A stretch of DNA of 51,201 nt, from positions 1 through 51,201 of the IMG/VR virus record IMGVR_UViG_3300030098_003235; one strand, given 5' to 3'. A program made the translations under genes and the position numbers. How positions within the stretch are numbered: position 1 is the stretch's first letter; the number at the start of each line of letters is the position of its first letter. Below are positions 1 to 51,201 of the stretch, piece after piece. Under the pieces are notes generated by a model. The model was not told the DNA's origin. It did no database searches and was given only the letters and a program-made list of their open reading frames with translations. This DNA is from a virus.

Positions 1-99
1 ACGTTAAGTTTGCTATATTTTTTTCAGGAGATATAACAGTAGTCATGCTTGTAGGTCTTGTAGAAGCATACACATTTGCTGCTAATTTCACAGCTTTAT
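1..99. repeat. Terminal direct repeat, left copy (contig closure)
   Basis: These 99 bases recur exactly at 51103-51201. The repeat lies inside a coding frame that reads continuously from one contig end into the other, so it marks circular closure (circular or circularly permuted DNA) rather than a biological long terminal repeat. An odd length such as 99 is typical of an assembler k-mer overlap. The unique genome length is 51,102 bp. Confidence 0.95.
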
Positions 100-739
100 G
101 TTTATTAGGCGGTGCGGTGTTAACTACGTGGTCTCCATTTTTAACTGCTGTAGTTAATGTATTCTTATCTGCTTTTACAAATTCATTTAGAACTCCCATT
201 TCTACTTTTTTAAATAAATTATACAGTGGGCTGTCTAATTTTAATAGGTTAGCAAATTTTGCATATACAACAGGAATTTTAGGTTTCTGTGTAGACATAG
301 GCCCTTGGGGAGAACGAAAAGTTTTATCATTTTTAATATTGGCTATTAGTTTAGATACATCGCCTATCAACAAACTTCTTTTGTCTGCATCTTTTAAGTA
401 TTCTTGTACTAATTCTCGGTTTTGAGCAAATGCAGATAGGGCATTTATTGATCTTTCTGACCTAGTTTCTCCTTTTGAATATAAAATCGCACCGCCTAAT
501 AGAGATGCTTTGTTTCGAGTCTTGAGATTTGTAGCTTTTATCTTTTCAAGCTCTAGCGCAGAAATATTACGCTGCTGTTGAAGTTCTCTTTGCAAATCCG
601 CTTTAAACCGAGCTTGTTCTCTTTGAAAATCTCTTTCTTCTTCAAGACGTTCCTGTTCCTGTTGGTACTGCCTATTTCTACTAATTCCCTCATCAACTGC
701 ACGTAAGGCACCTCCTAAAAATGCTGTAAAATTAGACAT
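1..739 (-). CDS. Internal virion-type protein, N-terminal part (gene continues at 51102-49496)
   Basis: This is the first ~246 residues of a 781 aa protein (2346 nt over the circular junction). The ATG at 739 opens MSNFTAFLGGALRAVDEGIS, followed by a Gln/Glu/Arg-rich probable coiled coil at about residues 22-75. The frame runs off base 1 and joins the frame at 51102-49496 exactly. The start overlaps the stop of the 206 aa gene upstream by 8 nt, suggesting translational coupling. By position among large proteins without catalytic motifs, between tail genes and lysis genes, it is probably an internal (ejection) virion protein. I recognise no domain. See 49496-51201 for the C-terminal part. Confidence 0.85.
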   Translation of the reverse strand, partial: MSNFTAFLGGALRAVDEGISRNRQYQQEQERLEEERDFQREQARFKADLQRELQQQRNISALELEKIKATNLKTRNKASLLGGAILYSKGETRSERSINALSAFAQNRELVQEYLKDADKRSLLIGDVSKLIANIKNDKTFRSPQGPMSTQKPKIPVVYAKFANLLKLDSPLYNLFKKVEMGVLNEFVKADKNTLTTAVKNGDHVVNTAPPNKHKAVKLAANVYASTRPTSMTTVISPEKNIANLT

Positions 740-1352
740 CTTCAATACTCTCCTCTTCCATTTCCATAAAACTTTCTGGCTCTTCAGTTACAGACACTTC
801 ATCATCGCTTTCTGTTTGTACAGAGTCTTCAAGTAAAACGTCTGTAGCATACATAACTTTGTCGTACATATCTGGCCTATTTTCTTTCATCATTTTAAGA
901 ACGTCTTCATCAGAAATACGCTCTTGTTCTTCTTTTGTTTTTGGATCAACATTAAATATTGTAGCAGGTATATTTGCTTCTTGTGCTAGACCTATAAAAT
1001 GTGCAGTAATAGGAATTTTAAGAATTTCTGATAAATCAGGTGTCCAATACCCTTCTGTAAAACCTGCAAAAGTTATTGTATTTGTAATTGACTCTATGGG
1101 TACACCAGAAGCCATAAGTCTTACAAAATTTTCTTCTACTTGAGGATTTTCTATTTTGCTAAGAACCCATGACATAGCTTCTTCAGGATCTGTATATTGA
1201 GGAGGGTTTTCCCATGCCCATTTTTGGGGTTCATCTGTAAGAGAATGACCCGGAGGAGGTGCGTTAAACATATCTAACGCTTCTACACTACCTTCTTCGG
1301 GAAGAATTTCTGCTTGTATATCAGAATCAAGTAATTCGTCTTCTATTACCAT
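732..1352 (-). CDS. Acidic hypothetical virion-associated protein (206 aa)
   Basis: Not recognised as a named family. The protein is strongly acidic at both ends, with Glu/Asp/Ser clusters in the last 35 residues. The middle (about residues 40-160) looks globular, with PEEAMSWVLSKIENPQ and helical segments. It sits between the 214 aa gene (10 nt upstream) and the 781 aa internal protein, whose start it overlaps by 8 nt, so all belong to one operon of internal virion proteins. No signal peptide or membrane segment is visible. A chaperone or minor structural role is only inference from position. Confidence 0.75.
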   Translation of the reverse strand: MVIEDELLDSDIQAEILPEEGSVEALDMFNAPPPGHSLTDEPQKWAWENPPQYTDPEEAMSWVLSKIENPQVEENFVRLMASGVPIESITNTITFAGFTEGYWTPDLSEILKIPITAHFIGLAQEANIPATIFNVDPKTKEEQERISDEDVLKMMKENRPDMYDKVMYATDVLLEDSVQTESDDEVSVTEEPESFMEMEEESIEDV

Positions 1353-1361
1353 AATATAATC

Positions 1362-2006
1362 CTATGTAACTCTGCTTGTAATTGATATTGCTGGTGCTTT
1401 ACCTGTTATATTTGGGCCTTCAGGCTTACCTTCGCCTGTTATTGCTTCAATTATAGCTTGATTTCTTTCTCTTGCTGCTTCTCTGTAAAGTCTATCTTGC
1501 ATTAATCTCGCAGCATCTGACCCTCTTTGTGACTGATTAATTAATGATGCAATAACATTATCAGAACGAACTTTTTGCGCTGAAAATTGACCGCTGGCTG
1601 CTCTTCCTGCAGGAGAAAAAGATCCTGATCTTGATCTTGGGGATGTAGGCATCCTCCTTTGTTGTCTTTGTCTTCCCTTTGTAACAGATCTTGCGCCTTT
1701 AGCAAAACCTGATATTGCTTCAATTGTATCACTACTCAATTTAAGACCATCTTCACCTAATATATAATTTTTAATTTTATCGCCTATACTCGTGTCATTA
1801 AAATCACTATCTTCAGTATAAAGAAAACCTTGATTATCATACTCAAAATCAAATATTTCATTACCATCTTCATTTTGAGTTCTAAGGTCTTCTTCTGTAG
1901 TGCCGGGAGCATAAAAACCTCCGCTTATTCCCCCCAGTTCTAAATCAATATTATTCTTATTATCATCTCCCCCAAACAAATTTGAAAAAAAACCAAAATA
2001 ATCCAT
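1362..2006 (-). CDS. Hypothetical virion-associated protein (214 aa)
   Basis: Unrecognised. It starts MDYFGFFSNLFGGDD with an acidic Asp/Asn/Glu N-terminal half. A basic Arg/Gln/Ser segment follows at about residues 108-145 (KGRQRQQRRMPTSPRSRSGS). The C-terminal helical region is rich in Gln, Arg and Ala. The bipolar charge resembles small ejection or core-associated virion proteins, but nothing identifies a family. The gene lies 10 nt from both neighbours, within the operon of the 715 aa and 781 aa proteins. Confidence 0.75.
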   Translation of the reverse strand: MDYFGFFSNLFGGDDNKNNIDLELGGISGGFYAPGTTEEDLRTQNEDGNEIFDFEYDNQGFLYTEDSDFNDTSIGDKIKNYILGEDGLKLSSDTIEAISGFAKGARSVTKGRQRQQRRMPTSPRSRSGSFSPAGRAASGQFSAQKVRSDNVIASLINQSQRGSDAARLMQDRLYREAARERNQAIIEAITGEGKPEGPNITGKAPAISITSRVT

Positions 2007-2016
2007 ATCTATGCTC

Positions 2017-4164
2017 CTAATCTAATATTCCAAATATACCATTTACAACTGTTGAACCTAAACTATCATAAAATGCTGTATCTCTATCTTTTTCATATTG
2101 ATTAGCATCAAATGTTTGTTGTTGTGCAAGAATAGCAATATTATGCGCTCTTTGTTTATCATTTTCAGATATCTGCATAGCCCACCCTGCTTCATCTCTA
2201 TATCTTTGCCACAACTTATCCATAGCTGTTTGTGTAAACCCTAACAGGTTAAGAGCATTTACTCTATTCGCTTCATTTTGTTGTGTAGTATTTGCTGTAT
2301 TTATACTTCTTCTCCAAGAGGCATTGGATTGTTGAATAATAGATTCATTTTGAATGTTAAATCTTTCTCTAGCATCATTCATTTTTGCAAAATAACGTTT
2401 ACCTGCATTGATTTGATCTGCGTTAAATTGATTCATAGCTGCCATACGGCTAGAGTTTGCGTTTGCCACTTGTACCTCTAATTCAGAAAAAAACTGATCT
2501 ACTTGCATTTGAGATTTAGCATTAAATTGTCTAGAAGCGTTTTCCTGTGCTTGATCGTTAAACATCTTTTGAAACTGGCTTTGTAAATCAATAGTCTTCA
2601 ACTGCTGTTGATTATTTAAATTTGCAGTATCCATTTGTAAAAATGCACGAGCGTTATTGACCGCTGCAGTCATTCGCGCATCTAGATTTGCTTTATCCAT
2701 AGCTGCAAATGTCAAGGCATTTTGTAAAGCGGTCTGCTGCTTATTTCTTAAATTTGCTATTTGAATTGTCGCATATTTGTTTGCATCTTCTTTTGCTATG
2801 CTTATTCCAGATTCCATCATGGCTTGAGTAATAGCTGCTGCAGCCATAGAAGATCTGCCCATTCCTCTTTGTGCCATCATTGCGCCAGCATTACGTACAG
2901 CAGGTGCTGCCCATGCTGGAGGAGGTTTACCTTCTTCAAATGAATCAAATAGCTGATCCATTTGATACTTAATAGTAGCTCTTTCATCGAGTTCTTCAGT
3001 AGCAGCAGTAGCTATTGCTTGTTGAGATACTGCTCCTTGTATGTCACCAATAAGAGATTCAGAAGAAGGCTGACCCTGCGCTGCAATATATTCGGGTGTG
3101 CCTTCCTGTACATAAGAAGAATATGTTTGTGCATTTGTTCTTGGAGGAGTAGCTATTTCTAAACCTGTTGTAGCAGCAGTAAGCAGAGTAGCAGCTTCAC
3201 CCTCGATAGGATCAGCAGAACGTATTTCTGCAAAAAGTTCATCTTCTTTTATTACTAAATCATCAGGATCAATCGCTGTACCTGCAGGAAGGTCTGTTGG
3301 GACAGAGCCTACTCCAGCTTGTGCCGCAGTTTGACCTATAGTTCTTGTTTCTAAACCTATTGGGGGTGCAGGAACGGCAGGGCCTGTTGGGTTAGGGTTA
3401 ACAGCGGTCTGCGCTCCAAATGTAACTCGTTGCCCTTGAGGATTAAAAATTATATCGGGGCCATCAGCCAATCCTTCTAGTTGACTAACTGTATACCCCC
3501 TCTGAGTCAAAAACTCTTTAAACTCAGGTGTAAGTTCCTGTCTAAAATATTTTCGATCTTCTGTAGGAGGGGCCTTTTCAAAGTTAGTTCTAGGCCCTGT
3601 AAACTGGTCAAAAACAGGGTCTACTAATGGGCGCTGGAAGGGAGTAAGCTTATCCATATTGCGATCATCTGTAGGCGAGGGAAAAAAATCTCGTATATCA
3701 CGATCAGAAGGGAAACTATACAGACCTGTTACTGGATCATAGTCTGCTCTATCTGTAATAAGACCCGGAGGTTCAGCAGGGCGTATCATTGGTTCCGTAA
3801 AAGGGCCAGTGCTAGGAAGAGTAGGTTGTGTAACAGGTTGCGGAGCAGGTTGAGGTGCAGGTTGTGTAACAGGTTGCGGAACAGGTTGAGGTGCAGGTTG
3901 AGGTGCGTTATATCCAAGAACATAATTTGTAAGAGGGTTACCGTCAACTTCTGTTTCCTGTTTGGTTATTGTAGCTCCACCACCAAGATCCCCTAAAGGG
4001 CGATTAGCTTGTAAATTTTGTTCGTAAGCTCTTGCTAAAACATCTTGTTGAGTTTCATATACAGGTTTATCCTGTTCATCTACTCCTATTTGTGTAGGTG
4101 GCCCCATAGACAACCTACCAGAAGCATCTCTTACAAGACCGGGGTAATTTGGTAATTGCGCCAT
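2017..4164 (-). CDS. Large internal virion-type protein, Pro/Gln-rich (715 aa)
   Basis: Residues ~80-120 contain Pro-Gln repeats of the APQPVTQP kind, encoded by repeated DNA at about 3820-3905. Residues ~400-700 are long, Ala/Gln/Asn-rich and predicted helical (probable coiled coil), as in podoviral ejection proteins. The C-terminus carries FDANQYEKDRDTA, nearly the same as the C-terminus of the 781 aa protein (FDASQYEKDRDTA), and the DNA there is a 41-bp near-identical repeat. No enzyme motif is visible. From its length, helicity and operon I infer an internal core or ejection protein. The ATG at 4164 lies shortly downstream of the 68 aa gene. Confidence 0.85.
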   Translation of the reverse strand: MAQLPNYPGLVRDASGRLSMGPPTQIGVDEQDKPVYETQQDVLARAYEQNLQANRPLGDLGGGATITKQETEVDGNPLTNYVLGYNAPQPAPQPVPQPVTQPAPQPAPQPVTQPTLPSTGPFTEPMIRPAEPPGLITDRADYDPVTGLYSFPSDRDIRDFFPSPTDDRNMDKLTPFQRPLVDPVFDQFTGPRTNFEKAPPTEDRKYFRQELTPEFKEFLTQRGYTVSQLEGLADGPDIIFNPQGQRVTFGAQTAVNPNPTGPAVPAPPIGLETRTIGQTAAQAGVGSVPTDLPAGTAIDPDDLVIKEDELFAEIRSADPIEGEAATLLTAATTGLEIATPPRTNAQTYSSYVQEGTPEYIAAQGQPSSESLIGDIQGAVSQQAIATAATEELDERATIKYQMDQLFDSFEEGKPPPAWAAPAVRNAGAMMAQRGMGRSSMAAAAITQAMMESGISIAKEDANKYATIQIANLRNKQQTALQNALTFAAMDKANLDARMTAAVNNARAFLQMDTANLNNQQQLKTIDLQSQFQKMFNDQAQENASRQFNAKSQMQVDQFFSELEVQVANANSSRMAAMNQFNADQINAGKRYFAKMNDARERFNIQNESIIQQSNASWRRSINTANTTQQNEANRVNALNLLGFTQTAMDKLWQRYRDEAGWAMQISENDKQRAHNIAILAQQQTFDANQYEKDRDTAFYDSLGSTVVNGIFGILD
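2074..2114. repeat. 41-bp repeat at the 3' end of the 715 aa gene (copy A)
   Basis: Matches 49514-49554 at 40 of 41 positions, in the same orientation; the one mismatch is t2102 against c49542. It encodes the shared C-terminal motif FDA(N/S)QYEKDRDTA in two otherwise different virion genes. On the circle the copies are about 3.66 kb apart. Confidence 0.9.
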
Positions 4165-4188
4165 TATATCTCTTTCACTCTATAAAGT

Positions 4189-4395
4189 TTAACAACCAGA
4201 ATCATTATCCTCATTGTTTTTTCTATTTGCTACAGAAAATAAATCTTCTGCTTTTTCTTTGTTTTTTAACGTTTCTACTTCTTTTAAGACAAGAGCTAAC
4301 TTAGCTTTTAAATTTGCATTGGCTGCTAATACACTATTTCTTTGATTGACTAAAATATCTACAAGTTCTTGTGTCGAGTTTAATTCTTTATCCAT
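4189..4395 (-). CDS. Small coiled-coil protein (68 aa)
   Basis: The start was set at ATG 4395 (MDKELNSTQELVDILVNQ). It overlaps the stop of the membrane peptide gene by 8 nt and has an AAAGGA ribosome site about 9 nt upstream. An alternative start at 4428 would lie deep inside the upstream gene. The protein is one long amphipathic helix with regular Leu/Val spacing, probably a coiled coil, followed by a charged Asn/Asp-rich tail ending in Cys. No family is recognised. Tight coupling to the 62 aa membrane protein suggests the two may act together. Confidence 0.7.
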   Translation of the reverse strand: MDKELNSTQELVDILVNQRNSVLAANANLKAKLALVLKEVETLKNKEKAEDLFSVANRKNNEDNDSGC

Positions 4396-4576
4396 CTTTT
4401 TTTGTTCCTTTCTTTTTAATAAAAACACTCCACAATCTTGCTATCAATAATATAGAACCACCTATTAACATAAATAGTTGTAAACTTTGCTCTACCCATT
4501 GCAACCATATTGGTGTTGTTACCATACCTGTTGCAATAGCTGTATCTATTATTAGTTTTGGATCTGGAGAAGACAT
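4388..4576 (-). CDS. Small membrane protein, holin-like (62 aa)
   Basis: One clear membrane segment (about residues 32-52, LQLFMLIGGSILLIARLW) is preceded by a short polar N-terminus with a weakly hydrophobic stretch. The protein ends in a basic tail (IKKKGTKKDG). Size, topology and basic tail fit a holin or a small inner-membrane accessory protein, but the family is not recognised. A TTGACT-17-TATAAT promoter ends only a few bases before this ATG, so the mRNA may be nearly leaderless or translation may start at the internal Met18. The gene is followed by the coupled 68 aa coiled-coil gene. Confidence 0.7.
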   Translation of the reverse strand: MSSPDPKLIIDTAIATGMVTTPIWLQWVEQSLQLFMLIGGSILLIARLWSVFIKKKGTKKDG

Positions 4577-4580
4577 ATAT

Positions 4581-4609
4581 ATTATACCTGTTTTTTAATT
4601 AAAAGTCAA
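4581..4609 (-). promoter_or_regulatory. Sigma70-type promoter, minus strand
   Basis: On the minus strand the -35 TTGACT (4609-4604) and -10 TATAAT (4586-4581) are separated by exactly 17 bp of AT-rich DNA. The predicted transcription start is near 4574, at the start codon of the 62 aa membrane protein. It would drive the internal virion proteins and, across the contig junction, the lysis genes. Confidence 0.8.
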
Positions 4610-4616
4610 GTTATTT

Positions 4617-5150
4617 TTACCGTTTAAGTAAAGGATTATTTAGTGCATCTCTTAGTTTCTTATCTTGTCTTTTTTCAAATGTATCTAACTTTGAATCTAT
4701 ACCATTTATCTTAGCATCAAATCTACTAGAAGCTGATTCAGTAATATCACGAATATTTTTTTCTGCTTGTCGTAGTGCAGATCGTGTTTCTGCATCTAAA
4801 GCTCTTGACCTACGATCTACAGAGGATATACCTTCATATAGTTTAGTAGCATCAGCACGTACATCTTGACGTGTATCTCGTACAATATCCTGTACTTCTC
4901 CAACACGCACACGTACAGCATCCATTTGTTTTGTTACTGTATTCATTGTTTTGTTCATTACAGCTAGTTTCTTGTCAAAACCACTTAGGTCGGGGGCCGT
5001 ATAGCTTTCTATCTTTTCACGCATGTCCATATAATCTTTGTAAAATTCAAAAGCCCCATACAAACCGCCTACAAACGTAGACAGGCCCATGACCACAGCT
5101 AACATTTTGCCGCCTTTAAATTTTACGCCGCCAACCTCTACTTCAGCCAT
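4617..5150 (-). CDS. Membrane-anchored coiled-coil protein (177 aa)
   Basis: After a short N-terminus (MAEVEVGGVKFKGGK) there is one membrane segment (about residues 17-36, LAVVMGLSTFVGGLYGAFEF), then a long helical region of about 130 residues rich in Asp, Arg and Lys with heptad-like spacing. This topology recalls i-spanins and other tethered coiled-coil proteins. I recall similar unnamed proteins in marine phages but cannot name a family. The start overlaps the stop of the exported 470 aa protein (TAATG). A separate Rz/Rz1-like pair exists at 44.2-44.9 kb, so a second spanin is only a possibility. Confidence 0.75.
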   Translation of the reverse strand: MAEVEVGGVKFKGGKMLAVVMGLSTFVGGLYGAFEFYKDYMDMREKIESYTAPDLSGFDKKLAVMNKTMNTVTKQMDAVRVRVGEVQDIVRDTRQDVRADATKLYEGISSVDRRSRALDAETRSALRQAEKNIRDITESASSRFDAKINGIDSKLDTFEKRQDKKLRDALNNPLLKR

Positions 5151-6562
5151 TATTTACTCCACTGACTTTCTATAAGATCGTTGTGCAGACCATTAGACTG
5201 ACCAAAGACTTGGTAATTTTGCATACGATCAATCATGCTAGGGCCATCAGGAATAGTAGAACTTGTAAAAAAATTAGGAACATCAGGAATAGTTGTTCCT
5301 TTAAATATACTTTTATTGTTAGCGATCATTCCCATTGCAACAAGTGTAACAGTCTGGGCCGTATTTCCATATTTTTGACTAGGCGCAATGTTGTCAACTA
5401 CTGTTTGAGCAGCAGTTGCTGGAGTTACAACAACAGGAACAGAAACTGCTGTTGTAGATGTTGTAGCAACAGTCTTTCGTGCTGTTTTTCCTTTTGTTTT
5501 CTGAGGCCGTCCTTTTGAAACTGTTTTAGGTGCAGACTGTGGTTCAGAAGGGCTGGGTTCAGAAACAGATTGAGAAGTAGGTTCAGGAGTAGGTTCTATA
5601 GTATTTTCTATTTGAGATTCTGCTTGTTGAGTTTCTGCCTGTTGAGTTTCAGATTGTTGGACAACAGGAGTAATTGTTGGTGCTGCAGGTGCTACAGGCT
5701 CGATAACAGGTGTCTGTATTGTTGTTTCAACAGTGGTTTCTGCTGTGCTTGTTGGTGCAGAAATAGTAACAGGAGCAGGAGTAGGAGAAGGTTCTACAGG
5801 TTGTACTGAAGCTACGCTAGTATATGTTTCAAGTACAGGAACAGTTGTTATTGATACTGTAGAAATAGGAACAACATCTGTCGTTACCGTTGATGCATCC
5901 ATAATATCATTATGGGTTTGGGTTTCTATAACATCATTTATTACTGTTGCTGTATCCTCAATCACCAACGCTGTCTGGTAGTCTATTGTAAGGCTAGGGT
6001 TAGAAAACTGTGGGCCGTAAAATCCAGATGGATACCCTGCATCTATGCCGTATAATTCTAATATTCCTGTTAAAACACCATAGCTGTTTGTTGCAACTGT
6101 ATCTGCATAATTGAAGTTTTTTAACCCTGTCCAGTTTAATTCTTCTTGATGTACAAAAGTTTCTACTGCAGTATTTCCATCTTTTAATGTGATAGTAAGT
6201 TTAAATATATCTCGGCAGTCTCCTGATTGCATTACACCATTTGCACACGTAGATAACCTGCTGTTTGAAGAGTGGCTGTCAATTGTTATTCCACTATTTA
6301 AAGTAAACCCTTGTCTAACTTCATCTTTAGTTAATGGAACATTAAAATTTGAAGTATATGTTCCTCCACCGCCATTTGTTCCACTTGTACAATATTCTCC
6401 AGAACTACACCCATGCCCCTGTCCTACAGACGTACTTCCTGAACGTGTAAAATCACTCATGCCCGGAACAAGGTTTGAAGTTGTGAGATCTTCTGCTTTA
6501 TTAGGTGTACACAACATAAGCGAACCTAACGCTATAGTAAATATACAAAGAAAACACTTCAT
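5150..6562 (-). CDS. Exported protein with signal peptide and Pro/Thr/Val-rich stalk (470 aa)
   Basis: A clear N-terminal signal peptide (MKCFLCIFTIALGSLMLCT, cut probably after NKA) precedes a globular domain at about residues 30-205. That domain has paired cysteines (GCSSGEYC; CANGVMQSGDC) and beta-strand character. Residues ~205-385 are a low-complexity Thr/Val/Pro/Glu stalk, followed by a short C-terminal domain. Signal peptides are unusual for virion proteins, so it probably acts in the host envelope, perhaps in superinfection control or lysis; this is inference. Start and stop both overlap neighbours by TAATG junctions, so it is one of four linked genes with export or membrane signals. 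Confidence 0.8.
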   Translation of the reverse strand: MKCFLCIFTIALGSLMLCTPNKAEDLTTSNLVPGMSDFTRSGSTSVGQGHGCSSGEYCTSGTNGGGGTYTSNFNVPLTKDEVRQGFTLNSGITIDSHSSNSRLSTCANGVMQSGDCRDIFKLTITLKDGNTAVETFVHQEELNWTGLKNFNYADTVATNSYGVLTGILELYGIDAGYPSGFYGPQFSNPSLTIDYQTALVIEDTATVINDVIETQTHNDIMDASTVTTDVVPISTVSITTVPVLETYTSVASVQPVEPSPTPAPVTISAPTSTAETTVETTIQTPVIEPVAPAAPTITPVVQQSETQQAETQQAESQIENTIEPTPEPTSQSVSEPSPSEPQSAPKTVSKGRPQKTKGKTARKTVATTSTTAVSVPVVVTPATAAQTVVDNIAPSQKYGNTAQTVTLVAMGMIANNKSIFKGTTIPDVPNFFTSSTIPDGPSMIDRMQNYQVFGQSNGLHNDLIESQWSK

Positions 6563-7230
6563 TAGTCGTTAACCTCTTCAAAAGGATTATAAATTGTATC
6601 CTGTTGATTTAATTTTTCTTGCTTTTTTTCTTCTGCTTCTTCTTTTGCAATTCGTTCAGCTTGTGCTTTTTTAAGTGCTACTTTACGAATTTTTGTACCT
6701 TTAGGAGAGGCTGTTGGATTTTTTAACCATGCTTGTTTAGCTTGTGTTCCAATCTTACCTTGGTAGGGACAGGGTGTACCTGCCTCAAACATAGCATCAA
6801 ACACTCTTGCATCTTGGCACAGAAGGCTTACACCAGCCACTTTTAATCCCATTCCATACAGACTACGTGCTAACTTTAAACGTTCACAATTTTTATCGCG
6901 TACTGTAGTTCCAACTGCTGCACCAAATACTGAAGTCTGTACAGCAGAACTTATTCCCGATACACATACGTCAGAGTTATTTACAACAACAGAAGGCGCA
7001 GATGCCGTAGATGGAGCTTTATCTATTACTGTACTTCCTGTCGTATTACTGGATACTGTATTTGATGCAGTTGTGTTACTTACTGTATTAGAAGAAGAAC
7101 TAACAGTATTAGAACTACTGCTTATAGTGTTGCTAGTAGTTGTATTAGTTACAGTATCTGTTGCATATATAGGAATTGGAAACAATGTAAAAGAAATAGC
7201 CAATAGTCCTAGTACAAATTTCTTTATCAA
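6562..7230 (-). CDS. Exported Ser/Thr/Asn-rich protein with conserved Cys domain (222 aa)
   Basis: A signal peptide (MIKKFVLGLLAISFTLFPIP, cut near YAT) is followed by a Ser/Asn/Thr/Val repeat region at about residues 25-75. A conserved-looking domain at residues ~85-165 holds cysteines (DVCVSG, DKNCERLK, LLCQDARVFD, GTPCPYQGKIG). I recall this Cys domain from other marine phage genomes near tail genes, with no assigned function. The C-terminus is a charged Lys/Glu helix. The gene lies directly after the tail-fibre group and upstream of the 470 aa exported protein, with a TAATG overlap. Confidence 0.8.
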   Translation of the reverse strand: MIKKFVLGLLAISFTLFPIPIYATDTVTNTTTSNTISSSSNTVSSSSNTVSNTTASNTVSSNTTGSTVIDKAPSTASAPSVVVNNSDVCVSGISSAVQTSVFGAAVGTTVRDKNCERLKLARSLYGMGLKVAGVSLLCQDARVFDAMFEAGTPCPYQGKIGTQAKQAWLKNPTASPKGTKIRKVALKKAQAERIAKEEAEEKKQEKLNQQDTIYNPFEEVND

Positions 7231-7246
7231 AATTATACTTCCTTTT

Positions 7247-7543
7247 TTAAACTAGACTTTCTTTTTCTACAGTATCTTTAAAGTTTGTTTTAACAGTATT
7301 TGTCCACAACGCATTAGCTATTGACTGTACTGATGCGTCTTCTCCACTTATATCTGTATCTGTATGTACCCAACTACCATCAGAATTTTTAACAGATGAA
7401 TATGGAACAATAGAATGTCTATGTGGAACTCTTGATATTTCAACACCATCTTCTTTAATAATAGTATCTACTCTTACAGATATTGCACCACTAGTTGGAT
7501 TAGAATCAATTTTCAAAATTTCAATTTCTTTTGTAATAGCCAT
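7247..7543 (-). CDS. Small conserved protein after the tail fibre (98 aa)
   Basis: The protein begins MAITKEIEILKIDSNPTSG and has an alternating beta-strand pattern with RVPHRHSIVP. I recall short phage proteins of this shape (an ITKE start and an R-x-x-H-R-H motif) lying downstream of tail fibres in marine phages. Function is unknown; a tail-fibre accessory or minor tail protein is plausible. It lies 11 nt after the tail-fibre stop in the same operon. No signal peptide or membrane segment is visible. Confidence 0.75.
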   Translation of the reverse strand: MAITKEIEILKIDSNPTSGAISVRVDTIIKEDGVEISRVPHRHSIVPYSSVKNSDGSWVHTDTDISGEDASVQSIANALWTNTVKTNFKDTVEKESLV

Positions 7544-7554
7544 TTTATTATTTC

Positions 7555-9768
7555 CTAAGTTTTATATATTCCACTAAAATATAAATATCTTCCTGAACCA
7601 GCATTATGTTGAGTTTCTGACCATGCTGCTGCTGTTTTTGATTGGTAGAAAGCTACATCACTTGCTTGAAAAAATGGACATAAATTAACTGTCCCAGAAG
7701 CAATAGTCGCCATAGTATGAAAAGTTACATTACCTGTCATCTGGTTAGCAGGGCTGGGTGTGAAAGGTAAACCTGAAACTCTAATACCTCCAGCAGCCCC
7801 TGTAGTATTTGCGTCATTAAAAGCAGCAGTAACATAAACAAGATTACCTATTTTAGTATAATTAGCTGATACAGTTACAGCACTACTTGGATCTGATGTA
7901 CTTCCTTCTAATGCTGCAGTCCAAGTGCCTTCTTCATAATCATCTAAAAGATTAGCTGCTGTAGCACTTGTAACTCCTAAATATACACCTTTACTTGCAG
8001 TTCCAAAAAATATGTTGCCACCTGTAACTTCAATATCACTTTGACCTGTTGCAACTTCTAACACTGCGGTGTCGTCATCTCGTTTCAGAGTTATATCGTT
8101 TGTCGAGCCTTGCCCAGTAAGAATTAATCCTTCTGCACTTGTGTAACCTATTGCTGCATTATCTCCAGCAGCCGTATCTGAAGTAGCGTTAACTGTACCT
8201 CCAGAAATATCCCCGGTTGTTGTAATATTTGATGCGCCATTGTCAATTGCGCCAAAACCACTTGTTATTGAGCCAGTATCTAATGCGCCTGTCGTAACAA
8301 TATTGCTGCCACCAACATTATGAGATGAAAAATAAGTTGATACAGTATCAACATTTGTCATTCGCATTGTGCCAGCATCATTAATTAAAATACCATCTCC
8401 ACTAGCCACAGCCGTTGTGCCTCGTGAAGTACCACCATCAATAAGATTTATTTCTGCTGCTGTTGTAGTAACCGCAGTTGACCCCAATGAAAATTGACCA
8501 TCGGGAACAACAAGCCCTGCATCACCGCCTAAAATTAAATCATCAGCAGAAGCATCCCACAGCATATAAGCACTTGCTGTTGCACCAAATAATTTTACGT
8601 CATATCCAGTGTCATCTACACCTACTGTTAAAGTGCCATCTAGCTGTACGTTGCCATCTATATCAACTGCATCTAAATTTGTTGTACCATCTATATCTGC
8701 ATCTCCAGAAACATCTAAACTTCCAGCATCTAGCTCTCCTGACAACGTAACATTTCTAAATGTACCAATGTCTTTATTTGAATCAACAACTACTCCTAGA
8801 CTTGCTGTTACTGTCCCTGCAGTTACTGCATCTAAAACATTAAGTTCTGCTGCCGTAGTAGTGACTGCTGTACCCCCTATAAGTAATTTATCTTTTACAA
8901 TGTCAACCGTAGTTCCTCCAGCGGTAAGAAGCTTGTCTTCACTTTCATCCCACAATAAATAAGCACCGCTTGTTGCCCCAAAAAACTTTACGTCTACTCC
9001 TGTATCATCTACACCAAAAGTCGTCGCACCATCAATCTGTACTGTCCCATCTATATCTACAGCATCAAGATTGGTAGTTCCGTCTATATCCGCATCCCCA
9101 CTTATATCAAGGGAGCCACCGTCTAACTCTCCTGTAAGTGTAATATTACGAAATGATGCTACGTCTTTATTTGCATCTGCAGTAACAGTTTTAGAAGCAA
9201 CAACTGTCCCTACTGCTGCGCCTGTATCATTATAATTAAGTTCCGCTGTTGTAGCGGTTGCTCCGTCTAATATTTCAAGTTCTGCTTCAGATATTTCTGC
9301 TGAACCTATAGTTACAGTTCCTGATATATCTACGTTACCGTTAATATCAATAGTAGTGGCTGCTATCTGTATTTCTGTATCAGCTACTATATCAAGCTGC
9401 CCATCTGCACTTGAATTAAGATATATTGCTGTATCTCTGAAGTATAGTTTCTCATCAGAATTTACTAGCGCATCATCTGAAAATTTAAAGTAATCTTCAT
9501 CTTCCATCCAAGTTAGTACGCCGTCATTTGTTTCACCATCAAACGTAACCGCTATATCTGTTCCTGATGCTCCATTTCCAATGGTAATTGCAGTTCCGAG
9601 AAGCTTGGTTACAGGCCCTCCTTCTGCTGTTGTTCCATCATGTGTGTGACCTGTACTTAAATGAAATGATGCGTCAATTGCATTAAACTCAGTGGTAAAA
9701 TCTGACGCTTCAATTGTTTCGCCATCTACAAAATTAGTAGGGTCTGTTTTGGCATATCCTGTACCCAT
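7555..9768 (-). CDS. Tail fibre protein with internal repeats (737 aa)
   Basis: The N-terminus (about 1-60; AKTDPTNFVDGETIEASDF and STGHTHDG) is typical of virion-anchored fibre ends. A long Ala/Thr/Asp/Gly beta-repeat shaft follows. Two long units starting FRN(I/V)TL(T/S)GELD occur near residues 206 and 336, each followed by SLD(I/V)SGDADIDGTTNLD. The C-terminal ~130 residues start near DDYEEGTWTAAL, a common fibre-tip pattern, and would contact the host receptor. Its stop is followed by the 98 aa gene, and its start overlaps the end of the tail beta-propeller gene. The host-binding role is inferred from architecture and position. Confidence 0.88.
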   Translation of the reverse strand: MGTGYAKTDPTNFVDGETIEASDFTTEFNAIDASFHLSTGHTHDGTTAEGGPVTKLLGTAITIGNGASGTDIAVTFDGETNDGVLTWMEDEDYFKFSDDALVNSDEKLYFRDTAIYLNSSADGQLDIVADTEIQIAATTIDINGNVDISGTVTIGSAEISEAELEILDGATATTAELNYNDTGAAVGTVVASKTVTADANKDVASFRNITLTGELDGGSLDISGDADIDGTTNLDAVDIDGTVQIDGATTFGVDDTGVDVKFFGATSGAYLLWDESEDKLLTAGGTTVDIVKDKLLIGGTAVTTTAAELNVLDAVTAGTVTASLGVVVDSNKDIGTFRNVTLSGELDAGSLDVSGDADIDGTTNLDAVDIDGNVQLDGTLTVGVDDTGYDVKLFGATASAYMLWDASADDLILGGDAGLVVPDGQFSLGSTAVTTTAAEINLIDGGTSRGTTAVASGDGILINDAGTMRMTNVDTVSTYFSSHNVGGSNIVTTGALDTGSITSGFGAIDNGASNITTTGDISGGTVNATSDTAAGDNAAIGYTSAEGLILTGQGSTNDITLKRDDDTAVLEVATGQSDIEVTGGNIFFGTASKGVYLGVTSATAANLLDDYEEGTWTAALEGSTSDPSSAVTVSANYTKIGNLVYVTAAFNDANTTGAAGGIRVSGLPFTPSPANQMTGNVTFHTMATIASGTVNLCPFFQASDVAFYQSKTAAAWSETQHNAGSGRYLYFSGIYKT
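8560..9300. repeat. Internal repeats of the tail-fibre shaft
   Basis: Two imperfect units of roughly 390 bp encode shaft segments with the same order of phrases: TAELN, a T(V/A)(T/D) strand, FRN(I/V)TL(T/S)GELD, SLD(I/V)SGDADIDGTTNLD, VDDTG, FFGAT or LFGAT and LLWDESED or LWDASAD. They look like an old tandem duplication that lengthened the fibre. Boundaries are approximate. Confidence 0.75.
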
Positions 9769-11291
9769 TACATTCTAGCTCCCAGTGTAAATTCTAGTGA
9801 AAATCCTTTTATTGTATATGTTGGATTTGTGCTTGAGTCAGTAAATTTTAAGGCTACTGCAAAGCCTGACCCCTCTACTGATTGCCTATATAGAGGTGGA
9901 TAAACACTTTCTCCATATGCGGCTGTACCGTATAACGAGGAGCCATACAAAGCTGCTCCTGCTGGGTTTTTTAAATCATAAGATGCAGGTTGTGCAACTG
10001 TTACATCATTATAATCATATATAAGAGACATATCTACATCTTCTATAGTTCCTGAAGGATTATAGTTAAGAATTACTCTTTGCATATTTTTTCTAATGCC
10101 TACATCTTGCATGTTATAGTCTGTTGTTCTGTATGTACAAGACATAGATGTTCCATCAAAATCGTTGCCACTTTCTTGAAGATAAACATAGCCCCCATCA
10201 TAATCTCCATGCACTACTTTTTCTGCATCAGAAATATATCCAGATGTTGCAATCATAGGCTTAACACCTTTAATATCTGAATATTCCCAGCCAACATTTC
10301 CTGTCGTCAAGTTTCTTTTAATTACTGCAATCAATCCTGTAGAAGCTGCTTCTGTTCCAGAAGTAGTAGGATAATATAATCTATATTGACTTTTGCTTCT
10401 TATTATGTGAGAAGATAAATTGTTTAATTGATCTTGAGTTAAACCGTTTAATCTGGGCTGAACCTGCTTAGATATAGTTCCTAATTCAGTATCTCCAATT
10501 TTTTCTGTCCCTGCTATAGTTCGCAACCCATCAGGTGCGAGAAAAATAAGGTCACCTGCAATCTCTTGTATAGAAAAGTGAGATAAACAGCCTATGTTTC
10601 TTGTTACAGGTTTTATTTGAAAATCTGCAGAACTCGACCCACTTAACGAATGAATACTGTTCTTACAGAATATAATTAATTGATTCCTAAAGGGTTTAAG
10701 GCTTATTACGTCATCTCCAAATGCAATCTCCCCTGCTCCTGAAGCAGCACTAAAATCGTTTTCAGTAAAAGGTGCAGAAAACTTTACTGCATGTGGAGCA
10801 TTTGACATACCAGAAAAAAATAAATGACCCTTAAATTCCTGTATTACTTCTGGGGCGGTAGGTTTTGCACCTGCTACAGATGCTGTTATTGTTGTATATG
10901 TACTGCCGTCCCAAAAAGCTGCATCATTTACACCGTCTGCCATGCCTATATTTTCTGTGCCATCCCAATTGTAGTTTGTAAATGAGTATCTTTCAGCACT
11001 TGTTCTATTTGTTGCAATATTTGTCCAGCCTGATCCTGCAGAATGTTGTACATTTGCTGCTCTTGCTGCAATAACTTTACTGTTTCCATAAAATGCTAGG
11101 CCCAGTATTCCTCCTGATCCCGACACTTGATTACTATCAAATTTAGAAAATCCTTTTATTTTAGCGTATCCACCGTTAATATCAGGTTCAAAGTTTTCAA
11201 GTGTAATTGCTTCTCCGGGTTGTAGTGCAAAAATACTTTTGTCAAGCACTAAACCTCCATCACAGTTTACAGGAAAAGCGTTGATTGGCAT
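9768..11291 (-). CDS. Tail protein, beta-propeller type (P22 gp10 / T7 gp12-like role) (507 aa)
   Basis: It begins MPINAFPVNCDGGLVLDKSI, then ALQPGEAITLENFEPD and a series of beta-strand repeats (WDGSTYTTITA, FKGHLFFSGM, FRNQLIIFCKNSIHSLSG). These are typical of podoviral stub or nozzle proteins with a beta-propeller. The middle GDDVISLKPFRNQLIIF and LIFLAPDGLRTI segments resemble packaged-DNA stabilisation and tubular tail proteins. It follows the tail adaptor gene with a 1-nt overlap, and its stop overlaps the fibre start, so the order adaptor, nozzle, fibre matches podovirus tails. The role is solid; the exact family is less so. Confidence 0.8.
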   Translation of the reverse strand: MPINAFPVNCDGGLVLDKSIFALQPGEAITLENFEPDINGGYAKIKGFSKFDSNQVSGSGGILGLAFYGNSKVIAARAANVQHSAGSGWTNIATNRTSAERYSFTNYNWDGTENIGMADGVNDAAFWDGSTYTTITASVAGAKPTAPEVIQEFKGHLFFSGMSNAPHAVKFSAPFTENDFSAASGAGEIAFGDDVISLKPFRNQLIIFCKNSIHSLSGSSSADFQIKPVTRNIGCLSHFSIQEIAGDLIFLAPDGLRTIAGTEKIGDTELGTISKQVQPRLNGLTQDQLNNLSSHIIRSKSQYRLYYPTTSGTEAASTGLIAVIKRNLTTGNVGWEYSDIKGVKPMIATSGYISDAEKVVHGDYDGGYVYLQESGNDFDGTSMSCTYRTTDYNMQDVGIRKNMQRVILNYNPSGTIEDVDMSLIYDYNDVTVAQPASYDLKNPAGAALYGSSLYGTAAYGESVYPPLYRQSVEGSGFAVALKFTDSSTNPTYTIKGFSLEFTLGARM

Positions 11292-12664
11292 TACACAGCC
11301 CTCATATAATCTTTTTGATTTATAAGTTCTGTTTTCATTCTACGAACCCCTGTTTCATAGTCTCTAAGAGAAAACTGTGTGCCTTCATTATTACCTCGTA
11401 GCTGATGAACATAGTATTTTACTTTTGCAACAATTACATCGTGATACCTAGATGGTATTTTAGGTTTGTCATCGTATGCGCTTAATTCTGCAGATGAGGT
11501 AAAGAAATTAAATAAAACTTCATATTGTGTTTTGTTTGCAATAGGAGTAACACCAAAGGCTATATCATTTCTAACTCGATATACGCACTCAGGCGTACCA
11601 AATCCATCATCAGGAGAACTAAGTGCTAAAAATTCATTCTGTCTATATGAAGAATGATACTTTCCATGTCCTGATTGATACTCTTCAAAAGTTTTGTACT
11701 GGAGGGGTTTTCCAGTTGAATCTACATCAAAAACTTCTATAAAATCTATATCAAGATTTTGACTTGCTGTATTACTAAAAGAAATAAATGTGTTTTGTGT
11801 AGATGCTGTAAATTTTGTAGTTCTTATTTCTCCACCACCTGTATTTGCTATTTGAAACGTAGTAGATAAGTCGGAATCTTTATCACTACTAGATCCTGCA
11901 AATACATTAAGTGTTTCAGATGTTGCGCTACTACTTCCTGATGATAGGCGTACCGTTATTCTGTACTCTTTATTTTCTATAGTCGGTATTGCTTGATCTA
12001 CACAACCGTCATTTAATCGTAGTACACCTGCAGCAAAGTTTTTATTTCCACTAGAGTCTGTGCTAATTGCTGGAGTACCAGATGTGCTAGTTCCTGCAGG
12101 ATCACTAGTGCGAGTATTCCAATACGACCCTAAAGTTATTGTTTTATCAAACTCTCCTTCAACAATAAGATTTCTAGGTCTTAAAAAGAAACTATCATAG
12201 TCTACGTCCATAGTATGAGTTATATTACCAGAAGTTGCTGTAACTGAGGAGTTTGCACCAGTTAAAGTTTCCGATGATTGAAACTCTCCCTCAATAGGTT
12301 CTACAAGAACATACTGTTCATCAGAGTGCCCACCATGAGGAGGTACTCTACGAACAATACCTTTAGCAGAAGACGTTCCTCCACTTATATATTCGTTATT
12401 TGTAAAAGCCCCACTTACACTAGATACTACTATTTTTACAGGATATTTATATTCTCCTTTTCCACCAAATAGAGTATAACTCGCTGTATTAAATTGCCAA
12501 GGCCATTGAATATATTCAGATTCAATATCTCTTATTGCTCTGTTAACATCTTTTTTTATTGTGGTTTGAACACCTCTAGTTCCAGATAGTCCAGCAGCAG
12601 ATTCTGCAATAGTAGTTTCATTTAAGTCGTATAAAACTGCATTAATTATTTCTGAATAATTCAT
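11291..12664 (-). CDS. Tail adaptor (tubular A-like) with inserted carbohydrate-binding-like domain (457 aa)
   Basis: N-terminal residues 1-60 (MNYSEIINAVLYDLNET, DVNRAIRDIESEY, WPWQF) and C-terminal residues ~360-457 (SRYHDVIVAKVKYYVHQL, YETGVRRMKTELI) form a helical scaffold like podoviral head-tail adaptor or tubular A proteins. Between them, at about residues 165-315, lies a beta-rich insertion (NLIVEGEFDKTITLGSYWN ... DFIEVFDVDS) shaped like a carbohydrate-binding jelly roll. The start overlaps the stop of the small exported protein (ATGA), and the next gene overlaps by 1 nt. The adaptor role is supported by position; the insert's binding function is inference. Confidence 0.75.
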   Translation of the reverse strand: MNYSEIINAVLYDLNETTIAESAAGLSGTRGVQTTIKKDVNRAIRDIESEYIQWPWQFNTASYTLFGGKGEYKYPVKIVVSSVSGAFTNNEYISGGTSSAKGIVRRVPPHGGHSDEQYVLVEPIEGEFQSSETLTGANSSVTATSGNITHTMDVDYDSFFLRPRNLIVEGEFDKTITLGSYWNTRTSDPAGTSTSGTPAISTDSSGNKNFAAGVLRLNDGCVDQAIPTIENKEYRITVRLSSGSSSATSETLNVFAGSSSDKDSDLSTTFQIANTGGGEIRTTKFTASTQNTFISFSNTASQNLDIDFIEVFDVDSTGKPLQYKTFEEYQSGHGKYHSSYRQNEFLALSSPDDGFGTPECVYRVRNDIAFGVTPIANKTQYEVLFNFFTSSAELSAYDDKPKIPSRYHDVIVAKVKYYVHQLRGNNEGTQFSLRDYETGVRRMKTELINQKDYMRAV

Positions 12665-12972
12665 TTTTCAGTATCTCTATCTTTTTTGTTACTTTTGCTA
12701 TATGCTGGCATAAAATTTTCTCCTGTTTGAAATAAACAACCTATATCGGGGGCATAAAGAGGAGTAAACACTATAGAAAAAGATCTAGATTTTGGATCTA
12801 CGTATAGCATAAGTTTTTCACCAGACTCAAAATTTCCTGTTGCAAATAAAACTTCATTAAATTGTACGGTTAATTTATCTTTAACAAATGAAAGAGGGGC
12901 GCAAGCAGGTCTTGCATATGCAGATACGCCGCTTAAAAAAACTAACAGTAGTACTAGAAAAAATTTTTTCAC
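12661..12972 (-). CDS. Small exported protein (103 aa)
   Basis: The start was chosen at GTG 12972, which overlaps the stop of the oxygenase gene as GTGA and has GGGGA about 9 nt upstream. A TTG at 12987 is possible. The product opens with a signal peptide (MKKFFLVLLLVFLSGVSA, cut near AYA), then ARPACAPLSF and a small beta-rich domain with a second Cys pair candidate (GCLFQTGENF). I recall short exported proteins with this ACAPL phrase in marine phages, function unknown. It probably acts in the host periplasm. Its stop overlaps the adaptor start as ATGA. Confidence 0.75.
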   Translation of the reverse strand: MKKFFLVLLLVFLSGVSAYARPACAPLSFVKDKLTVQFNEVLFATGNFESGEKLMLYVDPKSRSFSIVFTPLYAPDIGCLFQTGENFMPAYSKSNKKDRDTEK

Positions 12973-13619
12973 GAGACTTTTCCCCAAGTTTTTTTTAAAT
13001 AATTCTGTATTAAATTTGCTTGTACAGAAAGTTGTTTATCTGTAGAACAGTAATTGGAAACAGCGTATAAGTTTTTTAATATGTATGTTTGTTCGTATGT
13101 TATATTCGATGAAAACCAACCTACTATATTTTTTCTTATTCCGCTTTTTATAGGTAAGACTTCATGCGGATATATAATAGGGAAAATTACCATCTCTCCT
13201 GCACAAAGTTTTTTGCCATATTTTTCAGAATTATCAAGAGTAAGTACAAATTCTCCACCCTCATATTTGTCTGATAAATTTAAGCTCCAGCCGTAGTCAA
13301 AATATATATTTTTTGATTTAGGACGAGCTTTAAATTCGTCTATGTGCAGGTTATAAAAATCTCCTTTTTTATATTCATTATAGAAATTTACAGATACTCT
13401 AGTAGGGCAATACACAGAATCACAATAATGATTATCGTATAATTTATCCGTAATTAATTTTCTAACTTTGTCTGAAACAGTAAAAGATTCTTTATTCTGT
13501 TTTAGTTTACCATCTGGTTGAGTTACATCACCAGATGCAAATGTTTTTTGTTCGATACCCTTTAAACAAACTTTTATCTCTTCATCATTTAATACTTTTA
13601 TAAACACATTTTCCTCCAT
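12969..13619 (-). CDS. 2-oxoglutarate/Fe(II)-dependent dioxygenase (216 aa)
   Basis: Shows the iron-binding HxD (NLHIDEF, about residues 94-96), a distal His (IYPHEVLPI, about 152) and the 2-oxoglutarate-binding Arg (SGIRKNIVGW, about 162). The strand between them has the usual SLNLSDKYEGGEF phrase. This is the prolyl-4-hydroxylase/PKHD-type fold, which hydroxylates protein or small-molecule substrates using O2 and 2-oxoglutarate. Such genes are common in marine phages but their targets are unknown. It stands between the capsid genes and the tail adaptor, after a stable hairpin, so a virion protein target or late host metabolism are both possible. Confidence 0.85.
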   Translation of the reverse strand: MEENVFIKVLNDEEIKVCLKGIEQKTFASGDVTQPDGKLKQNKESFTVSDKVRKLITDKLYDNHYCDSVYCPTRVSVNFYNEYKKGDFYNLHIDEFKARPKSKNIYFDYGWSLNLSDKYEGGEFVLTLDNSEKYGKKLCAGEMVIFPIIYPHEVLPIKSGIRKNIVGWFSSNITYEQTYILKNLYAVSNYCSTDKQLSVQANLIQNYLKKTWGKVS

Positions 13620-13643
13620 TCAAATCAGTTCATAGCAAAGAGG

Positions 13644-13671
13644 TGTAGGGTTTTTAAAAAGGAACCCTACA
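13644..13671. terminator. Hairpin after capsid genes (partial terminator or mRNA stabiliser)
   Basis: A perfect 9-bp inverted repeat (TGTAGGGTT / AACCCTACA) lies 16-43 bases downstream of the decoration-protein stop. On the minus strand it is not followed by a strong U run, so it may only attenuate transcription, or protect the 3' end of the capsid mRNA, before the oxygenase gene. Confidence 0.55.
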
Positions 13672-13686
13672 AAACCTTTAGTAACA

Positions 13687-14166
13687 CTACGTACCAGTAG
13701 ATACAGTAGCTGCTTCTGTAAGTGGGTTGCGTGAGATATCAACCATACAAACATGAATACGGAAACGTAAGGCACTTTCACCAGAGGAACCCCCATCAAG
13801 AATAAGAGCATCAATAGTGTCAGCACTGGTTAGAATACGTGCGTTAGAACCAGAGGCTCCAACAGCCGCTTCTAAGAATGGCGAAAAACCAGCCGCACAT
13901 GCAGAACCGTCAAGAAAACAGTCTACATCGCCACCAGTAAAACCAATGTCCATCGTAATCTGACCATTGCCTCGTGCTTCAAGAACTTCCAAAGCACCTG
14001 CAACAATCATCGTATCCGCAGGAACATCAACTAATTCTATGACATCCCCACCTGCACCGCCGTCAGCAGTATCCCATACTTGAGAAGTAATGACGTAAGG
14101 TGTAGGCATCCGTGAAGGATGATTAATTGTGCCACCGCCAGAAATAGTGCGATTATAAGTAGCCAT
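13687..14166 (-). CDS. Head decoration-like / minor capsid protein (159 aa)
   Basis: The gene directly follows the major capsid gene (15 nt gap) with a strong GGGAGGAATG start region. The product is beta-rich and Gly/Ala-rich (ISGGGTINHPSRMP, VPADTMIVAGALEVLEA, ILTSADTIDALILDG). Its DNA is visibly richer in G+C than that of genes on either side, like the capsid gene, as expected for very highly expressed virion proteins. I infer a capsid-decorating or head-fibre protein from position, expression signals and fold type; the family is not named. Confidence 0.75.
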   Translation of the reverse strand: MATYNRTISGGGTINHPSRMPTPYVITSQVWDTADGGAGGDVIELVDVPADTMIVAGALEVLEARGNGQITMDIGFTGGDVDCFLDGSACAAGFSPFLEAAVGASGSNARILTSADTIDALILDGGSSGESALRFRIHVCMVDISRNPLTEAATVSTGT

Positions 14167-14181
14167 AATTCATTCCTCCCT

Positions 14182-15156
14182 TTAGCTGTAGTCTACAATG
14201 CCAAGAACAAGTCCTTCTGGACGAATGACCTTGCGACCATATACGTGCAGACCGCGAACCACATCAGCGAATGAATCAGGGTCACGAATAACTTCTGTCT
14301 TAGCAATTGAGTTGGCTGTGGCAACTGCCGAAATATGCCCAGCAAGAATAATATTCTCACCAGAGGCAACGCCACTAAGCGATACCATGTCTGTCGTAGT
14401 CGTAGCATCTGCTGACTGACGAAGAGCATTGGATTTATATAGCGTAAAGCCCATAACTTTTTGGGCAGTCAACATGCCGTTACGCATGGGTGACTGTGCA
14501 TCCCCAGTTACTTGGACTTCAGCAATCTTGGCACCTGCTTTATAAAGAGTTTCATAGAAGCGAGGTGGAGCAACGAACCAGCGATTTTCTTCTGGAACGT
14601 CAACTTGGTCAAGATGCCTTGCCATTTTAGCAATGATTTGTACAGCCTCATCACCAGCGTCTGAGCCGTCCATCGTGTGAGGAGTACCTGCAGTACCAAG
14701 GGAACTGTCTGTTTCTACAGTGCCAGATGCACCTTTAATACCTGCACTATCAATCATTTCTTGTAGTACATTTTTGTCGTAGTTACGCTTCAAGGAGTAT
14801 GCACCAGAAGAGGTAGCAAGAGCCTCAAAGTTAACGTGGGATTGCCTCTCTTCAATGTCATCAACCTTGAAGGCAAAGGCTTGGGCCTGATCTACGGTCA
14901 GTTGAATTTCATCATCTGCCAAATCCTGTGGAGTAACCACAGCACCACGCGAGTATGCTGAAATGGTAACAGTAGGTTCTTTAATGATGCGAACCGTGTC
15001 ACCAAAATTCTCAATCTCTCCTGCGTAATCAGTATTAGTAATGTCTTCTACTACTGATGCGCGACGGAAAAATTTAAGAACCTTTTGACTATAGATTTCG
15101 GCCTGAAAATTACCGGATGGTAGATTACCATAACCGGCTGATACAGCAACAGCCAT
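14182..15156 (-). CDS. Major capsid protein (324 aa)
   Basis: The size and order scaffold, capsid, decoration fit a phage coat protein of the HK97 fold as in podoviruses. The sequence opens MAVAVSAGYGNLPSGNFQAE, with helices around KVLKFFRRASVVEDITN. It then shows FGDTVRIIKEPTVTI and FKVDDIEERQSH, phrases frequent in P22/N4-type coat proteins. It has an AAAGGA ribosome site and an unusually G+C-rich, probably codon-optimised DNA. It assembles into the icosahedral shell around the scaffold. Confidence 0.92.
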   Translation of the reverse strand: MAVAVSAGYGNLPSGNFQAEIYSQKVLKFFRRASVVEDITNTDYAGEIENFGDTVRIIKEPTVTISAYSRGAVVTPQDLADDEIQLTVDQAQAFAFKVDDIEERQSHVNFEALATSSGAYSLKRNYDKNVLQEMIDSAGIKGASGTVETDSSLGTAGTPHTMDGSDAGDEAVQIIAKMARHLDQVDVPEENRWFVAPPRFYETLYKAGAKIAEVQVTGDAQSPMRNGMLTAQKVMGFTLYKSNALRQSADATTTTDMVSLSGVASGENIILAGHISAVATANSIAKTEVIRDPDSFADVVRGLHVYGRKVIRPEGLVLGIVDYS

Positions 15157-15176
15157 AATTCAGTCCTTTCTATATA

Positions 15177-16016
15177 TTAGCCGTTAACGATACGACCCTC
15201 CGCATTTGCTTGATCGATCTCGGATTCAAGTTTATCAAACTCATGCGGTTTAAGTTTACGTATCTCTGAAGTAGTCCAAACCCTTTTGTTTTTATTAGAA
15301 TTTGAAGCAATGTTTACAGGGCTAGTTGTTGTTATTGCCTCTGCAGCTTTACTTAAATCCTGTTTTTTAGGTCTACCTACTTTCTTTTTTGTGCCTGTGT
15401 CGGCTTTGTACAAATCCAGAACTCTAGAAGCCCATTGTACATCCTCATTATTGTTGGTGATACCGTCTGCAATACTAGGTGGCTGCTTATCAATCCATTC
15501 TTTGAATTGGTCAGACTTCTTAATTTCTGCAAAGTCTGGGTGCAGGGCTAGTAATTCCTGATAAGCACTTTTTACTTTAAGATGTTCTTCTCGTTTAGTA
15601 AGCCGTTCAATTTCTCCACGAAGTTCTTGAACTTCCTCGGAACTTTTTTTAGCACTTAAAGTTGCAACTGCATTATATACATCAGGATAACTTTCTTTAA
15701 ACGATTCTAAGTCAGCATCTTCTTCACTAATTTGTGGTGCAGATTGTCCCTCTACTATAAGGGCTTCTCTTTCTTCTCTCCACTCATGAAGCTTGCTATC
15801 ATAGTGTTTTTTTAAATCATCATAACGTTTTTTGTAGTCATGCTCTTCAGTTTTAATCTCTGTTTTAAGAGATATGGTTTCCTCATCATCTTGAGATGTT
15901 TCTTGAGTTTCTTCTTGGGTAGCCTTCATTTCGGTTTCTTCAGCGTAAACGCCTTCTTTATATCCTCCACGATAGGGGCCAGTTTTTTGTTCTTTACTTA
16001 GTACGTCTTCAGTCAT
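15177..16016 (-). CDS. Capsid scaffolding protein (279 aa)
   Basis: The protein is highly charged and helical, with Glu/Gln/Lys-rich coiled coil at about residues 25-160 (KKRYDDLKKHYDSKLHEW; ELRGEIERLTKREEHL) and a basic C-terminal region (KKKVGRPKKQD, NKNKRVWTTSEIRKL). That end would bind the coat, as in P22 and T7 scaffolds. The gene lies directly upstream of the major capsid gene in the operon. An excellent AGGAGG ribosome site is placed about 5 nt before the ATG, consistent with high expression. Confidence 0.88.
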   Translation of the reverse strand: MTEDVLSKEQKTGPYRGGYKEGVYAEETEMKATQEETQETSQDDEETISLKTEIKTEEHDYKKRYDDLKKHYDSKLHEWREEREALIVEGQSAPQISEEDADLESFKESYPDVYNAVATLSAKKSSEEVQELRGEIERLTKREEHLKVKSAYQELLALHPDFAEIKKSDQFKEWIDKQPPSIADGITNNNEDVQWASRVLDLYKADTGTKKKVGRPKKQDLSKAAEAITTTSPVNIASNSNKNKRVWTTSEIRKLKPHEFDKLESEIDQANAEGRIVNG

Positions 16017-16076
16017 TTTTCCTCCTCGCAGGGCCTCGTAAGGGTAGCTGCTTGTTGGTTAGTATCACAGGGCCAT

Positions 16077-16105
16077 ATTATATGGGTGGCTGTGTTTTTT
16101 CAGAA
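16077..16105 (-). promoter_or_regulatory. Possible promoter before the scaffold/capsid genes (weak)
   Basis: A perfect TATAAT (16082-16077, minus strand) lies inside the palindrome CCATATTATATGG (16073-16085), in the 93-base gap before the scaffold gene. The best -35 with a 17-bp spacer is only TTCTGA, so this is a weak candidate. The gap is one of the few noncoding spaces in the head cluster. Confidence 0.35.
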
Positions 16106-16109
16106 GGAG

Positions 16110-17606
16110 CTATTGCATAACTCGTTCTGGAAACTGTTGAATTTCTCGTGTGTCCATTGTATTTTGAACTTTATCTAAACCGGGGCGCATCCTTGCTTGT
16201 TGACCACGAGTTGGTGGTTTTTCTTTTGGTAGTGGTGCGACTACCGCAGGTTTAGGTTTTTCTTTTGGTAGTGGTGCGACTACCGCAGCGTTATAAATTT
16301 TATTTGCAAAATCAATTCTTTTTTGTCTGCTGGCATTAGGGTTTTTAGGTCTTTCAAAAATTTCTAAAAATTTATTGGTTATTTGTTTTACATTACCAGT
16401 TTTAAAAATATTACGTAAAGATTCTCTGTTACCAAATCCTAAATCAGATGTTTCCCATTTTGGAAAATTAGCTGCTGTTTTATCACTAGTTATATTAATT
16501 GTATCTGTCATATATTCTAATTGAGAATCTATAGAGTCTGATTTTTTCATTTCTCGTAAATAATTTTCATAGGCTTTTTTTCTGCCGCCAGTAAATTGAA
16601 AAAGACCATATCCTTTGTTTTTTCCTTTTTTATCCTCTATACGTTTATAATCAAAAGTATCATTTTCTCCGTGAATATTTCCCATTATACCTGCAATAGC
16701 CTCTTCTCTATATCCTAAATTTTTTAATTTACGGCGTACATTGTTTTGATTTTTAATTATCTGGTCTTGAGAGGGTCTAATCTTTTTTTTTACCTGATTA
16801 CCTTTATTTAAAGCCTGTACCTGTTGTTGCATAGGCTCTACAGGAGCTTCTTCTTCAGCTATTCTCTCTTCTGTTTCTTTTTCACCACGTTTATTAATCT
16901 TTTCTAATAAGTCTAAACCTATCTCTTTAACAAGAATAGGTGGCAGATAATACTCACCATTGCTTACAGCTATATCTGTATCGCCTTCTACCTGTGCAGC
17001 AGGACTTTTTAATTGTTCTAAATTAATTTCTACGCCTTTTTTACGTAGAGACTCTATATTAGGTTTAAGAATACGTTCTTCAAAATCACGTACTCCAACA
17101 CGTTCTATAGCTGCAGCATTTACTACGTATGCCCCTTCTTCTGCATCCATTGGAACATCATCTGCAACACCTGTTTCAGAGGCTCCTTCTTGCATTATAG
17201 GGCCAGCAACTGCATCTACTGGTAAAACTTCAGCTAGAACATCTTCAATTGGAACATCTTCAGTTGGGGCAGGTGCAACAACTTGATCGCCTACTGCTAA
17301 CTGTTGCATCTGTTGTTCTATTGGTGACTGTATAGGTGTTTCTTCTTCTACAGGAGTTTCTTCTACAGGAGTTTCTTCTACAGGAGTTTCTTCTACAGGA
17401 GTTTCTTCTACAGGAGTTTCGTCAAGAGAGGCTTCTATAGATTCATCTACTAACTCTTCACTTATTATAATGTCAACACCAAGAACTTTTGCAAAACTAC
17501 GCAATTCCTCTGCGCCTATTTCTTGTATAACACTAATTACATTTTGTTGATCTATCTCAGAAAGATTTTGTAAGTTAGCATTAAATTGTTGTTCTGTTAT
17601 TTCCAT
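16110..17606 (-). CDS. Virion protein with tail-lysozyme domain (498 aa)
   Basis: The N-terminus (1-60) is helical and is followed by five VEETP repeats. A conserved region at about 130-225 (DDVPMDAEEGAYVVNAAAIE ... YYLPPILVKEIGLDLL) is familiar from other marine podophages. The C-terminal domain (about 300-450) has GIMGNIHGENDTFDYKR with a likely catalytic Glu, GYGLFQFTGG and LDSQLEYM, matching the phage tail lysozyme family (Phage_lysozyme2). It probably cuts peptidoglycan during DNA entry. A 39-bp duplication gives two AVVAPLPKEKP phrases near the C-terminus. The gene sits between scaffold and the 661 aa protein. Confidence 0.82.
   Translation of the reverse strand: MEITEQQFNANLQNLSEIDQQNVISVIQEIGAEELRSFAKVLGVDIIISEELVDESIEASLDETPVEETPVEETPVEETPVEETPVEEETPIQSPIEQQMQQLAVGDQVVAPAPTEDVPIEDVLAEVLPVDAVAGPIMQEGASETGVADDVPMDAEEGAYVVNAAAIERVGVRDFEERILKPNIESLRKKGVEINLEQLKSPAAQVEGDTDIAVSNGEYYLPPILVKEIGLDLLEKINKRGEKETEERIAEEEAPVEPMQQQVQALNKGNQVKKKIRPSQDQIIKNQNNVRRKLKNLGYREEAIAGIMGNIHGENDTFDYKRIEDKKGKNKGYGLFQFTGGRKKAYENYLREMKKSDSIDSQLEYMTDTINITSDKTAANFPKWETSDLGFGNRESLRNIFKTGNVKQITNKFLEIFERPKNPNASRQKRIDFANKIYNAAVVAPLPKEKPKPAVVAPLPKEKPPTRGQQARMRPGLDKVQNTMDTREIQQFPERVMQ
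16216..16288. repeat. 39-bp tandem duplication in the lysozyme gene
   Basis: A 34-base segment at 16216-16249 recurs exactly at 16255-16288, with a 39-base period. It encodes two copies of AVVAPLPKEKP in the linker near the C-terminus. The perfect identity points to a recent event. Confidence 0.85.
17346..17420. repeat. Five 15-bp tandem repeats in the lysozyme gene
   Basis: Five perfect copies of TTCTACAGGAGTTTC in a row. On the coding (minus) strand they give successive P-V-E-E-T units in the N-terminal acidic linker. Perfect identity suggests recent slippage; copy number may vary between relatives. Confidence 0.92.
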
Positions 17607-17608
17607 TT

Positions 17609-19594
17609 TTATTCATCTCCTACATCGTCACCAATATCGTCGCCAATATCAACATCTTCTCCAGTTGGTTCATCCATACTAGTTTCATCTGAACTCATAT
17701 CTGTTCCAGCCACACCTGTTTGAGCCGATGTGTCTACAGAACCATCGGGATCACCGCGATCACCAACGTTATCTCCCTCTCCAGTATCTGGATCAAAACC
17801 TGTCGTATAACCGGGGCCAGTTTGATTAGGATCGTATGCTTCTGCTGGCCCTGTAGGTTCATCTACTTCAAAACTCGGATCTAAAAATCCACTACCTGTA
17901 GCAAAAAGATCAAAATCACCTGCAGTATCTACACTTCCTTGCATTGATACAGCCGTTTGTTTTTCAGGGGTATTAGCTAAAAAACCAAAAGATTGTGCAA
18001 CAGCCAAAGGGCTTAAACTAGCAATTTTTGCATCGCTGAGATAACCAGCAGCAATACCTGTTTCAATACTTAAATCTGTAGTATCAACCCCATATAAATT
18101 TTCAAACACAGCATTAATTTCAGCCATAGTACTTTGATTAATGTCTTTAACATTTTCACTAATTCTTTCTGCCATTAGTTTACTAGGAACTACTTTCATA
18201 GCATCTCTAATATCTCTTGCTATCCCAAGAGAAACTGCTGTTTCTGCAAGAGACTTTTTACTAGCGTCTAATAAATCTTCTTCGTATTCTAAATCAGGAT
18301 AATTTTGTACAACTGATGCTTTTGCAAAATCGTTTAATGTTAAATCTTCTATAGACCCTGTTAATTGAGACAAATCATATTGATTATTAAAATTTGCTAT
18401 TTCAGAGCCATATTGCTCAGTATAATCATTTGTAAAATTTACATCTATAAAAGATTTTCCTTCGGGAGTAGCATAACCAGTTACTCCTCCTGAGTATGAT
18501 ATACCATTAAGACTAAAAGCATCACTCATTTGCTGCGCCCTTACAGATATTTCATCTGTAAATCCAGTAGCTTGCATTAACCCTTGTGCCGCTGAAAATA
18601 CACCGCCAATAGGCGTTCCTCTTACCAACGACCCCACCAATGAACCTGTAGATAATCTCCCTGTTTCATCAAAAACATAGCTAACAGAGCCAGAAGGAAG
18701 ATCAAAAGATCTTGTATGAGGATTTTGAGTTCCATATTCTAACTGCCTTCCGTAAGCTTCAATAGCCCCTTTTGGATTTGTAACTACACTAACAACACCC
18801 TGTAGCCCTTCTTCTAAATTTTTTCCTGCATTTGATATAAAATTTTCTAATCCTGATGTTGCTGTTGCAAAACTTGAATATCTAGAGGCTAACTGGGCTA
18901 CATTTGTAACAGCATTTATAGCATTAACTGCATCAATCGGATTATTTATATTAAAAGTATCCATGTATGAATTATAAGAAGGTATTCCTAAAGAACTTAA
19001 AGCCATACTTGAAAGGTCTGCACCTCTTGAATACGCATTAATCATTCCGGGTAGTGATGATGTAAGACTTAAAGCAGCATTTTGAGAGTAAGAAGGCATA
19101 GAAGTAAATTCTTCATAGGCTGCGCTAGAAGCTACAGGAGTATCTTCTACTCCTGATTCTGCAGCACCAGTACCCCCAAAGTAATTTTCAAACTGGTTAA
19201 ACGGACTGTCTCCTCCATCATCAACCGTTGTAACCGAGGTGTTTTGTGAAACAGGTTGTGTATTAAAAAATGCTAGAGCCTGTGAATCTGTTTCATTAAT
19301 TCTTTCAGATATAGAGTTTTTAAAATTATTTATACTATTAGCATTACCATAATTTAATCCGTCTAAAAGATCTGAAAAATATTCTTCAGTAGAAAGAGTA
19401 GCAGTTGAACTTTGCACAGATGGGCTAGTAGTCTTTTTTTTCTTTTGTCCTAATGGTTCTATCTCTAGTGCGCTAGATACTCCCCCTCTTACATCTATGG
19501 TTGCATCAGGTATTTGCTCCATAGTTACAGGTTTAGCCCCTGTTGTTCTTGAAGAAGCTAGTGTATCTTGTATTTGTTGTAAGCTAGTTGCCAC
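17609..19594 (-). CDS. Large virion-associated protein (661 aa)
   Basis: Unrecognised. The N-terminus MATSLQQIQDTLASSRTTGA leads into Ser/Thr/Asn-rich sequence. The central part (about 200-480) is Ala/Ser/Gly-rich with hydrophobic stretches (AQGLMQATGF, GSLVGSLVRGTPIGGVFS). The C-terminal 90 residues are extremely acidic (GEDVDIGDDIGDDVGDE). The gene lies between the portal and the lysozyme protein, overlapping the 79 aa gene by 11 nt. Position and low-complexity composition suggest an internal head or ejection protein, but this is inference. Confidence 0.75.
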   Translation of the reverse strand: MATSLQQIQDTLASSRTTGAKPVTMEQIPDATIDVRGGVSSALEIEPLGQKKKKTTSPSVQSSTATLSTEEYFSDLLDGLNYGNANSINNFKNSISERINETDSQALAFFNTQPVSQNTSVTTVDDGGDSPFNQFENYFGGTGAAESGVEDTPVASSAAYEEFTSMPSYSQNAALSLTSSLPGMINAYSRGADLSSMALSSLGIPSYNSYMDTFNINNPIDAVNAINAVTNVAQLASRYSSFATATSGLENFISNAGKNLEEGLQGVVSVVTNPKGAIEAYGRQLEYGTQNPHTRSFDLPSGSVSYVFDETGRLSTGSLVGSLVRGTPIGGVFSAAQGLMQATGFTDEISVRAQQMSDAFSLNGISYSGGVTGYATPEGKSFIDVNFTNDYTEQYGSEIANFNNQYDLSQLTGSIEDLTLNDFAKASVVQNYPDLEYEEDLLDASKKSLAETAVSLGIARDIRDAMKVVPSKLMAERISENVKDINQSTMAEINAVFENLYGVDTTDLSIETGIAAGYLSDAKIASLSPLAVAQSFGFLANTPEKQTAVSMQGSVDTAGDFDLFATGSGFLDPSFEVDEPTGPAEAYDPNQTGPGYTTGFDPDTGEGDNVGDRGDPDGSVDTSAQTGVAGTDMSSDETSMDEPTGEDVDIGDDIGDDVGDE

Positions 19595-19823
19595 TCTTTA
19601 CATATACCTTTTGTTGTTCGTTAACTTCATTCTTGAGGGATAGGAGGTGGTTGATTACCTGCACCCTGCCCTGTAGCTTCCGCATCTCTAAGTCCGATTG
19701 TTCCTGCACCAGCTTGTCCTTGTCCCTGTCCCTCAGTTCCTTGAGGTAATCCTCCAGACTGTCCCACGCTGGGGGCTGGTTGACCAGTGGGAGAAGCTTC
19801 TGGCATGTTTCCTTGTCCAGCAT
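19584..19823 (-). CDS. Small helical protein overprinting the portal C-terminus (79 aa)
   Basis: MLDKETCQKLLPLVNQPPAW is followed by DSLEDYLKELRDRDKDKL and KLQGRVQVINHLLSLKNEVN. I recall small phage proteins with the same order (LLPLV near the start, then QG-x6-L-x3-K-x-EVN) near portal genes in other marine phages. It is read in a different frame from the portal and overlaps its last ~66 codons, where the portal is low-complexity Gly/Gln/Pro. Its stop overlaps the next gene by 11 nt. Function is unknown; a portal or tail assembly helper is a guess. A family-like pattern is why I treat it as a gene rather than a shadow. Confidence 0.7.
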   Translation of the reverse strand: MLDKETCQKLLPLVNQPPAWDSLEDYLKELRDRDKDKLVQEQSDLEMRKLQGRVQVINHLLSLKNEVNEQQKVYVKSGN

Positions 19824-21711
19824 TTAATCCTCTCAATATCTCTGCAAATATTTGTGCATCGTTAATGTCGTTAACGAGTAAGTCAGGATCGATGTCCTGT
19901 GCAATTGCTAACTCTCTTACAAGATTTGGAATCTTGATAAATGGAGCAAGCATTGGGTTTGCCACTGTTTGTAGTAATGCAGTTAATCTTTGACTGCGAA
20001 CTTCTTTTTGCATTACTGCAGAAGTTCCTTGTGGCTTAATCTCCAGATCCCCCTTTATTTCAGGACGTTTATCATTAAATTGCATATTCCATAGAAACAT
20101 GGATTCGCCCATTGGTTTTAGTAAAAAATCGTCTATATTTTTTATAACTGTTTTAATACTTAAATTAGCACCACCCATTAACATGCTAAGTCCAGCAGCA
20201 GTACGTCCTGTACCAGATACGCCTGTTTGACCATGCATAATACTAGGTAGTCCTGTCTCCTCATCTGCAAGTTGCCGCGCAGCCTGATACATCTGAATAT
20301 TTTCAGGGGCTGTATTTGGAAACTTAACAGCGTTAATAGAAGTACCGGGATTACCCGATTGCCTTCTAAACACCTTACCGGGGTATATGTCGTAGTTCTG
20401 ACCGGGTACAAGAGAAGCCTCATCTACATCAAATACTACGTTTCCTGCAAGTGCTAAGTTATCAATAGCCATACGTATGTGACCATTCATAAGTAACTGA
20501 GCATCTTCCATATTTTCTGGAATACCTACACCAAATAACTGATATGGATTAATTTCATATGGAACAGAAAAATAAGGTATTCTATAAGGTACAAAAGGGT
20601 TCATTACAACACGTAATACTTGATTACCACATACCCATACGTTAACAGGTATTTCTGTTAAATCATCCATGTCCATAGGTATGCCCATGTCTTGAACAAG
20701 ATGAGAATCTAAATTACCCCAAAACTCCAGTATCTCGTACCTATCATTGTTTTGATGTGCCTCTAAATTTTCACTACGAATAGTATCTTCAAAGTATTTA
20801 TCATCATAGTTAGGCCCCATATCAAGACATGCAGCAACAGCTTCTGGATTAAAGAAAGGTTTGTCCATAAGATCACGAACTTGAGATCTGTTTAATCTGT
20901 GCCGTTGAATAATATAAGAACAGTCATCAATACTAGTTGCAGCAGGATCAGGATAAAAACTCCAACATGAAACAGACTCTATTTTAGGAACAACTTTCTG
21001 TTCTGGAGAATAATTATCTTCTTCATCCCAACGATGTAATGTTTTACTTTCGTTAAGTGGCCCTTTAACAATACCTGTTCCTAATAAAGCACATTCAAAT
21101 ATTGAATGTCGCAATACATTGGAAGCATTGTTTTCGTGCAACTGATCGTGTATAGTTTTTTCCATAAGCCTAGCAGTTTCCCTAGAAGGACTTATCTGTG
21201 GCTCACCAAGTCTAGAAGGGCCTTCTTCTAAGTTTGCACCCTCATACTTCTGTTGTAATCCCCCAAGAGGAGAAGCTTCTGTAGCTCCGGGTTCAAATTC
21301 ACGCCCATCCCCCGGAAAACCGTATGGATCTTGCATAGGTTCTTCTTGAGGAATATCTGGTGTTGTTTTAAGATGTGCAAACTCTGCAACACCTTCTGGT
21401 ACAGGAGTACCCTCAACAACTATGGGAAATCTTTTATTTGCAAACAAAACATCGATTATTTGACCATAAGCTGCTAAAACTTTAGTTTTTGTTATTTTTA
21501 AAAATACTCTGCTTTTTTCAGACTCTCTAAATTGAGTAGTTGAATCGTAGATGCCTCTAAAGTTTTTATATGCTTTTAGCCACCGTTGTTCATGTTGATA
21601 ACGACCAGTTTCTGCATCTTCAAATTTAGATCTTACAGTTCCTGCTATATTTGTGGATGCTTCATCAACAATAGCTACTGCTGGAGTGTCACCTAATGGT
21701 GTATCGGTCAT
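19627..21711 (-). CDS. Portal protein (694 aa)
   Basis: A long alpha/beta protein upstream of head genes and just downstream of the large terminase. Typical portal features are an N-terminal helical region with RWLKAYKNFRGIYDS, a central KIESVSCWSFYPDPAATSID (the usual D-P-A segment), RYEILEFWGN and MAIDNLALAGNVVFDVDEAS. A stem-crown region follows with GRTAAGLSMLMGGANLSIK. The length is usual for podoviral portals. The last ~66 residues are Gly/Gln/Pro-rich and overlap the 79 aa gene. It forms the dodecameric gate for DNA packaging and carries the tail adaptor. Confidence 0.9.
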   Translation of the reverse strand: MTDTPLGDTPAVAIVDEASTNIAGTVRSKFEDAETGRYQHEQRWLKAYKNFRGIYDSTTQFRESEKSRVFLKITKTKVLAAYGQIIDVLFANKRFPIVVEGTPVPEGVAEFAHLKTTPDIPQEEPMQDPYGFPGDGREFEPGATEASPLGGLQQKYEGANLEEGPSRLGEPQISPSRETARLMEKTIHDQLHENNASNVLRHSIFECALLGTGIVKGPLNESKTLHRWDEEDNYSPEQKVVPKIESVSCWSFYPDPAATSIDDCSYIIQRHRLNRSQVRDLMDKPFFNPEAVAACLDMGPNYDDKYFEDTIRSENLEAHQNNDRYEILEFWGNLDSHLVQDMGIPMDMDDLTEIPVNVWVCGNQVLRVVMNPFVPYRIPYFSVPYEINPYQLFGVGIPENMEDAQLLMNGHIRMAIDNLALAGNVVFDVDEASLVPGQNYDIYPGKVFRRQSGNPGTSINAVKFPNTAPENIQMYQAARQLADEETGLPSIMHGQTGVSGTGRTAAGLSMLMGGANLSIKTVIKNIDDFLLKPMGESMFLWNMQFNDKRPEIKGDLEIKPQGTSAVMQKEVRSQRLTALLQTVANPMLAPFIKIPNLVRELAIAQDIDPDLLVNDINDAQIFAEILRGLNAGQGNMPEASPTGQPAPSVGQSGGLPQGTEGQGQGQAGAGTIGLRDAEATGQGAGNQPPPIPQE

Positions 21712-21730
21712 AAAATCTTCCTAAAAAAAT

Positions 21731-21949
21731 TTAGTAGTCTTTTTGGTCTGCCATTGCAAATACGGCTGGATCAACTTTATTATCAGGATTTGCTTTGCGG
21801 CCCATGTCTACTTGAAGTTCATCTCTGTCCATAGGGCCAGCAATAACTGCATCGTGTTTTTCACGATGTAAAACACCATCAGGAACAGGGCTAAGTTCGC
21901 CTTGTTTATTCATAAGTTTGTCAAAATATTCTTTTCCGTATGTGTACAT
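21731..21949 (-). CDS. Small conserved-looking protein upstream of portal (72 aa)
   Basis: The ATG at 21949 has an excellent GGAGGT ribosome site. The short protein MYTYGKEYFDKLMNKQGELS continues with Asp/Lys-rich sequence and a PDNKVDPAVFAMADQ phrase. No signal, membrane segment or known motif is seen. It lies 19 nt before the portal start and after terminase, where small head-assembly proteins often lie. Function is unknown. Confidence 0.7.
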   Translation of the reverse strand: MYTYGKEYFDKLMNKQGELSPVPDGVLHREKHDAVIAGPMDRDELQVDMGRKANPDNKVDPAVFAMADQKDY

Positions 21950-21969
21950 ATGTACCTCCTTTTTTAATT

Positions 21970-22119
21970 TTATTCTATGTTCATAAATGTAGGGTTACTA
22001 TTCTTAGGTAGTTTTTCTTTAGGCTTTTGTCTTCTTTTTACATATCGATCTTTTTCTTTAACAGGCCCTACATACTTAAAGAAAAACGCCTTTTGATCGA
22101 TATTAATAGCCGAACACAC
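21970..22119 (-). CDS. Possible small basic protein overlapping terminase end (49 aa)
   Basis: An open frame starts at GTG 22119, overlapping the terminase 3' end by 17 nt, and ends at 21970 just before the 72 aa gene. It would encode a Lys/Arg-rich peptide (FFFKYVGPVKEKDRYVKRRQ). It fills an otherwise empty 153-base gap, in keeping with the dense coding here, but it lacks a good ribosome site and I recognise no relative. It may be noncoding. Confidence 0.35.
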   Translation of the reverse strand: MCSAINIDQKAFFFKYVGPVKEKDRYVKRRQKPKEKLPKNSNPTFMNIE

Positions 22120-23815
22120 TATCAAAAGCTTTAGGTTTATTTTCTTTCATCTTATTCATCATACTATTTATAGTTAGATGCCCTCTCGCTCTTGTCATGC
22201 ACATATACCTCAGTGCATCATAGGCATGGTCATCTGATTTTGTATCTACATCTTCAGGATTAGTTTTAGATAATGGTATACTAGATAGTGTTCTTATAAG
22301 GTTAGTGCAAGTAGAAAGTATTTTTACTCTTGGTTCCTCTGTTAATTCATCTACTTGTAACCGTCTGTGAAGCTCCATCTTTCCTGCTATTCTATTACGA
22401 TCTGAAGGTGTCCATCTTACACCACCTCTAATCATTGTTTCAGCTATAGAAGGCCCTGTGCCTGTGCGGTTCCAGCAAGAAGCGTCAAGAACAGTATAGT
22501 ACATAGTAGGATCATCTCCTTCTAGTGCAACAATGGTATTTGCAAGATTTTGTGCAGTTTGTCCTTTTGCGTAGTATTCTCTGTATATCCAAAGAACGTC
22601 ATCCCAATCTACTGCACCCCATAAAACACAAGAAGGAGCAGAATATCCATAATCTGCGGCTCGTACACGTAACCAGTTAGTTGGTATCTGTATTTGCGAG
22701 GCATCTACAACATGTATGTTACGCGAAAATTCGGGAAATGCCGCCCCCTCTGCAACATCCCAATCCCCATCAAGAAGTCTTCTTCTTTCCACCTCTGGGA
22801 GCGACCTCAACATGGCCTCATATTCACCACTTTGAGCGAGGTAGGGGTTGTCTGTAAGCCGTGCTGGAATAAACTTGCGAAGAAACAGCGGCTCACCTGC
22901 TTTTCCGTTAGTTGCTGTACTAGGCCAGAGCAAAGGTTTACCTGACTCTATATCTGTCGCTGCAAACGGAGTGCTTTCGGGAGCAGGGTCTATATACATT
23001 TTCTTAACCCACCAACCCCCAACTCCTCCGGGGTTTCCTGTGCAGCGCATATATGCTTGTATATCTGGATCAGTTGTTCTTAACCTTGATCTTAAATACT
23101 CCCATACATAAGGTGTAGGGTAATGCGTTATCTCGTCTATTCCAATCCACGTAAAAGATTGACCTTGATATCTTGTTACGTCTTTATCTTTATCTAGATA
23201 CGAAAACCATGCAGTTGCTCCTGATGGAAACTGCCACATGGATTTTGCTTCTTTAAATACAGCACCGGGAAAAGCTTTTGGGTACAAATCCCGACTTTTG
23301 TTAATAAGTTCTGTAAGTTCGTCAAGAGTTCTGCGAATAAGCAGCGCACGGTGACTAGAATTACCGCAGTAACGAAGAAGATCAGCAAGAAGGGCAAAAG
23401 ACTTACCACCACCAGCGGCTCCACCGTAAAATACATCTCTTTCAGGCGAAGCAAGAAAGTCTGTCTGGGGGCCGTTATTGGGCTTAAAAATAACTTCTGC
23501 TTCATCTTCTACCAGTTCTTTTACAGAGGTTGGTACTTGTTCGAGTACATTTTCTTCTATAACTTTTGAACCATTCTTATTATATATAGCATTTTCAACA
23601 GTTTTTAAACTTTGTTGTGCTTTTTTTACAGAAGTTCTTGCAGCATTTAATTTTTTAGAATGGTTATTCGCACGTTTTTTAGCGGCCCTGACTTTTCTTT
23701 GAGAGTCCCTCCGGGCCTTAACTCTTCTTGAAACATTGTAATTACCCTTTTCACCTTCCTCAAGTTTAGGACGGCCTCTTTTTCTTTTTACTGGTTCTTC
23801 TATAGGGTCTGTCAT
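22103..23815 (-). CDS. terL: Terminase large subunit (570 aa)
   Basis: ATP-driven DNA packaging motor and nuclease. A basic N-terminal extension (about 1-105) precedes the ATPase. Walker A is FYGGAAGGGKSFALL (about residues 132-140) and Walker B is WIGIDEITHY (about 224-230), followed by an AYMRCTGNPGG coupling segment. The nuclease domain includes DYGYSAPSCVLWG and YTVLDASCWN, and the last acidic residues lie in KSDDHAYDALRYMC. The length is slightly above usual because of the N-terminal Lys/Arg-rich extension. Its start overlaps the DUF1289-like gene by ATGA. Confidence 0.93.
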   Translation of the reverse strand: MTDPIEEPVKRKRGRPKLEEGEKGNYNVSRRVKARRDSQRKVRAAKKRANNHSKKLNAARTSVKKAQQSLKTVENAIYNKNGSKVIEENVLEQVPTSVKELVEDEAEVIFKPNNGPQTDFLASPERDVFYGGAAGGGKSFALLADLLRYCGNSSHRALLIRRTLDELTELINKSRDLYPKAFPGAVFKEAKSMWQFPSGATAWFSYLDKDKDVTRYQGQSFTWIGIDEITHYPTPYVWEYLRSRLRTTDPDIQAYMRCTGNPGGVGGWWVKKMYIDPAPESTPFAATDIESGKPLLWPSTATNGKAGEPLFLRKFIPARLTDNPYLAQSGEYEAMLRSLPEVERRRLLDGDWDVAEGAAFPEFSRNIHVVDASQIQIPTNWLRVRAADYGYSAPSCVLWGAVDWDDVLWIYREYYAKGQTAQNLANTIVALEGDDPTMYYTVLDASCWNRTGTGPSIAETMIRGGVRWTPSDRNRIAGKMELHRRLQVDELTEEPRVKILSTCTNLIRTLSSIPLSKTNPEDVDTKSDDHAYDALRYMCMTRARGHLTINSMMNKMKENKPKAFDSVFGY

Positions 23816-23922
23816 TTCTTTTGAAGGTTCTCGTAAGCTTTCTTAATTTCTTCTATTGTTCTCTTACACCCTGTACAGGTATTAGTTTTTAAATCTAAGT
23901 GGCACTTATTTTTACAGGGCAT
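23812..23922 (-). CDS. DUF1289-like small Cys protein (36 aa)
   Basis: A 36-residue frame, MPCKNKCHLDLKTNTCTGCK followed by RTIEEIKKAYENLQKK. The pattern PCxxxC-x8-C-x2-C-R-T-x-E-E-I matches the DUF1289 family (usually P-C-x-x-x-C-x-x-D, then C-x-G-C-x-R-T-x-x-E-I), where four cysteines are thought to hold a metal or Fe-S centre. Its TGA overlaps the terminase ATG, so the two are translationally coupled. It is easy to miss because of its size. Function in phages is unknown; redox or metal handling is inference. Confidence 0.75.
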   Translation of the reverse strand: MPCKNKCHLDLKTNTCTGCKRTIEEIKKAYENLQKK

Positions 23923-23931
23923 ATATAATTA

Positions 23932-24636
23932 CTATTTAAGTTTAGGTTTTCTAGAAGAGTTAGAATATTTTTTAATTTGACCACCTTTTGCAAATTTAAG
24001 TGTAAGCCCAATATTTCCTTTTTTTTCAAATTTATTTGCTGATACTCCTGCAGTAAACTCTCCTGCCCCATCAAATATATCTTTTTTATAACCTATACCG
24101 CCTGTTAGTGTTTCTCTAGGAGCATCGGGATTAACTGCCGCTGAATATGAAAAACCATCTTTAGAGCCTCTAAATCCAAATTCTTTATATTTATCTTGGG
24201 GTCTAAATCTACCATACAAACTGCCTACATCTCCTGCTGGTACATTTACAGAAAACTCAGAAGGCATAAAATTTCTGTTTCCCTCTACGATAGAACGCAC
24301 ATTCGGAGAATATACGTCTAGGTTAACTCCAGTTAAACTCTTTAGTGAATTTGATCCTTTTGAAAACAGTTTGTCAAATTCTTTTTGAGTAAGATTTACT
24401 CCATCTTTTTTAAGTTGTTTTTTTGCTGCTCTTGAACCTTCTGCTGCAGTAATTGCGGCAATACCAGCAGCGTATGTCCCTGCTAAAATTGCTTCTTTTT
24501 TTGTAACATCCATTTTTGCTGGATCTACTCCAATAGATGTAAGAATCTCGTCCCCTTTTTTATAATAATTTAAAAGATTACTTCCTAAATTTTTAAGATG
24601 TTGTTTAGCTTCTTTTTTTGCTTGCCTACTTGCCAT
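23932..24636 (-). CDS. Hypothetical protein with helical head and beta-rich tail (234 aa)
   Basis: Residues 1-100 are basic and helical (MASRQAKKEAKQHLKNLGSN) with an Ala-rich segment (AGTYAAGIAAITAAEGS) that could be amphipathic or membrane-seeking. Residues ~125-225 are Gly/Phe/Tyr-rich with alternating strands (LYGRFRPQDKYKEFGFRG, GEFTAGVSANKF, NIGLTLKFAKGG), reminiscent of small beta-barrel pieces. The basic C-terminus is KGGQIKKYSNSSRKP. No family is recognised. It lies between the terminase subunit genes, so packaging or virion roles are possible. Confidence 0.7.
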   Translation of the reverse strand: MASRQAKKEAKQHLKNLGSNLLNYYKKGDEILTSIGVDPAKMDVTKKEAILAGTYAAGIAAITAAEGSRAAKKQLKKDGVNLTQKEFDKLFSKGSNSLKSLTGVNLDVYSPNVRSIVEGNRNFMPSEFSVNVPAGDVGSLYGRFRPQDKYKEFGFRGSKDGFSYSAAVNPDAPRETLTGGIGYKKDIFDGAGEFTAGVSANKFEKKGNIGLTLKFAKGGQIKKYSNSSRKPKLK

Positions 24637-24639
24637 TAT

Positions 24640-25071
24640 TTAAACTACCTCTCCGTTATCAATAATAACAGGTTTTTTTTGTGATGCTTTTGAAGGAAGA
24701 AGAACAACTCCATGCAATGCAGTTACGTTATGTTCTACAGTATCTCTACGCCCTACACCTACACGATTAAGTACAGATTCTGCAGCTTTAAGTCGAACAT
24801 CAGAACGTGGAAGAGAACCATCATCATCCATTGCATTTACAAGATTGGTAGCTGCACGTACAGAATTAACAGCAAGGACTGATTGCGCCCTTTCAATTAT
24901 TTCTTCTGAAAGAGTTCTCATTAGGTGGGTACGAGAACTCTCTGAATAACCTGCTTCCTGTAAAGCTGAAGATATATTGCCACCATTTGTAACAAGAGCA
25001 TCTACAAATACTTTTTGCTTCTCATTAAGTTCCTTCTTCTTTTTAGGATTTGCAAGCAGGTTGTTTACCAT
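24640..25071 (-). CDS. terS: Terminase small subunit (143 aa)
   Basis: Recognises phage DNA and loads the large subunit. A helix-turn-helix-like N-terminal region, LNEKQKVFVDALVTNGGN then ISSALQEAGYSESS, is typical of small terminases. A helical oligomerisation region follows (LAVNSVRAATNLVNAMDD, VRLKAAESVLNRVGVG). I chose ATG 25071, which begins 1 nt after the stop of the holin-like peptide; starting at 25119 would overlap that gene deeply. It sits upstream of TerL, as is usual. Confidence 0.85.
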   Translation of the reverse strand: MVNNLLANPKKKKELNEKQKVFVDALVTNGGNISSALQEAGYSESSRTHLMRTLSEEIIERAQSVLAVNSVRAATNLVNAMDDDGSLPRSDVRLKAAESVLNRVGVGRRDTVEHNVTALHGVVLLPSKASQKKPVIIDNGEVV

Positions 25072-25072
25072 A

Positions 25073-25243
25073 CTATATGATGCCTTTTTCCTTGAGAAAG
25101 AAACCCAAGGCACCTCCAACTACACCAACCAAGACTATGGTTGAAGAGTTGAGAAGAACACCTACACCCACTACTGCTGCACCTGCAGCGGCATAAGATG
25201 AAGGCTCAGTCATTCGATCTTTAATCCAAGTAAATACTTGCAT
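25073..25243 (-). CDS. Holin-like two-span membrane peptide (56 aa)
   Basis: A short frame with a very good ribosome site (AGAAAGGAG, then ATG 25243). MQVFTWIKDRMTEPSSYAA leads into two hydrophobic segments (about residues 18-31, AAAGAAVVGVGVLL, and 34-49, STIVLVGVVGGALGFF) and a charged end KEKGII. I recall peptides with this WIKDR...KEKG(I/M)I frame from other marine phages, where they are treated as putative holins. It lies immediately before TerS, separated by a single base. If it is the holin, it is far from the spanin genes at 44 kb. Confidence 0.75.
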   Translation of the reverse strand: MQVFTWIKDRMTEPSSYAAAGAAVVGVGVLLNSSTIVLVGVVGGALGFFLKEKGII

Positions 25244-25269
25244 GAAATATACTCCTTTCTAAGTTTATT

Positions 25270-25608
25270 CTATACCTGTTGAGGTACAAACTCTTCCCTA
25301 ACGTGGAGAGTTACAGTTACAGAGGTTCCTGCACTTGCTAAACCTCGTATCTTATCCCCACTTACTAAAAACAAGGGGCTGTCTACAATATGAATATAGT
25401 TATTTGCAGCTACAGAAAATTCTTCAAACATCGTAAAATAAGTGGTACTTGCTAGGTCATACCAATCCATAGAAACTGTTCTTGCACTTCCATTTTCATT
25501 TGCTATAAAGATACTAAGTATCTCGCTATGGTAGTTGGTAGGGACTGTGTACAGATCAGCGTTACTTGTTGTAAGCACTTTTCCCAATGTGCGTTGTTTG
25601 AAGGCCAT
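25270..25608 (-). CDS. Minor virion-type protein, beta-rich (112 aa)
   Basis: I placed the start at ATG 25608 (MAFKQRTLGKVLTTSNADLY). The reading frame extends upstream but there encodes an unrelated hydrophobic stretch covering another small gene. The protein alternates short strands (TVPTNYHSEILSIFIANENG, YFTMFEEFSVAANNYIHIVD, SVTVTLHVREEF). This pattern is common in small phage structural proteins, possibly head fibre or tail components. Function is inferred from composition only. Confidence 0.72.
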   Translation of the reverse strand: MAFKQRTLGKVLTTSNADLYTVPTNYHSEILSIFIANENGSARTVSMDWYDLASTTYFTMFEEFSVAANNYIHIVDSPLFLVSGDKIRGLASAGTSVTVTLHVREEFVPQQV

Positions 25609-25609
25609 T

Positions 25610-25696
25610 TTATTTATTTTTACCGAGCAATACTCTGCATAGTATGTATAAAAAAATACATATACCAAAAAGTATAAAACCAGTGTAATCTTCCAT
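25610..25696 (-). CDS. Possible single-span membrane peptide (28 aa)
   Basis: ATG 25696 to TAA 25610 gives MEDYTGFILFGICIFLYILC followed by RVLLGKNK: an acidic N-terminus, a 17-20 residue hydrophobic helix and a basic end. That is a well-oriented single-pass peptide. It precisely fills the gap between two genes (about 3 nt and 1 nt spacing). No ribosome site is evident, so expression is uncertain. Confidence 0.4.
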   Translation of the reverse strand: MEDYTGFILFGICIFLYILCRVLLGKNK

Positions 25697-25699
25697 AGC

Positions 25700-26065
25700 T
25701 TAGTATTTAACTTTACGAATACCGCCACCACGAGCATAACCTTTATTCATCATGCCCATAGGTGAACCCATAGTATTATTCATAGGGAAGTTCATTTTAT
25801 CACTCATTGTCATACCTCCCATGTTATACTTCTTAGCCTTTTCAGGGTCTATCTTTTCCTGTACGCTTTCTGGTAACTTGGAAAAACCTTTTAATTTAGG
25901 AGGTACTTTTCCTCCTCTTCTCATTTTTTTAGCAGTCTTGTCTGCGTCTTTAAAATTCTGTGCGCTTGGTGCGCCTTTTGCTCCCGGCTTACGCATTTTT
26001 TCTCCTGATCCTGCAGCTATACGTTTGCGTTTTTGTTGAATGTTATGATAAAGCCCTTTTTTCAT
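25700..26065 (-). CDS. Small basic Gly/Met-rich protein (121 aa)
   Basis: MKKGLYHNIQQKRKRIAAGS and EKMRKPGAKGAPSAQNF form a strongly basic N-terminal half. I recall this opening from many marine phage genomes as an unnamed conserved protein. The C-terminal half is Met/Gly/Asn-rich and ends with RGGGIRKVKY. It is the first of a run of small, very basic proteins (with the DUF5872-like and DUF6321-like ones) near the late promoter. DNA condensation or virion DNA binding is a reasonable inference, unproven. Confidence 0.78.
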   Translation of the reverse strand: MKKGLYHNIQQKRKRIAAGSGEKMRKPGAKGAPSAQNFKDADKTAKKMRRGGKVPPKLKGFSKLPESVQEKIDPEKAKKYNMGGMTMSDKMNFPMNNTMGSPMGMMNKGYARGGGIRKVKY

Positions 26066-26080
26066 CTCTAGTATCTTTCT

Positions 26081-26461
26081 TTACTTTGTGTATTTTGCTG
26101 TTTTCTTAGCTATTCTTTTTGGCTGCTTCACGAACTGCTTTCCTGCAGCAGTCCCTTTTCTCTTTGCTCTGGTGGTCGCTGCATATTCCTTTGAAGATAA
26201 TGCCTTGATTGCTTTCTCTGGAAGATACCGTTCTCCTGTCTTGCTGCTTGGTTTGCCTGACTTGGTTCTCCATTTTTGTTTACTCCATTTAGAAAGTTTA
26301 TTACTTGCTTTTTTCTTTCCTGAGTAAGTACCACCAGCATCTTTATAGTATTTAACTGCTAGTTGCATAGCTCTTGCTGAGTGTTTACCACCCATCTTAC
26401 GTTTTGCTCTGGCTTTAGCAGCAGCCCATTTCTTTGGGTCACGCTTTGTAGCTATTGCCAT
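26081..26461 (-). CDS. DUF5872-like basic protein (126 aa)
   Basis: The sequence (KRDPKKWAAAKARAKRKMGG, SARAMQLAVKYYKDAGGTYS, LSKWSKQKWRTKSGKPS, GERYLPEKAIKALSSKEYAA) matches my memory of the DUF5872 family, found in marine phages, bacteria and some large viruses. About 30 percent of residues are Lys or Arg, so nucleic-acid binding is likely. No enzymatic motif is visible. The gene stands between other basic small genes in the same operon. Confidence 0.8.
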   Translation of the reverse strand: MAIATKRDPKKWAAAKARAKRKMGGKHSARAMQLAVKYYKDAGGTYSGKKKASNKLSKWSKQKWRTKSGKPSSKTGERYLPEKAIKALSSKEYAATTRAKRKGTAAGKQFVKQPKRIAKKTAKYTK

Positions 26462-26495
26462 TATTTTTCTACTTTCTTCATTGCCTTCTTAGGCA

Positions 26496-26900
26496 TTAGC
26501 ACTTCCACCTTTTTCTTGCTTGTCTTAATCTGCTATTTGGGTCTTTTGCAGCCTTGGGAAACTTTTTCATTTGCCCTGCTGATCTAGCGCAATAAGACTT
26601 ACGCCTTTTTGCAGCTTTACTTCCCTTCTTTACATCTCCAGTTACGGCTGTTTTTAACTTGGAACCGGGGTTTGCCCTTCTATAAGCTTTAACTCCTGCT
26701 TCTGTCATACCTGCGCCCTTTTCAGTAGGGCGATAATTCTTTTTATTACGTGGGGGCATGTTGTCTGGTTTACGTACACCGCCCCCTTTTGCGTAGCTTT
26801 TCTTACTTATTGCTGCTACACGCTTAGACTGCTGCTTATGCATATTTGAAGCTTTGATAAGCTGTTTAGATATCTCTTGTAATTCTTCTTTTGCTGGCAT
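26496..26900 (-). CDS. DUF6321-like basic protein (134 aa)
   Basis: The C-terminal domain (TEKGAGMTEAGVKAYRRANP, GSKLKTAVTGDVKKGSKAAK, RRKSYCARSAGQMKKFPKAA, ending RQARKRWKC) matches my memory of DUF6321, widespread in marine phages. The N-terminal 50 residues are helical with KSYAKGGGVRKP. The protein is extremely basic and contains two conserved-looking Cys. It may bind DNA or RNA. Its start overlaps the end of the Cys-rich protein by one base, suggesting co-translation. Confidence 0.8.
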   Translation of the reverse strand: MPAKEELQEISKQLIKASNMHKQQSKRVAAISKKSYAKGGGVRKPDNMPPRNKKNYRPTEKGAGMTEAGVKAYRRANPGSKLKTAVTGDVKKGSKAAKRRKSYCARSAGQMKKFPKAAKDPNSRLRQARKRWKC

Positions 26901-27106
26901 TACGTAGCCCCATATCCTGTGTATCTGTCACATTTACAGGATGTACACTTACAATCCCTTATCTCTGACTCATATTCAAAAATTTCCTTATACTCACAAG
27001 AGCCACTTTCACAATGACAGTCGTGACCACAATCGGCACATTTACCTTTATCTACACTATTGTAATTATTTACGTAGAAAGCAGAAAATGGCCCTTGGGG
27101 AATCAT
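26900..27106 (-). CDS. Metallothionein-like Cys-rich protein (68 aa)
   Basis: Nine cysteines and two histidines sit in two clusters, KCADCGHDCHCESGSC (residues 22-37) and DCKCTSCKC (51-59), giving CxxC, CxC, CxCxxCxC patterns as in metallothioneins or compact zinc knuckles. The N-terminus MIPQGPFSAFYVNNYNSVDK is neutral. This is the first gene of the late minus-strand unit, about 120 bases after its predicted transcription start. Metal binding is strongly suggested by the motifs; whether it stores zinc or copper or is a structural zinc protein cannot be told. Confidence 0.75.
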   Translation of the reverse strand: MIPQGPFSAFYVNNYNSVDKGKCADCGHDCHCESGSCEYKEIFEYESEIRDCKCTSCKCDRYTGYGAT

Positions 27107-27140
27107 ATTTATCTCTTATATGTGGGAAATGTTATGTAAA

Positions 27141-27225
27141 ATATAGTTTATAAGTTAGTAATCTCTTTTTCCTGTGGATTTTTATGTATTATTTGGTCAG
27201 GTGTAGATACAACTATAAACTATAT
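27141..27225. repeat. Inverted repeat in the late 5' leader
   Basis: ATATAGTTTATA (27141-27152) and TATAAACTATAT (27214-27225) are perfect 12-bp inverted copies, extendable by 3 bp past a one-base bulge. On the minus strand the second arm begins at the predicted transcription start. The leader could therefore fold with a ~60-nt loop, possibly affecting mRNA stability or translation of the first late gene. Confidence 0.6.
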
Positions 27226-27231
27226 GTACCT

Positions 27232-27260
27232 ATTATACATATATAAATAGGATTTGTCAA
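27232..27260 (-). promoter_or_regulatory. Consensus sigma70 promoter, leftward late unit
   Basis: Minus strand: TTGACA (27260-27255), 17-bp spacer, TATAAT (27237-27232): both boxes perfect with optimal spacing. The predicted start is near 27225, leading into the Cys-rich gene at 27106 and the whole head-packaging-tail cluster. Its -35 lies in an 18-bp inverted repeat shared with the divergent rightward promoter. Confidence 0.9.
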
Positions 27261-27309
27261 GTAAAAAATAAAAAAAAATTAAAAATAGTGCATTTTTTAC
27301 TTGACAAAT
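27252..27309. repeat. 18-bp perfect inverted repeat joining two divergent -35 boxes
   Basis: Left arm ATTTGTCAAGTAAAAAAT (27252-27269) and right arm 27292-27309 are exact reverse complements, separated by 22 bases. Each arm holds one -35 element (TTGACA outward). The symmetry suggests a shared regulator site or a duplicated and inverted promoter. Confidence 0.9.
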
Positions 27310-27329
27310 GCGATATTTTTGTGTATAAT
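27301..27329 (+). promoter_or_regulatory. Consensus sigma70 promoter, rightward short unit
   Basis: TTGACA (27301-27306), 17-bp spacer, TATAAT (27324-27329). The predicted start near 27336 lies ~85 bases before the small basic gene at 27423, whose unit ends at a perfect terminator at 27592-27625, giving an RNA of about 290 nt. Confidence 0.9.
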
Positions 27330-27380
27330 AAGAGTAACTCTGCCACAGGAATAAATATATACTCCACCAACCCCATAACA

Positions 27381-27424
27381 ATACGCAAGAGATAATATAT
27401 ATAACCATACGCAAGAGATAATAT
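27381..27424. repeat. Duplicated translation-start region (18-bp direct repeat)
   Basis: ATACGCAAGAGATAATAT occurs at 27381-27398 and 27407-27424, period 26. The second copy runs into the ATG of the small basic gene; the first ends in ATATATA and lacks the ATG. It looks like a duplicated ribosome-loading segment. Confidence 0.8.
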
Positions 27425-27611
27425 GGCAAAAAAAATAAAAAAAATAAAAATTCGTAACCCCTTTTACAAAGAATTAGCTCAATTAGGGCATAAGGTATTG
27501 AAAAATAAGAAGAAATACAGTAGAAAGGGTAAAAATACAAAAAATATGTCGGGATTGCATACAAGTGTATACCCTCCCCCCCAGTGGCCCTCTACCCCCT
27601 ACTTGGGGTAG
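27423..27611 (+). CDS. Small basic protein, only gene of the rightward short unit (62 aa)
   Basis: MAKKIKKIKIRNPFYKELAQ and LGHKVLKNKKKYSRKGKNTK form a very basic N-terminal 43 residues, resembling short phage proteins with the order RNP, then VxxNKKxYxRK. The last ~20 residues (SVYPPPQWPSTPYLG) look atypical, and the stop codon lies inside the terminator hairpin. The upstream ribosome site is the AAGAGA of the duplicated segment. It has its own consensus promoter, so it is probably expressed strongly and early. Function is unknown; nucleic-acid binding is inferred from charge. The RNA itself could also matter. Confidence 0.6.
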   Translation: MAKKIKKIKIRNPFYKELAQLGHKVLKNKKKYSRKGKNTKNMSGLHTSVYPPPQWPSTPYLG

Positions 27612-27625
27612 AAATCTTTTTTTTT
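27592..27625 (+). terminator. Rho-independent terminator of the short rightward unit
   Basis: Perfect 7-bp stem CTACCCC / GGGGTAG (27592-27598 and 27605-27611) with loop CTACTT, followed by a run of nine or more T from 27617. The stop TAG of the 62 aa gene is the end of the stem. Confidence 0.9.
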
Positions 27626-27892
27626 ATTTATGGGCGACAACCCCATTAATGGCCCTTAAAGGCACCGCCAGCAATCAACTTATTTATTTTGGTACTAAAC
27701 CCCATAAAATAATAAGTCGGCTATCCTAGAGGCTTCTAAGCCCCCTTAAATTATATAAGGGTGGTGGCCGGTTTACTTTTTTTTAAGGGCAGTGGGAGGG
27801 CGGCGGCGTAACTTATCAGCCCACAAAAAAAACTGGGGAAGATCCAGTTAATCAATCTTTTCAGCAACTTATTTATTAATTAATCAGGCACA
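27626..27892. other. Gene-free, structure-rich region
   Basis: I see no plausible gene here. It holds several symmetric elements: CCATTAATGG (27643-27652), GGCTTCTAAGCC (27731-27742), the stem CCCTTA...TAAGGG near 27744-27761, and a direct repeat CAACTTATTTATT at 27676-27688 and 27865-27877. GGC/GCC-rich patches stand out from the AT-rich surroundings. In such a dense genome it is a candidate for a replication origin, packaging site or structured RNA, but nothing proves any of these. Confidence 0.5.
27823..27849 (-). terminator. Second terminator of the leftward early unit
   Basis: On the minus strand AACTGG (27849-27844), a 7-nt loop and CCAGTT (27836-27831) are followed by T x8 (27830-27823). 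It backs up the stronger terminator at 27.9 kb. Confidence 0.65.
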
Positions 27893-27934
27893 AAAAAAAC
27901 CCCTGCCAATTAAGCAGGGGCTAATTTTTTTTTG
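27892..27934. terminator. Bidirectional terminator
   Basis: Stem CCCCTGC (27900-27906) / GCAGGGG (27914-27920) with a 7-nt loop, preceded by A x8 and followed by a T tract. It therefore works as a terminator on both strands. It closes the leftward early unit just after the 108 aa gene and catches any rightward read-through. Confidence 0.88.
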
Positions 27935-27947
27935 TTTATCTGGGGTT

Positions 27948-28274
27948 TTATTTTTTTAGGTAATAGTCAACGCTGGGTGCTTCGGTGTAGCCCGGTTCAT
28001 CTCCCCACTGCCGTAGACCCTCCACCTCATCTAAAACCGCCTGAAAAAACTCAGGAATACCAGTACTACTCATAGCAATCTCACCATAACCAAGAACCCA
28101 GCCCGATGTTACAAGCTTATTAAACCTTTTAAGTATTTCATTTACTTCTAAGCGAGTATAAGTGTCATTCACACTACCTTCCTCTAATACTTGACCATCC
28201 CAGATCAAGAGAGCCACTTGTTTAGGAGTTTTTTTGATTGTTACTTGTTTTTGAATGTGTTTTTGAATGTTCAT
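27948..28274 (-). CDS. Hypothetical early protein (108 aa)
   Basis: The start was set at ATG 28274 (MNIQKHIQKQVTIKKTPKQ) with a GAAAGGAAC ribosome site. A longer frame from 28358 would have to translate through the terminator hairpin at 28339-28373. The protein has a strand-helix pattern (VALLIWDGQVLEEG, YTRLEVNEILKRFNKLVTSG) and a charged C-terminus. I recognise no family. It is the last gene of the leftward early unit, immediately before its terminator. Confidence 0.7.
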   Translation of the reverse strand: MNIQKHIQKQVTIKKTPKQVALLIWDGQVLEEGSVNDTYTRLEVNEILKRFNKLVTSGWVLGYGEIAMSSTGIPEFFQAVLDEVEGLRQWGDEPGYTEAPSVDYYLKK

Positions 28275-28338
28275 GTTCTGTTCCTTTCGGTTAAGTTTGG
28301 TTACGAGTGTTTTATACCCCATAAATTTTTTTTGTACA

Positions 28339-28373
28339 ATAAAAAAAACCCCACCCATTTTCAGGGCAGGGTT
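28339..28373 (-). terminator. Terminator between early genes
   Basis: On the minus strand AACCCTGCCC and GGGTGGGGTT form a 10-bp stem with two G-U pairs and loop TGAAAAT, followed by T x8. It lies after the 73 aa gene and before the 108 aa gene, so it should limit expression of the latter. Confidence 0.75.
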
Positions 28374-28397
28374 AGTTGGGGAATAACCAAACTCCAG

Positions 28398-28619
28398 TTA
28401 GGCGTATGTCAGAACCGCCCCTTCCACGCTATCCGTTTTAATATCTGTATTATTAAATTTATATTGTCTAGACAATATGTAGACATTTACCCCATCGTAA
28501 CAACTGGTTCTTTTAGCAAAAGACAAAAGAGTATTAACTTGATCTTCACATTTACAACCAATTTCTTTATCGACTTTTTCACCTATTAAATGAACCAGAT
28601 AATTATTTTCATTTTTCAT
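28398..28619 (-). CDS. Hypothetical early protein (73 aa)
   Basis: I chose ATG 28619 (MKNENNYLVHLIGEKVDKEI). The GTG three codons upstream overlaps the AGGTG ribosome site. The protein has a Cys pair (GCKCEDQ) and a third Cys (TSCYDG), then SRQYKFNNTDIKTDS. It may be a small mixed alpha/beta fold. No family is recognised. It precedes the 28.35 kb terminator in the leftward early unit. Confidence 0.65.
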   Translation of the reverse strand: MKNENNYLVHLIGEKVDKEIGCKCEDQVNTLLSFAKRTSCYDGVNVYILSRQYKFNNTDIKTDSVEGAVLTYA

Positions 28620-28716
28620 TTTTAACACCTATTTTTTTAAGTTAAAAAAATTACGATTAAAACTAGCCCGACTATCGTTATTACAGCTAGTTTATAAATT
28701 GTACTAATTAATTCTT

Positions 28717-29817
28717 CTATTGTACTACCCTTTCAGTTGATTGATTAAAAAATGGTTGCTGCATAATAATAAGCGCCACATCATTACTACGCTCGACTTG
28801 TGCGCCTAACTCATAAGTACGGTTTAAAACAGGACTGGTGGTAGCATTATCAAGGTTACGTCCTGTAGTATGTTCTACAGTTTTAATTTCACCCTTTTTG
28901 TTTTCTACGTCCACAGTGTAGGTTTCATGGGTATGTGTGGCATAGTGAGTAAGCACGTTATACAACGCCCATAAATTCATACCCTGCTTATTTTTGTACT
29001 GGTTCCATAATGTAACAAGAACTGCAAACAATTTTAGGTTTAATTTCAGTTCCGGTTTAATGTTGGCAATTTTTGCCGCACGTTGTTCGGCAGCAGATAA
29101 TGGATAAGAAGCTATCTTTTCCTTAAGAAATAAATGAGCCGTCTCGTCATCTATTGCGTAACTTTTCCATGCGTTAAATTTGTCTATATGGTTTGTATAC
29201 GTTTCTAAAACAGTGTTAGCAGTGCGCAACAGAGCGGCGCTATTAAAATGACGAGTATGTTTGTTTTTTGTATAAAAAGCCCTATCACCGCCGAAAACCA
29301 TTGAATTTTCACAAAAAGAATTATAAGCACCAGCAAAAGCTTGAAAGGCCCAACTCATATTAATTGAGTTGATGACATCTGAGCGGCAATAGACTGTGTT
29401 GTCTCCTATTTCGCGCCCAGTGTCTAAATATTTGATTGAACGCCTAGCCTTTAAACCGCCATTTACAATCTCGTCTGTTACTTCCACATTGTCGTGTGGA
29501 AGGTCACTGTCTAATATAATCTGTGCGTGTTTGGTATAAAGGTCTTCATGATTTTCTAATGTATAAGTATCAGTTACACACTTATCGCTCATTAATTCGC
29601 CGGTTTTTTCATTGACTAATGCACGAGCCTTTGGGACGGTATGAGGAAAATTATTGTATACCCTAACCCCAACTTTTTTTGCCCTAAATTGTTCAAAAAA
29701 AGATACGTCATTTATATTATTATGCACATATCTGGTTTCTAATTTTAAGGGTTTCGGAGCAGTAATTGGTTTAGAAGCTTTAATTAATGCTTGGTCTAGT
29801 GTAAGTATTTCATTCAT
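28717..29817 (-). CDS. DUF932-like protein (366 aa)
   Basis: The middle region SWAFQAFAGAYNSFCENSMV, then FNSAALLRTANTVLETYT and the C-terminal LWALYNVLTHYATHTHETYT match the pattern of DUF932 / phage-plasmid-like proteins (an R or F-rich strand, a CxN-G or CxNSM segment, then a helix, then N-x-L-T-x-x-T/A-H). The family is widespread on plasmids and phages and its function is not established. The gene belongs to the leftward early unit, preceded by a hairpin. Takeover or anti-defence roles are speculation. Confidence 0.72.
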   Translation of the reverse strand: MNEILTLDQALIKASKPITAPKPLKLETRYVHNNINDVSFFEQFRAKKVGVRVYNNFPHTVPKARALVNEKTGELMSDKCVTDTYTLENHEDLYTKHAQIILDSDLPHDNVEVTDEIVNGGLKARRSIKYLDTGREIGDNTVYCRSDVINSINMSWAFQAFAGAYNSFCENSMVFGGDRAFYTKNKHTRHFNSAALLRTANTVLETYTNHIDKFNAWKSYAIDDETAHLFLKEKIASYPLSAAEQRAAKIANIKPELKLNLKLFAVLVTLWNQYKNKQGMNLWALYNVLTHYATHTHETYTVDVENKKGEIKTVEHTTGRNLDNATTSPVLNRTYELGAQVERSNDVALIIMQQPFFNQSTERVVQ

Positions 29818-29840
29818 AATTTTATGCCTATTTTGTAGTT

Positions 29841-29866
29841 AAAAATAACACCGGATAAAATCCGAT
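29841..29866 (-). terminator. Weak hairpin terminator before the DUF932-like gene
   Basis: On the minus strand CGGAT-TTT-ATCCG, extendable to 7 bp with a G-U pair, is followed by GTTATTTTT. It lies between the Gp88-like and DUF932-like genes and may partially terminate. Confidence 0.4.
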
Positions 29867-29887
29867 AATATTTTTATACATTACTTT

Positions 29888-30586
29888 TTATTTTATATCT
29901 ACAAAAAAGTTTTGAGCCTCTAAACTTTTTTTACCCTTGATTTTTAGGCCAATGATTATATTTTTTTTATCTAGAAATCTTAAATCGTGATTGTCACCAC
30001 CCACAACTTTGTATCCCTTATAAGTTTTAGGTAATTTATTTTTAAATACCATAGCGACTCTTGAACAAGGGCTGACATTTTTTAAATCAGAAACACCTGA
30101 CAATTTTTCTTTACATTTATTCCAATTAAAACCATCATACGAATATGTGATATCCCAATTTGCAAGCGGTTTACGTTTAAAGTTTTTTGTATAGTCATAA
30201 AATTGCAGATTGGGAAACTTAGGGGCTATACGTTGGGCTAGTCCTAAATCGCTAGTGCCATCTAATCTATAAACAGGTATATATCCTTTTTTTTGTGCTT
30301 TTTTTGAGGTGCTTTCTATTTCCTGCATTAAATCACTAATAAACTTTTTCTTATTTAAAAAATATCTTCTAGTTTTTTGTATACGAGCATTTTGCACCGA
30401 GTGCATTTTACCACGCCCTGCATTATATAAGCAAACTTTAAAACACTCATCATTTCGCCAGTGACAAACTTCATGACCTGATGTATTACCAGCGGCAAGA
30501 TATAGAACATGAGTAATGTACCCAAACTTTTCGCCTTTTACAGTTTTCGCGTCATTAGATACAGATAACAATTGTTGATTGTGCAT
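29888..30586 (-). CDS. Gp88-like phage protein with Cys motif (232 aa)
   Basis: The N-terminal motif CHWRNDECFKVCLYNAGRGK is followed by ARIQKTRRYFLNKKKFISDL. The middle has VYRLDGTSDLGL, FYDYTKNF and DITYSYDG, and the end GGDNHDLRFLDKK. The order (Cys cluster, R-x-x-x-Y/F, a D-G-T/S-D strand, a Y-D-Y-T-K strand) resembles the phage gene product 88 family, whose role is unclear and which may bind iron-sulphur through the cysteines. Similarity is from memory of the pattern only. The gene is in the leftward early unit. Confidence 0.6.
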   Translation of the reverse strand: MHNQQLLSVSNDAKTVKGEKFGYITHVLYLAAGNTSGHEVCHWRNDECFKVCLYNAGRGKMHSVQNARIQKTRRYFLNKKKFISDLMQEIESTSKKAQKKGYIPVYRLDGTSDLGLAQRIAPKFPNLQFYDYTKNFKRKPLANWDITYSYDGFNWNKCKEKLSGVSDLKNVSPCSRVAMVFKNKLPKTYKGYKVVGGDNHDLRFLDKKNIIIGLKIKGKKSLEAQNFFVDIK

Positions 30587-30599
30587 TTTATTTTGCCTG

Positions 30600-30926
30600 T
30601 TAAATATTCATGTGATATACATTATCAACATTGATACATTGTATAGTTTCAATATTAACATTTCTATATCCTTTTGCCTTAACATCATAAACCACAAGAT
30701 ATTTATGAGGCATTTCTACAGTATCGTCATGATATTTGGAAACGGTTTTGTCCCAACGTTTTATATATTTGGTAACACCCAAGCGACCATTAAGTTTACG
30801 TAACTCCCCTTTATTGGTATAGAAATGAACCGTAAAAAATCGATTGCCCACAATACTTGCAATGACTCTTTTTTCTACAGAATAATCCGGTTGCCGCTTT
30901 CTGAATATTTTTAGCTCTGAGTCCAT
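30600..30926 (-). CDS. WYL_2 (DUF2693)-like small beta-barrel protein (108 aa)
   Basis: NRFFTVHFYTNKGELRKLNG, LGVTKYIKRWDKT, YLVVYDVKAKGYRNVNIETI follow the order of the WYL_2 / DUF2693 Sm-like SH3-barrel family common in phages (basic strand, G-V-x-K-x-x-x, then DxxxxGYRxxxxxxI). It is probably a nucleic-acid or ligand-binding regulator. The start was chosen at ATG 30926, preceded by AAAAAGGGTG; the upstream TTG at 30944 overlaps that site. A promoter lies ~45-70 bases upstream. Confidence 0.75.
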   Translation of the reverse strand: MDSELKIFRKRQPDYSVEKRVIASIVGNRFFTVHFYTNKGELRKLNGRLGVTKYIKRWDKTVSKYHDDTVEMPHKYLVVYDVKAKGYRNVNIETIQCINVDNVYHMNI

Positions 30927-30969
30927 TTTGTCACCCTTTTTCAACTATATTTTTTCACGATAAAAAAAC

Positions 30970-30997
30970 ATTATCACGAAATAAATATATTAGTCAA
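30970..30997 (-). promoter_or_regulatory. Likely sigma70 promoter within the early unit
   Basis: Minus strand TTGACT (30997-30992), 16-bp spacer, GATAAT (30975-30970), matching consensus at five of six positions in each box. It sits upstream of the WYL_2-like gene and overlaps the end of the 42 aa ORF. Confidence 0.6.
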
Positions 30998-31118
30998 GTA
31001 ATTTTTTTTTGTTTTTAGATGAATAAACTATTGAGTTTGAAATGCCAGCCGCAAAACTGGTACGGCGGCTGTAACCCATAGCCCTAAGAAACCAGTACCA
31101 CACTAAAAAGTCCGACAT
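30990..31118 (-). CDS. Possible small protein with GYSRR motif (42 aa)
   Basis: ATG 31118 to TAA 30990 encodes MSDFLVWYWFLRAMGYSRRT then SFAAGISNSIVYSS and a Lys-rich end. The R-A-M-G-Y-S-R-R-x-S/A-x-x-x-A pattern recalls tiny phage helical proteins with LRxxGYSRxxA motifs. The start lies in the last of four CCGACATT-containing repeats, each of which contains an AATGTCGG start-like segment. The ribosome site is weak. A transcribed hairpin (CAGCCGC / GCGGCTG, near 31047-31072) falls within the coding sequence. Confidence 0.45.
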   Translation of the reverse strand: MSDFLVWYWFLRAMGYSRRTSFAAGISNSIVYSSKNKKKLLD

Positions 31119-31172
31119 TCTTAGGCCGACATTTTTAGGCCGACATTATTTACAGGGTAAAGGGCCGACATT
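31112..31172. repeat. CCGACATT iterons
   Basis: CCGACATT occurs at 31112, 31126, 31140 and 31165. The first three are exactly 14 bp apart, sharing the unit CCGACATTYTTAGG. A fifth copy is at 31477-31484 in the start of another small gene. On the minus strand each copy reads AATGTCGG, containing an ATG. They could be regulator or replication-initiator sites, or a duplicated start region. Confidence 0.7.
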
Positions 31173-31174
31173 TT

Positions 31175-31327
31175 TTACTCACCTAATTCTCCGCTTTTCC
31201 ATTTTTCCATAGTAAGTGTAGTAGCTTCAACAAGTGCTTTTTCTAGTGGCATACCACTATCGACTAGTTCATCGACAATTTGATTATATGTATTTTCTAA
31301 TATGATTTCGTTATGTGAGACAGACAT
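31175..31327 (-). CDS. Small hypothetical protein (50 aa)
   Basis: ATG 31327 has an AGAGAG ribosome site. The product MSVSHNEIILENTYNQIVDE then LVDSGMPLEKALVEATTLTM is an acidic all-helical protein ending EKWKSGELGE. The codon pattern and regular helices look like a real gene, and it is arranged head to tail with the 53 aa membrane gene (1-nt gap). Function is unknown. Confidence 0.65.
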   Translation of the reverse strand: MSVSHNEIILENTYNQIVDELVDSGMPLEKALVEATTLTMEKWKSGELGE

Positions 31328-31328
31328 A

Positions 31329-31490
31329 TTAACTCTCTAATATAACCTTTAATGTAACGATAGATAACCCAAACAATGCTAGTAAAACAATTTTAACTGT
31401 TTTAGAAATAGTTTTTGGAAACGACGTATAAACAAGCATACATATTACAAACATTAACAAATTGTTAACTATATAACCGACATTACTCAT
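31329..31490 (-). CDS. Small two-span membrane protein (53 aa)
   Basis: MSNVGYIVNNLLMFVICMLV, then YTSFPKTISKTVK, then IVLLALFGLSIVTLKVI: two hydrophobic helices joined by a basic loop, i.e. a hairpin in the inner membrane. This is in the early unit, so it may affect host membrane functions or superinfection rather than lysis; that is inference. It is followed after 1 nt by the 50 aa gene. Confidence 0.6.
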   Translation of the reverse strand: MSNVGYIVNNLLMFVICMLVYTSFPKTISKTVKIVLLALFGLSIVTLKVILES

Positions 31491-31496
31491 GATTTA

Positions 31497-31604
31497 TTAC
31501 CACGTTGCTAAATAACATAAACTTAAAAAAAATGAACATAATAAAAAAAGCGTTAAAATTATATATGCTTCCACAAGACATTGCTCACTTAATAAGCCAC
31601 TCAT
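31497..31604 (-). CDS. Possible single-span membrane peptide (35 aa)
   Basis: ATG 31604 overlaps the last codons of the zinc-ribbon gene. The peptide MSGLLSEQCLVEAYIILTLF continues into LLCSFFLSLCYLATW, a single long hydrophobic helix. It fills an otherwise empty gap. No ribosome site stands out, so confidence is low. Confidence 0.35.
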   Translation of the reverse strand: MSGLLSEQCLVEAYIILTLFLLCSFFLSLCYLATW

Positions 31605-31836
31605 GCTTATAAGAGGTTGTATCGCATGACGGACAAGTAGCCAAGGCCCATGAAAAGTTATATACTATCTCAGGCGCATTACAATTAGGACAGTATATAA
31701 CTTTACCAGATTTACCTGCCCTTGTATAACGATTGACATTTTTTAGTCCTTTGACAAAATCATCATCAATCTTGACATTGTAAAACCCCATAATGTCAAG
31801 TACCCACTCAAAAAAGTCTTTAGGTAGTTCTTTCAT
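31585..31836 (-). CDS. Zinc-ribbon protein (83 aa)
   Basis: After a helical N-terminus (MKELPKDFFEWVLDIMGF) comes NRYTRAGKSGKVIYCPNCNA, then VYNFSWALATCPSCDTTSYK. Two CPxC pairs 18 residues apart define a zinc ribbon. I recall proteins of this size with the SGKVI-x-CPxC ... FSWxAxxCxxC order from other marine phages, function unknown. Nucleic-acid binding or a regulator of host transcription is plausible. It is part of the leftward early unit. Confidence 0.75.
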   Translation of the reverse strand: MKELPKDFFEWVLDIMGFYNVKIDDDFVKGLKNVNRYTRAGKSGKVIYCPNCNAPEIVYNFSWALATCPSCDTTSYKHEWLIK

Positions 31837-31849
31837 AATCTTCTCCTAT

Positions 31850-32053
31850 TTATCCATATAGAATATCATCACCTTCGTATATTCTAGTTATTACCCATCT
31901 ACCATTATCGGCAAGATGGGGAAACCTTTTAGAGTCACGATATTTAATTATACCTAACTCTACATCAGTCATCCAAGTCCACTGAAGAGTTTTACCATCA
32001 TAAGCTCTTTTGCTGTACTCGACAATTCTTTTTTTTCTAGGTTTATTTTTCAT
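31850..32053 (-). CDS. Small basic hypothetical protein (67 aa)
   Basis: MKNKPRKKRIVEYSKRAYDG, then WTWMTDVELGIIKYRDSKRF and RWVITRIYEGDD: a compact, basic, strand-rich protein. GCAGAGAA lies before the ATG. Unrecognised. Upstream is the 37-bp tandem repeat in the leader, so its expression may be controlled there. Confidence 0.65.
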   Translation of the reverse strand: MKNKPRKKRIVEYSKRAYDGKTLQWTWMTDVELGIIKYRDSKRFPHLADNGRWVITRIYEGDDILYG

Positions 32054-32100
32054 GTTTTTTCTCTGCTTTACAAAAATAAACGACAGCTACCCGATTTCTT

Positions 32101-32174
32101 CACGCCACCCTATTTAAAGGAGTAGTCGGGAGCCACTCACGCCACCCTATTTAAAGGAATGGTCGGGAGCCGCT
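32101..32174. repeat. 37-bp tandem duplication in a leader
   Basis: 32101-32137 and 32138-32174 are two adjacent 37-bp units differing at only three positions, each containing CACGCCACCCTATTTAAAGG and TCGGGAGCC. The block is much richer in G+C than its surroundings. The first unit can pair GCTxCCCGA upstream with TCGGGAGC. It may be a duplicated RNA element or binding site. Confidence 0.9.
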
Positions 32175-32183
32175 GCCAAGGCT

Positions 32184-32459
32184 TTAATCAAGTTTACACC
32201 CTTCCATTAACCTGTCTCTAACCCATAGAAAATCATATCCTAAATCATCAGAATAGGGTTTGTCCTCAAACATACTAGGATACAAATAAAACTTGTTATC
32301 TTTTTGAATAATATGTTCCCATTCACCAGACTTTGTGTCAAGATAAGTAAAACCACTTTCTTGGAGTTCAATACAGTCTGCTTTAATCCAATATTGACGA
32401 ACAGTAAGTTCTTCTTCAGAAGATAATAATTCATCTCGTAATTGAATATATAAACTCAT
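32184..32459 (-). CDS. Hypothetical protein (91 aa)
   Basis: MSLYIQLRDELLSSEEELTV, then QYWIKADCIELQESGFTYLD and FLWVRDRLMEGCKLD: acidic, mixed helix and strand. Unrecognised. The start lies 3 nt after the stop of the 134 aa gene, so the two are probably co-translated in the leftward early unit. Confidence 0.65.
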   Translation of the reverse strand: MSLYIQLRDELLSSEEELTVRQYWIKADCIELQESGFTYLDTKSGEWEHIIQKDNKFYLYPSMFEDKPYSDDLGYDFLWVRDRLMEGCKLD

Positions 32460-32462
32460 TGG

Positions 32463-32867
32463 TCAGTCCTCTTTTCTCCAGTAACTTGTCCCATCTCCAG
32501 TATAAACTTCGGCATGAGATAATATTGGGTGAGGCTCTACGTCTGCTCCTGCTAATCGAACAGCAGCCAGATAAGCTGCTAAACCATTACAGGGTTTTCC
32601 TGTCCCATCATCCTCATCCATGTTTGGTAAAGAACCGCAGTGTCCGTAATCCAACATAAAATCCAATAGTATTTTGAAATTTACATCAAAATCTTTCTTT
32701 GAAAGTAAAGTTACCTTCTCTTTATTATAAAATTTAATTGTGTCTGTCACAACATCTTCTGCTGTACTGATTATACTAGCGCAATCTGGGTTTAATTTTT
32801 CGGCTTTGTAATACAAAGTAGTTAACTCTTCTAAAATTTCTTTCAATTCTTCTATTTTTCTTTTCAT
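32463..32867 (-). CDS. Hypothetical protein (134 aa)
   Basis: The start was chosen at ATG 32867 (MKRKIEELKEILEELTTLYY) because AAGGAG lies 6 nt before it; a longer frame from 32927 has no such site. N-terminal coiled-coil helices are followed by a segment DYGHCGSLPNMDEDDGTGKP and a C-terminus HAEVYTGDGTSYWRKED. Unrecognised. The conserved-looking Cys/Asp-rich centre could bind a metal. Confidence 0.65.
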   Translation of the reverse strand: MKRKIEELKEILEELTTLYYKAEKLNPDCASIISTAEDVVTDTIKFYNKEKVTLLSKKDFDVNFKILLDFMLDYGHCGSLPNMDEDDGTGKPCNGLAAYLAAVRLAGADVEPHPILSHAEVYTGDGTSYWRKED

Positions 32868-32877
32868 TGTCAACTCC

Positions 32878-33171
32878 TTAATCTTTAACATCACCTGTTT
32901 CAGTATTATAATATACAAGTTGTACACCTAGTTTCTTTTGTAAATCAGATGTAGACCTATTAATCATTGTATTAGGTTGCTTTGCAGTTTGCGATCTAAA
33001 TGACATGGTTTTAACATCTATAAATCTTACCTCACCAGTGTTAGGATTTACAATAACAATATCAATAGGGCCTGTTCCCATTGTCTCATTATACACATAC
33101 CAACCTTGTTGAGTATAATGTTTCATTACAGAAATTTTAGATAGTAAACCTTTTTGATGTGTGTTTTCCAT
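32878..33171 (-). CDS. PD-(D/E)XK nuclease-fold protein (97 aa)
   Basis: QKGLLSKISVMKHYTQQGWY (helix with Lys), then GPIDIVIVNPNTGEVRFIDV with K-T-M-S following: the D...(D/E)xK core I-D-I-V-I ... F-I-D-V-K-T of resolvase-like and small restriction-type endonucleases. The length fits a minimal archaeal-resolvase-like or group-I-intron-type domain. It may resolve or cut DNA during takeover or replication. It lies in the leftward early unit beside an HTH protein. Confidence 0.7.
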   Translation of the reverse strand: MENTHQKGLLSKISVMKHYTQQGWYVYNETMGTGPIDIVIVNPNTGEVRFIDVKTMSFRSQTAKQPNTMINRSTSDLQKKLGVQLVYYNTETGDVKD

Positions 33172-33178
33172 AATAAAC

Positions 33179-33520
33179 CTATACGTGTGAATATTTTTTT
33201 AATGCTTCTGTTAATCTATGTTTACGAGATTCTTCATGATTTATAAAATCTGGTTTCTCTTCATACGCAAGAGATTTATCATATTTATTAGAGTGTTTTC
33301 TAGGCGCATATTCCCTATTGCTTTTTTTACATAGCCCCATTCTTTCTTTTAATCCTAACACAGAATTTCTAGTAAGAAAAGCCTGTAATTCGTTTTTACA
33401 AATTTTATTAGCTTGTTTAGCAACTTCCCTAGAACTAAGCCCTTGTAAAATTAATTCTTTTACAACTTTTTTAGTATTTGGTGTATGTCTAAATTTGTGC
33501 ATTAGTTGTTTTCCATCCAT
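33179..33520 (-). CDS. HTH-like DNA-binding protein (113 aa)
   Basis: FRHTPNTKKVVKELILQGLS, then SREVAKQANKICKNELQAFL and TRNSVLGLKERMG form a typical helix-turn-helix with a basic tail. It may regulate transcription or recognise DNA ends. The start at 33520 overlaps the upstream gene by 19 nt. An alternative ATG at 33502 forms a TAATG junction with its stop and would shorten the protein by six residues; I cannot decide between them. Confidence 0.65.
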   Translation of the reverse strand: MDGKQLMHKFRHTPNTKKVVKELILQGLSSREVAKQANKICKNELQAFLTRNSVLGLKERMGLCKKSNREYAPRKHSNKYDKSLAYEEKPDFINHEESRKHRLTEALKKYSHV

Positions 33521-34008
33521 TCTGGTTTTTTAGAGTAGTTCCATCTGGCAAAACCAGATTTTTCTCCGATGTAAAAGGCCCGATAAGCACCTACAGTATC
33601 ATCTTGTTTATATTGATCGGGCATACATTGAGGTGGCGGCGTGAACCCTCCGACACCATCTATTTTTTTTGGAATATTTGCAAGAAAGCCAAGGAGTTTT
33701 TCAGAGGCGTGTACCTTTTCGTATCTTACACGATACTCGACACATAAACTACAAAACAAACTGTAGAGCCACTTATAATTAGGGCCGCTTTCTCTAGCCC
33801 ATATGCACGAGGGATGGTTTTTGTGTGCAATTTTATACACACCTAATTCATCAAGTTTTTGAGAGAAGAAATCTTGTTCTGCTTCTTTTTGACACCGCCA
33901 TGCGGTAGACAACATTTGTGCTGATTCGAGAATCATCTTTACAACGTGTTTGTCACAGTGATAGTTTGCCGCTATAACTGGGTTAGAAGATAAGTAAAAT
34001 ATATTCAT
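33502..34008 (-). CDS. Conserved phage protein of unknown function, YHCDKH motif (168 aa)
   Basis: MNIFYLSSNPVIAANYHCDK and HVVKMILESAQMLSTAWR at the start, then HKNHPSCIWARESGPNYKWL and PPPQCMPDQYKQDDTVGAYR. I recall the opening YLxxNPVxAAxYHCDKHVVKM and later HPSxxWxRES...NYxWL in many marine phage proteins, never assigned. The start is ATG 34008; the frame extends to 34059, but the promoter -10 and transcription start lie inside that extension. It is the first gene of the leftward early unit. The His, Cys and Glu pattern suggests a metal site (inference). Confidence 0.75.
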   Translation of the reverse strand: MNIFYLSSNPVIAANYHCDKHVVKMILESAQMLSTAWRCQKEAEQDFFSQKLDELGVYKIAHKNHPSCIWARESGPNYKWLYSLFCSLCVEYRVRYEKVHASEKLLGFLANIPKKIDGVGGFTPPPQCMPDQYKQDDTVGAYRAFYIGEKSGFARWNYSKKPEWMENN

Positions 34009-34047
34009 GGGCCAGAGGACTTCTTGGATTGTTAAAAACAGAAATCG

Positions 34048-34076
34048 ACTATAGGGCATAAAAAAATAGTTGTCAA
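34048..34076 (-). promoter_or_regulatory. Sigma70 promoter, leftward early unit
   Basis: Minus strand TTGACA (34076-34071), 17-bp spacer, TATAGT (34053-34048). The predicted start near 34041 lies ~33 bases before the chosen ATG at 34008. It diverges from the rightward promoter of the replication unit. Confidence 0.85.
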
Positions 34077-34088
34077 CAAAAAAAATAT

Positions 34089-34117
34089 CTTGACGTAATT
34101 TTTCTTGTGTGATACAA
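34089..34117 (+). promoter_or_regulatory. Sigma70 promoter, rightward replication unit
   Basis: TTGACG (34089-34094), 17-bp spacer, TACAAG (34112-34117). The -10 is only fair (4 of 6). The primase ATG at 34157 is ~32 bases after the predicted start. Together with the leftward promoter it makes a GTCAA...TTGAC symmetric arrangement, like the pair at 27.2 kb. Confidence 0.65.
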
Positions 34118-34156
34118 GGTTGGTTTATCAGCCCGAAACAAAGGTTTTTATAAACT

Positions 34157-34975
34157 ATGAATAATAATATAATATCTTATATTAATACTATTAATATTAA
34201 TAAAGAAGAATCTATTAGAATAGATTGTCCTATATGTAATGGTATAAATAGTTTATCTATTACTAATTTTGGTGATGTTACTAAGTTTAATTGTTTTAAA
34301 GCATCTTGTAACGTAAAGGGTACATATAAGAATGATATATCTTCTGAATCATTTTCTAAGACTTATGATAATGAAACTACTGATTATAAAAATTCTAGGG
34401 GGAATAGTTATTCGCCACAGGCTAAGAAAGTTTTACAGAGATATTGGAGAGGTAATGACTTCCCCATTGAACTTGTCAATTATCTTAATAATAATAACTG
34501 TTTGTTCGCTTATCAAAACAATTCAGCAGACATAAGATATGATTATCAAAAAAATAGGGCAGTATTTGTTATCAAAAATAGTAGAAATGAGGTTATAGAT
34601 GCCGCAGGTAGAGCATTAGATAACGCTTCTACACCTAAATGGTACAGATATGGTAGTAGTCGTATGCCTTACATATGCGGAAATACCAAATGTAAACACG
34701 CTGTAGTAGTAGAAGATTGTGCTTCTGCAACAGCTATATCACATTACGTAACAGGTGTAGCGTTGTTAGGTACTCATTTAACAGAAGAAGCGGAACAGAT
34801 ATTATGTGATAAGTTTGACAAAGTTTCTGTAGCTTTAGACAAAGATGCTACAATGAAAAGCATATCACTTATAAATAAATTGAAATGGAATATAAATAAC
34901 GTTAATGTCATAGTCTTAGAAAGAGACTTAAAAATTGAAAACAACATAAAAGGAGTTTTAAAACTCGATGATTGA
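34157..34975 (+). CDS. DNA primase, T7 gp4 N-terminal type (272 aa)
   Basis: Synthesises RNA primers for lagging-strand replication. An N-terminal zinc finger is visible as C24-P-I-C27 and C46-x4-C51. A TOPRIM-type core follows, with AVVVEDCASATAISHYVTG (catalytic Glu near 198) and SVALDKDAT (Asp near 237). The helicase part of T7 gp4 is missing here and is encoded by the next gene, whose start overlaps by 8 nt, so primase and helicase are split. The gene is the first of the rightward replication unit. Confidence 0.88.
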   Translation: MNNNIISYINTININKEESIRIDCPICNGINSLSITNFGDVTKFNCFKASCNVKGTYKNDISSESFSKTYDNETTDYKNSRGNSYSPQAKKVLQRYWRGNDFPIELVNYLNNNNCLFAYQNNSADIRYDYQKNRAVFVIKNSRNEVIDAAGRALDNASTPKWYRYGSSRMPYICGNTKCKHAVVVEDCASATAISHYVTGVALLGTHLTEEAEQILCDKFDKVSVALDKDATMKSISLINKLKWNINNVNVIVLERDLKIENNIKGVLKLDD

Positions 34976-36158
34976 AAAACAAATACTTAAATTATCTTTA
35001 AACAATGAAACATACAACAAGATAGCGCACCTCTTAAAAAAAAGTAACTTTCCTAAAGAGGTAGTAACTATACTTGAAGTAATAGGTCAATGCCATAAGG
35101 ATTACGCACGAGATATAACAACAGAAGAAGTTCTAGCTGTTCATAGGGAAAAGTATCCTACGTTAACTGATACAGCCAGAAAAAAAGTAGAAAGAGATAT
35201 AGTTTCTCTTGATAAAATAAACATAGGTGATGATGTAGCTCTAGATGTTATACATTCTTTTTGGAAAAGAACAAAAGCTAAATCTATTGGAGAAGATGCA
35301 TTAGAAATTTATTTAGGTAATAAAAAAGATATAGGCGGCTTGTTACGTAACATAAACGAACTTAATGAAAATGATACAAGAATATCTGAAACGTATAAGG
35401 TTGTCGATGATGACATTGAGGATCTATTAAAATATGTTAACGAAAAGCCTGAGTTTGATTTTCCTCCTAGGATACAGCCTAGTGTGCATGGTATAAACAG
35501 AGGAAACCTTGGTATAATATTTGCAAGACCAGAAGCTGGTAAGACAACGTTTTGTGCTTGGCTTGCCGCAAACTACATAAGCAAAGGTTACAAAGTTGCT
35601 TATTGGGCTAATGAAGAAATAGCTAAAGTTGTAAAAACTAGAATAGTTCTTTCTTATATGAGAAAAAGCCCTGCTGAAGCAAAAGAAAGTATGAATGAAG
35701 TTAAGAACAAGTTTGTAAACGAAATTAGACCTAACCTATATATGCTTGATTCTGTAGGGACTTCCATACAGGAGATAGAGGAGTTTACAACTCGTAACGA
35801 AGTTGATATAGTATTCATTGACCAGCTTGACAAAGTGCGTATAGATGCAGAGTTCTCACGTGGTGATGAGAGGTTGAAAGAGTTGTACTGTCGTGCCAGA
35901 GAGATTGCCAAGAGAAATAACGTAGCTGTATGGGCTGTATCACAAGCGAACTACGAAGCACATGGAAGATCAGAGATAGACTATTCTATGTTAGATAGTT
36001 CACGTACAGGAAAAGCAGGAGAAGCTGATATTATAGTAGGTATAGGTATTGCTGAAGAAGAGAGCTATAGAACAATTAAAATATCTAAGAACAAGATAAA
36101 TGGCTGGCATGGTTCTATAGTTATGTACATGGATAGAGAAAGGGTGTTATACGAATGA
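34968..36158 (+). CDS. Replicative DNA helicase, DnaB/gp4 C-terminal type (396 aa)
   Basis: Ring helicase that unwinds DNA ahead of the polymerase. The Walker A motif is FARPEAGKTTFCAWLA (about residues 184-198) and Walker B is EVDIVFIDQLDKVR (about 279-291). Further motifs include AVWAVSQANYEAHG (the Gln sensor) and ADIIVGIGIAEEESYRTIKI (arginine-finger region) near the C-terminus. The N-terminal ~150 residues are helical, probably binding primase. The gene overlaps the primase gene at its 5' end and the polymerase gene by ATGA at its 3' end. Confidence 0.9.
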   Translation: MIEKQILKLSLNNETYNKIAHLLKKSNFPKEVVTILEVIGQCHKDYARDITTEEVLAVHREKYPTLTDTARKKVERDIVSLDKINIGDDVALDVIHSFWKRTKAKSIGEDALEIYLGNKKDIGGLLRNINELNENDTRISETYKVVDDDIEDLLKYVNEKPEFDFPPRIQPSVHGINRGNLGIIFARPEAGKTTFCAWLAANYISKGYKVAYWANEEIAKVVKTRIVLSYMRKSPAEAKESMNEVKNKFVNEIRPNLYMLDSVGTSIQEIEEFTTRNEVDIVFIDQLDKVRIDAEFSRGDERLKELYCRAREIAKRNNVAVWAVSQANYEAHGRSEIDYSMLDSSRTGKAGEADIIVGIGIAEEESYRTIKISKNKINGWHGSIVMYMDRERVLYE

Positions 36159-38272
36159 CTACAGTTTGTTTTCTTGATGTAGAAACCTCTTTTTCAAAAA
36201 CGGATATAGGCACAGTTTCCTCACCTTTCTTTGGGCAACAGCTTGTATCTGTAGGTTTCCAACTGTGGAATATGGAGCCGCCTTTTGGCCCCCATAAGAT
36301 AGAAAACCATTATCTATTTTTTAATCACAACTCTGCACCTTATTTTTCTGATGGGCATGAGGTTTTACAAAACGCTCTTGATAAGACTGACATTCTTGTG
36401 GGCCACAACATTAAGTTCGACTTAACGTGGCTAAGAGAGTGCGGTTTTAAGTACAGCAAAAAGCTATACTGCACTATGGTTTCTGAGTACGTTCTTCTTA
36501 GAAGTAAAAAACTTCCCCTATCTCTTGCTGAGTGTTGTAAGCGCAGAGGCATACAGGAAAAGAACGCACATATATTAGATGAATATATATCTAAAGATGT
36601 TTCGTTTGAGGACATACCCCCAGAGATTGTAGAAGAGTATGGCTCAAATGATGTTGAGATAGCCAAGCTACTTGCAGAACACCAACTAAAAAGTTTTAAT
36701 TTTTCTTGGAAAGACTATCATCTTAATAATATTAAACCTGATAGCGAGTTGGGCTTGATGTCTACACTTACTCTAAGTAATGAGCTTACAAATGTTCTTA
36801 CGGATGTAGAGAGAAGGGGCATTAAAATATCTAATGAAAATCTACAAAAGATTAAGATTGCATACCAAAAAGAATGGGCAACTCTTGAACATGATCTACA
36901 AAAAATCATTGAGGAAGTTATGGGAGACACACCTATAAACTTAGAAAGCCCTGATGATAGAAGTCTACTTGTATATTCCAGAAAAGTTACAGATAAAAAG
37001 GCATGGAAAGAAGCATTTAATTTAGGTTGGGAAGTTAATGGTAATACAAAACGCCAGAAGTTTCGTAGAAGAATGTCACGTAGAATATTTGTTGACATTG
37101 TAAAGAACCTTGCGCCTGTACAGCGTAAAACAAGAGGAAAACCTTGCGACCACTGTGGGGGAAAAGGAAAGATACGGTCTTACACAAAATCAGGTGTCCT
37201 TAGTAAAGTACAGAAAACTTGCAAGAAGTGTGGCGGTAAAGGTGTTCTATATGATACGTTACAGCAACCAGCAGGTTTGAAAGTTGTTCCAAGGGATCAA
37301 CATGATGTTGCCTCTGCAGGTTTTAAAACAGATAAGCAGACTTTGATGAGTTTACTTCCTTATCAAGAAGGAATTGCAAAAGAGTTTATAGATAAGTATG
37401 TAAGGTACTCACAAGTTCGCACATACTTAAATACTTTTGTTGAGTCTCTTGAAACTTATCAAGATGAAGAATGTTTTATTCATCCTCAATTTATGCAGTG
37501 TGTTACTTCTACAGGTAGGCTTAGTTCTCGCGCACCTAACTTTCAAAATATGCCTAGAGGCTCTACATTTCCTGCGAGAGAAGCTATTGTGTCTCGTTTT
37601 GATGGTGGTTATATTTTAGAAGGAGACTACAGACAACTAGAGTTTAGAGTTGCAGGATTTTTATCAGGTGACGAACAAATATATGAGGATGTAAAAAATG
37701 GAATTGATGTTCATTCTTATACTGCCAATATCATGGGGGTTGACAGACAGTCAGCCAAATCACATACGTTTAAACCTTTGTACGGTGGAACGAAGGGAAC
37801 AAGGCAGGAGATGCGTTACTACGATGCCTTTAAAACTAAATACAGCGGTGTTACCTCATGGCATGAAAGATTACAAAGAGAAGCAGTAAATAAGAAAAAA
37901 GTAACTCTTCCATCTGGGAGAGAATACAGCTTTCCTAACGCAAAGTTTAACAGGTTTGGTGTTGCAACAGGTGCAACAGCTATCAAAAACTATCCTGTAC
38001 AGGGGTTTGCTACTGCGGATATTCTTCCTCTTTCATTAATTAATCTACATAAAAAACTTGACAATTATAAAAGTGTTGTTATAAATACGGTTCACGACTC
38101 TATTGTTGTTGATGTTCATCCAAAAGAAAAAGATGAAATAATACAGCTACTAAGAGATTCTATGTTATCAATTAAAGATGAATGTTCTAAACGTTATTTA
38201 ATTGATTTTGATATGCCTATTGACATAGAATTAAAAATAGGCTATGATTGGTTAAATCTGAAGGAGATTTAA
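36155..38272 (+). CDS. DNA polymerase A with inserted DnaJ-type zinc module (705 aa)
   Basis: Family-A replicative polymerase with proofreading. The exonuclease has DxE (D8, E10 in FLDVETS), VGHNIKFDLTWL (Asp near 89) and YGSND (Tyr162, Asp166). An insert then carries CDHCGGKG (about 331-338) and CKKCGGKG (about 355-362), the DnaJ CxxCxGxG repeat. Polymerase motif A is LEGDYRQLEFRVAG (about 487-500), motif B is RQSAKSHTFKPLYGG (Arg531, Lys535, Phe539, Tyr543) and motif C is NTVHDSIVVDV (about 643-653). The residue matching E. coli Pol I position 762 is Phe. The central DnaJ insert is the recognised hallmark of HMO-2011-type phages. Confidence 0.95.
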   Translation: MTTVCFLDVETSFSKTDIGTVSSPFFGQQLVSVGFQLWNMEPPFGPHKIENHYLFFNHNSAPYFSDGHEVLQNALDKTDILVGHNIKFDLTWLRECGFKYSKKLYCTMVSEYVLLRSKKLPLSLAECCKRRGIQEKNAHILDEYISKDVSFEDIPPEIVEEYGSNDVEIAKLLAEHQLKSFNFSWKDYHLNNIKPDSELGLMSTLTLSNELTNVLTDVERRGIKISNENLQKIKIAYQKEWATLEHDLQKIIEEVMGDTPINLESPDDRSLLVYSRKVTDKKAWKEAFNLGWEVNGNTKRQKFRRRMSRRIFVDIVKNLAPVQRKTRGKPCDHCGGKGKIRSYTKSGVLSKVQKTCKKCGGKGVLYDTLQQPAGLKVVPRDQHDVASAGFKTDKQTLMSLLPYQEGIAKEFIDKYVRYSQVRTYLNTFVESLETYQDEECFIHPQFMQCVTSTGRLSSRAPNFQNMPRGSTFPAREAIVSRFDGGYILEGDYRQLEFRVAGFLSGDEQIYEDVKNGIDVHSYTANIMGVDRQSAKSHTFKPLYGGTKGTRQEMRYYDAFKTKYSGVTSWHERLQREAVNKKKVTLPSGREYSFPNAKFNRFGVATGATAIKNYPVQGFATADILPLSLINLHKKLDNYKSVVINTVHDSIVVDVHPKEKDEIIQLLRDSMLSIKDECSKRYLIDFDMPIDIELKIGYDWLNLKEI

Positions 38273-38278
38273 AAACCT

Positions 38279-39112
38279 ATGACTGATACAAACTTAACAA
38301 CTGTTGAAGATTTAAATAGTATAAGCACAGAAAATCTTGCTGCCATGATGGGCCAAGTAGGTTTGGGTAAACCAGTAAACGCAGGTATACCTAGGCTTGC
38401 CATTGAACAGATGGCAGAAAATGATGAAGGTGAGCGTTTACCAAAAGGTAACATCAGGTTACGTGTTGATGGCGTTGACTATTACTTTGATAAAGATCCT
38501 CTTGTGCGTTTATATGCAAGGTATTTTGCTTACGATGCGTTTAATGCAGAGAACCCCAAAGAAAGTCCAAGAACAGTGATGAAGCCATCGCTGAAGGATG
38601 ACTTTCCTGACTCAAAGGGGGGAAACAAGTGTGGCAAACTTTCTGCACAGGAAGTCGATGCTTTACCTAAAGACTCTAGTTTACTAGCGGCACAAAAAGC
38701 GATTAAATGTACACAAATAGTTTATGGCTATGTGCATAGCGGAACTGCAAAAACTATTGAAGGTCAAGAACAGGACATGAGTGGTACACCTTTTGTATGG
38801 TCTGTGCGTGGCTCTGCTTTTCAACCTATATGGAATTACATAGGTAAACTTGGACAAAAGACTATAATGTTTTCAAGAGTTATTGAAATTAAGACCAAGC
38901 GTAATAAGATGGGTTCAGTAACTTATTTTACACCAGAACTTGAAGACATAGAAACTTTGCCTCTTAATGATGATGATGTTGGGCGTATCAATACGATTAT
39001 GGAAGATATTAAGAAGTATAATGATCGTATTGTTTCACAACATAAGGAGCATTTAAAAGATAAATTAACTTCTTCTGAATTTGATGTTAGTGACAGTTTG
39101 GAAGTTGCCTAG
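38279..39112 (+). CDS. Probable ssDNA-binding protein (277 aa)
   Basis: Located between polymerase and exonuclease genes, where single-strand binding proteins often stand. The core (GNIRLRVDGVDYYFDKDPLV, RLYARYFAYDAF, AIKCTQIVYGYVHSG, IMFSRVIEIKTKRNKMGS) is strand-rich. The C-terminus is acidic (SSEFDVSDSLEVA), as in ssDNA-binding proteins that recruit partners. No enzyme motif is present. I assign the role from position and composition; the exact family is not recognised. The stop overlaps the next GTG start. Confidence 0.65.
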   Translation: MTDTNLTTVEDLNSISTENLAAMMGQVGLGKPVNAGIPRLAIEQMAENDEGERLPKGNIRLRVDGVDYYFDKDPLVRLYARYFAYDAFNAENPKESPRTVMKPSLKDDFPDSKGGNKCGKLSAQEVDALPKDSSLLAAQKAIKCTQIVYGYVHSGTAKTIEGQEQDMSGTPFVWSVRGSAFQPIWNYIGKLGQKTIMFSRVIEIKTKRNKMGSVTYFTPELEDIETLPLNDDDVGRINTIMEDIKKYNDRIVSQHKEHLKDKLTSSEFDVSDSLEVA

Positions 39113-40008
39113 TGTCTTTACTTTTAAATCAAGTAAAGATATTTCTTGAGTCTGCGGCAAGGGGGAAGTCTAAAGGGATTTCCCCCGAACTCATACATGA
39201 ATTTAAAGAGTCGTGCGGTCAAGCACTTGAAAAACAATTTAATCAAGAGAATGTAAAAAGAATACGTATGTCTGCGTTGGGCAAGCCTTTGTGCCAACAA
39301 CAGATGGACATAAACTCTGATGCAGAGGAAGAAGTAGATTATACTCTGCTTATGAAGTTTCTCATGGGAGACTTGCTTGAAGCGTTAGCTATAGCGATTA
39401 TGAAGTCTGCTGGTGTTAACATAGAAAGTGAACAAGAGTCTGTAAATATTAAATTTAGTAAGGATGGAAAAAAGTTTGATAAAGTAACTGGCACTTATGA
39501 TGTGAAGATTGATGGTAAAGTTTATGATATTAAAACTGCATCACCTGCCGCATTTAACACAAAGTTTAGTAGCTTTGGTGGGTATACAAAAATAAAAGAG
39601 GATGATCCTTTTGGGTATATAATGCAAGGGTATCTTTACTCGGAAGCGTCTGGCAGTCCTTTTGGGGGATGGATAGCGATAAATAAAGCTACAGGTGAAT
39701 GGTCTGTATGCGAAACACCTGACATTACAGACAAAGATAAACAGGAAGCTCTTGATCTAGCAAAAAGTAATTTGTATAAGTTGTTAGATAAAAAACCATT
39801 TAAAAAATGTTTTAAGGATACAGTTGAAGTTGTTAAAAAACAAGGGCAACAAATAACTACAGGAAACAAACTTCTGCCTAAAAACTGTTCCTATTGTGGT
39901 TACAGAAAACATTGCTGGCCTAAATCGTCTTATGAAAGAAAGCCTTCCATACGAGAAGACTCCAAGGCCCACGCTTGGTACTCAGACTACATAACATCGG
40001 ATCTATAA
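39112..40008 (+). CDS. Cas4/RecB-like exonuclease with Fe-S Cys set (298 aa)
   Basis: PD-(D/E)XK core: MKFLMGDLLEALAIAIMKSA (helix with conserved E), then TGTYDVKIDGKVYDIKTASP (the D...I-K motif), then YIMQGYLYSEASG (Q-x-x-x-Y helix). Cysteines PLCQQQMD near the N-terminus and NCSYCGYRKHCWP near the C-terminus form the four-Cys iron-sulphur pattern of Cas4/AddB-like exonucleases. It starts at GTG 39112, which overlaps the TAG of the upstream gene. It may process host or replicating phage DNA for recombination. Confidence 0.85.
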   Translation: MSLLLNQVKIFLESAARGKSKGISPELIHEFKESCGQALEKQFNQENVKRIRMSALGKPLCQQQMDINSDAEEEVDYTLLMKFLMGDLLEALAIAIMKSAGVNIESEQESVNIKFSKDGKKFDKVTGTYDVKIDGKVYDIKTASPAAFNTKFSSFGGYTKIKEDDPFGYIMQGYLYSEASGSPFGGWIAINKATGEWSVCETPDITDKDKQEALDLAKSNLYKLLDKKPFKKCFKDTVEVVKKQGQQITTGNKLLPKNCSYCGYRKHCWPKSSYERKPSIREDSKAHAWYSDYITSDL

Positions 40009-40009
40009 T

Positions 40010-40444
40010 ATGCCATTGTATTTAACAGATAGAATATCTGAATTTGATATTGAACAAAATGATAGTGCTTATTTTGTATACTTTGATTCAATACGTCGAG
40101 ATAACAACAATGTTGCTACTCTTAGACTAAGAGATAAACATAACGGTGTGCCTATAGTCTATAGACATAATATGTCTGAAAATGGAAACTGGTCTTTGGA
40201 TAAATTTAAACTTGGTCAAGGCGACGTTGAACCTTCTATAGAGTTCAATAATTGTTTGGCTAAATTTAGTTCGCTTATATTGGAGAATAAACTTGTTGTG
40301 TTTCCTATGCACTCTTTTAATGTTATATTACATGGAATGTATTCGGATGTCAGTAATATATATAGAAAAGAAATAGAAAAAATTATTTCAAAATCATTAG
40401 CAAAGAAAGACTTTGTAAGTCATGCGTTATCGTTCAAGATTTGA
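40010..40444 (+). CDS. Hypothetical replication-unit protein (144 aa)
   Basis: MPLYLTDRISEFDIEQNDSA, then YFVYFDSIRRDNNNVATLRL and KLVVFPMHSFNVILHGMYSD: alternating strands and helices with no known motif. It sits one base after the exonuclease stop and overlaps the endonuclease I gene by 23 nt, so the three are probably translated together. It could be a partner of one of the two nucleases. Not recognised. Confidence 0.65.
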   Translation: MPLYLTDRISEFDIEQNDSAYFVYFDSIRRDNNNVATLRLRDKHNGVPIVYRHNMSENGNWSLDKFKLGQGDVEPSIEFNNCLAKFSSLILENKLVVFPMHSFNVILHGMYSDVSNIYRKEIEKIISKSLAKKDFVSHALSFKI

Positions 40445-40784
40445 AGCAGAAATAGCGAGAGCTTTATACGATAGAAATATAGACTTTACATATGAACCAG
40501 ATAAGATACCCTATCAACCAAAACCTAAAGTGTATATTCCAGATTTTTATGTTCCTGATAATAATTTTTACATTGAAGTTAAGGGAAGACTTTTTAGATC
40601 AGACAGAGTAAAACATACTTTAATAAAAGAGCAACACCCAGATTTAGAGGTAAAATTTCTTTTTCAAAATGCCAACCAAAAAATTTATAAAGGTTCTAAA
40701 ACTACTTACGCTGATTGGGCCGTTAAAAACGGTTTTGAATGGTCAGAGAGAGCAATACGAAAGGAATGGTTTAATGGAAGATGA
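40422..40784 (+). CDS. Endonuclease I, T7 gp3-like Holliday junction resolvase (120 aa)
   Basis: Cuts branched DNA and helps break down host DNA. The sequence follows T7 gp3 closely: SRFEAEIARALYDRNIDFTY, YIPDFYVPDNNFYIEVKGRL and IYKGSKTTYADWAVKNGFEW. Residues E8, D41, E52 and K54 align with the catalytic E20, D55, E65 and K67 of T7. Length is slightly less than T7's 149 residues, mainly at the ends. The start overlaps the upstream gene by 23 nt. Confidence 0.9.
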   Translation: MRYRSRFEAEIARALYDRNIDFTYEPDKIPYQPKPKVYIPDFYVPDNNFYIEVKGRLFRSDRVKHTLIKEQHPDLEVKFLFQNANQKIYKGSKTTYADWAVKNGFEWSERAIRKEWFNGR

Positions 40785-41127
40785 TGAAAACAAAATAGTA
40801 CCCCTGTTTGAAGACGAACAAAGAAATATCGCTATGGAATCAATGCAACTTGCAGAAGATAGGCTGTATATAGTTCTTCATGCCAAAGATGATGACAACG
40901 TGTCTTTACGAATGTACGACACAACAGATAGCGAAGACGTAACAGGGGCGCACGTTCTTCTTCATGGCTTGATGTACTTACTTGACAATAAATATGATGA
41001 AGTTGTAAACTATGGGCATGAAGCAATAGTAGAAAGTCTTGCGTATTTTGAAGAAGAAGAAGAAGATTTTAATGTTAAAAATATATCGGACAATGTAGTG
41101 AGTGTAAAATTTAGTAAGGATAATTAA
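40774..41127 (+). CDS. Acidic hypothetical protein (117 aa)
   Basis: Begins at ATG 40774 (MEDDENKIVPLFEDEQRNIA) with AAAGGA 8 nt before it. A longer frame from 40669 would read deep inside the endonuclease gene. The protein is very acidic with EDRLYIVLHAKDDDNVSLRM and a Glu run near the C-terminus (YFEEEEEDF). DNA mimicry is conceivable from the charge but there is no other support. Start overlaps endonuclease I by 11 nt; the next gene follows immediately. Confidence 0.7.
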   Translation: MEDDENKIVPLFEDEQRNIAMESMQLAEDRLYIVLHAKDDDNVSLRMYDTTDSEDVTGAHVLLHGLMYLLDNKYDEVVNYGHEAIVESLAYFEEEEEDFNVKNISDNVVSVKFSKDN

Positions 41128-41433
41128 ATGCCAAACGATTACCATTATCTTGAGCGAGAAGATAGAGATACGTACATAGTGAGAAGAATGAGAGAAGAGA
41201 AAAACAAAACTTTAGAAAGTCAAGTTGGGGGAGATCACTATAAGAAATGTTCCATACAACCTGTAGAATACATTCACGCAAATGATTTAGATTATTTTGA
41301 GGGTAATGTTATTAAGTACATTACTAGACACAGAGCAAAGGGAGAAGGTCGTAAAGACGTAGAAAAAGCTATTCACTATGCTCAATTAATATTAGCACTA
41401 CATTATAATGAGGGGGAAGTAAAAAATGGCTAA
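41128..41433 (+). CDS. DUF3310 family protein (101 aa)
   Basis: The family signature is plain: VGGDHYKKCSIQPVEYIHAN, DLDYFEGNVIKYITRHRAKG and EGRKDVEKAIHYAQLILALH. DUF3310 proteins are frequent in phages and are sometimes annotated as nucleotide-kinase-like or nucleotide-metabolism proteins, without firm function. Its position directly before the ribonucleotide reductase (8-nt overlap) supports a link to dNTP metabolism. Confidence 0.88.
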   Translation: MPNDYHYLEREDRDTYIVRRMREEKNKTLESQVGGDHYKKCSIQPVEYIHANDLDYFEGNVIKYITRHRAKGEGRKDVEKAIHYAQLILALHYNEGEVKNG

Positions 41434-43366
41434 TAATTATTTACCTACTTTGTATCAAGAGTTTATACATCTGTCACGTTACTCACGTTGGTTAAATGAG
41501 GAAGAGCGTAGAGAAACATGGCCCGAAACAGTAGGAAGATATTTTACTTTTTTTGAAGAACATTTAAAAGAATTACATGACTATAATATTCCGAGTAAAA
41601 CACTAAAAGAACTTGAAGAGGCCGTATTATCATTAAAAGTAATGCCCTCTATGCGGTGTTTAATGTCTGCTGGAGAAGCTCTCAAGCGAGAGAACATAGC
41701 AGGTTACAACTGTTCTTATGTGGCTATTGATCGTGTTCAAGCTTTTGATGAGGTCTTATATATACTTATGAATGGAACTGGTGTTGGTTTTAGTGTAGAA
41801 CGGCAGTTTGTTTCCAAGCTACCAGAAGTAGCAGAAGAGTTTCATCATTCTGATTCTGTTATACCTGTACCTGATAGCAAAATGGGCTGGGCAAAAGCAC
41901 TAAAGGAACTTATAGGTATGCTATATGTGGGGCAAATACCTAAGTGGGATATGTCAAAGGTACGTCCAGCAGGTGCGCCTCTTAAAGTTTTTGGCGGTAG
42001 AGCTTCTGGGCCAGAGCCATTGGAGTCTTTGTTTGAATTTTGTGTACAGATATTTCAAGGTGCCGCAGGGCGTAAACTTAATTCTATAGAGTGTCACGAT
42101 ATTGTGTGTAAGATAGGGGAGATCGTTGTAGTCGGTGGTGTACGTAGGTCTGCATTGATTAGCTTATCCAATCTATCTGATGACCGTATGCGCCATGCAA
42201 AAGCTGGGCAATGGTGGGAAGCTAATCCACAAAGAGCCTTGGCAAATAACTCTGCTTGTTATACAGAGAAGCCAGATATAGGTATTTTTATGGACGAGTG
42301 GAAAGCTCTCTATGATTCCAAGTCTGGTGAGCGTGGTATATTTAATCGTGAGTCTGCAATAAGAATGGCAAATAACAATGGTCGCAGAGAAACAAAGGGA
42401 TGGGAGTTTGGTACTAATCCATGCTCAGAGATTATATTAAGAGATCGTGAGTTTTGTAATCTATCTGAAGTTGTTGTGAGATCTGATGATAGCCCTGCGT
42501 CTTTAAAAGATAAAGTGCGAATGGCCTCTATTCTTGGAACTTTGCAGTCAACGTTAACTAATTTTAAATACGTATCTAAAACATGGAAGAAGAACTGTGA
42601 AGAAGAAAGACTCCTTGGTGTTTCTCTTACAGGAATAATGGATTGTTCGCATACAAATGGCAAGTATTTAAATCGCGCTGAACTTGGCGAACTTTTAGAA
42701 ACGTTAAAAGAGGTAGCAGTAGATACAAATAAAGAGTGGGCAAAGAAGATTGGCATACCCCAATCAGCGGCTGTAACTTGTGTCAAACCATCAGGCACTG
42801 TTAGTCAGCTTACGGATGCCGCCTCTGGTATTCACGCAAGACATAATCCTTTTTATATACGCACAGTAAGAGGAGATAAGAAAGATCCTCTAACAAAGAT
42901 GATGACAGAGTGCGGTTTTCCTGTAGAGAATGACGTTATGAAACCAGACCATACCTCTGTATTTTCATTTCCTATGAAGGTAGGTAGGGGCGCAGTATTT
43001 CGCACAGATATGTCTGCTATTGAGCAACTAGAGCTATGGCTTATATATCAGAAACATTGGTGCGAACATAAACCATCTGTAACAATCTCTGTCAAAGAAC
43101 ATGAATGGATTGATGTAGGAGCGTGGGTATACAAACACTTTGAGTACATGAGTGGTGTATCTTTTTTACCTTTTAGCGAACATACTTATCAACAGGCACC
43201 CTATCAAGATTGCTCTGAGACTGAATACAGAGAACTTCTTAGAAAAATGCCAAAGAATGTTGATTGGAGTAAATTATCTGAATGGGAAAGCGTAGATATG
43301 ACAACTTCTGCACAAGAGTTGGCGTGTACAGCAGGTGCTTGTGAAATAGTGGATATAGTATCATGA
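41426..43366 (+). CDS. nrdJ: Class II (adenosylcobalamin-dependent) ribonucleotide reductase (646 aa)
   Basis: Reduces ribonucleotides to deoxyribonucleotides for phage replication. Motifs: NIAGYNCSYVAIDRV (active-site Cys near 95), GTGVGFSVERQ, the catalytic finger loop FGTNPCSEIILRDREFCNLS (about residues 329-347), VKPSGTVSQLTDAASGIHAR and a C-terminal redox pair LACTAGACEIVD. There is no partner R2 subunit gene, and the layout fits the monomeric RTPR type of class II enzyme, which needs vitamin B12. Class II enzymes work with or without oxygen. It overlaps DUF3310 by 8 nt and the next gene by ATGA. Confidence 0.92.
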   Translation: MANNYLPTLYQEFIHLSRYSRWLNEEERRETWPETVGRYFTFFEEHLKELHDYNIPSKTLKELEEAVLSLKVMPSMRCLMSAGEALKRENIAGYNCSYVAIDRVQAFDEVLYILMNGTGVGFSVERQFVSKLPEVAEEFHHSDSVIPVPDSKMGWAKALKELIGMLYVGQIPKWDMSKVRPAGAPLKVFGGRASGPEPLESLFEFCVQIFQGAAGRKLNSIECHDIVCKIGEIVVVGGVRRSALISLSNLSDDRMRHAKAGQWWEANPQRALANNSACYTEKPDIGIFMDEWKALYDSKSGERGIFNRESAIRMANNNGRRETKGWEFGTNPCSEIILRDREFCNLSEVVVRSDDSPASLKDKVRMASILGTLQSTLTNFKYVSKTWKKNCEEERLLGVSLTGIMDCSHTNGKYLNRAELGELLETLKEVAVDTNKEWAKKIGIPQSAAVTCVKPSGTVSQLTDAASGIHARHNPFYIRTVRGDKKDPLTKMMTECGFPVENDVMKPDHTSVFSFPMKVGRGAVFRTDMSAIEQLELWLIYQKHWCEHKPSVTISVKEHEWIDVGAWVYKHFEYMSGVSFLPFSEHTYQQAPYQDCSETEYRELLRKMPKNVDWSKLSEWESVDMTTSAQELACTAGACEIVDIVS

Positions 43367-43830
43367 TAGAAGTTTCTGTAGATCCTAAAGTAATAGAGCT
43401 ATCAAAATCAAGAGCAATAAAGATGGGTGTAATAAATAACTCTATCATGCAAGGTGATGGATCTATAGCAGGTTTTGTAGGAGAGTATGTAACCGCAGAT
43501 ATACTTAACGGTGAGGTTATGGATACATACGATTATGATATACTGTTACGTAATTATGACACAGTAGATGTAAAGACTAAACGTGTCTCTTCAGCACCTA
43601 AAGATTATTATTCTTGTTCTGTTGCAAACTATAACACCAAGCAAAAATGTAACTACTATGCTTTTACAAGAGTTCTTAATAATATGAGCAAAGCGTGGTA
43701 CTTAGGAAAAATACATAGAGAGAGGTTTTACGACATAGCAACCTTTCATAAAAAAGGAGATGTTGATCCAGATAACAGTTTTATTTTTAGAGCAGACTGT
43801 TATAATATACCTATCAGGGAACTAGAGTAA
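43363..43830 (+). CDS. PD-(D/E)XK-like nuclease-fold protein (155 aa)
   Basis: IAGFVGEYVTADILNGEVMD (helix with conserved Glu), TYDYDILLRNYDTVDVKTKR (the D...D-V-K core) and YYAFTRVLNNMSKAWYLGKI. The order E, D, DxK suggests a restriction-endonuclease-like fold, as seen in unnamed proteins of other marine phages. Target is unknown; DNA end processing is a reasonable guess. The start overlaps the reductase stop by ATGA and the next gene by one base. Confidence 0.65.
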   Translation: MIEVSVDPKVIELSKSRAIKMGVINNSIMQGDGSIAGFVGEYVTADILNGEVMDTYDYDILLRNYDTVDVKTKRVSSAPKDYYSCSVANYNTKQKCNYYAFTRVLNNMSKAWYLGKIHRERFYDIATFHKKGDVDPDNSFIFRADCYNIPIRELE

Positions 43831-44063
43831 TGAGTAGTAAAAACAACATAGCACTTTTATATCAATTCAAAGTCAGTTTAAATACAAATGGAGAACTTGT
43901 TGTAGATTGGCAAGGCCCACCATCATCACATGATGTAATAAACGCATTTGATGAGTGGAATGAAGATTACGAACAGACAAAAAAAATAGCCTCGCTGTGC
44001 GATCACTTGCGAGACTATAGTAATTTTCAGTATGATGAGATTAGAAAGCTACTTTCTACCTAA
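43830..44063 (+). CDS. Hypothetical protein, last gene of replication unit (77 aa)
   Basis: MSSKNNIALLYQFKVSLNTN, then DWQGPPSSHDVINAFDEWNE and helices with SLCDHLRDYSNFQYDEI: acidic, unrecognised. It begins at the last base of the preceding stop (TAATG). Its stop codon touches the leftward terminator of the convergent lysis unit. Confidence 0.7.
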   Translation: MSSKNNIALLYQFKVSLNTNGELVVDWQGPPSSHDVINAFDEWNEDYEQTKKIASLCDHLRDYSNFQYDEIRKLLST

Positions 44064-44084
44064 AAAATAGCGATATCGACGCTA
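44062..44084 (-). terminator. Terminator of the leftward late/lysis unit
   Basis: Minus strand: TAGCG (44084-44080), loop TCGATAT, CGCTA (44072-44068), then T x6 (44067-44062). It abuts the end of the replication unit, so leftward transcription from the lysis genes should stop here, past the end of the rightward unit's own terminator. Confidence 0.7.
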
Positions 44085-44098
44085 GGTGGGGTAGAAGG

Positions 44099-44130
44099 CC
44101 CATACAGAAGAAAGTGGTTCTTTTGTAGGG
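44099..44130. ncRNA. Long hairpin in the overlap of two convergent transcripts
   Basis: CCC-A-TACAGAAGAA (44099-44112) pairs with TTCTTTTGTA-GGG (44118-44130): 13 bp with one bulge and one G-U pair, loop AGTGG. It lies in the ~130-nt gene-free region between convergent units and is in both mRNAs. It may stabilise 3' ends or be part of a small RNA; no tRNA-like fold is visible. Confidence 0.5.
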
Positions 44131-44163
44131 TAAGGGTGCCAAGACATAAGAGATAGATACTCT

Positions 44164-44191
44164 ACAGGGCTGTATGGCCCTGTTTTTTTTT
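44164..44191 (+). terminator. Rho-independent terminator of the replication unit
   Basis: Perfect stem ACAGGGC (44164-44170) / GCCCTGT (44177-44183) with loop TGTATG, followed by T x8. The preceding gene ends at 44063, leaving a ~130-nt untranslated tail. Confidence 0.9.
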
Positions 44192-44194
44192 AAA

Positions 44195-44569
44195 TTACTT
44201 GGCGTTTTCGTTATTTATAGCTTTTTCGTAGTATATTATGATTTGTTTTTGTTGTTCTATGTATCTTTTGATCTCAGACATATTAAGCGCAAGATTTTCA
44301 TAATCTCTTACACTTATTGCGTAGAATAAAAAGCTTCCTACATCTTTTTGATATTTTGTTTTAAATTTTTCAAAGTTTTCTTCTGTAACTACATAGAACT
44401 GTATGTCTGTCATATCGACAGGACGAGGGCGTGATTGTACAGGAATCTTTCTCTGTACTTCTATCGTGCTTACTTTTAGTTCTTTAGTTTTTTTCCAAAA
44501 GGTACAGCCACTATTTAGAATCAGGAGTGGTAATACGCTCAAGGCTATTAAGTAATTTCTTAGTGCCAT
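44195..44569 (-). CDS. Probable o-spanin (Rz1-like lipoprotein) (124 aa)
   Basis: Signal MALRNYLIALSVLPLLILNS ends at a Gly-Cys (GC, Cys22) typical of lipoprotein processing, then WKKTKELKVS. The mature part has PVQSRPRPVDMTDIQFYVVT and a helix SEIKRYIEQQKQIIIYYEKA, a pattern seen in unnamed marine phage proteins near lysis genes. Its first 59 bases overlap the i-spanin gene in another frame, as Rz/Rz1 pairs commonly do. It would anchor in the outer membrane. The residue at -3 (Asn) is atypical for a lipobox. Confidence 0.7.
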   Translation of the reverse strand: MALRNYLIALSVLPLLILNSGCTFWKKTKELKVSTIEVQRKIPVQSRPRPVDMTDIQFYVVTEENFEKFKTKYQKDVGSFLFYAISVRDYENLALNMSEIKRYIEQQKQIIIYYEKAINNENAK

Positions 44570-44897
44570 TGTTTATCTTCTTTTCTACTAAATCGGGTTT
44601 CTGTTGACTTAACCTTGTCAGGTCATGTTTTCTAAGTGCGCCTATCAATTTGTTTCTATACTTATTAGCTATCTCTAGCTTATTGTGAAGCCCTCTATTT
44701 AGTTTTTCAAATTTTTTTCTATCTTTTACCATAGTTTTAATAGTATGGTCTTGTTGTTGTTTTGCTGTTTCTAACTTAGCATTGTTCTTTGTAAGTATGT
44801 CAATACGTTCTTGAGTATCCTTATAGTAATAATATCCACCATAAGCGACAGATCCTACAAATCCTAAAACCATAATTAACATGTATACTTTTAACAT
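44511..44897 (-). CDS. Probable i-spanin (Rz-like) (128 aa)
   Basis: One N-terminal membrane segment (VYMLIMVLGFVGSVAYGGYY, about 4-23) followed by a long basic coiled coil (KLETAKQQQDHTIKTMVKDR, NRGLHNKLEIANKYRNKLIG). This is the layout of inner-membrane spanin subunits that fuse inner and outer membranes at lysis. It overlaps the lipoprotein gene by 59 nt and follows the EF-hand holin-like gene after 1 nt, giving a compact lysis set. Identification rests on topology and arrangement. Confidence 0.75.
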   Translation of the reverse strand: MLKVYMLIMVLGFVGSVAYGGYYYYKDTQERIDILTKNNAKLETAKQQQDHTIKTMVKDRKKFEKLNRGLHNKLEIANKYRNKLIGALRKHDLTRLSQQKPDLVEKKINNGTKKLLNSLERITTPDSK

Positions 44898-44898
44898 G

Positions 44899-45213
44899 CT
44901 ACTTACCTTTTGACATATAGGCAGTCATACCCATGTAAGCTCCCACAACTCCTGCCATTCCTATATAAAAAGTTGCAAAGAGTGATCCAAGTGCAGTTAT
45001 TCTTGAGTCAGGAAAGATAGGAAGAAATACAACAGCAGTAAAGACTATCATAACGATAAGGGATAACCATGCCATGCGACGTTGGGCATCCATTTTCTCT
45101 GCATTTTCTATTGCTTCCATAGCGGCTAATTCTGTATCACTAACCACTCCATCCCCATCAAGGTCTAGTTCAGAGTATTTACTATCTTTTTGTAATTTTT
45201 TTTGTCGGGCCAT
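44899..45213 (-). CDS. EF-hand membrane protein, probable holin (104 aa)
   Basis: A canonical EF-hand loop D17-L-D-G-D-G-V-V-S-D-T-E28 lies in the N-terminal soluble part. A helix and two membrane segments follow (about 48-66, MAWLSLIVMIVFTAVVFLP, and 76-96, GSLFATFYIGMAGVVGAYMG), ending SKGK. I recall similar EF-hand plus two-span proteins in marine phages. Position directly before the spanin pair supports a holin function; calcium-dependent timing is a speculation from the EF-hand. It follows the 1417 aa gene by 13 nt. Confidence 0.75.
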   Translation of the reverse strand: MARQKKLQKDSKYSELDLDGDGVVSDTELAAMEAIENAEKMDAQRRMAWLSLIVMIVFTAVVFLPIFPDSRITALGSLFATFYIGMAGVVGAYMGMTAYMSKGK

Positions 45214-45226
45214 GTTTCACCTATTT

Positions 45227-48200
45227 TTATTTAAGTCTTGCTTTTTCTAAATCTTTCATTTGTCGGTCTGTTTTTTCCTTTTGTTCTATTCTTTCATGGT
45301 ATGCTAAACCATTTATGAGAGTAGTAAAAATATTCGATCTGTATTTTCTTAATTCGGCTCCATCACTTTCAAGTATGGCAATTACTGCGTCTGTTACTTT
45401 TGGATTTTGCAATATTTCAGAAAGTGCTTGTGCTTTTTTCTTTCTAAGACCAAGTAAGGCAACTTCTGTTGCCACGTATTTCGGACTAATTATTCCACGA
45501 GATATGCTGTAAGCACGAGATAACAGTGACTCTACTGATAGCCCTCTTGGAACTGTATATTTTCCTGCCGCTGGTAATAGGGCGTTTTTTGGATCTCTGT
45601 TTATTACTCTGAGATACTCAGCCATTCTTTTTATAGTGTTATATTTTTCCCCTGTAATTTTTTCTAAGACTTCCTTATTTTCAACAACTAATTTAAACAA
45701 CTTCTCGTAGTCGAAATTTCTTATTACTTCTCCTGCTGTAGAAGTATCTACAAACTCTCCGTATGAAGCTTTAGAAAGTGCTTCTATAGTAATATCAGAG
45801 AATAGATCTCCAGCTTCTTTTTCTGATATATTTAAAGCTTTTGCTATATTGGGTATGACTCCCTCTACTCTAGTAGAAGCTAAATCGTCCTCTACAAAAA
45901 ATTTTAAAAACCCTTCAAAACTTTCTGCTTTTCTACTGGCCCCTCCTAGACCAGTATAATCTATTGCAGCTTCTAAAGCCTTTTGTCTATTATTAAATAG
46001 AGTATTGTTTTTTGATTTAGAAATTTTAATTTCCTTATTAAGATTTTCAATTCTCCTCTTTCTAAGGCTACCTCTTCCTATGTATCTTTCAATATTTCGG
46101 TTATAGTTAGTAAGATGTTCTAAATCAATAAAGCCTTCACTTTCTAAAATTTTTATAGATGGGCTATTTATTATTTTAGGAACTATATTTCCTCGTAATC
46201 TTTTTCTTCCCTCTTCAACCGTTCTTTCTACAGCCCCTTCTTTTTTTGCAAGTCGAGCAGCTTGTTGTATGGCTGGTTGATCTCCAATGTGCCTATATAA
46301 AAGACTTTGTATCAAAACTCTTACTTGCTCAAGTGATTCTTCATCTCTTATCTCGTATATAGCTTCTCCTAATGTATCTCTACCTGTGTATTCTCCGAAA
46401 GTTCTTTTGATAGATTTAATTATATCCGCTGCATCTTGAGAGGTTCCTTCAAAAAGTTTATTTGAATTTAACCATTTTACAGGTTCCTTTACAAAATCTT
46501 TGGCAAAAATTTTTGAAAGATCATATCCAATAGGATTTACTTCTTTATTTTTATACCGAGCAACAACATTGTTTAACCAATAATCTTTTGCCTCTTTTAT
46601 TTGTTCTCTTACTGACTCTTCTAAATTTTTATCTGCATCTATTTTAAATTTTTTTATTAATGATTCTGCCAAAGTTCCTAATTTAAATGATTGTGTTCCA
46701 TCAGTTGTTGATGCTGAAGATCTTAAAAAAGAAGAAGACATACGTTGTATATCTATTGGTTTTACTGTTACTTTTAGTGCGTTTGATGCATTTTCATTTA
46801 TATCTTTTGAAAATTCTTTTAATAAAATTAATACATCAAAATCAGTTATTATTTCGTCATCTCCCCTAGCCCTTTGAAAAAATCGTTTAAAAACATTAAA
46901 CGTGTTGAGGGGTGGCCCTTCTGCGTCAATCTCTTCAAAAAGTTTAGAGTCTAGTTCTTTCATTTCAGCAAGCAAATCTTTTCTAAAACTTGGATTGGCC
47001 CTTAATACTTGTCCTATATTAGTTGTAGCTTCTACATTTGCAAACGCTTGTAAAATAAACGCATTAGGAGTAATGGTAGAACCAAGTCTTGCCCTTAATT
47101 TTCCTGTGCGACCTTTAACTATAGTTTTACTGTAAACTTCTCCAGCTTCACCTGCTGTTGCGTACAAACCTTGAAGCCAATCTGTAATATCCAATCTTAC
47201 GTCTTTATCTTGTAGGGCTGTAAATTTTTCGCTTCCATCGCGGTGAAAAGTTGCCTGTTTCTTTTGCGCTGCCCTAGCAAAGTTTCTTCCTGCATTTTCA
47301 GCGTCTATTTGGTATTGTTCAGGTTTAAAATATTGTGCTAATAAAGTTTTTACATCGCTTTCAGCTTCAACATCACCTTTTCTTACTTGTTGAACTAATT
47401 CTTTTGCTTGTTCACCAAATCCTCTTACACCTGTTTCTAATTCTTCTCTTCCTGCTTCTGCCCCTTTTCTTTTCATAAAATTACTACTCATAATTCTTTC
47501 TATAAGTTCAATAATTTTTTCCGACGCATTTTCATCGGGATTTATACTAGGATCAGCAATTATACGCATAATATCATTAATAGTTTCGTCGATGTTTGCT
47601 CGACCTTGTGAAATTGCAGTTGTCTCAGTTTCGGTAAAACTTCTCATGGCTGTTACAAACGTGTTAAGCTTTTCACTTTTAACACCTGCCTTTTCTGCAG
47701 AGCTTGATAGAGTATCTATAAGAGTTCTAAATCCTTTTATCTGTTCTATCATAAGATCTTCATTGTTTAACGTATCTATTAACGTTTTACTTAATTTAGA
47801 AAAATCTTTAGATAAAGATTGATTTGTTGTTCCTGCATTTGCTAAAGTTTCTCTCATTATCATAAGAGGTACAAGTCCAGTAGCCTTGTCTATGGTAGTT
47901 TTAAGTAGTTCCTCATTTACTCCAGCCGCAGATAAATCAGATCTTATTTCACCAACATATTTTATTTGACCATATACAGCCGCCCTTTGGTCTTCAGGTA
48001 AACTCCTTATGAAAAAGGCAAAGTCTTCTGCAGCTTTTCTTGCTTCTTTACTAAGTCCTGTCAGCGCACCTGCTGGTATTTTACCACTTGCAACCATTCT
48101 CTCAACTTGGTCATCAGAAAGTTTTCCTATTGTTTGCCCTAAATCTGCAAAGAGAGTAGACGCTTGTTGTATTCCTCGTTTTCCAAGTTTTAATGCTCCT

Positions 48201-49480
48201 TCAAATAAAACTAAAGAACTAAAACCTCCTCCGAGTGCGCCAAATAACGCCCCTACTTCATTGCCATATATTCTTTCCCCTATATTTGCCCCTATCGCTG
48301 CACCAACCTCTGTAAGAGGAATAGCTATTAATTCTTTTGGCATTGCGTTTATTCTTCTTTGTCTCGCAATAGTTAAAGCACGTTGTTCTCTTTGGAACAT
48401 TTGATTATCTTTAAATCTATCTCTAGCAACCTTTTTTCTTTTTCTTAAATAGTCAACTTTTTTATCTAATGGAGATGTGCTTCTTAATAAATCATATGAC
48501 TTATTGTCCAACCACCTTTTTTGTTGTGCATTTCTATATAGCCTCTGCGCTCTAAGTGGCCCCCTAAAACTACCAAGAAAAGAATATACCTTTTTTTCTG
48601 CCAGATATCTTGATGCCTGATTTATCTGGTCTTCCGTAGCATTTAATGTGTTGATACCTTTCTTTTTTTGTTTATCAAATAAAAATTCTAAAGCATCATC
48701 AACTTGTTTTACCATATTTTTAGAATTTCTAAATGCAAATTTTAAACCAGCAGCAGTAAATCCAGCTACTTCTGGAATAGTTCGCATAACTTGTTCAACT
48801 ATAGTTGCATTGGGCCTTATATACTTTGTTAAAGCTTCTGCCTCTCTTCTTGAGATAACTTCTGTTTTATCAGAATAATTGTCTAGGACATCCTTAACAA
48901 AGCTAGATTTAGATCTAATTTCAGGTGTATCTGAATATATTTTAAATGTTGTTTTAAGAAACGCCTCAAGTTGTGGGTTTATATATTCATTGTCTTCTGC
49001 CTTTTTTACCATTTCAGCATAATATTTTGAATATTTTTCGGGGTCTTTTCCAGAAATAGAATTAATATCCATACCAAAAGGTTGCAGAGCAGTATTAACA
49101 ACTGCAGCAACGTTGTTAACAAAAAATGATCCTAGATCGTATAGTCCTGCAGATATATTCATTTTCTCTGTAGGACTAAGGAGCAAATCAGTTACAGAAG
49201 GAATACCTGTAGTTGTTTTTATTAAACTTTCACCATAAGCTCCTTTAATGGCTTCTTCTACTTCTCTTGTTCTTCTTGTTAAAATTCCCTTTGTAGGAAA
49301 AGAAGTAACTCCTCCTGTTTGTTCTAATCGCTCTCTATCTGCTCTTAATAAACTTTCTGACACATCACTTTTTAAAAGTTCTTCAGTAGATTTAAACCCA
49401 GTACCCAAAGATAAATCAAGATTTTTATTTTGATTTGTTCTTGCATCTTCTACCTCTTGTGGAGAGTATGTTATTGGCAT
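45227..49480 (-). CDS. Giant internal virion protein (1417 aa)
   Basis: The largest gene in the genome. It begins MPITYSPQEVEDARTNQNKN and is predominantly helical, with Glu/Lys/Arg-rich segments. A Gly/Ala-rich hydrophobic stretch near residues 390-430 (LTEVGAAIGANIGERIYGNE, ALFGALGGGFSSLVLF) could insert in or cross a membrane during DNA ejection. Size and late position match the large ejection proteins of podoviruses (compare T7 gp16), but no lysozyme domain is visible here; that activity is on the 498 aa protein. It lies 15 nt after the 781 aa gene's stop. Confidence 0.82.
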   Translation of the reverse strand: MPITYSPQEVEDARTNQNKNLDLSLGTGFKSTEELLKSDVSESLLRADRERLEQTGGVTSFPTKGILTRRTREVEEAIKGAYGESLIKTTTGIPSVTDLLLSPTEKMNISAGLYDLGSFFVNNVAAVVNTALQPFGMDINSISGKDPEKYSKYYAEMVKKAEDNEYINPQLEAFLKTTFKIYSDTPEIRSKSSFVKDVLDNYSDKTEVISRREAEALTKYIRPNATIVEQVMRTIPEVAGFTAAGLKFAFRNSKNMVKQVDDALEFLFDKQKKKGINTLNATEDQINQASRYLAEKKVYSFLGSFRGPLRAQRLYRNAQQKRWLDNKSYDLLRSTSPLDKKVDYLRKRKKVARDRFKDNQMFQREQRALTIARQRRINAMPKELIAIPLTEVGAAIGANIGERIYGNEVGALFGALGGGFSSLVLFEGALKLGKRGIQQASTLFADLGQTIGKLSDDQVERMVASGKIPAGALTGLSKEARKAAEDFAFFIRSLPEDQRAAVYGQIKYVGEIRSDLSAAGVNEELLKTTIDKATGLVPLMIMRETLANAGTTNQSLSKDFSKLSKTLIDTLNNEDLMIEQIKGFRTLIDTLSSSAEKAGVKSEKLNTFVTAMRSFTETETTAISQGRANIDETINDIMRIIADPSINPDENASEKIIELIERIMSSNFMKRKGAEAGREELETGVRGFGEQAKELVQQVRKGDVEAESDVKTLLAQYFKPEQYQIDAENAGRNFARAAQKKQATFHRDGSEKFTALQDKDVRLDITDWLQGLYATAGEAGEVYSKTIVKGRTGKLRARLGSTITPNAFILQAFANVEATTNIGQVLRANPSFRKDLLAEMKELDSKLFEEIDAEGPPLNTFNVFKRFFQRARGDDEIITDFDVLILLKEFSKDINENASNALKVTVKPIDIQRMSSSFLRSSASTTDGTQSFKLGTLAESLIKKFKIDADKNLEESVREQIKEAKDYWLNNVVARYKNKEVNPIGYDLSKIFAKDFVKEPVKWLNSNKLFEGTSQDAADIIKSIKRTFGEYTGRDTLGEAIYEIRDEESLEQVRVLIQSLLYRHIGDQPAIQQAARLAKKEGAVERTVEEGRKRLRGNIVPKIINSPSIKILESEGFIDLEHLTNYNRNIERYIGRGSLRKRRIENLNKEIKISKSKNNTLFNNRQKALEAAIDYTGLGGASRKAESFEGFLKFFVEDDLASTRVEGVIPNIAKALNISEKEAGDLFSDITIEALSKASYGEFVDTSTAGEVIRNFDYEKLFKLVVENKEVLEKITGEKYNTIKRMAEYLRVINRDPKNALLPAAGKYTVPRGLSVESLLSRAYSISRGIISPKYVATEVALLGLRKKKAQALSEILQNPKVTDAVIAILESDGAELRKYRSNIFTTLINGLAYHERIEQKEKTDRQMKDLEKARLK

Positions 49481-49495
49481 TATTTTTTCCTTGGT

Positions 49496-51201
49496 TCAGT
49501 TGGTGGTATTTATTGCTGTATCTCTATCTTTTTCATATTGACTAGCATCAAATGATTGCGTAAACAATTTTCTAATTCCATCTGTTATGGAATTAGATTT
49601 TTTTGCGTCTGTGTTAACTTTAGCAGGTTCATTGCTAACACCTGCCTTTTTTCCAAATGATATTTTAGGCAGCTTATTTCCTTGAACTAGTTCACTAGAG
49701 AAACCATAAGTTATAGGAACAGTCTCTCCACTCATAAGATCAAAAGCAAACTTTCCACGTATATTTTTTCTAATTCTCTCTCTTTCTTCGTCAGTCCTAG
49801 CCGCTACGTATTCTTGAATCAGTGGAGCATTTACAACATATAGTCTATCATTGTCTCTGATAATTCCTAAAGTTCTAGAATCTCCTGCTTCTAATTTTAT
49901 ATCCCTTTCAATAAATGCGTTTAGAGCTACATTATTATATTTAATTACACCCGACGCATATTTATATTTATCACCAGATTTATTTATTGTATTAAATCCT
50001 CGCGCAGTTGCTGCTGTTAGCCTGTCTAAAAGAAAAGGTCTGCTGTAAGTATTAAAAGTAGAACCGTAAACCGTATTTAAAGGTTGATTTTTAAATTTAT
50101 CTTGAAATTTTCTATTGACAGTTTTAACAAAATGATCGACTACTCCATCACTACCACCTTTGTAATTTTGAAGTAGGTCTGATACTTTTAAATAGCTGGT
50201 AAATAAACCAGCATTAGCATTTGGCCCTAGTGCATTAGGAGTAAAAAATTGACCTCTTGTTAATGCCCTTTCAATAAAATCTTTTACTAATTCTAATTTA
50301 GCTAATTTTTGTTCTTTGTTTATAGTATCGCCACCAAATATTGATAAAGTTCTTGATACGTCTTGATCTGATATAGTTCTACCGCCTGTTCCACCCTGTA
50401 AAATAGCTGTTAATTGATAAGCTAGTGTCATTTCTAACGCTTCTCTTCTTGCAGCCGCTATTTCCTGTTGTTCAGATCGGGTTCTAACTCTTTTTTTTGC
50501 AAGCTCTTCTGCCTTCATATAGCGTTCTTTAATATTTTTAACTTTCGATACAAGCTTTGAGCCGTGGTCAAAAAACCCTCCGCCAGTAGCTGTAACTATA
50601 TTAAACATTTGTGTTGCTGCACCTTTTATAAAACTAGGAAGCGCACCTCTCATAACTATTAAATTATTAATAATTCCAGATCCTTCTCCTGTTTCATTAA
50701 CTGCACCAATAAGTCTTGTTAATGTAAAATTTGCACTTTCAGCAGCTTGGTATTGGTTATTTAACTCTTCTATTTTTTTTCTTTGGGTTGAATTATTTTT
50801 TAAATATGCCTCATAAGTAAGGGGGTCAGGAGGGTAACCGGGAGTACTATTGGGTAAAGTAGTATTTTGTTTAGCGTATATTCTAACCAGCTTAATGATA
50901 TCATTTTTTTTAATACGCCCTTGCTCATCTACAAAACCATGTTCACGATTAAATAACCATTTTCTTGCTTCTTCTTTCATTGTATCATCAGGTATAGCTT
51001 TTCCAGATATAAGTTTTACAAAAGGGCTATTAGCAGCAGACCAGTATTTGTTATTTCCTTCATTATTTTCTTGCTCCGGGTTCCAATCGCTTCCTATAAG
51101 GGACGTTAAGTTTGCTATATTTTTTTCAGGAGATATAACAGTAGTCATGCTTGTAGGTCTTGTAGAAGCATACACATTTGCTGCTAATTTCACAGCTTTA
51201 T
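49496..51201 (-). CDS. Internal virion-type protein, C-terminal part (gene starts at 739 across the junction)
   Basis: This is the C-terminal two thirds of the 781 aa protein that begins at 739 and passes through the contig ends. The frame is fully open to base 51201. It is Lys/Asn/Ala-rich and helical, with NLTSLIGSDWNPEQENNEGN near the junction, AEELAKKRVRTRSEQQEIAA, and a hydrophobic patch AAARREALEMTLAYQLTAIL. It ends with FDASQYEKDRDTAINTTN, repeating the C-terminal motif of the 715 aa protein. An apparent GTG start at 51193 is internal (the frame continues HKAVKLAANVY) and is an artefact of the window end. No catalytic motif is visible. Confidence 0.88.
   Translation of the reverse strand, partial: KAVKLAANVYASTRPTSMTTVISPEKNIANLTSLIGSDWNPEQENNEGNNKYWSAANSPFVKLISGKAIPDDTMKEEARKWLFNREHGFVDEQGRIKKNDIIKLVRIYAKQNTTLPNSTPGYPPDPLTYEAYLKNNSTQRKKIEELNNQYQAAESANFTLTRLIGAVNETGEGSGIINNLIVMRGALPSFIKGAATQMFNIVTATGGGFFDHGSKLVSKVKNIKERYMKAEELAKKRVRTRSEQQEIAAARREALEMTLAYQLTAILQGGTGGRTISDQDVSRTLSIFGGDTINKEQKLAKLELVKDFIERALTRGQFFTPNALGPNANAGLFTSYLKVSDLLQNYKGGSDGVVDHFVKTVNRKFQDKFKNQPLNTVYGSTFNTYSRPFLLDRLTAATARGFNTINKSGDKYKYASGVIKYNNVALNAFIERDIKLEAGDSRTLGIIRDNDRLYVVNAPLIQEYVAARTDEERERIRKNIRGKFAFDLMSGETVPITYGFSSELVQGNKLPKISFGKKAGVSNEPAKVNTDAKKSNSITDGIRKLFTQSFDASQYEKDRDTAINTTN
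49514..49554. repeat. 41-bp repeat at the 3' end of the 781 aa gene (copy B)
   Basis: Second copy of the repeat at 2074-2114, 40 of 41 bases identical, same orientation. Flanking bases on both sides diverge at once, so the shared piece is sharply bounded and confined to the coding motif FDA(N/S)QYEKDRDTA. Confidence 0.9.
51103..51201. repeat. Terminal direct repeat, right copy (contig closure)
   Basis: Exact second copy of bases 1-99. The minus-strand frame of the 781 aa virion protein passes through it without interruption, which shows that position 51102 is followed by position 1. Confidence 0.95.

Follow-up and report, generated by a model that had tools for sequence, protein, structure and literature searches.

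A near-identical 45-nt segment in two genes of a marine phage suggests a recent in-frame copy from one gene end to another

How did two different genes of one phage come to carry nearly the same stretch of DNA close to their 3' ends? The genes encode proteins of 715 and 781 amino acids and lie in the window, that is, the whole stretch of 51,201 nucleotides analysed here. The contig is circularly closed by a 99-bp end repeat (1-99 = 51103-51201), and the reading frame of the 781-aa protein crosses the contig junction unbroken. From its sequence matches we assign the window phage to the HMO-2011-type marine phages. The best matches of the DNA polymerase are HTVC033P, CRP-1, CRP-345, CRP-3, CRP-235, CRP-207 and HMO-2011, those of TerL are CRP-1, CRP-345, HTVC115P and other HMO-2011-type members, and the 715-aa protein also matches phages of this type; the portal was recognised by a general profile only. 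A similar gene run, with a related 715-like protein, TerL and DNA polymerase, is found in HMO-2011, CRP-345 and HTVC033P (PMC9038755). The gene order from the 715-like to the 1417-like gene is conserved in the group, HMO-2011 itself having four genes in this run, and the window conforms to it as follows.

2017 to 4164, minus strand: 715-aa gene, first of a five-gene run; donor of the segment.
1362 to 2006, minus strand: 214-aa gene, second in the conserved run.
732 to 1352, minus strand: 206-aa gene, third in the conserved run.
1 to 739, minus strand: first part of the 781-aa gene (ATG at 739; the gene resumes at 51102 after circular closure).
49496 to 51102, minus strand: second part of the 781-aa gene, with the copied tail at its end; recipient.
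45227 to 49480, minus strand: 1417-aa gene, fifth in the conserved run.

Gene order and size suggest that the 715-aa and 781-aa proteins are probably virion-internal and that the 715-aa protein is of the ejection type. The internal core or ejection proteins of phage T7 are gp14, gp15 and gp16, and the window has a similar row of large genes (715, 781 and 1417 aa), the first of them long-helical; membership is not claimed. Unlike the T7 core proteins, the window proteins have no match to solved chains or folds. Searches of both proteins against PHROGs, Pfam above cut-off, a PDB profile and known folds gave nothing reliable, and no likeness to gp14, gp15 or gp16 was found by sequence or by fold, the low confidence of the 715-aa model weakening the fold test.

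The shared segment is 45 nt long and occurs in two copies on the minus strand.

2074 to 2118, minus strand: donor copy, 45 nt, QTFDANQYEKDRDTA, residues 683-697 of the 715-aa protein, a region with homologs in 715-like orthologs.
49514 to 49558, minus strand: recipient copy, 45 nt, QSFDASQYEKDRDTA, residues 762-776 of the 781-aa protein, whose 781-like homologs are without the segment.

The earlier note had described a near-identical 41 bp ending both proteins. That core is indeed identical at 40 of 41 positions and extends to 43 of 45; it does not end both proteins, as 18 residues (FYDSLGSTVVNGIFGILD) follow it in the 715-aa protein. In the 781-aa protein it is followed by five (INTTN). Both copies are translated in the same frame, as Q-T/S-FDA-N/S-QYEKDRDTA, and the sequence flanking them differs between the two genes. 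The only two nucleotide differences are nonsynonymous (ACA/TCA, giving T/S, and AAT/AGT, giving N/S) and none is synonymous, so that the codons are identical at all 13 shared residues; with the codon usage of the genome, independent draws would give this agreement with p = 5e-4. The match scores 39, whereas in 40 dinucleotide-shuffled versions of the genome the highest-scoring dispersed match reaches 15-19, and a search of the window allowing up to three mismatches has an expectation of 0.00 chance matches. A chance origin of the match is excluded. The window holds no third copy. The segment was found neither in viral contigs scanned for the exact DNA nor, at the peptide level and with a degenerate pattern, in viral contigs or in bacterial and archaeal genomes.

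Relatives were gathered with a profile of the 715-aa family, which gave 80 contigs, 79 of them with sequence beyond the donor gene. Where the gene order is readable, the 715-like gene is followed by genes for about 220 and about 200 aa, then by the 781-like gene and finally by one exceeding 900 aa; in a few contigs the fourth gene itself is longer than 900 aa. A homologous but divergent version of the segment tail stands in the 715-like protein of about 75 of the 79 relatives (examples are FNAEQYKKDRDN and FNAEQYEVEREN, with further divergent tails in FNAEQYKKDRDNTLFKSLG and FNAEQYEVERENQFFSALG); in L167, L168, L173 and L174 the 715-like protein as read ends in other sequence. A counterpart of the segment is absent from all 54 relatives with a complete 781-like gene. 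When the 3' end of the donor gene was compared with the DNA downstream of it in the 79 relatives, a few of which end too soon, no score exceeded 14, against 39 in the window. The tail common to both genes thus sets the window apart from every HMO-2011-type relative examined. Since the region of the segment is vertically inherited in 715-like genes and has left no trace in 781-like genes, the 715-aa gene is the donor and the 781-aa gene the recipient; and since no relative examined has both copies, the copying event belongs to the window lineage only. As is expected of an illegitimate copy, the segment is absent in the recipient's relatives and present in the donor's.

The end of the recipient gene suggests where the segment was added.

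49562 to 49573, minus strand: RKLF, the counterpart of the (K/N)LF that the nearest 781-like proteins have close to their stop codon; the protein probably ended here before.
49496 to 49513, minus strand: INTTN and the stop codon after the copied segment.

The nearest 781-like proteins end, each directly before the stop codon, in SKLFSGRQ, GKLFGMGG, NKLFGGEG, NKLFK and LKLFGGK, and the window protein reads RKLFTQ, with the patch directly after it and then INTTN and the stop. A (K/N)LF motif a few residues before the stop occurs in 7 of the 54 complete 781-like homologs, all in this nearest group. The gene end is most simply explained by addition of the patch to the former C-terminus of the 781-aa protein. 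Near neighbours also differ among themselves behind KLF: L111 and L117 read KLFEVQQQPKRNRPPGR and L125 reads KLFGGK, in each case up to the stop codon. This variation marks a fast-changing gene end, which is readily replaced or extended.

The age of the copy may be judged from silent sites. The patch has 0 silent changes at about 8 synonymous sites, which puts the upper bound of dS at about 0.4. Between the 715-aa gene and seven of its orthologs, by comparison, 41-61% of the codons are identical at identical residues, and synonymous sites are saturated or nearly so in these comparisons. The contrast between a patch without silent change and near-saturation between orthologs supports a recent copying. 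Searches with the 781-aa and 1417-aa proteins found no close relatives, and a contig of the same species was found but stops 79 codons into the 715 gene. With no relative near enough to display the recipient gene in its state before the event, the junctions are unreadable and the age has only a loose bound. The copied version may have come from an earlier or a sister version of the 715 gene; T684 and N688 of the 715-aa protein are both S in the copy, 5 and 8 of the 39 orthologs, respectively, also have S at these sites, and few have T or N.

We consider it very probable that the tail of the 781-aa protein arose by a recent, short, illegitimate copy of part of the 715 gene into the 3' end of the 781 gene, in frame and in this lineage. 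About 45 bp from the 3' part of the 715-aa gene would have been copied about 3.6 kb away to the 3' end of the 781-aa gene, presumably by illegitimate recombination or template switching that kept the frame. The old stop codon would have been replaced or overrun just behind the putative former KLF end, the 781-aa protein would thereby have gained a tail of about 20 residues, and this tail would be tolerated without being needed. The duplication is genuine, but as a genome accident it is a minor one. Recent transfer, as the earlier note had proposed, is borne out and can be given a direction from 715 to 781, because only the donor gene carries the segment in relatives; its alternative of gene conversion is the less apt term for a one-off patch copy in which no homologous gene pair was homogenised. 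Illegitimate recombination, micro-duplication and mosaicism at gene ends are known from tailed phages. The present case resembles such mosaicism in that a short non-homologous segment sits at a gene end, with the frame kept and the protein body untouched, and differs from its usual form in that donor and recipient lie in one genome and can both be named, and in that only 45 bp are involved. It offers a clear, directed example of a phage protein gaining a tail by a 45-bp in-frame copy within its own genome, caught before its synonymous sites drifted.

A rival explanation takes the copied peptide as a docking signal kept by selection, with which the 781-aa protein binds a partner of the 715-aa protein (the portal or the 1417-aa protein). 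The segment is in frame and C-terminal, and the residues best conserved over its length within the donor family make up its F-x(4)-Y-E core. A model of the 715-aa protein, built on 39 sequences and with a mean pLDDT of 56, shows the segment as a break that leads into the final helix (residues 687-714). For the 781-aa protein the last 567 residues were modelled; the tail has low confidence there (<50), with a short helix predicted from the equivalent residue onward. The copied tail may have a docking function. The shared tail is found, however, in none of the 79 relatives with the donor gene (54 with a complete recipient gene), and the tails of 781-like proteins are variable. Conservation of the donor tail peaks at R672, H674, Y690 and G703, of which the patch holds Y690 alone. 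The copy also lacks LGSTVVNGIFG, the hydrophobic stretch that closes the donor tail and includes the conserved G703 and F711. The docking or cleavage tag imagined in the earlier note fits poorly with relatives that carry the segment in one of the two proteins only, and all copied residues but F685, Y690 and E691 rank low in conservation within the donor tail. The search of related phages proposed in that note found the motif in only one of the two genes, an outcome that the note had listed as refuting; it speaks against a shared tag and for recent copying. It is rather unlikely that the copied peptide was kept by selection in such a binding role, and we would likewise give little weight to the idea, drawn by analogy with the peptide YAKGGGVRKP, that a second virion protein was newly given the binding end of the first. 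That peptide is a further C-terminal one, borne by several unrelated genes of the relatives, and would favour docking.

An assembly artefact, namely a chimeric join in a metagenome contig, is very improbable. The record comes from a public contig collection and the contig ends fall inside the 781-aa gene, as such an error might have it; yet the flanks differ at each copy, both genes stay open, two mismatches distinguish the copies, and a chimera formed at a repeat common to both genes would continue into the downstream sequence of the other gene. The segment is slightly less likely still to have a function as a DNA or RNA element (a binding site, a packaging or recombination signal, or a terminator). 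Nucleotide identity without synonymous change would suit an element of this kind, and selection at the DNA level had been proposed on that ground. There are only two copies, however, both in the same reading frame and with none elsewhere in the window or, as exact copies, among the scanned viral contigs; RNA folding is no better than in shuffles, Rfam gave no match, a tRNA search found nothing, and synonymous sites are near-saturated between donor orthologs. Common descent of both gene ends, or their convergence, has no supporting point and is highly implausible: the segment is absent from 781-like relatives, and identical codons would be improbable under independent draws. The recent copy from 715 to 781 is the reading that we retain.

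The peptide YAKGGGVRKP was met while relatives were scanned for other short dispersed repeats. In L072, two different genes share 35 of 35 bases at their ends, and these bases belong to its coding sequence; YAKGGGVRKP(K/N)Y recurs on small genes near terminase genes in uncultured HMO-2011-type contigs (L060, L067, L072, L046 and others). In 95 of the 107 instances, which come from 54 contigs, 3-7 residues separate the end of the peptide from the stop codon, and two to four open frames carry it in 32 of the 54 loci, most of these contigs having been chosen for holding the peptide and some being counted twice under two locus ids. A terminase gene lies nearby in the contigs inspected. The gene bodies can be unrelated: two neighbours in L060 share their last 23 residues fully and nothing else by BLASTP. 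The examined stretches of four isolates do not contain the peptide, and a literature search on recurring C-terminal peptides found nothing relevant. Three copies were recognised in the window.

25700 to 26065, minus strand: gene with a good YAKGGGVRKP copy, GYARGGGIRKVKY before the stop codon.
26496 to 26900, minus strand: gene with an internal YAKGGGVRKP copy.
23932 to 24636, minus strand: gene with a degenerate YAKGGGVRKP copy.

YAKGGGVRKP is a better candidate for a portable tag than the 45-nt segment. It is perhaps of wider interest, as with it the idea of portable C-terminal tags in phages could be put to the test.

Several other repeats were seen. A weak match between 47672-47699 and 49628-49655 (28 nt, 82%) was judged to be at chance level. 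Tandem repeats at 17343-17417 and 16216-16293, made of 15-nt units and a 39-nt pair, have lengths that are multiples of three and lie in genes of the structural region. Two adjoining 37-nt repeats, 92% identical, occupy a gap between small genes at 32100-32173, and an inverted repeat at 27231-27330 has 39-nt arms that are 85% complementary and 22 nt apart, with no clear gene there. In the relative L085, a perfect 31-nt inverted repeat (3342-3372 and 3761-3791) flanks a short, unassigned stretch.
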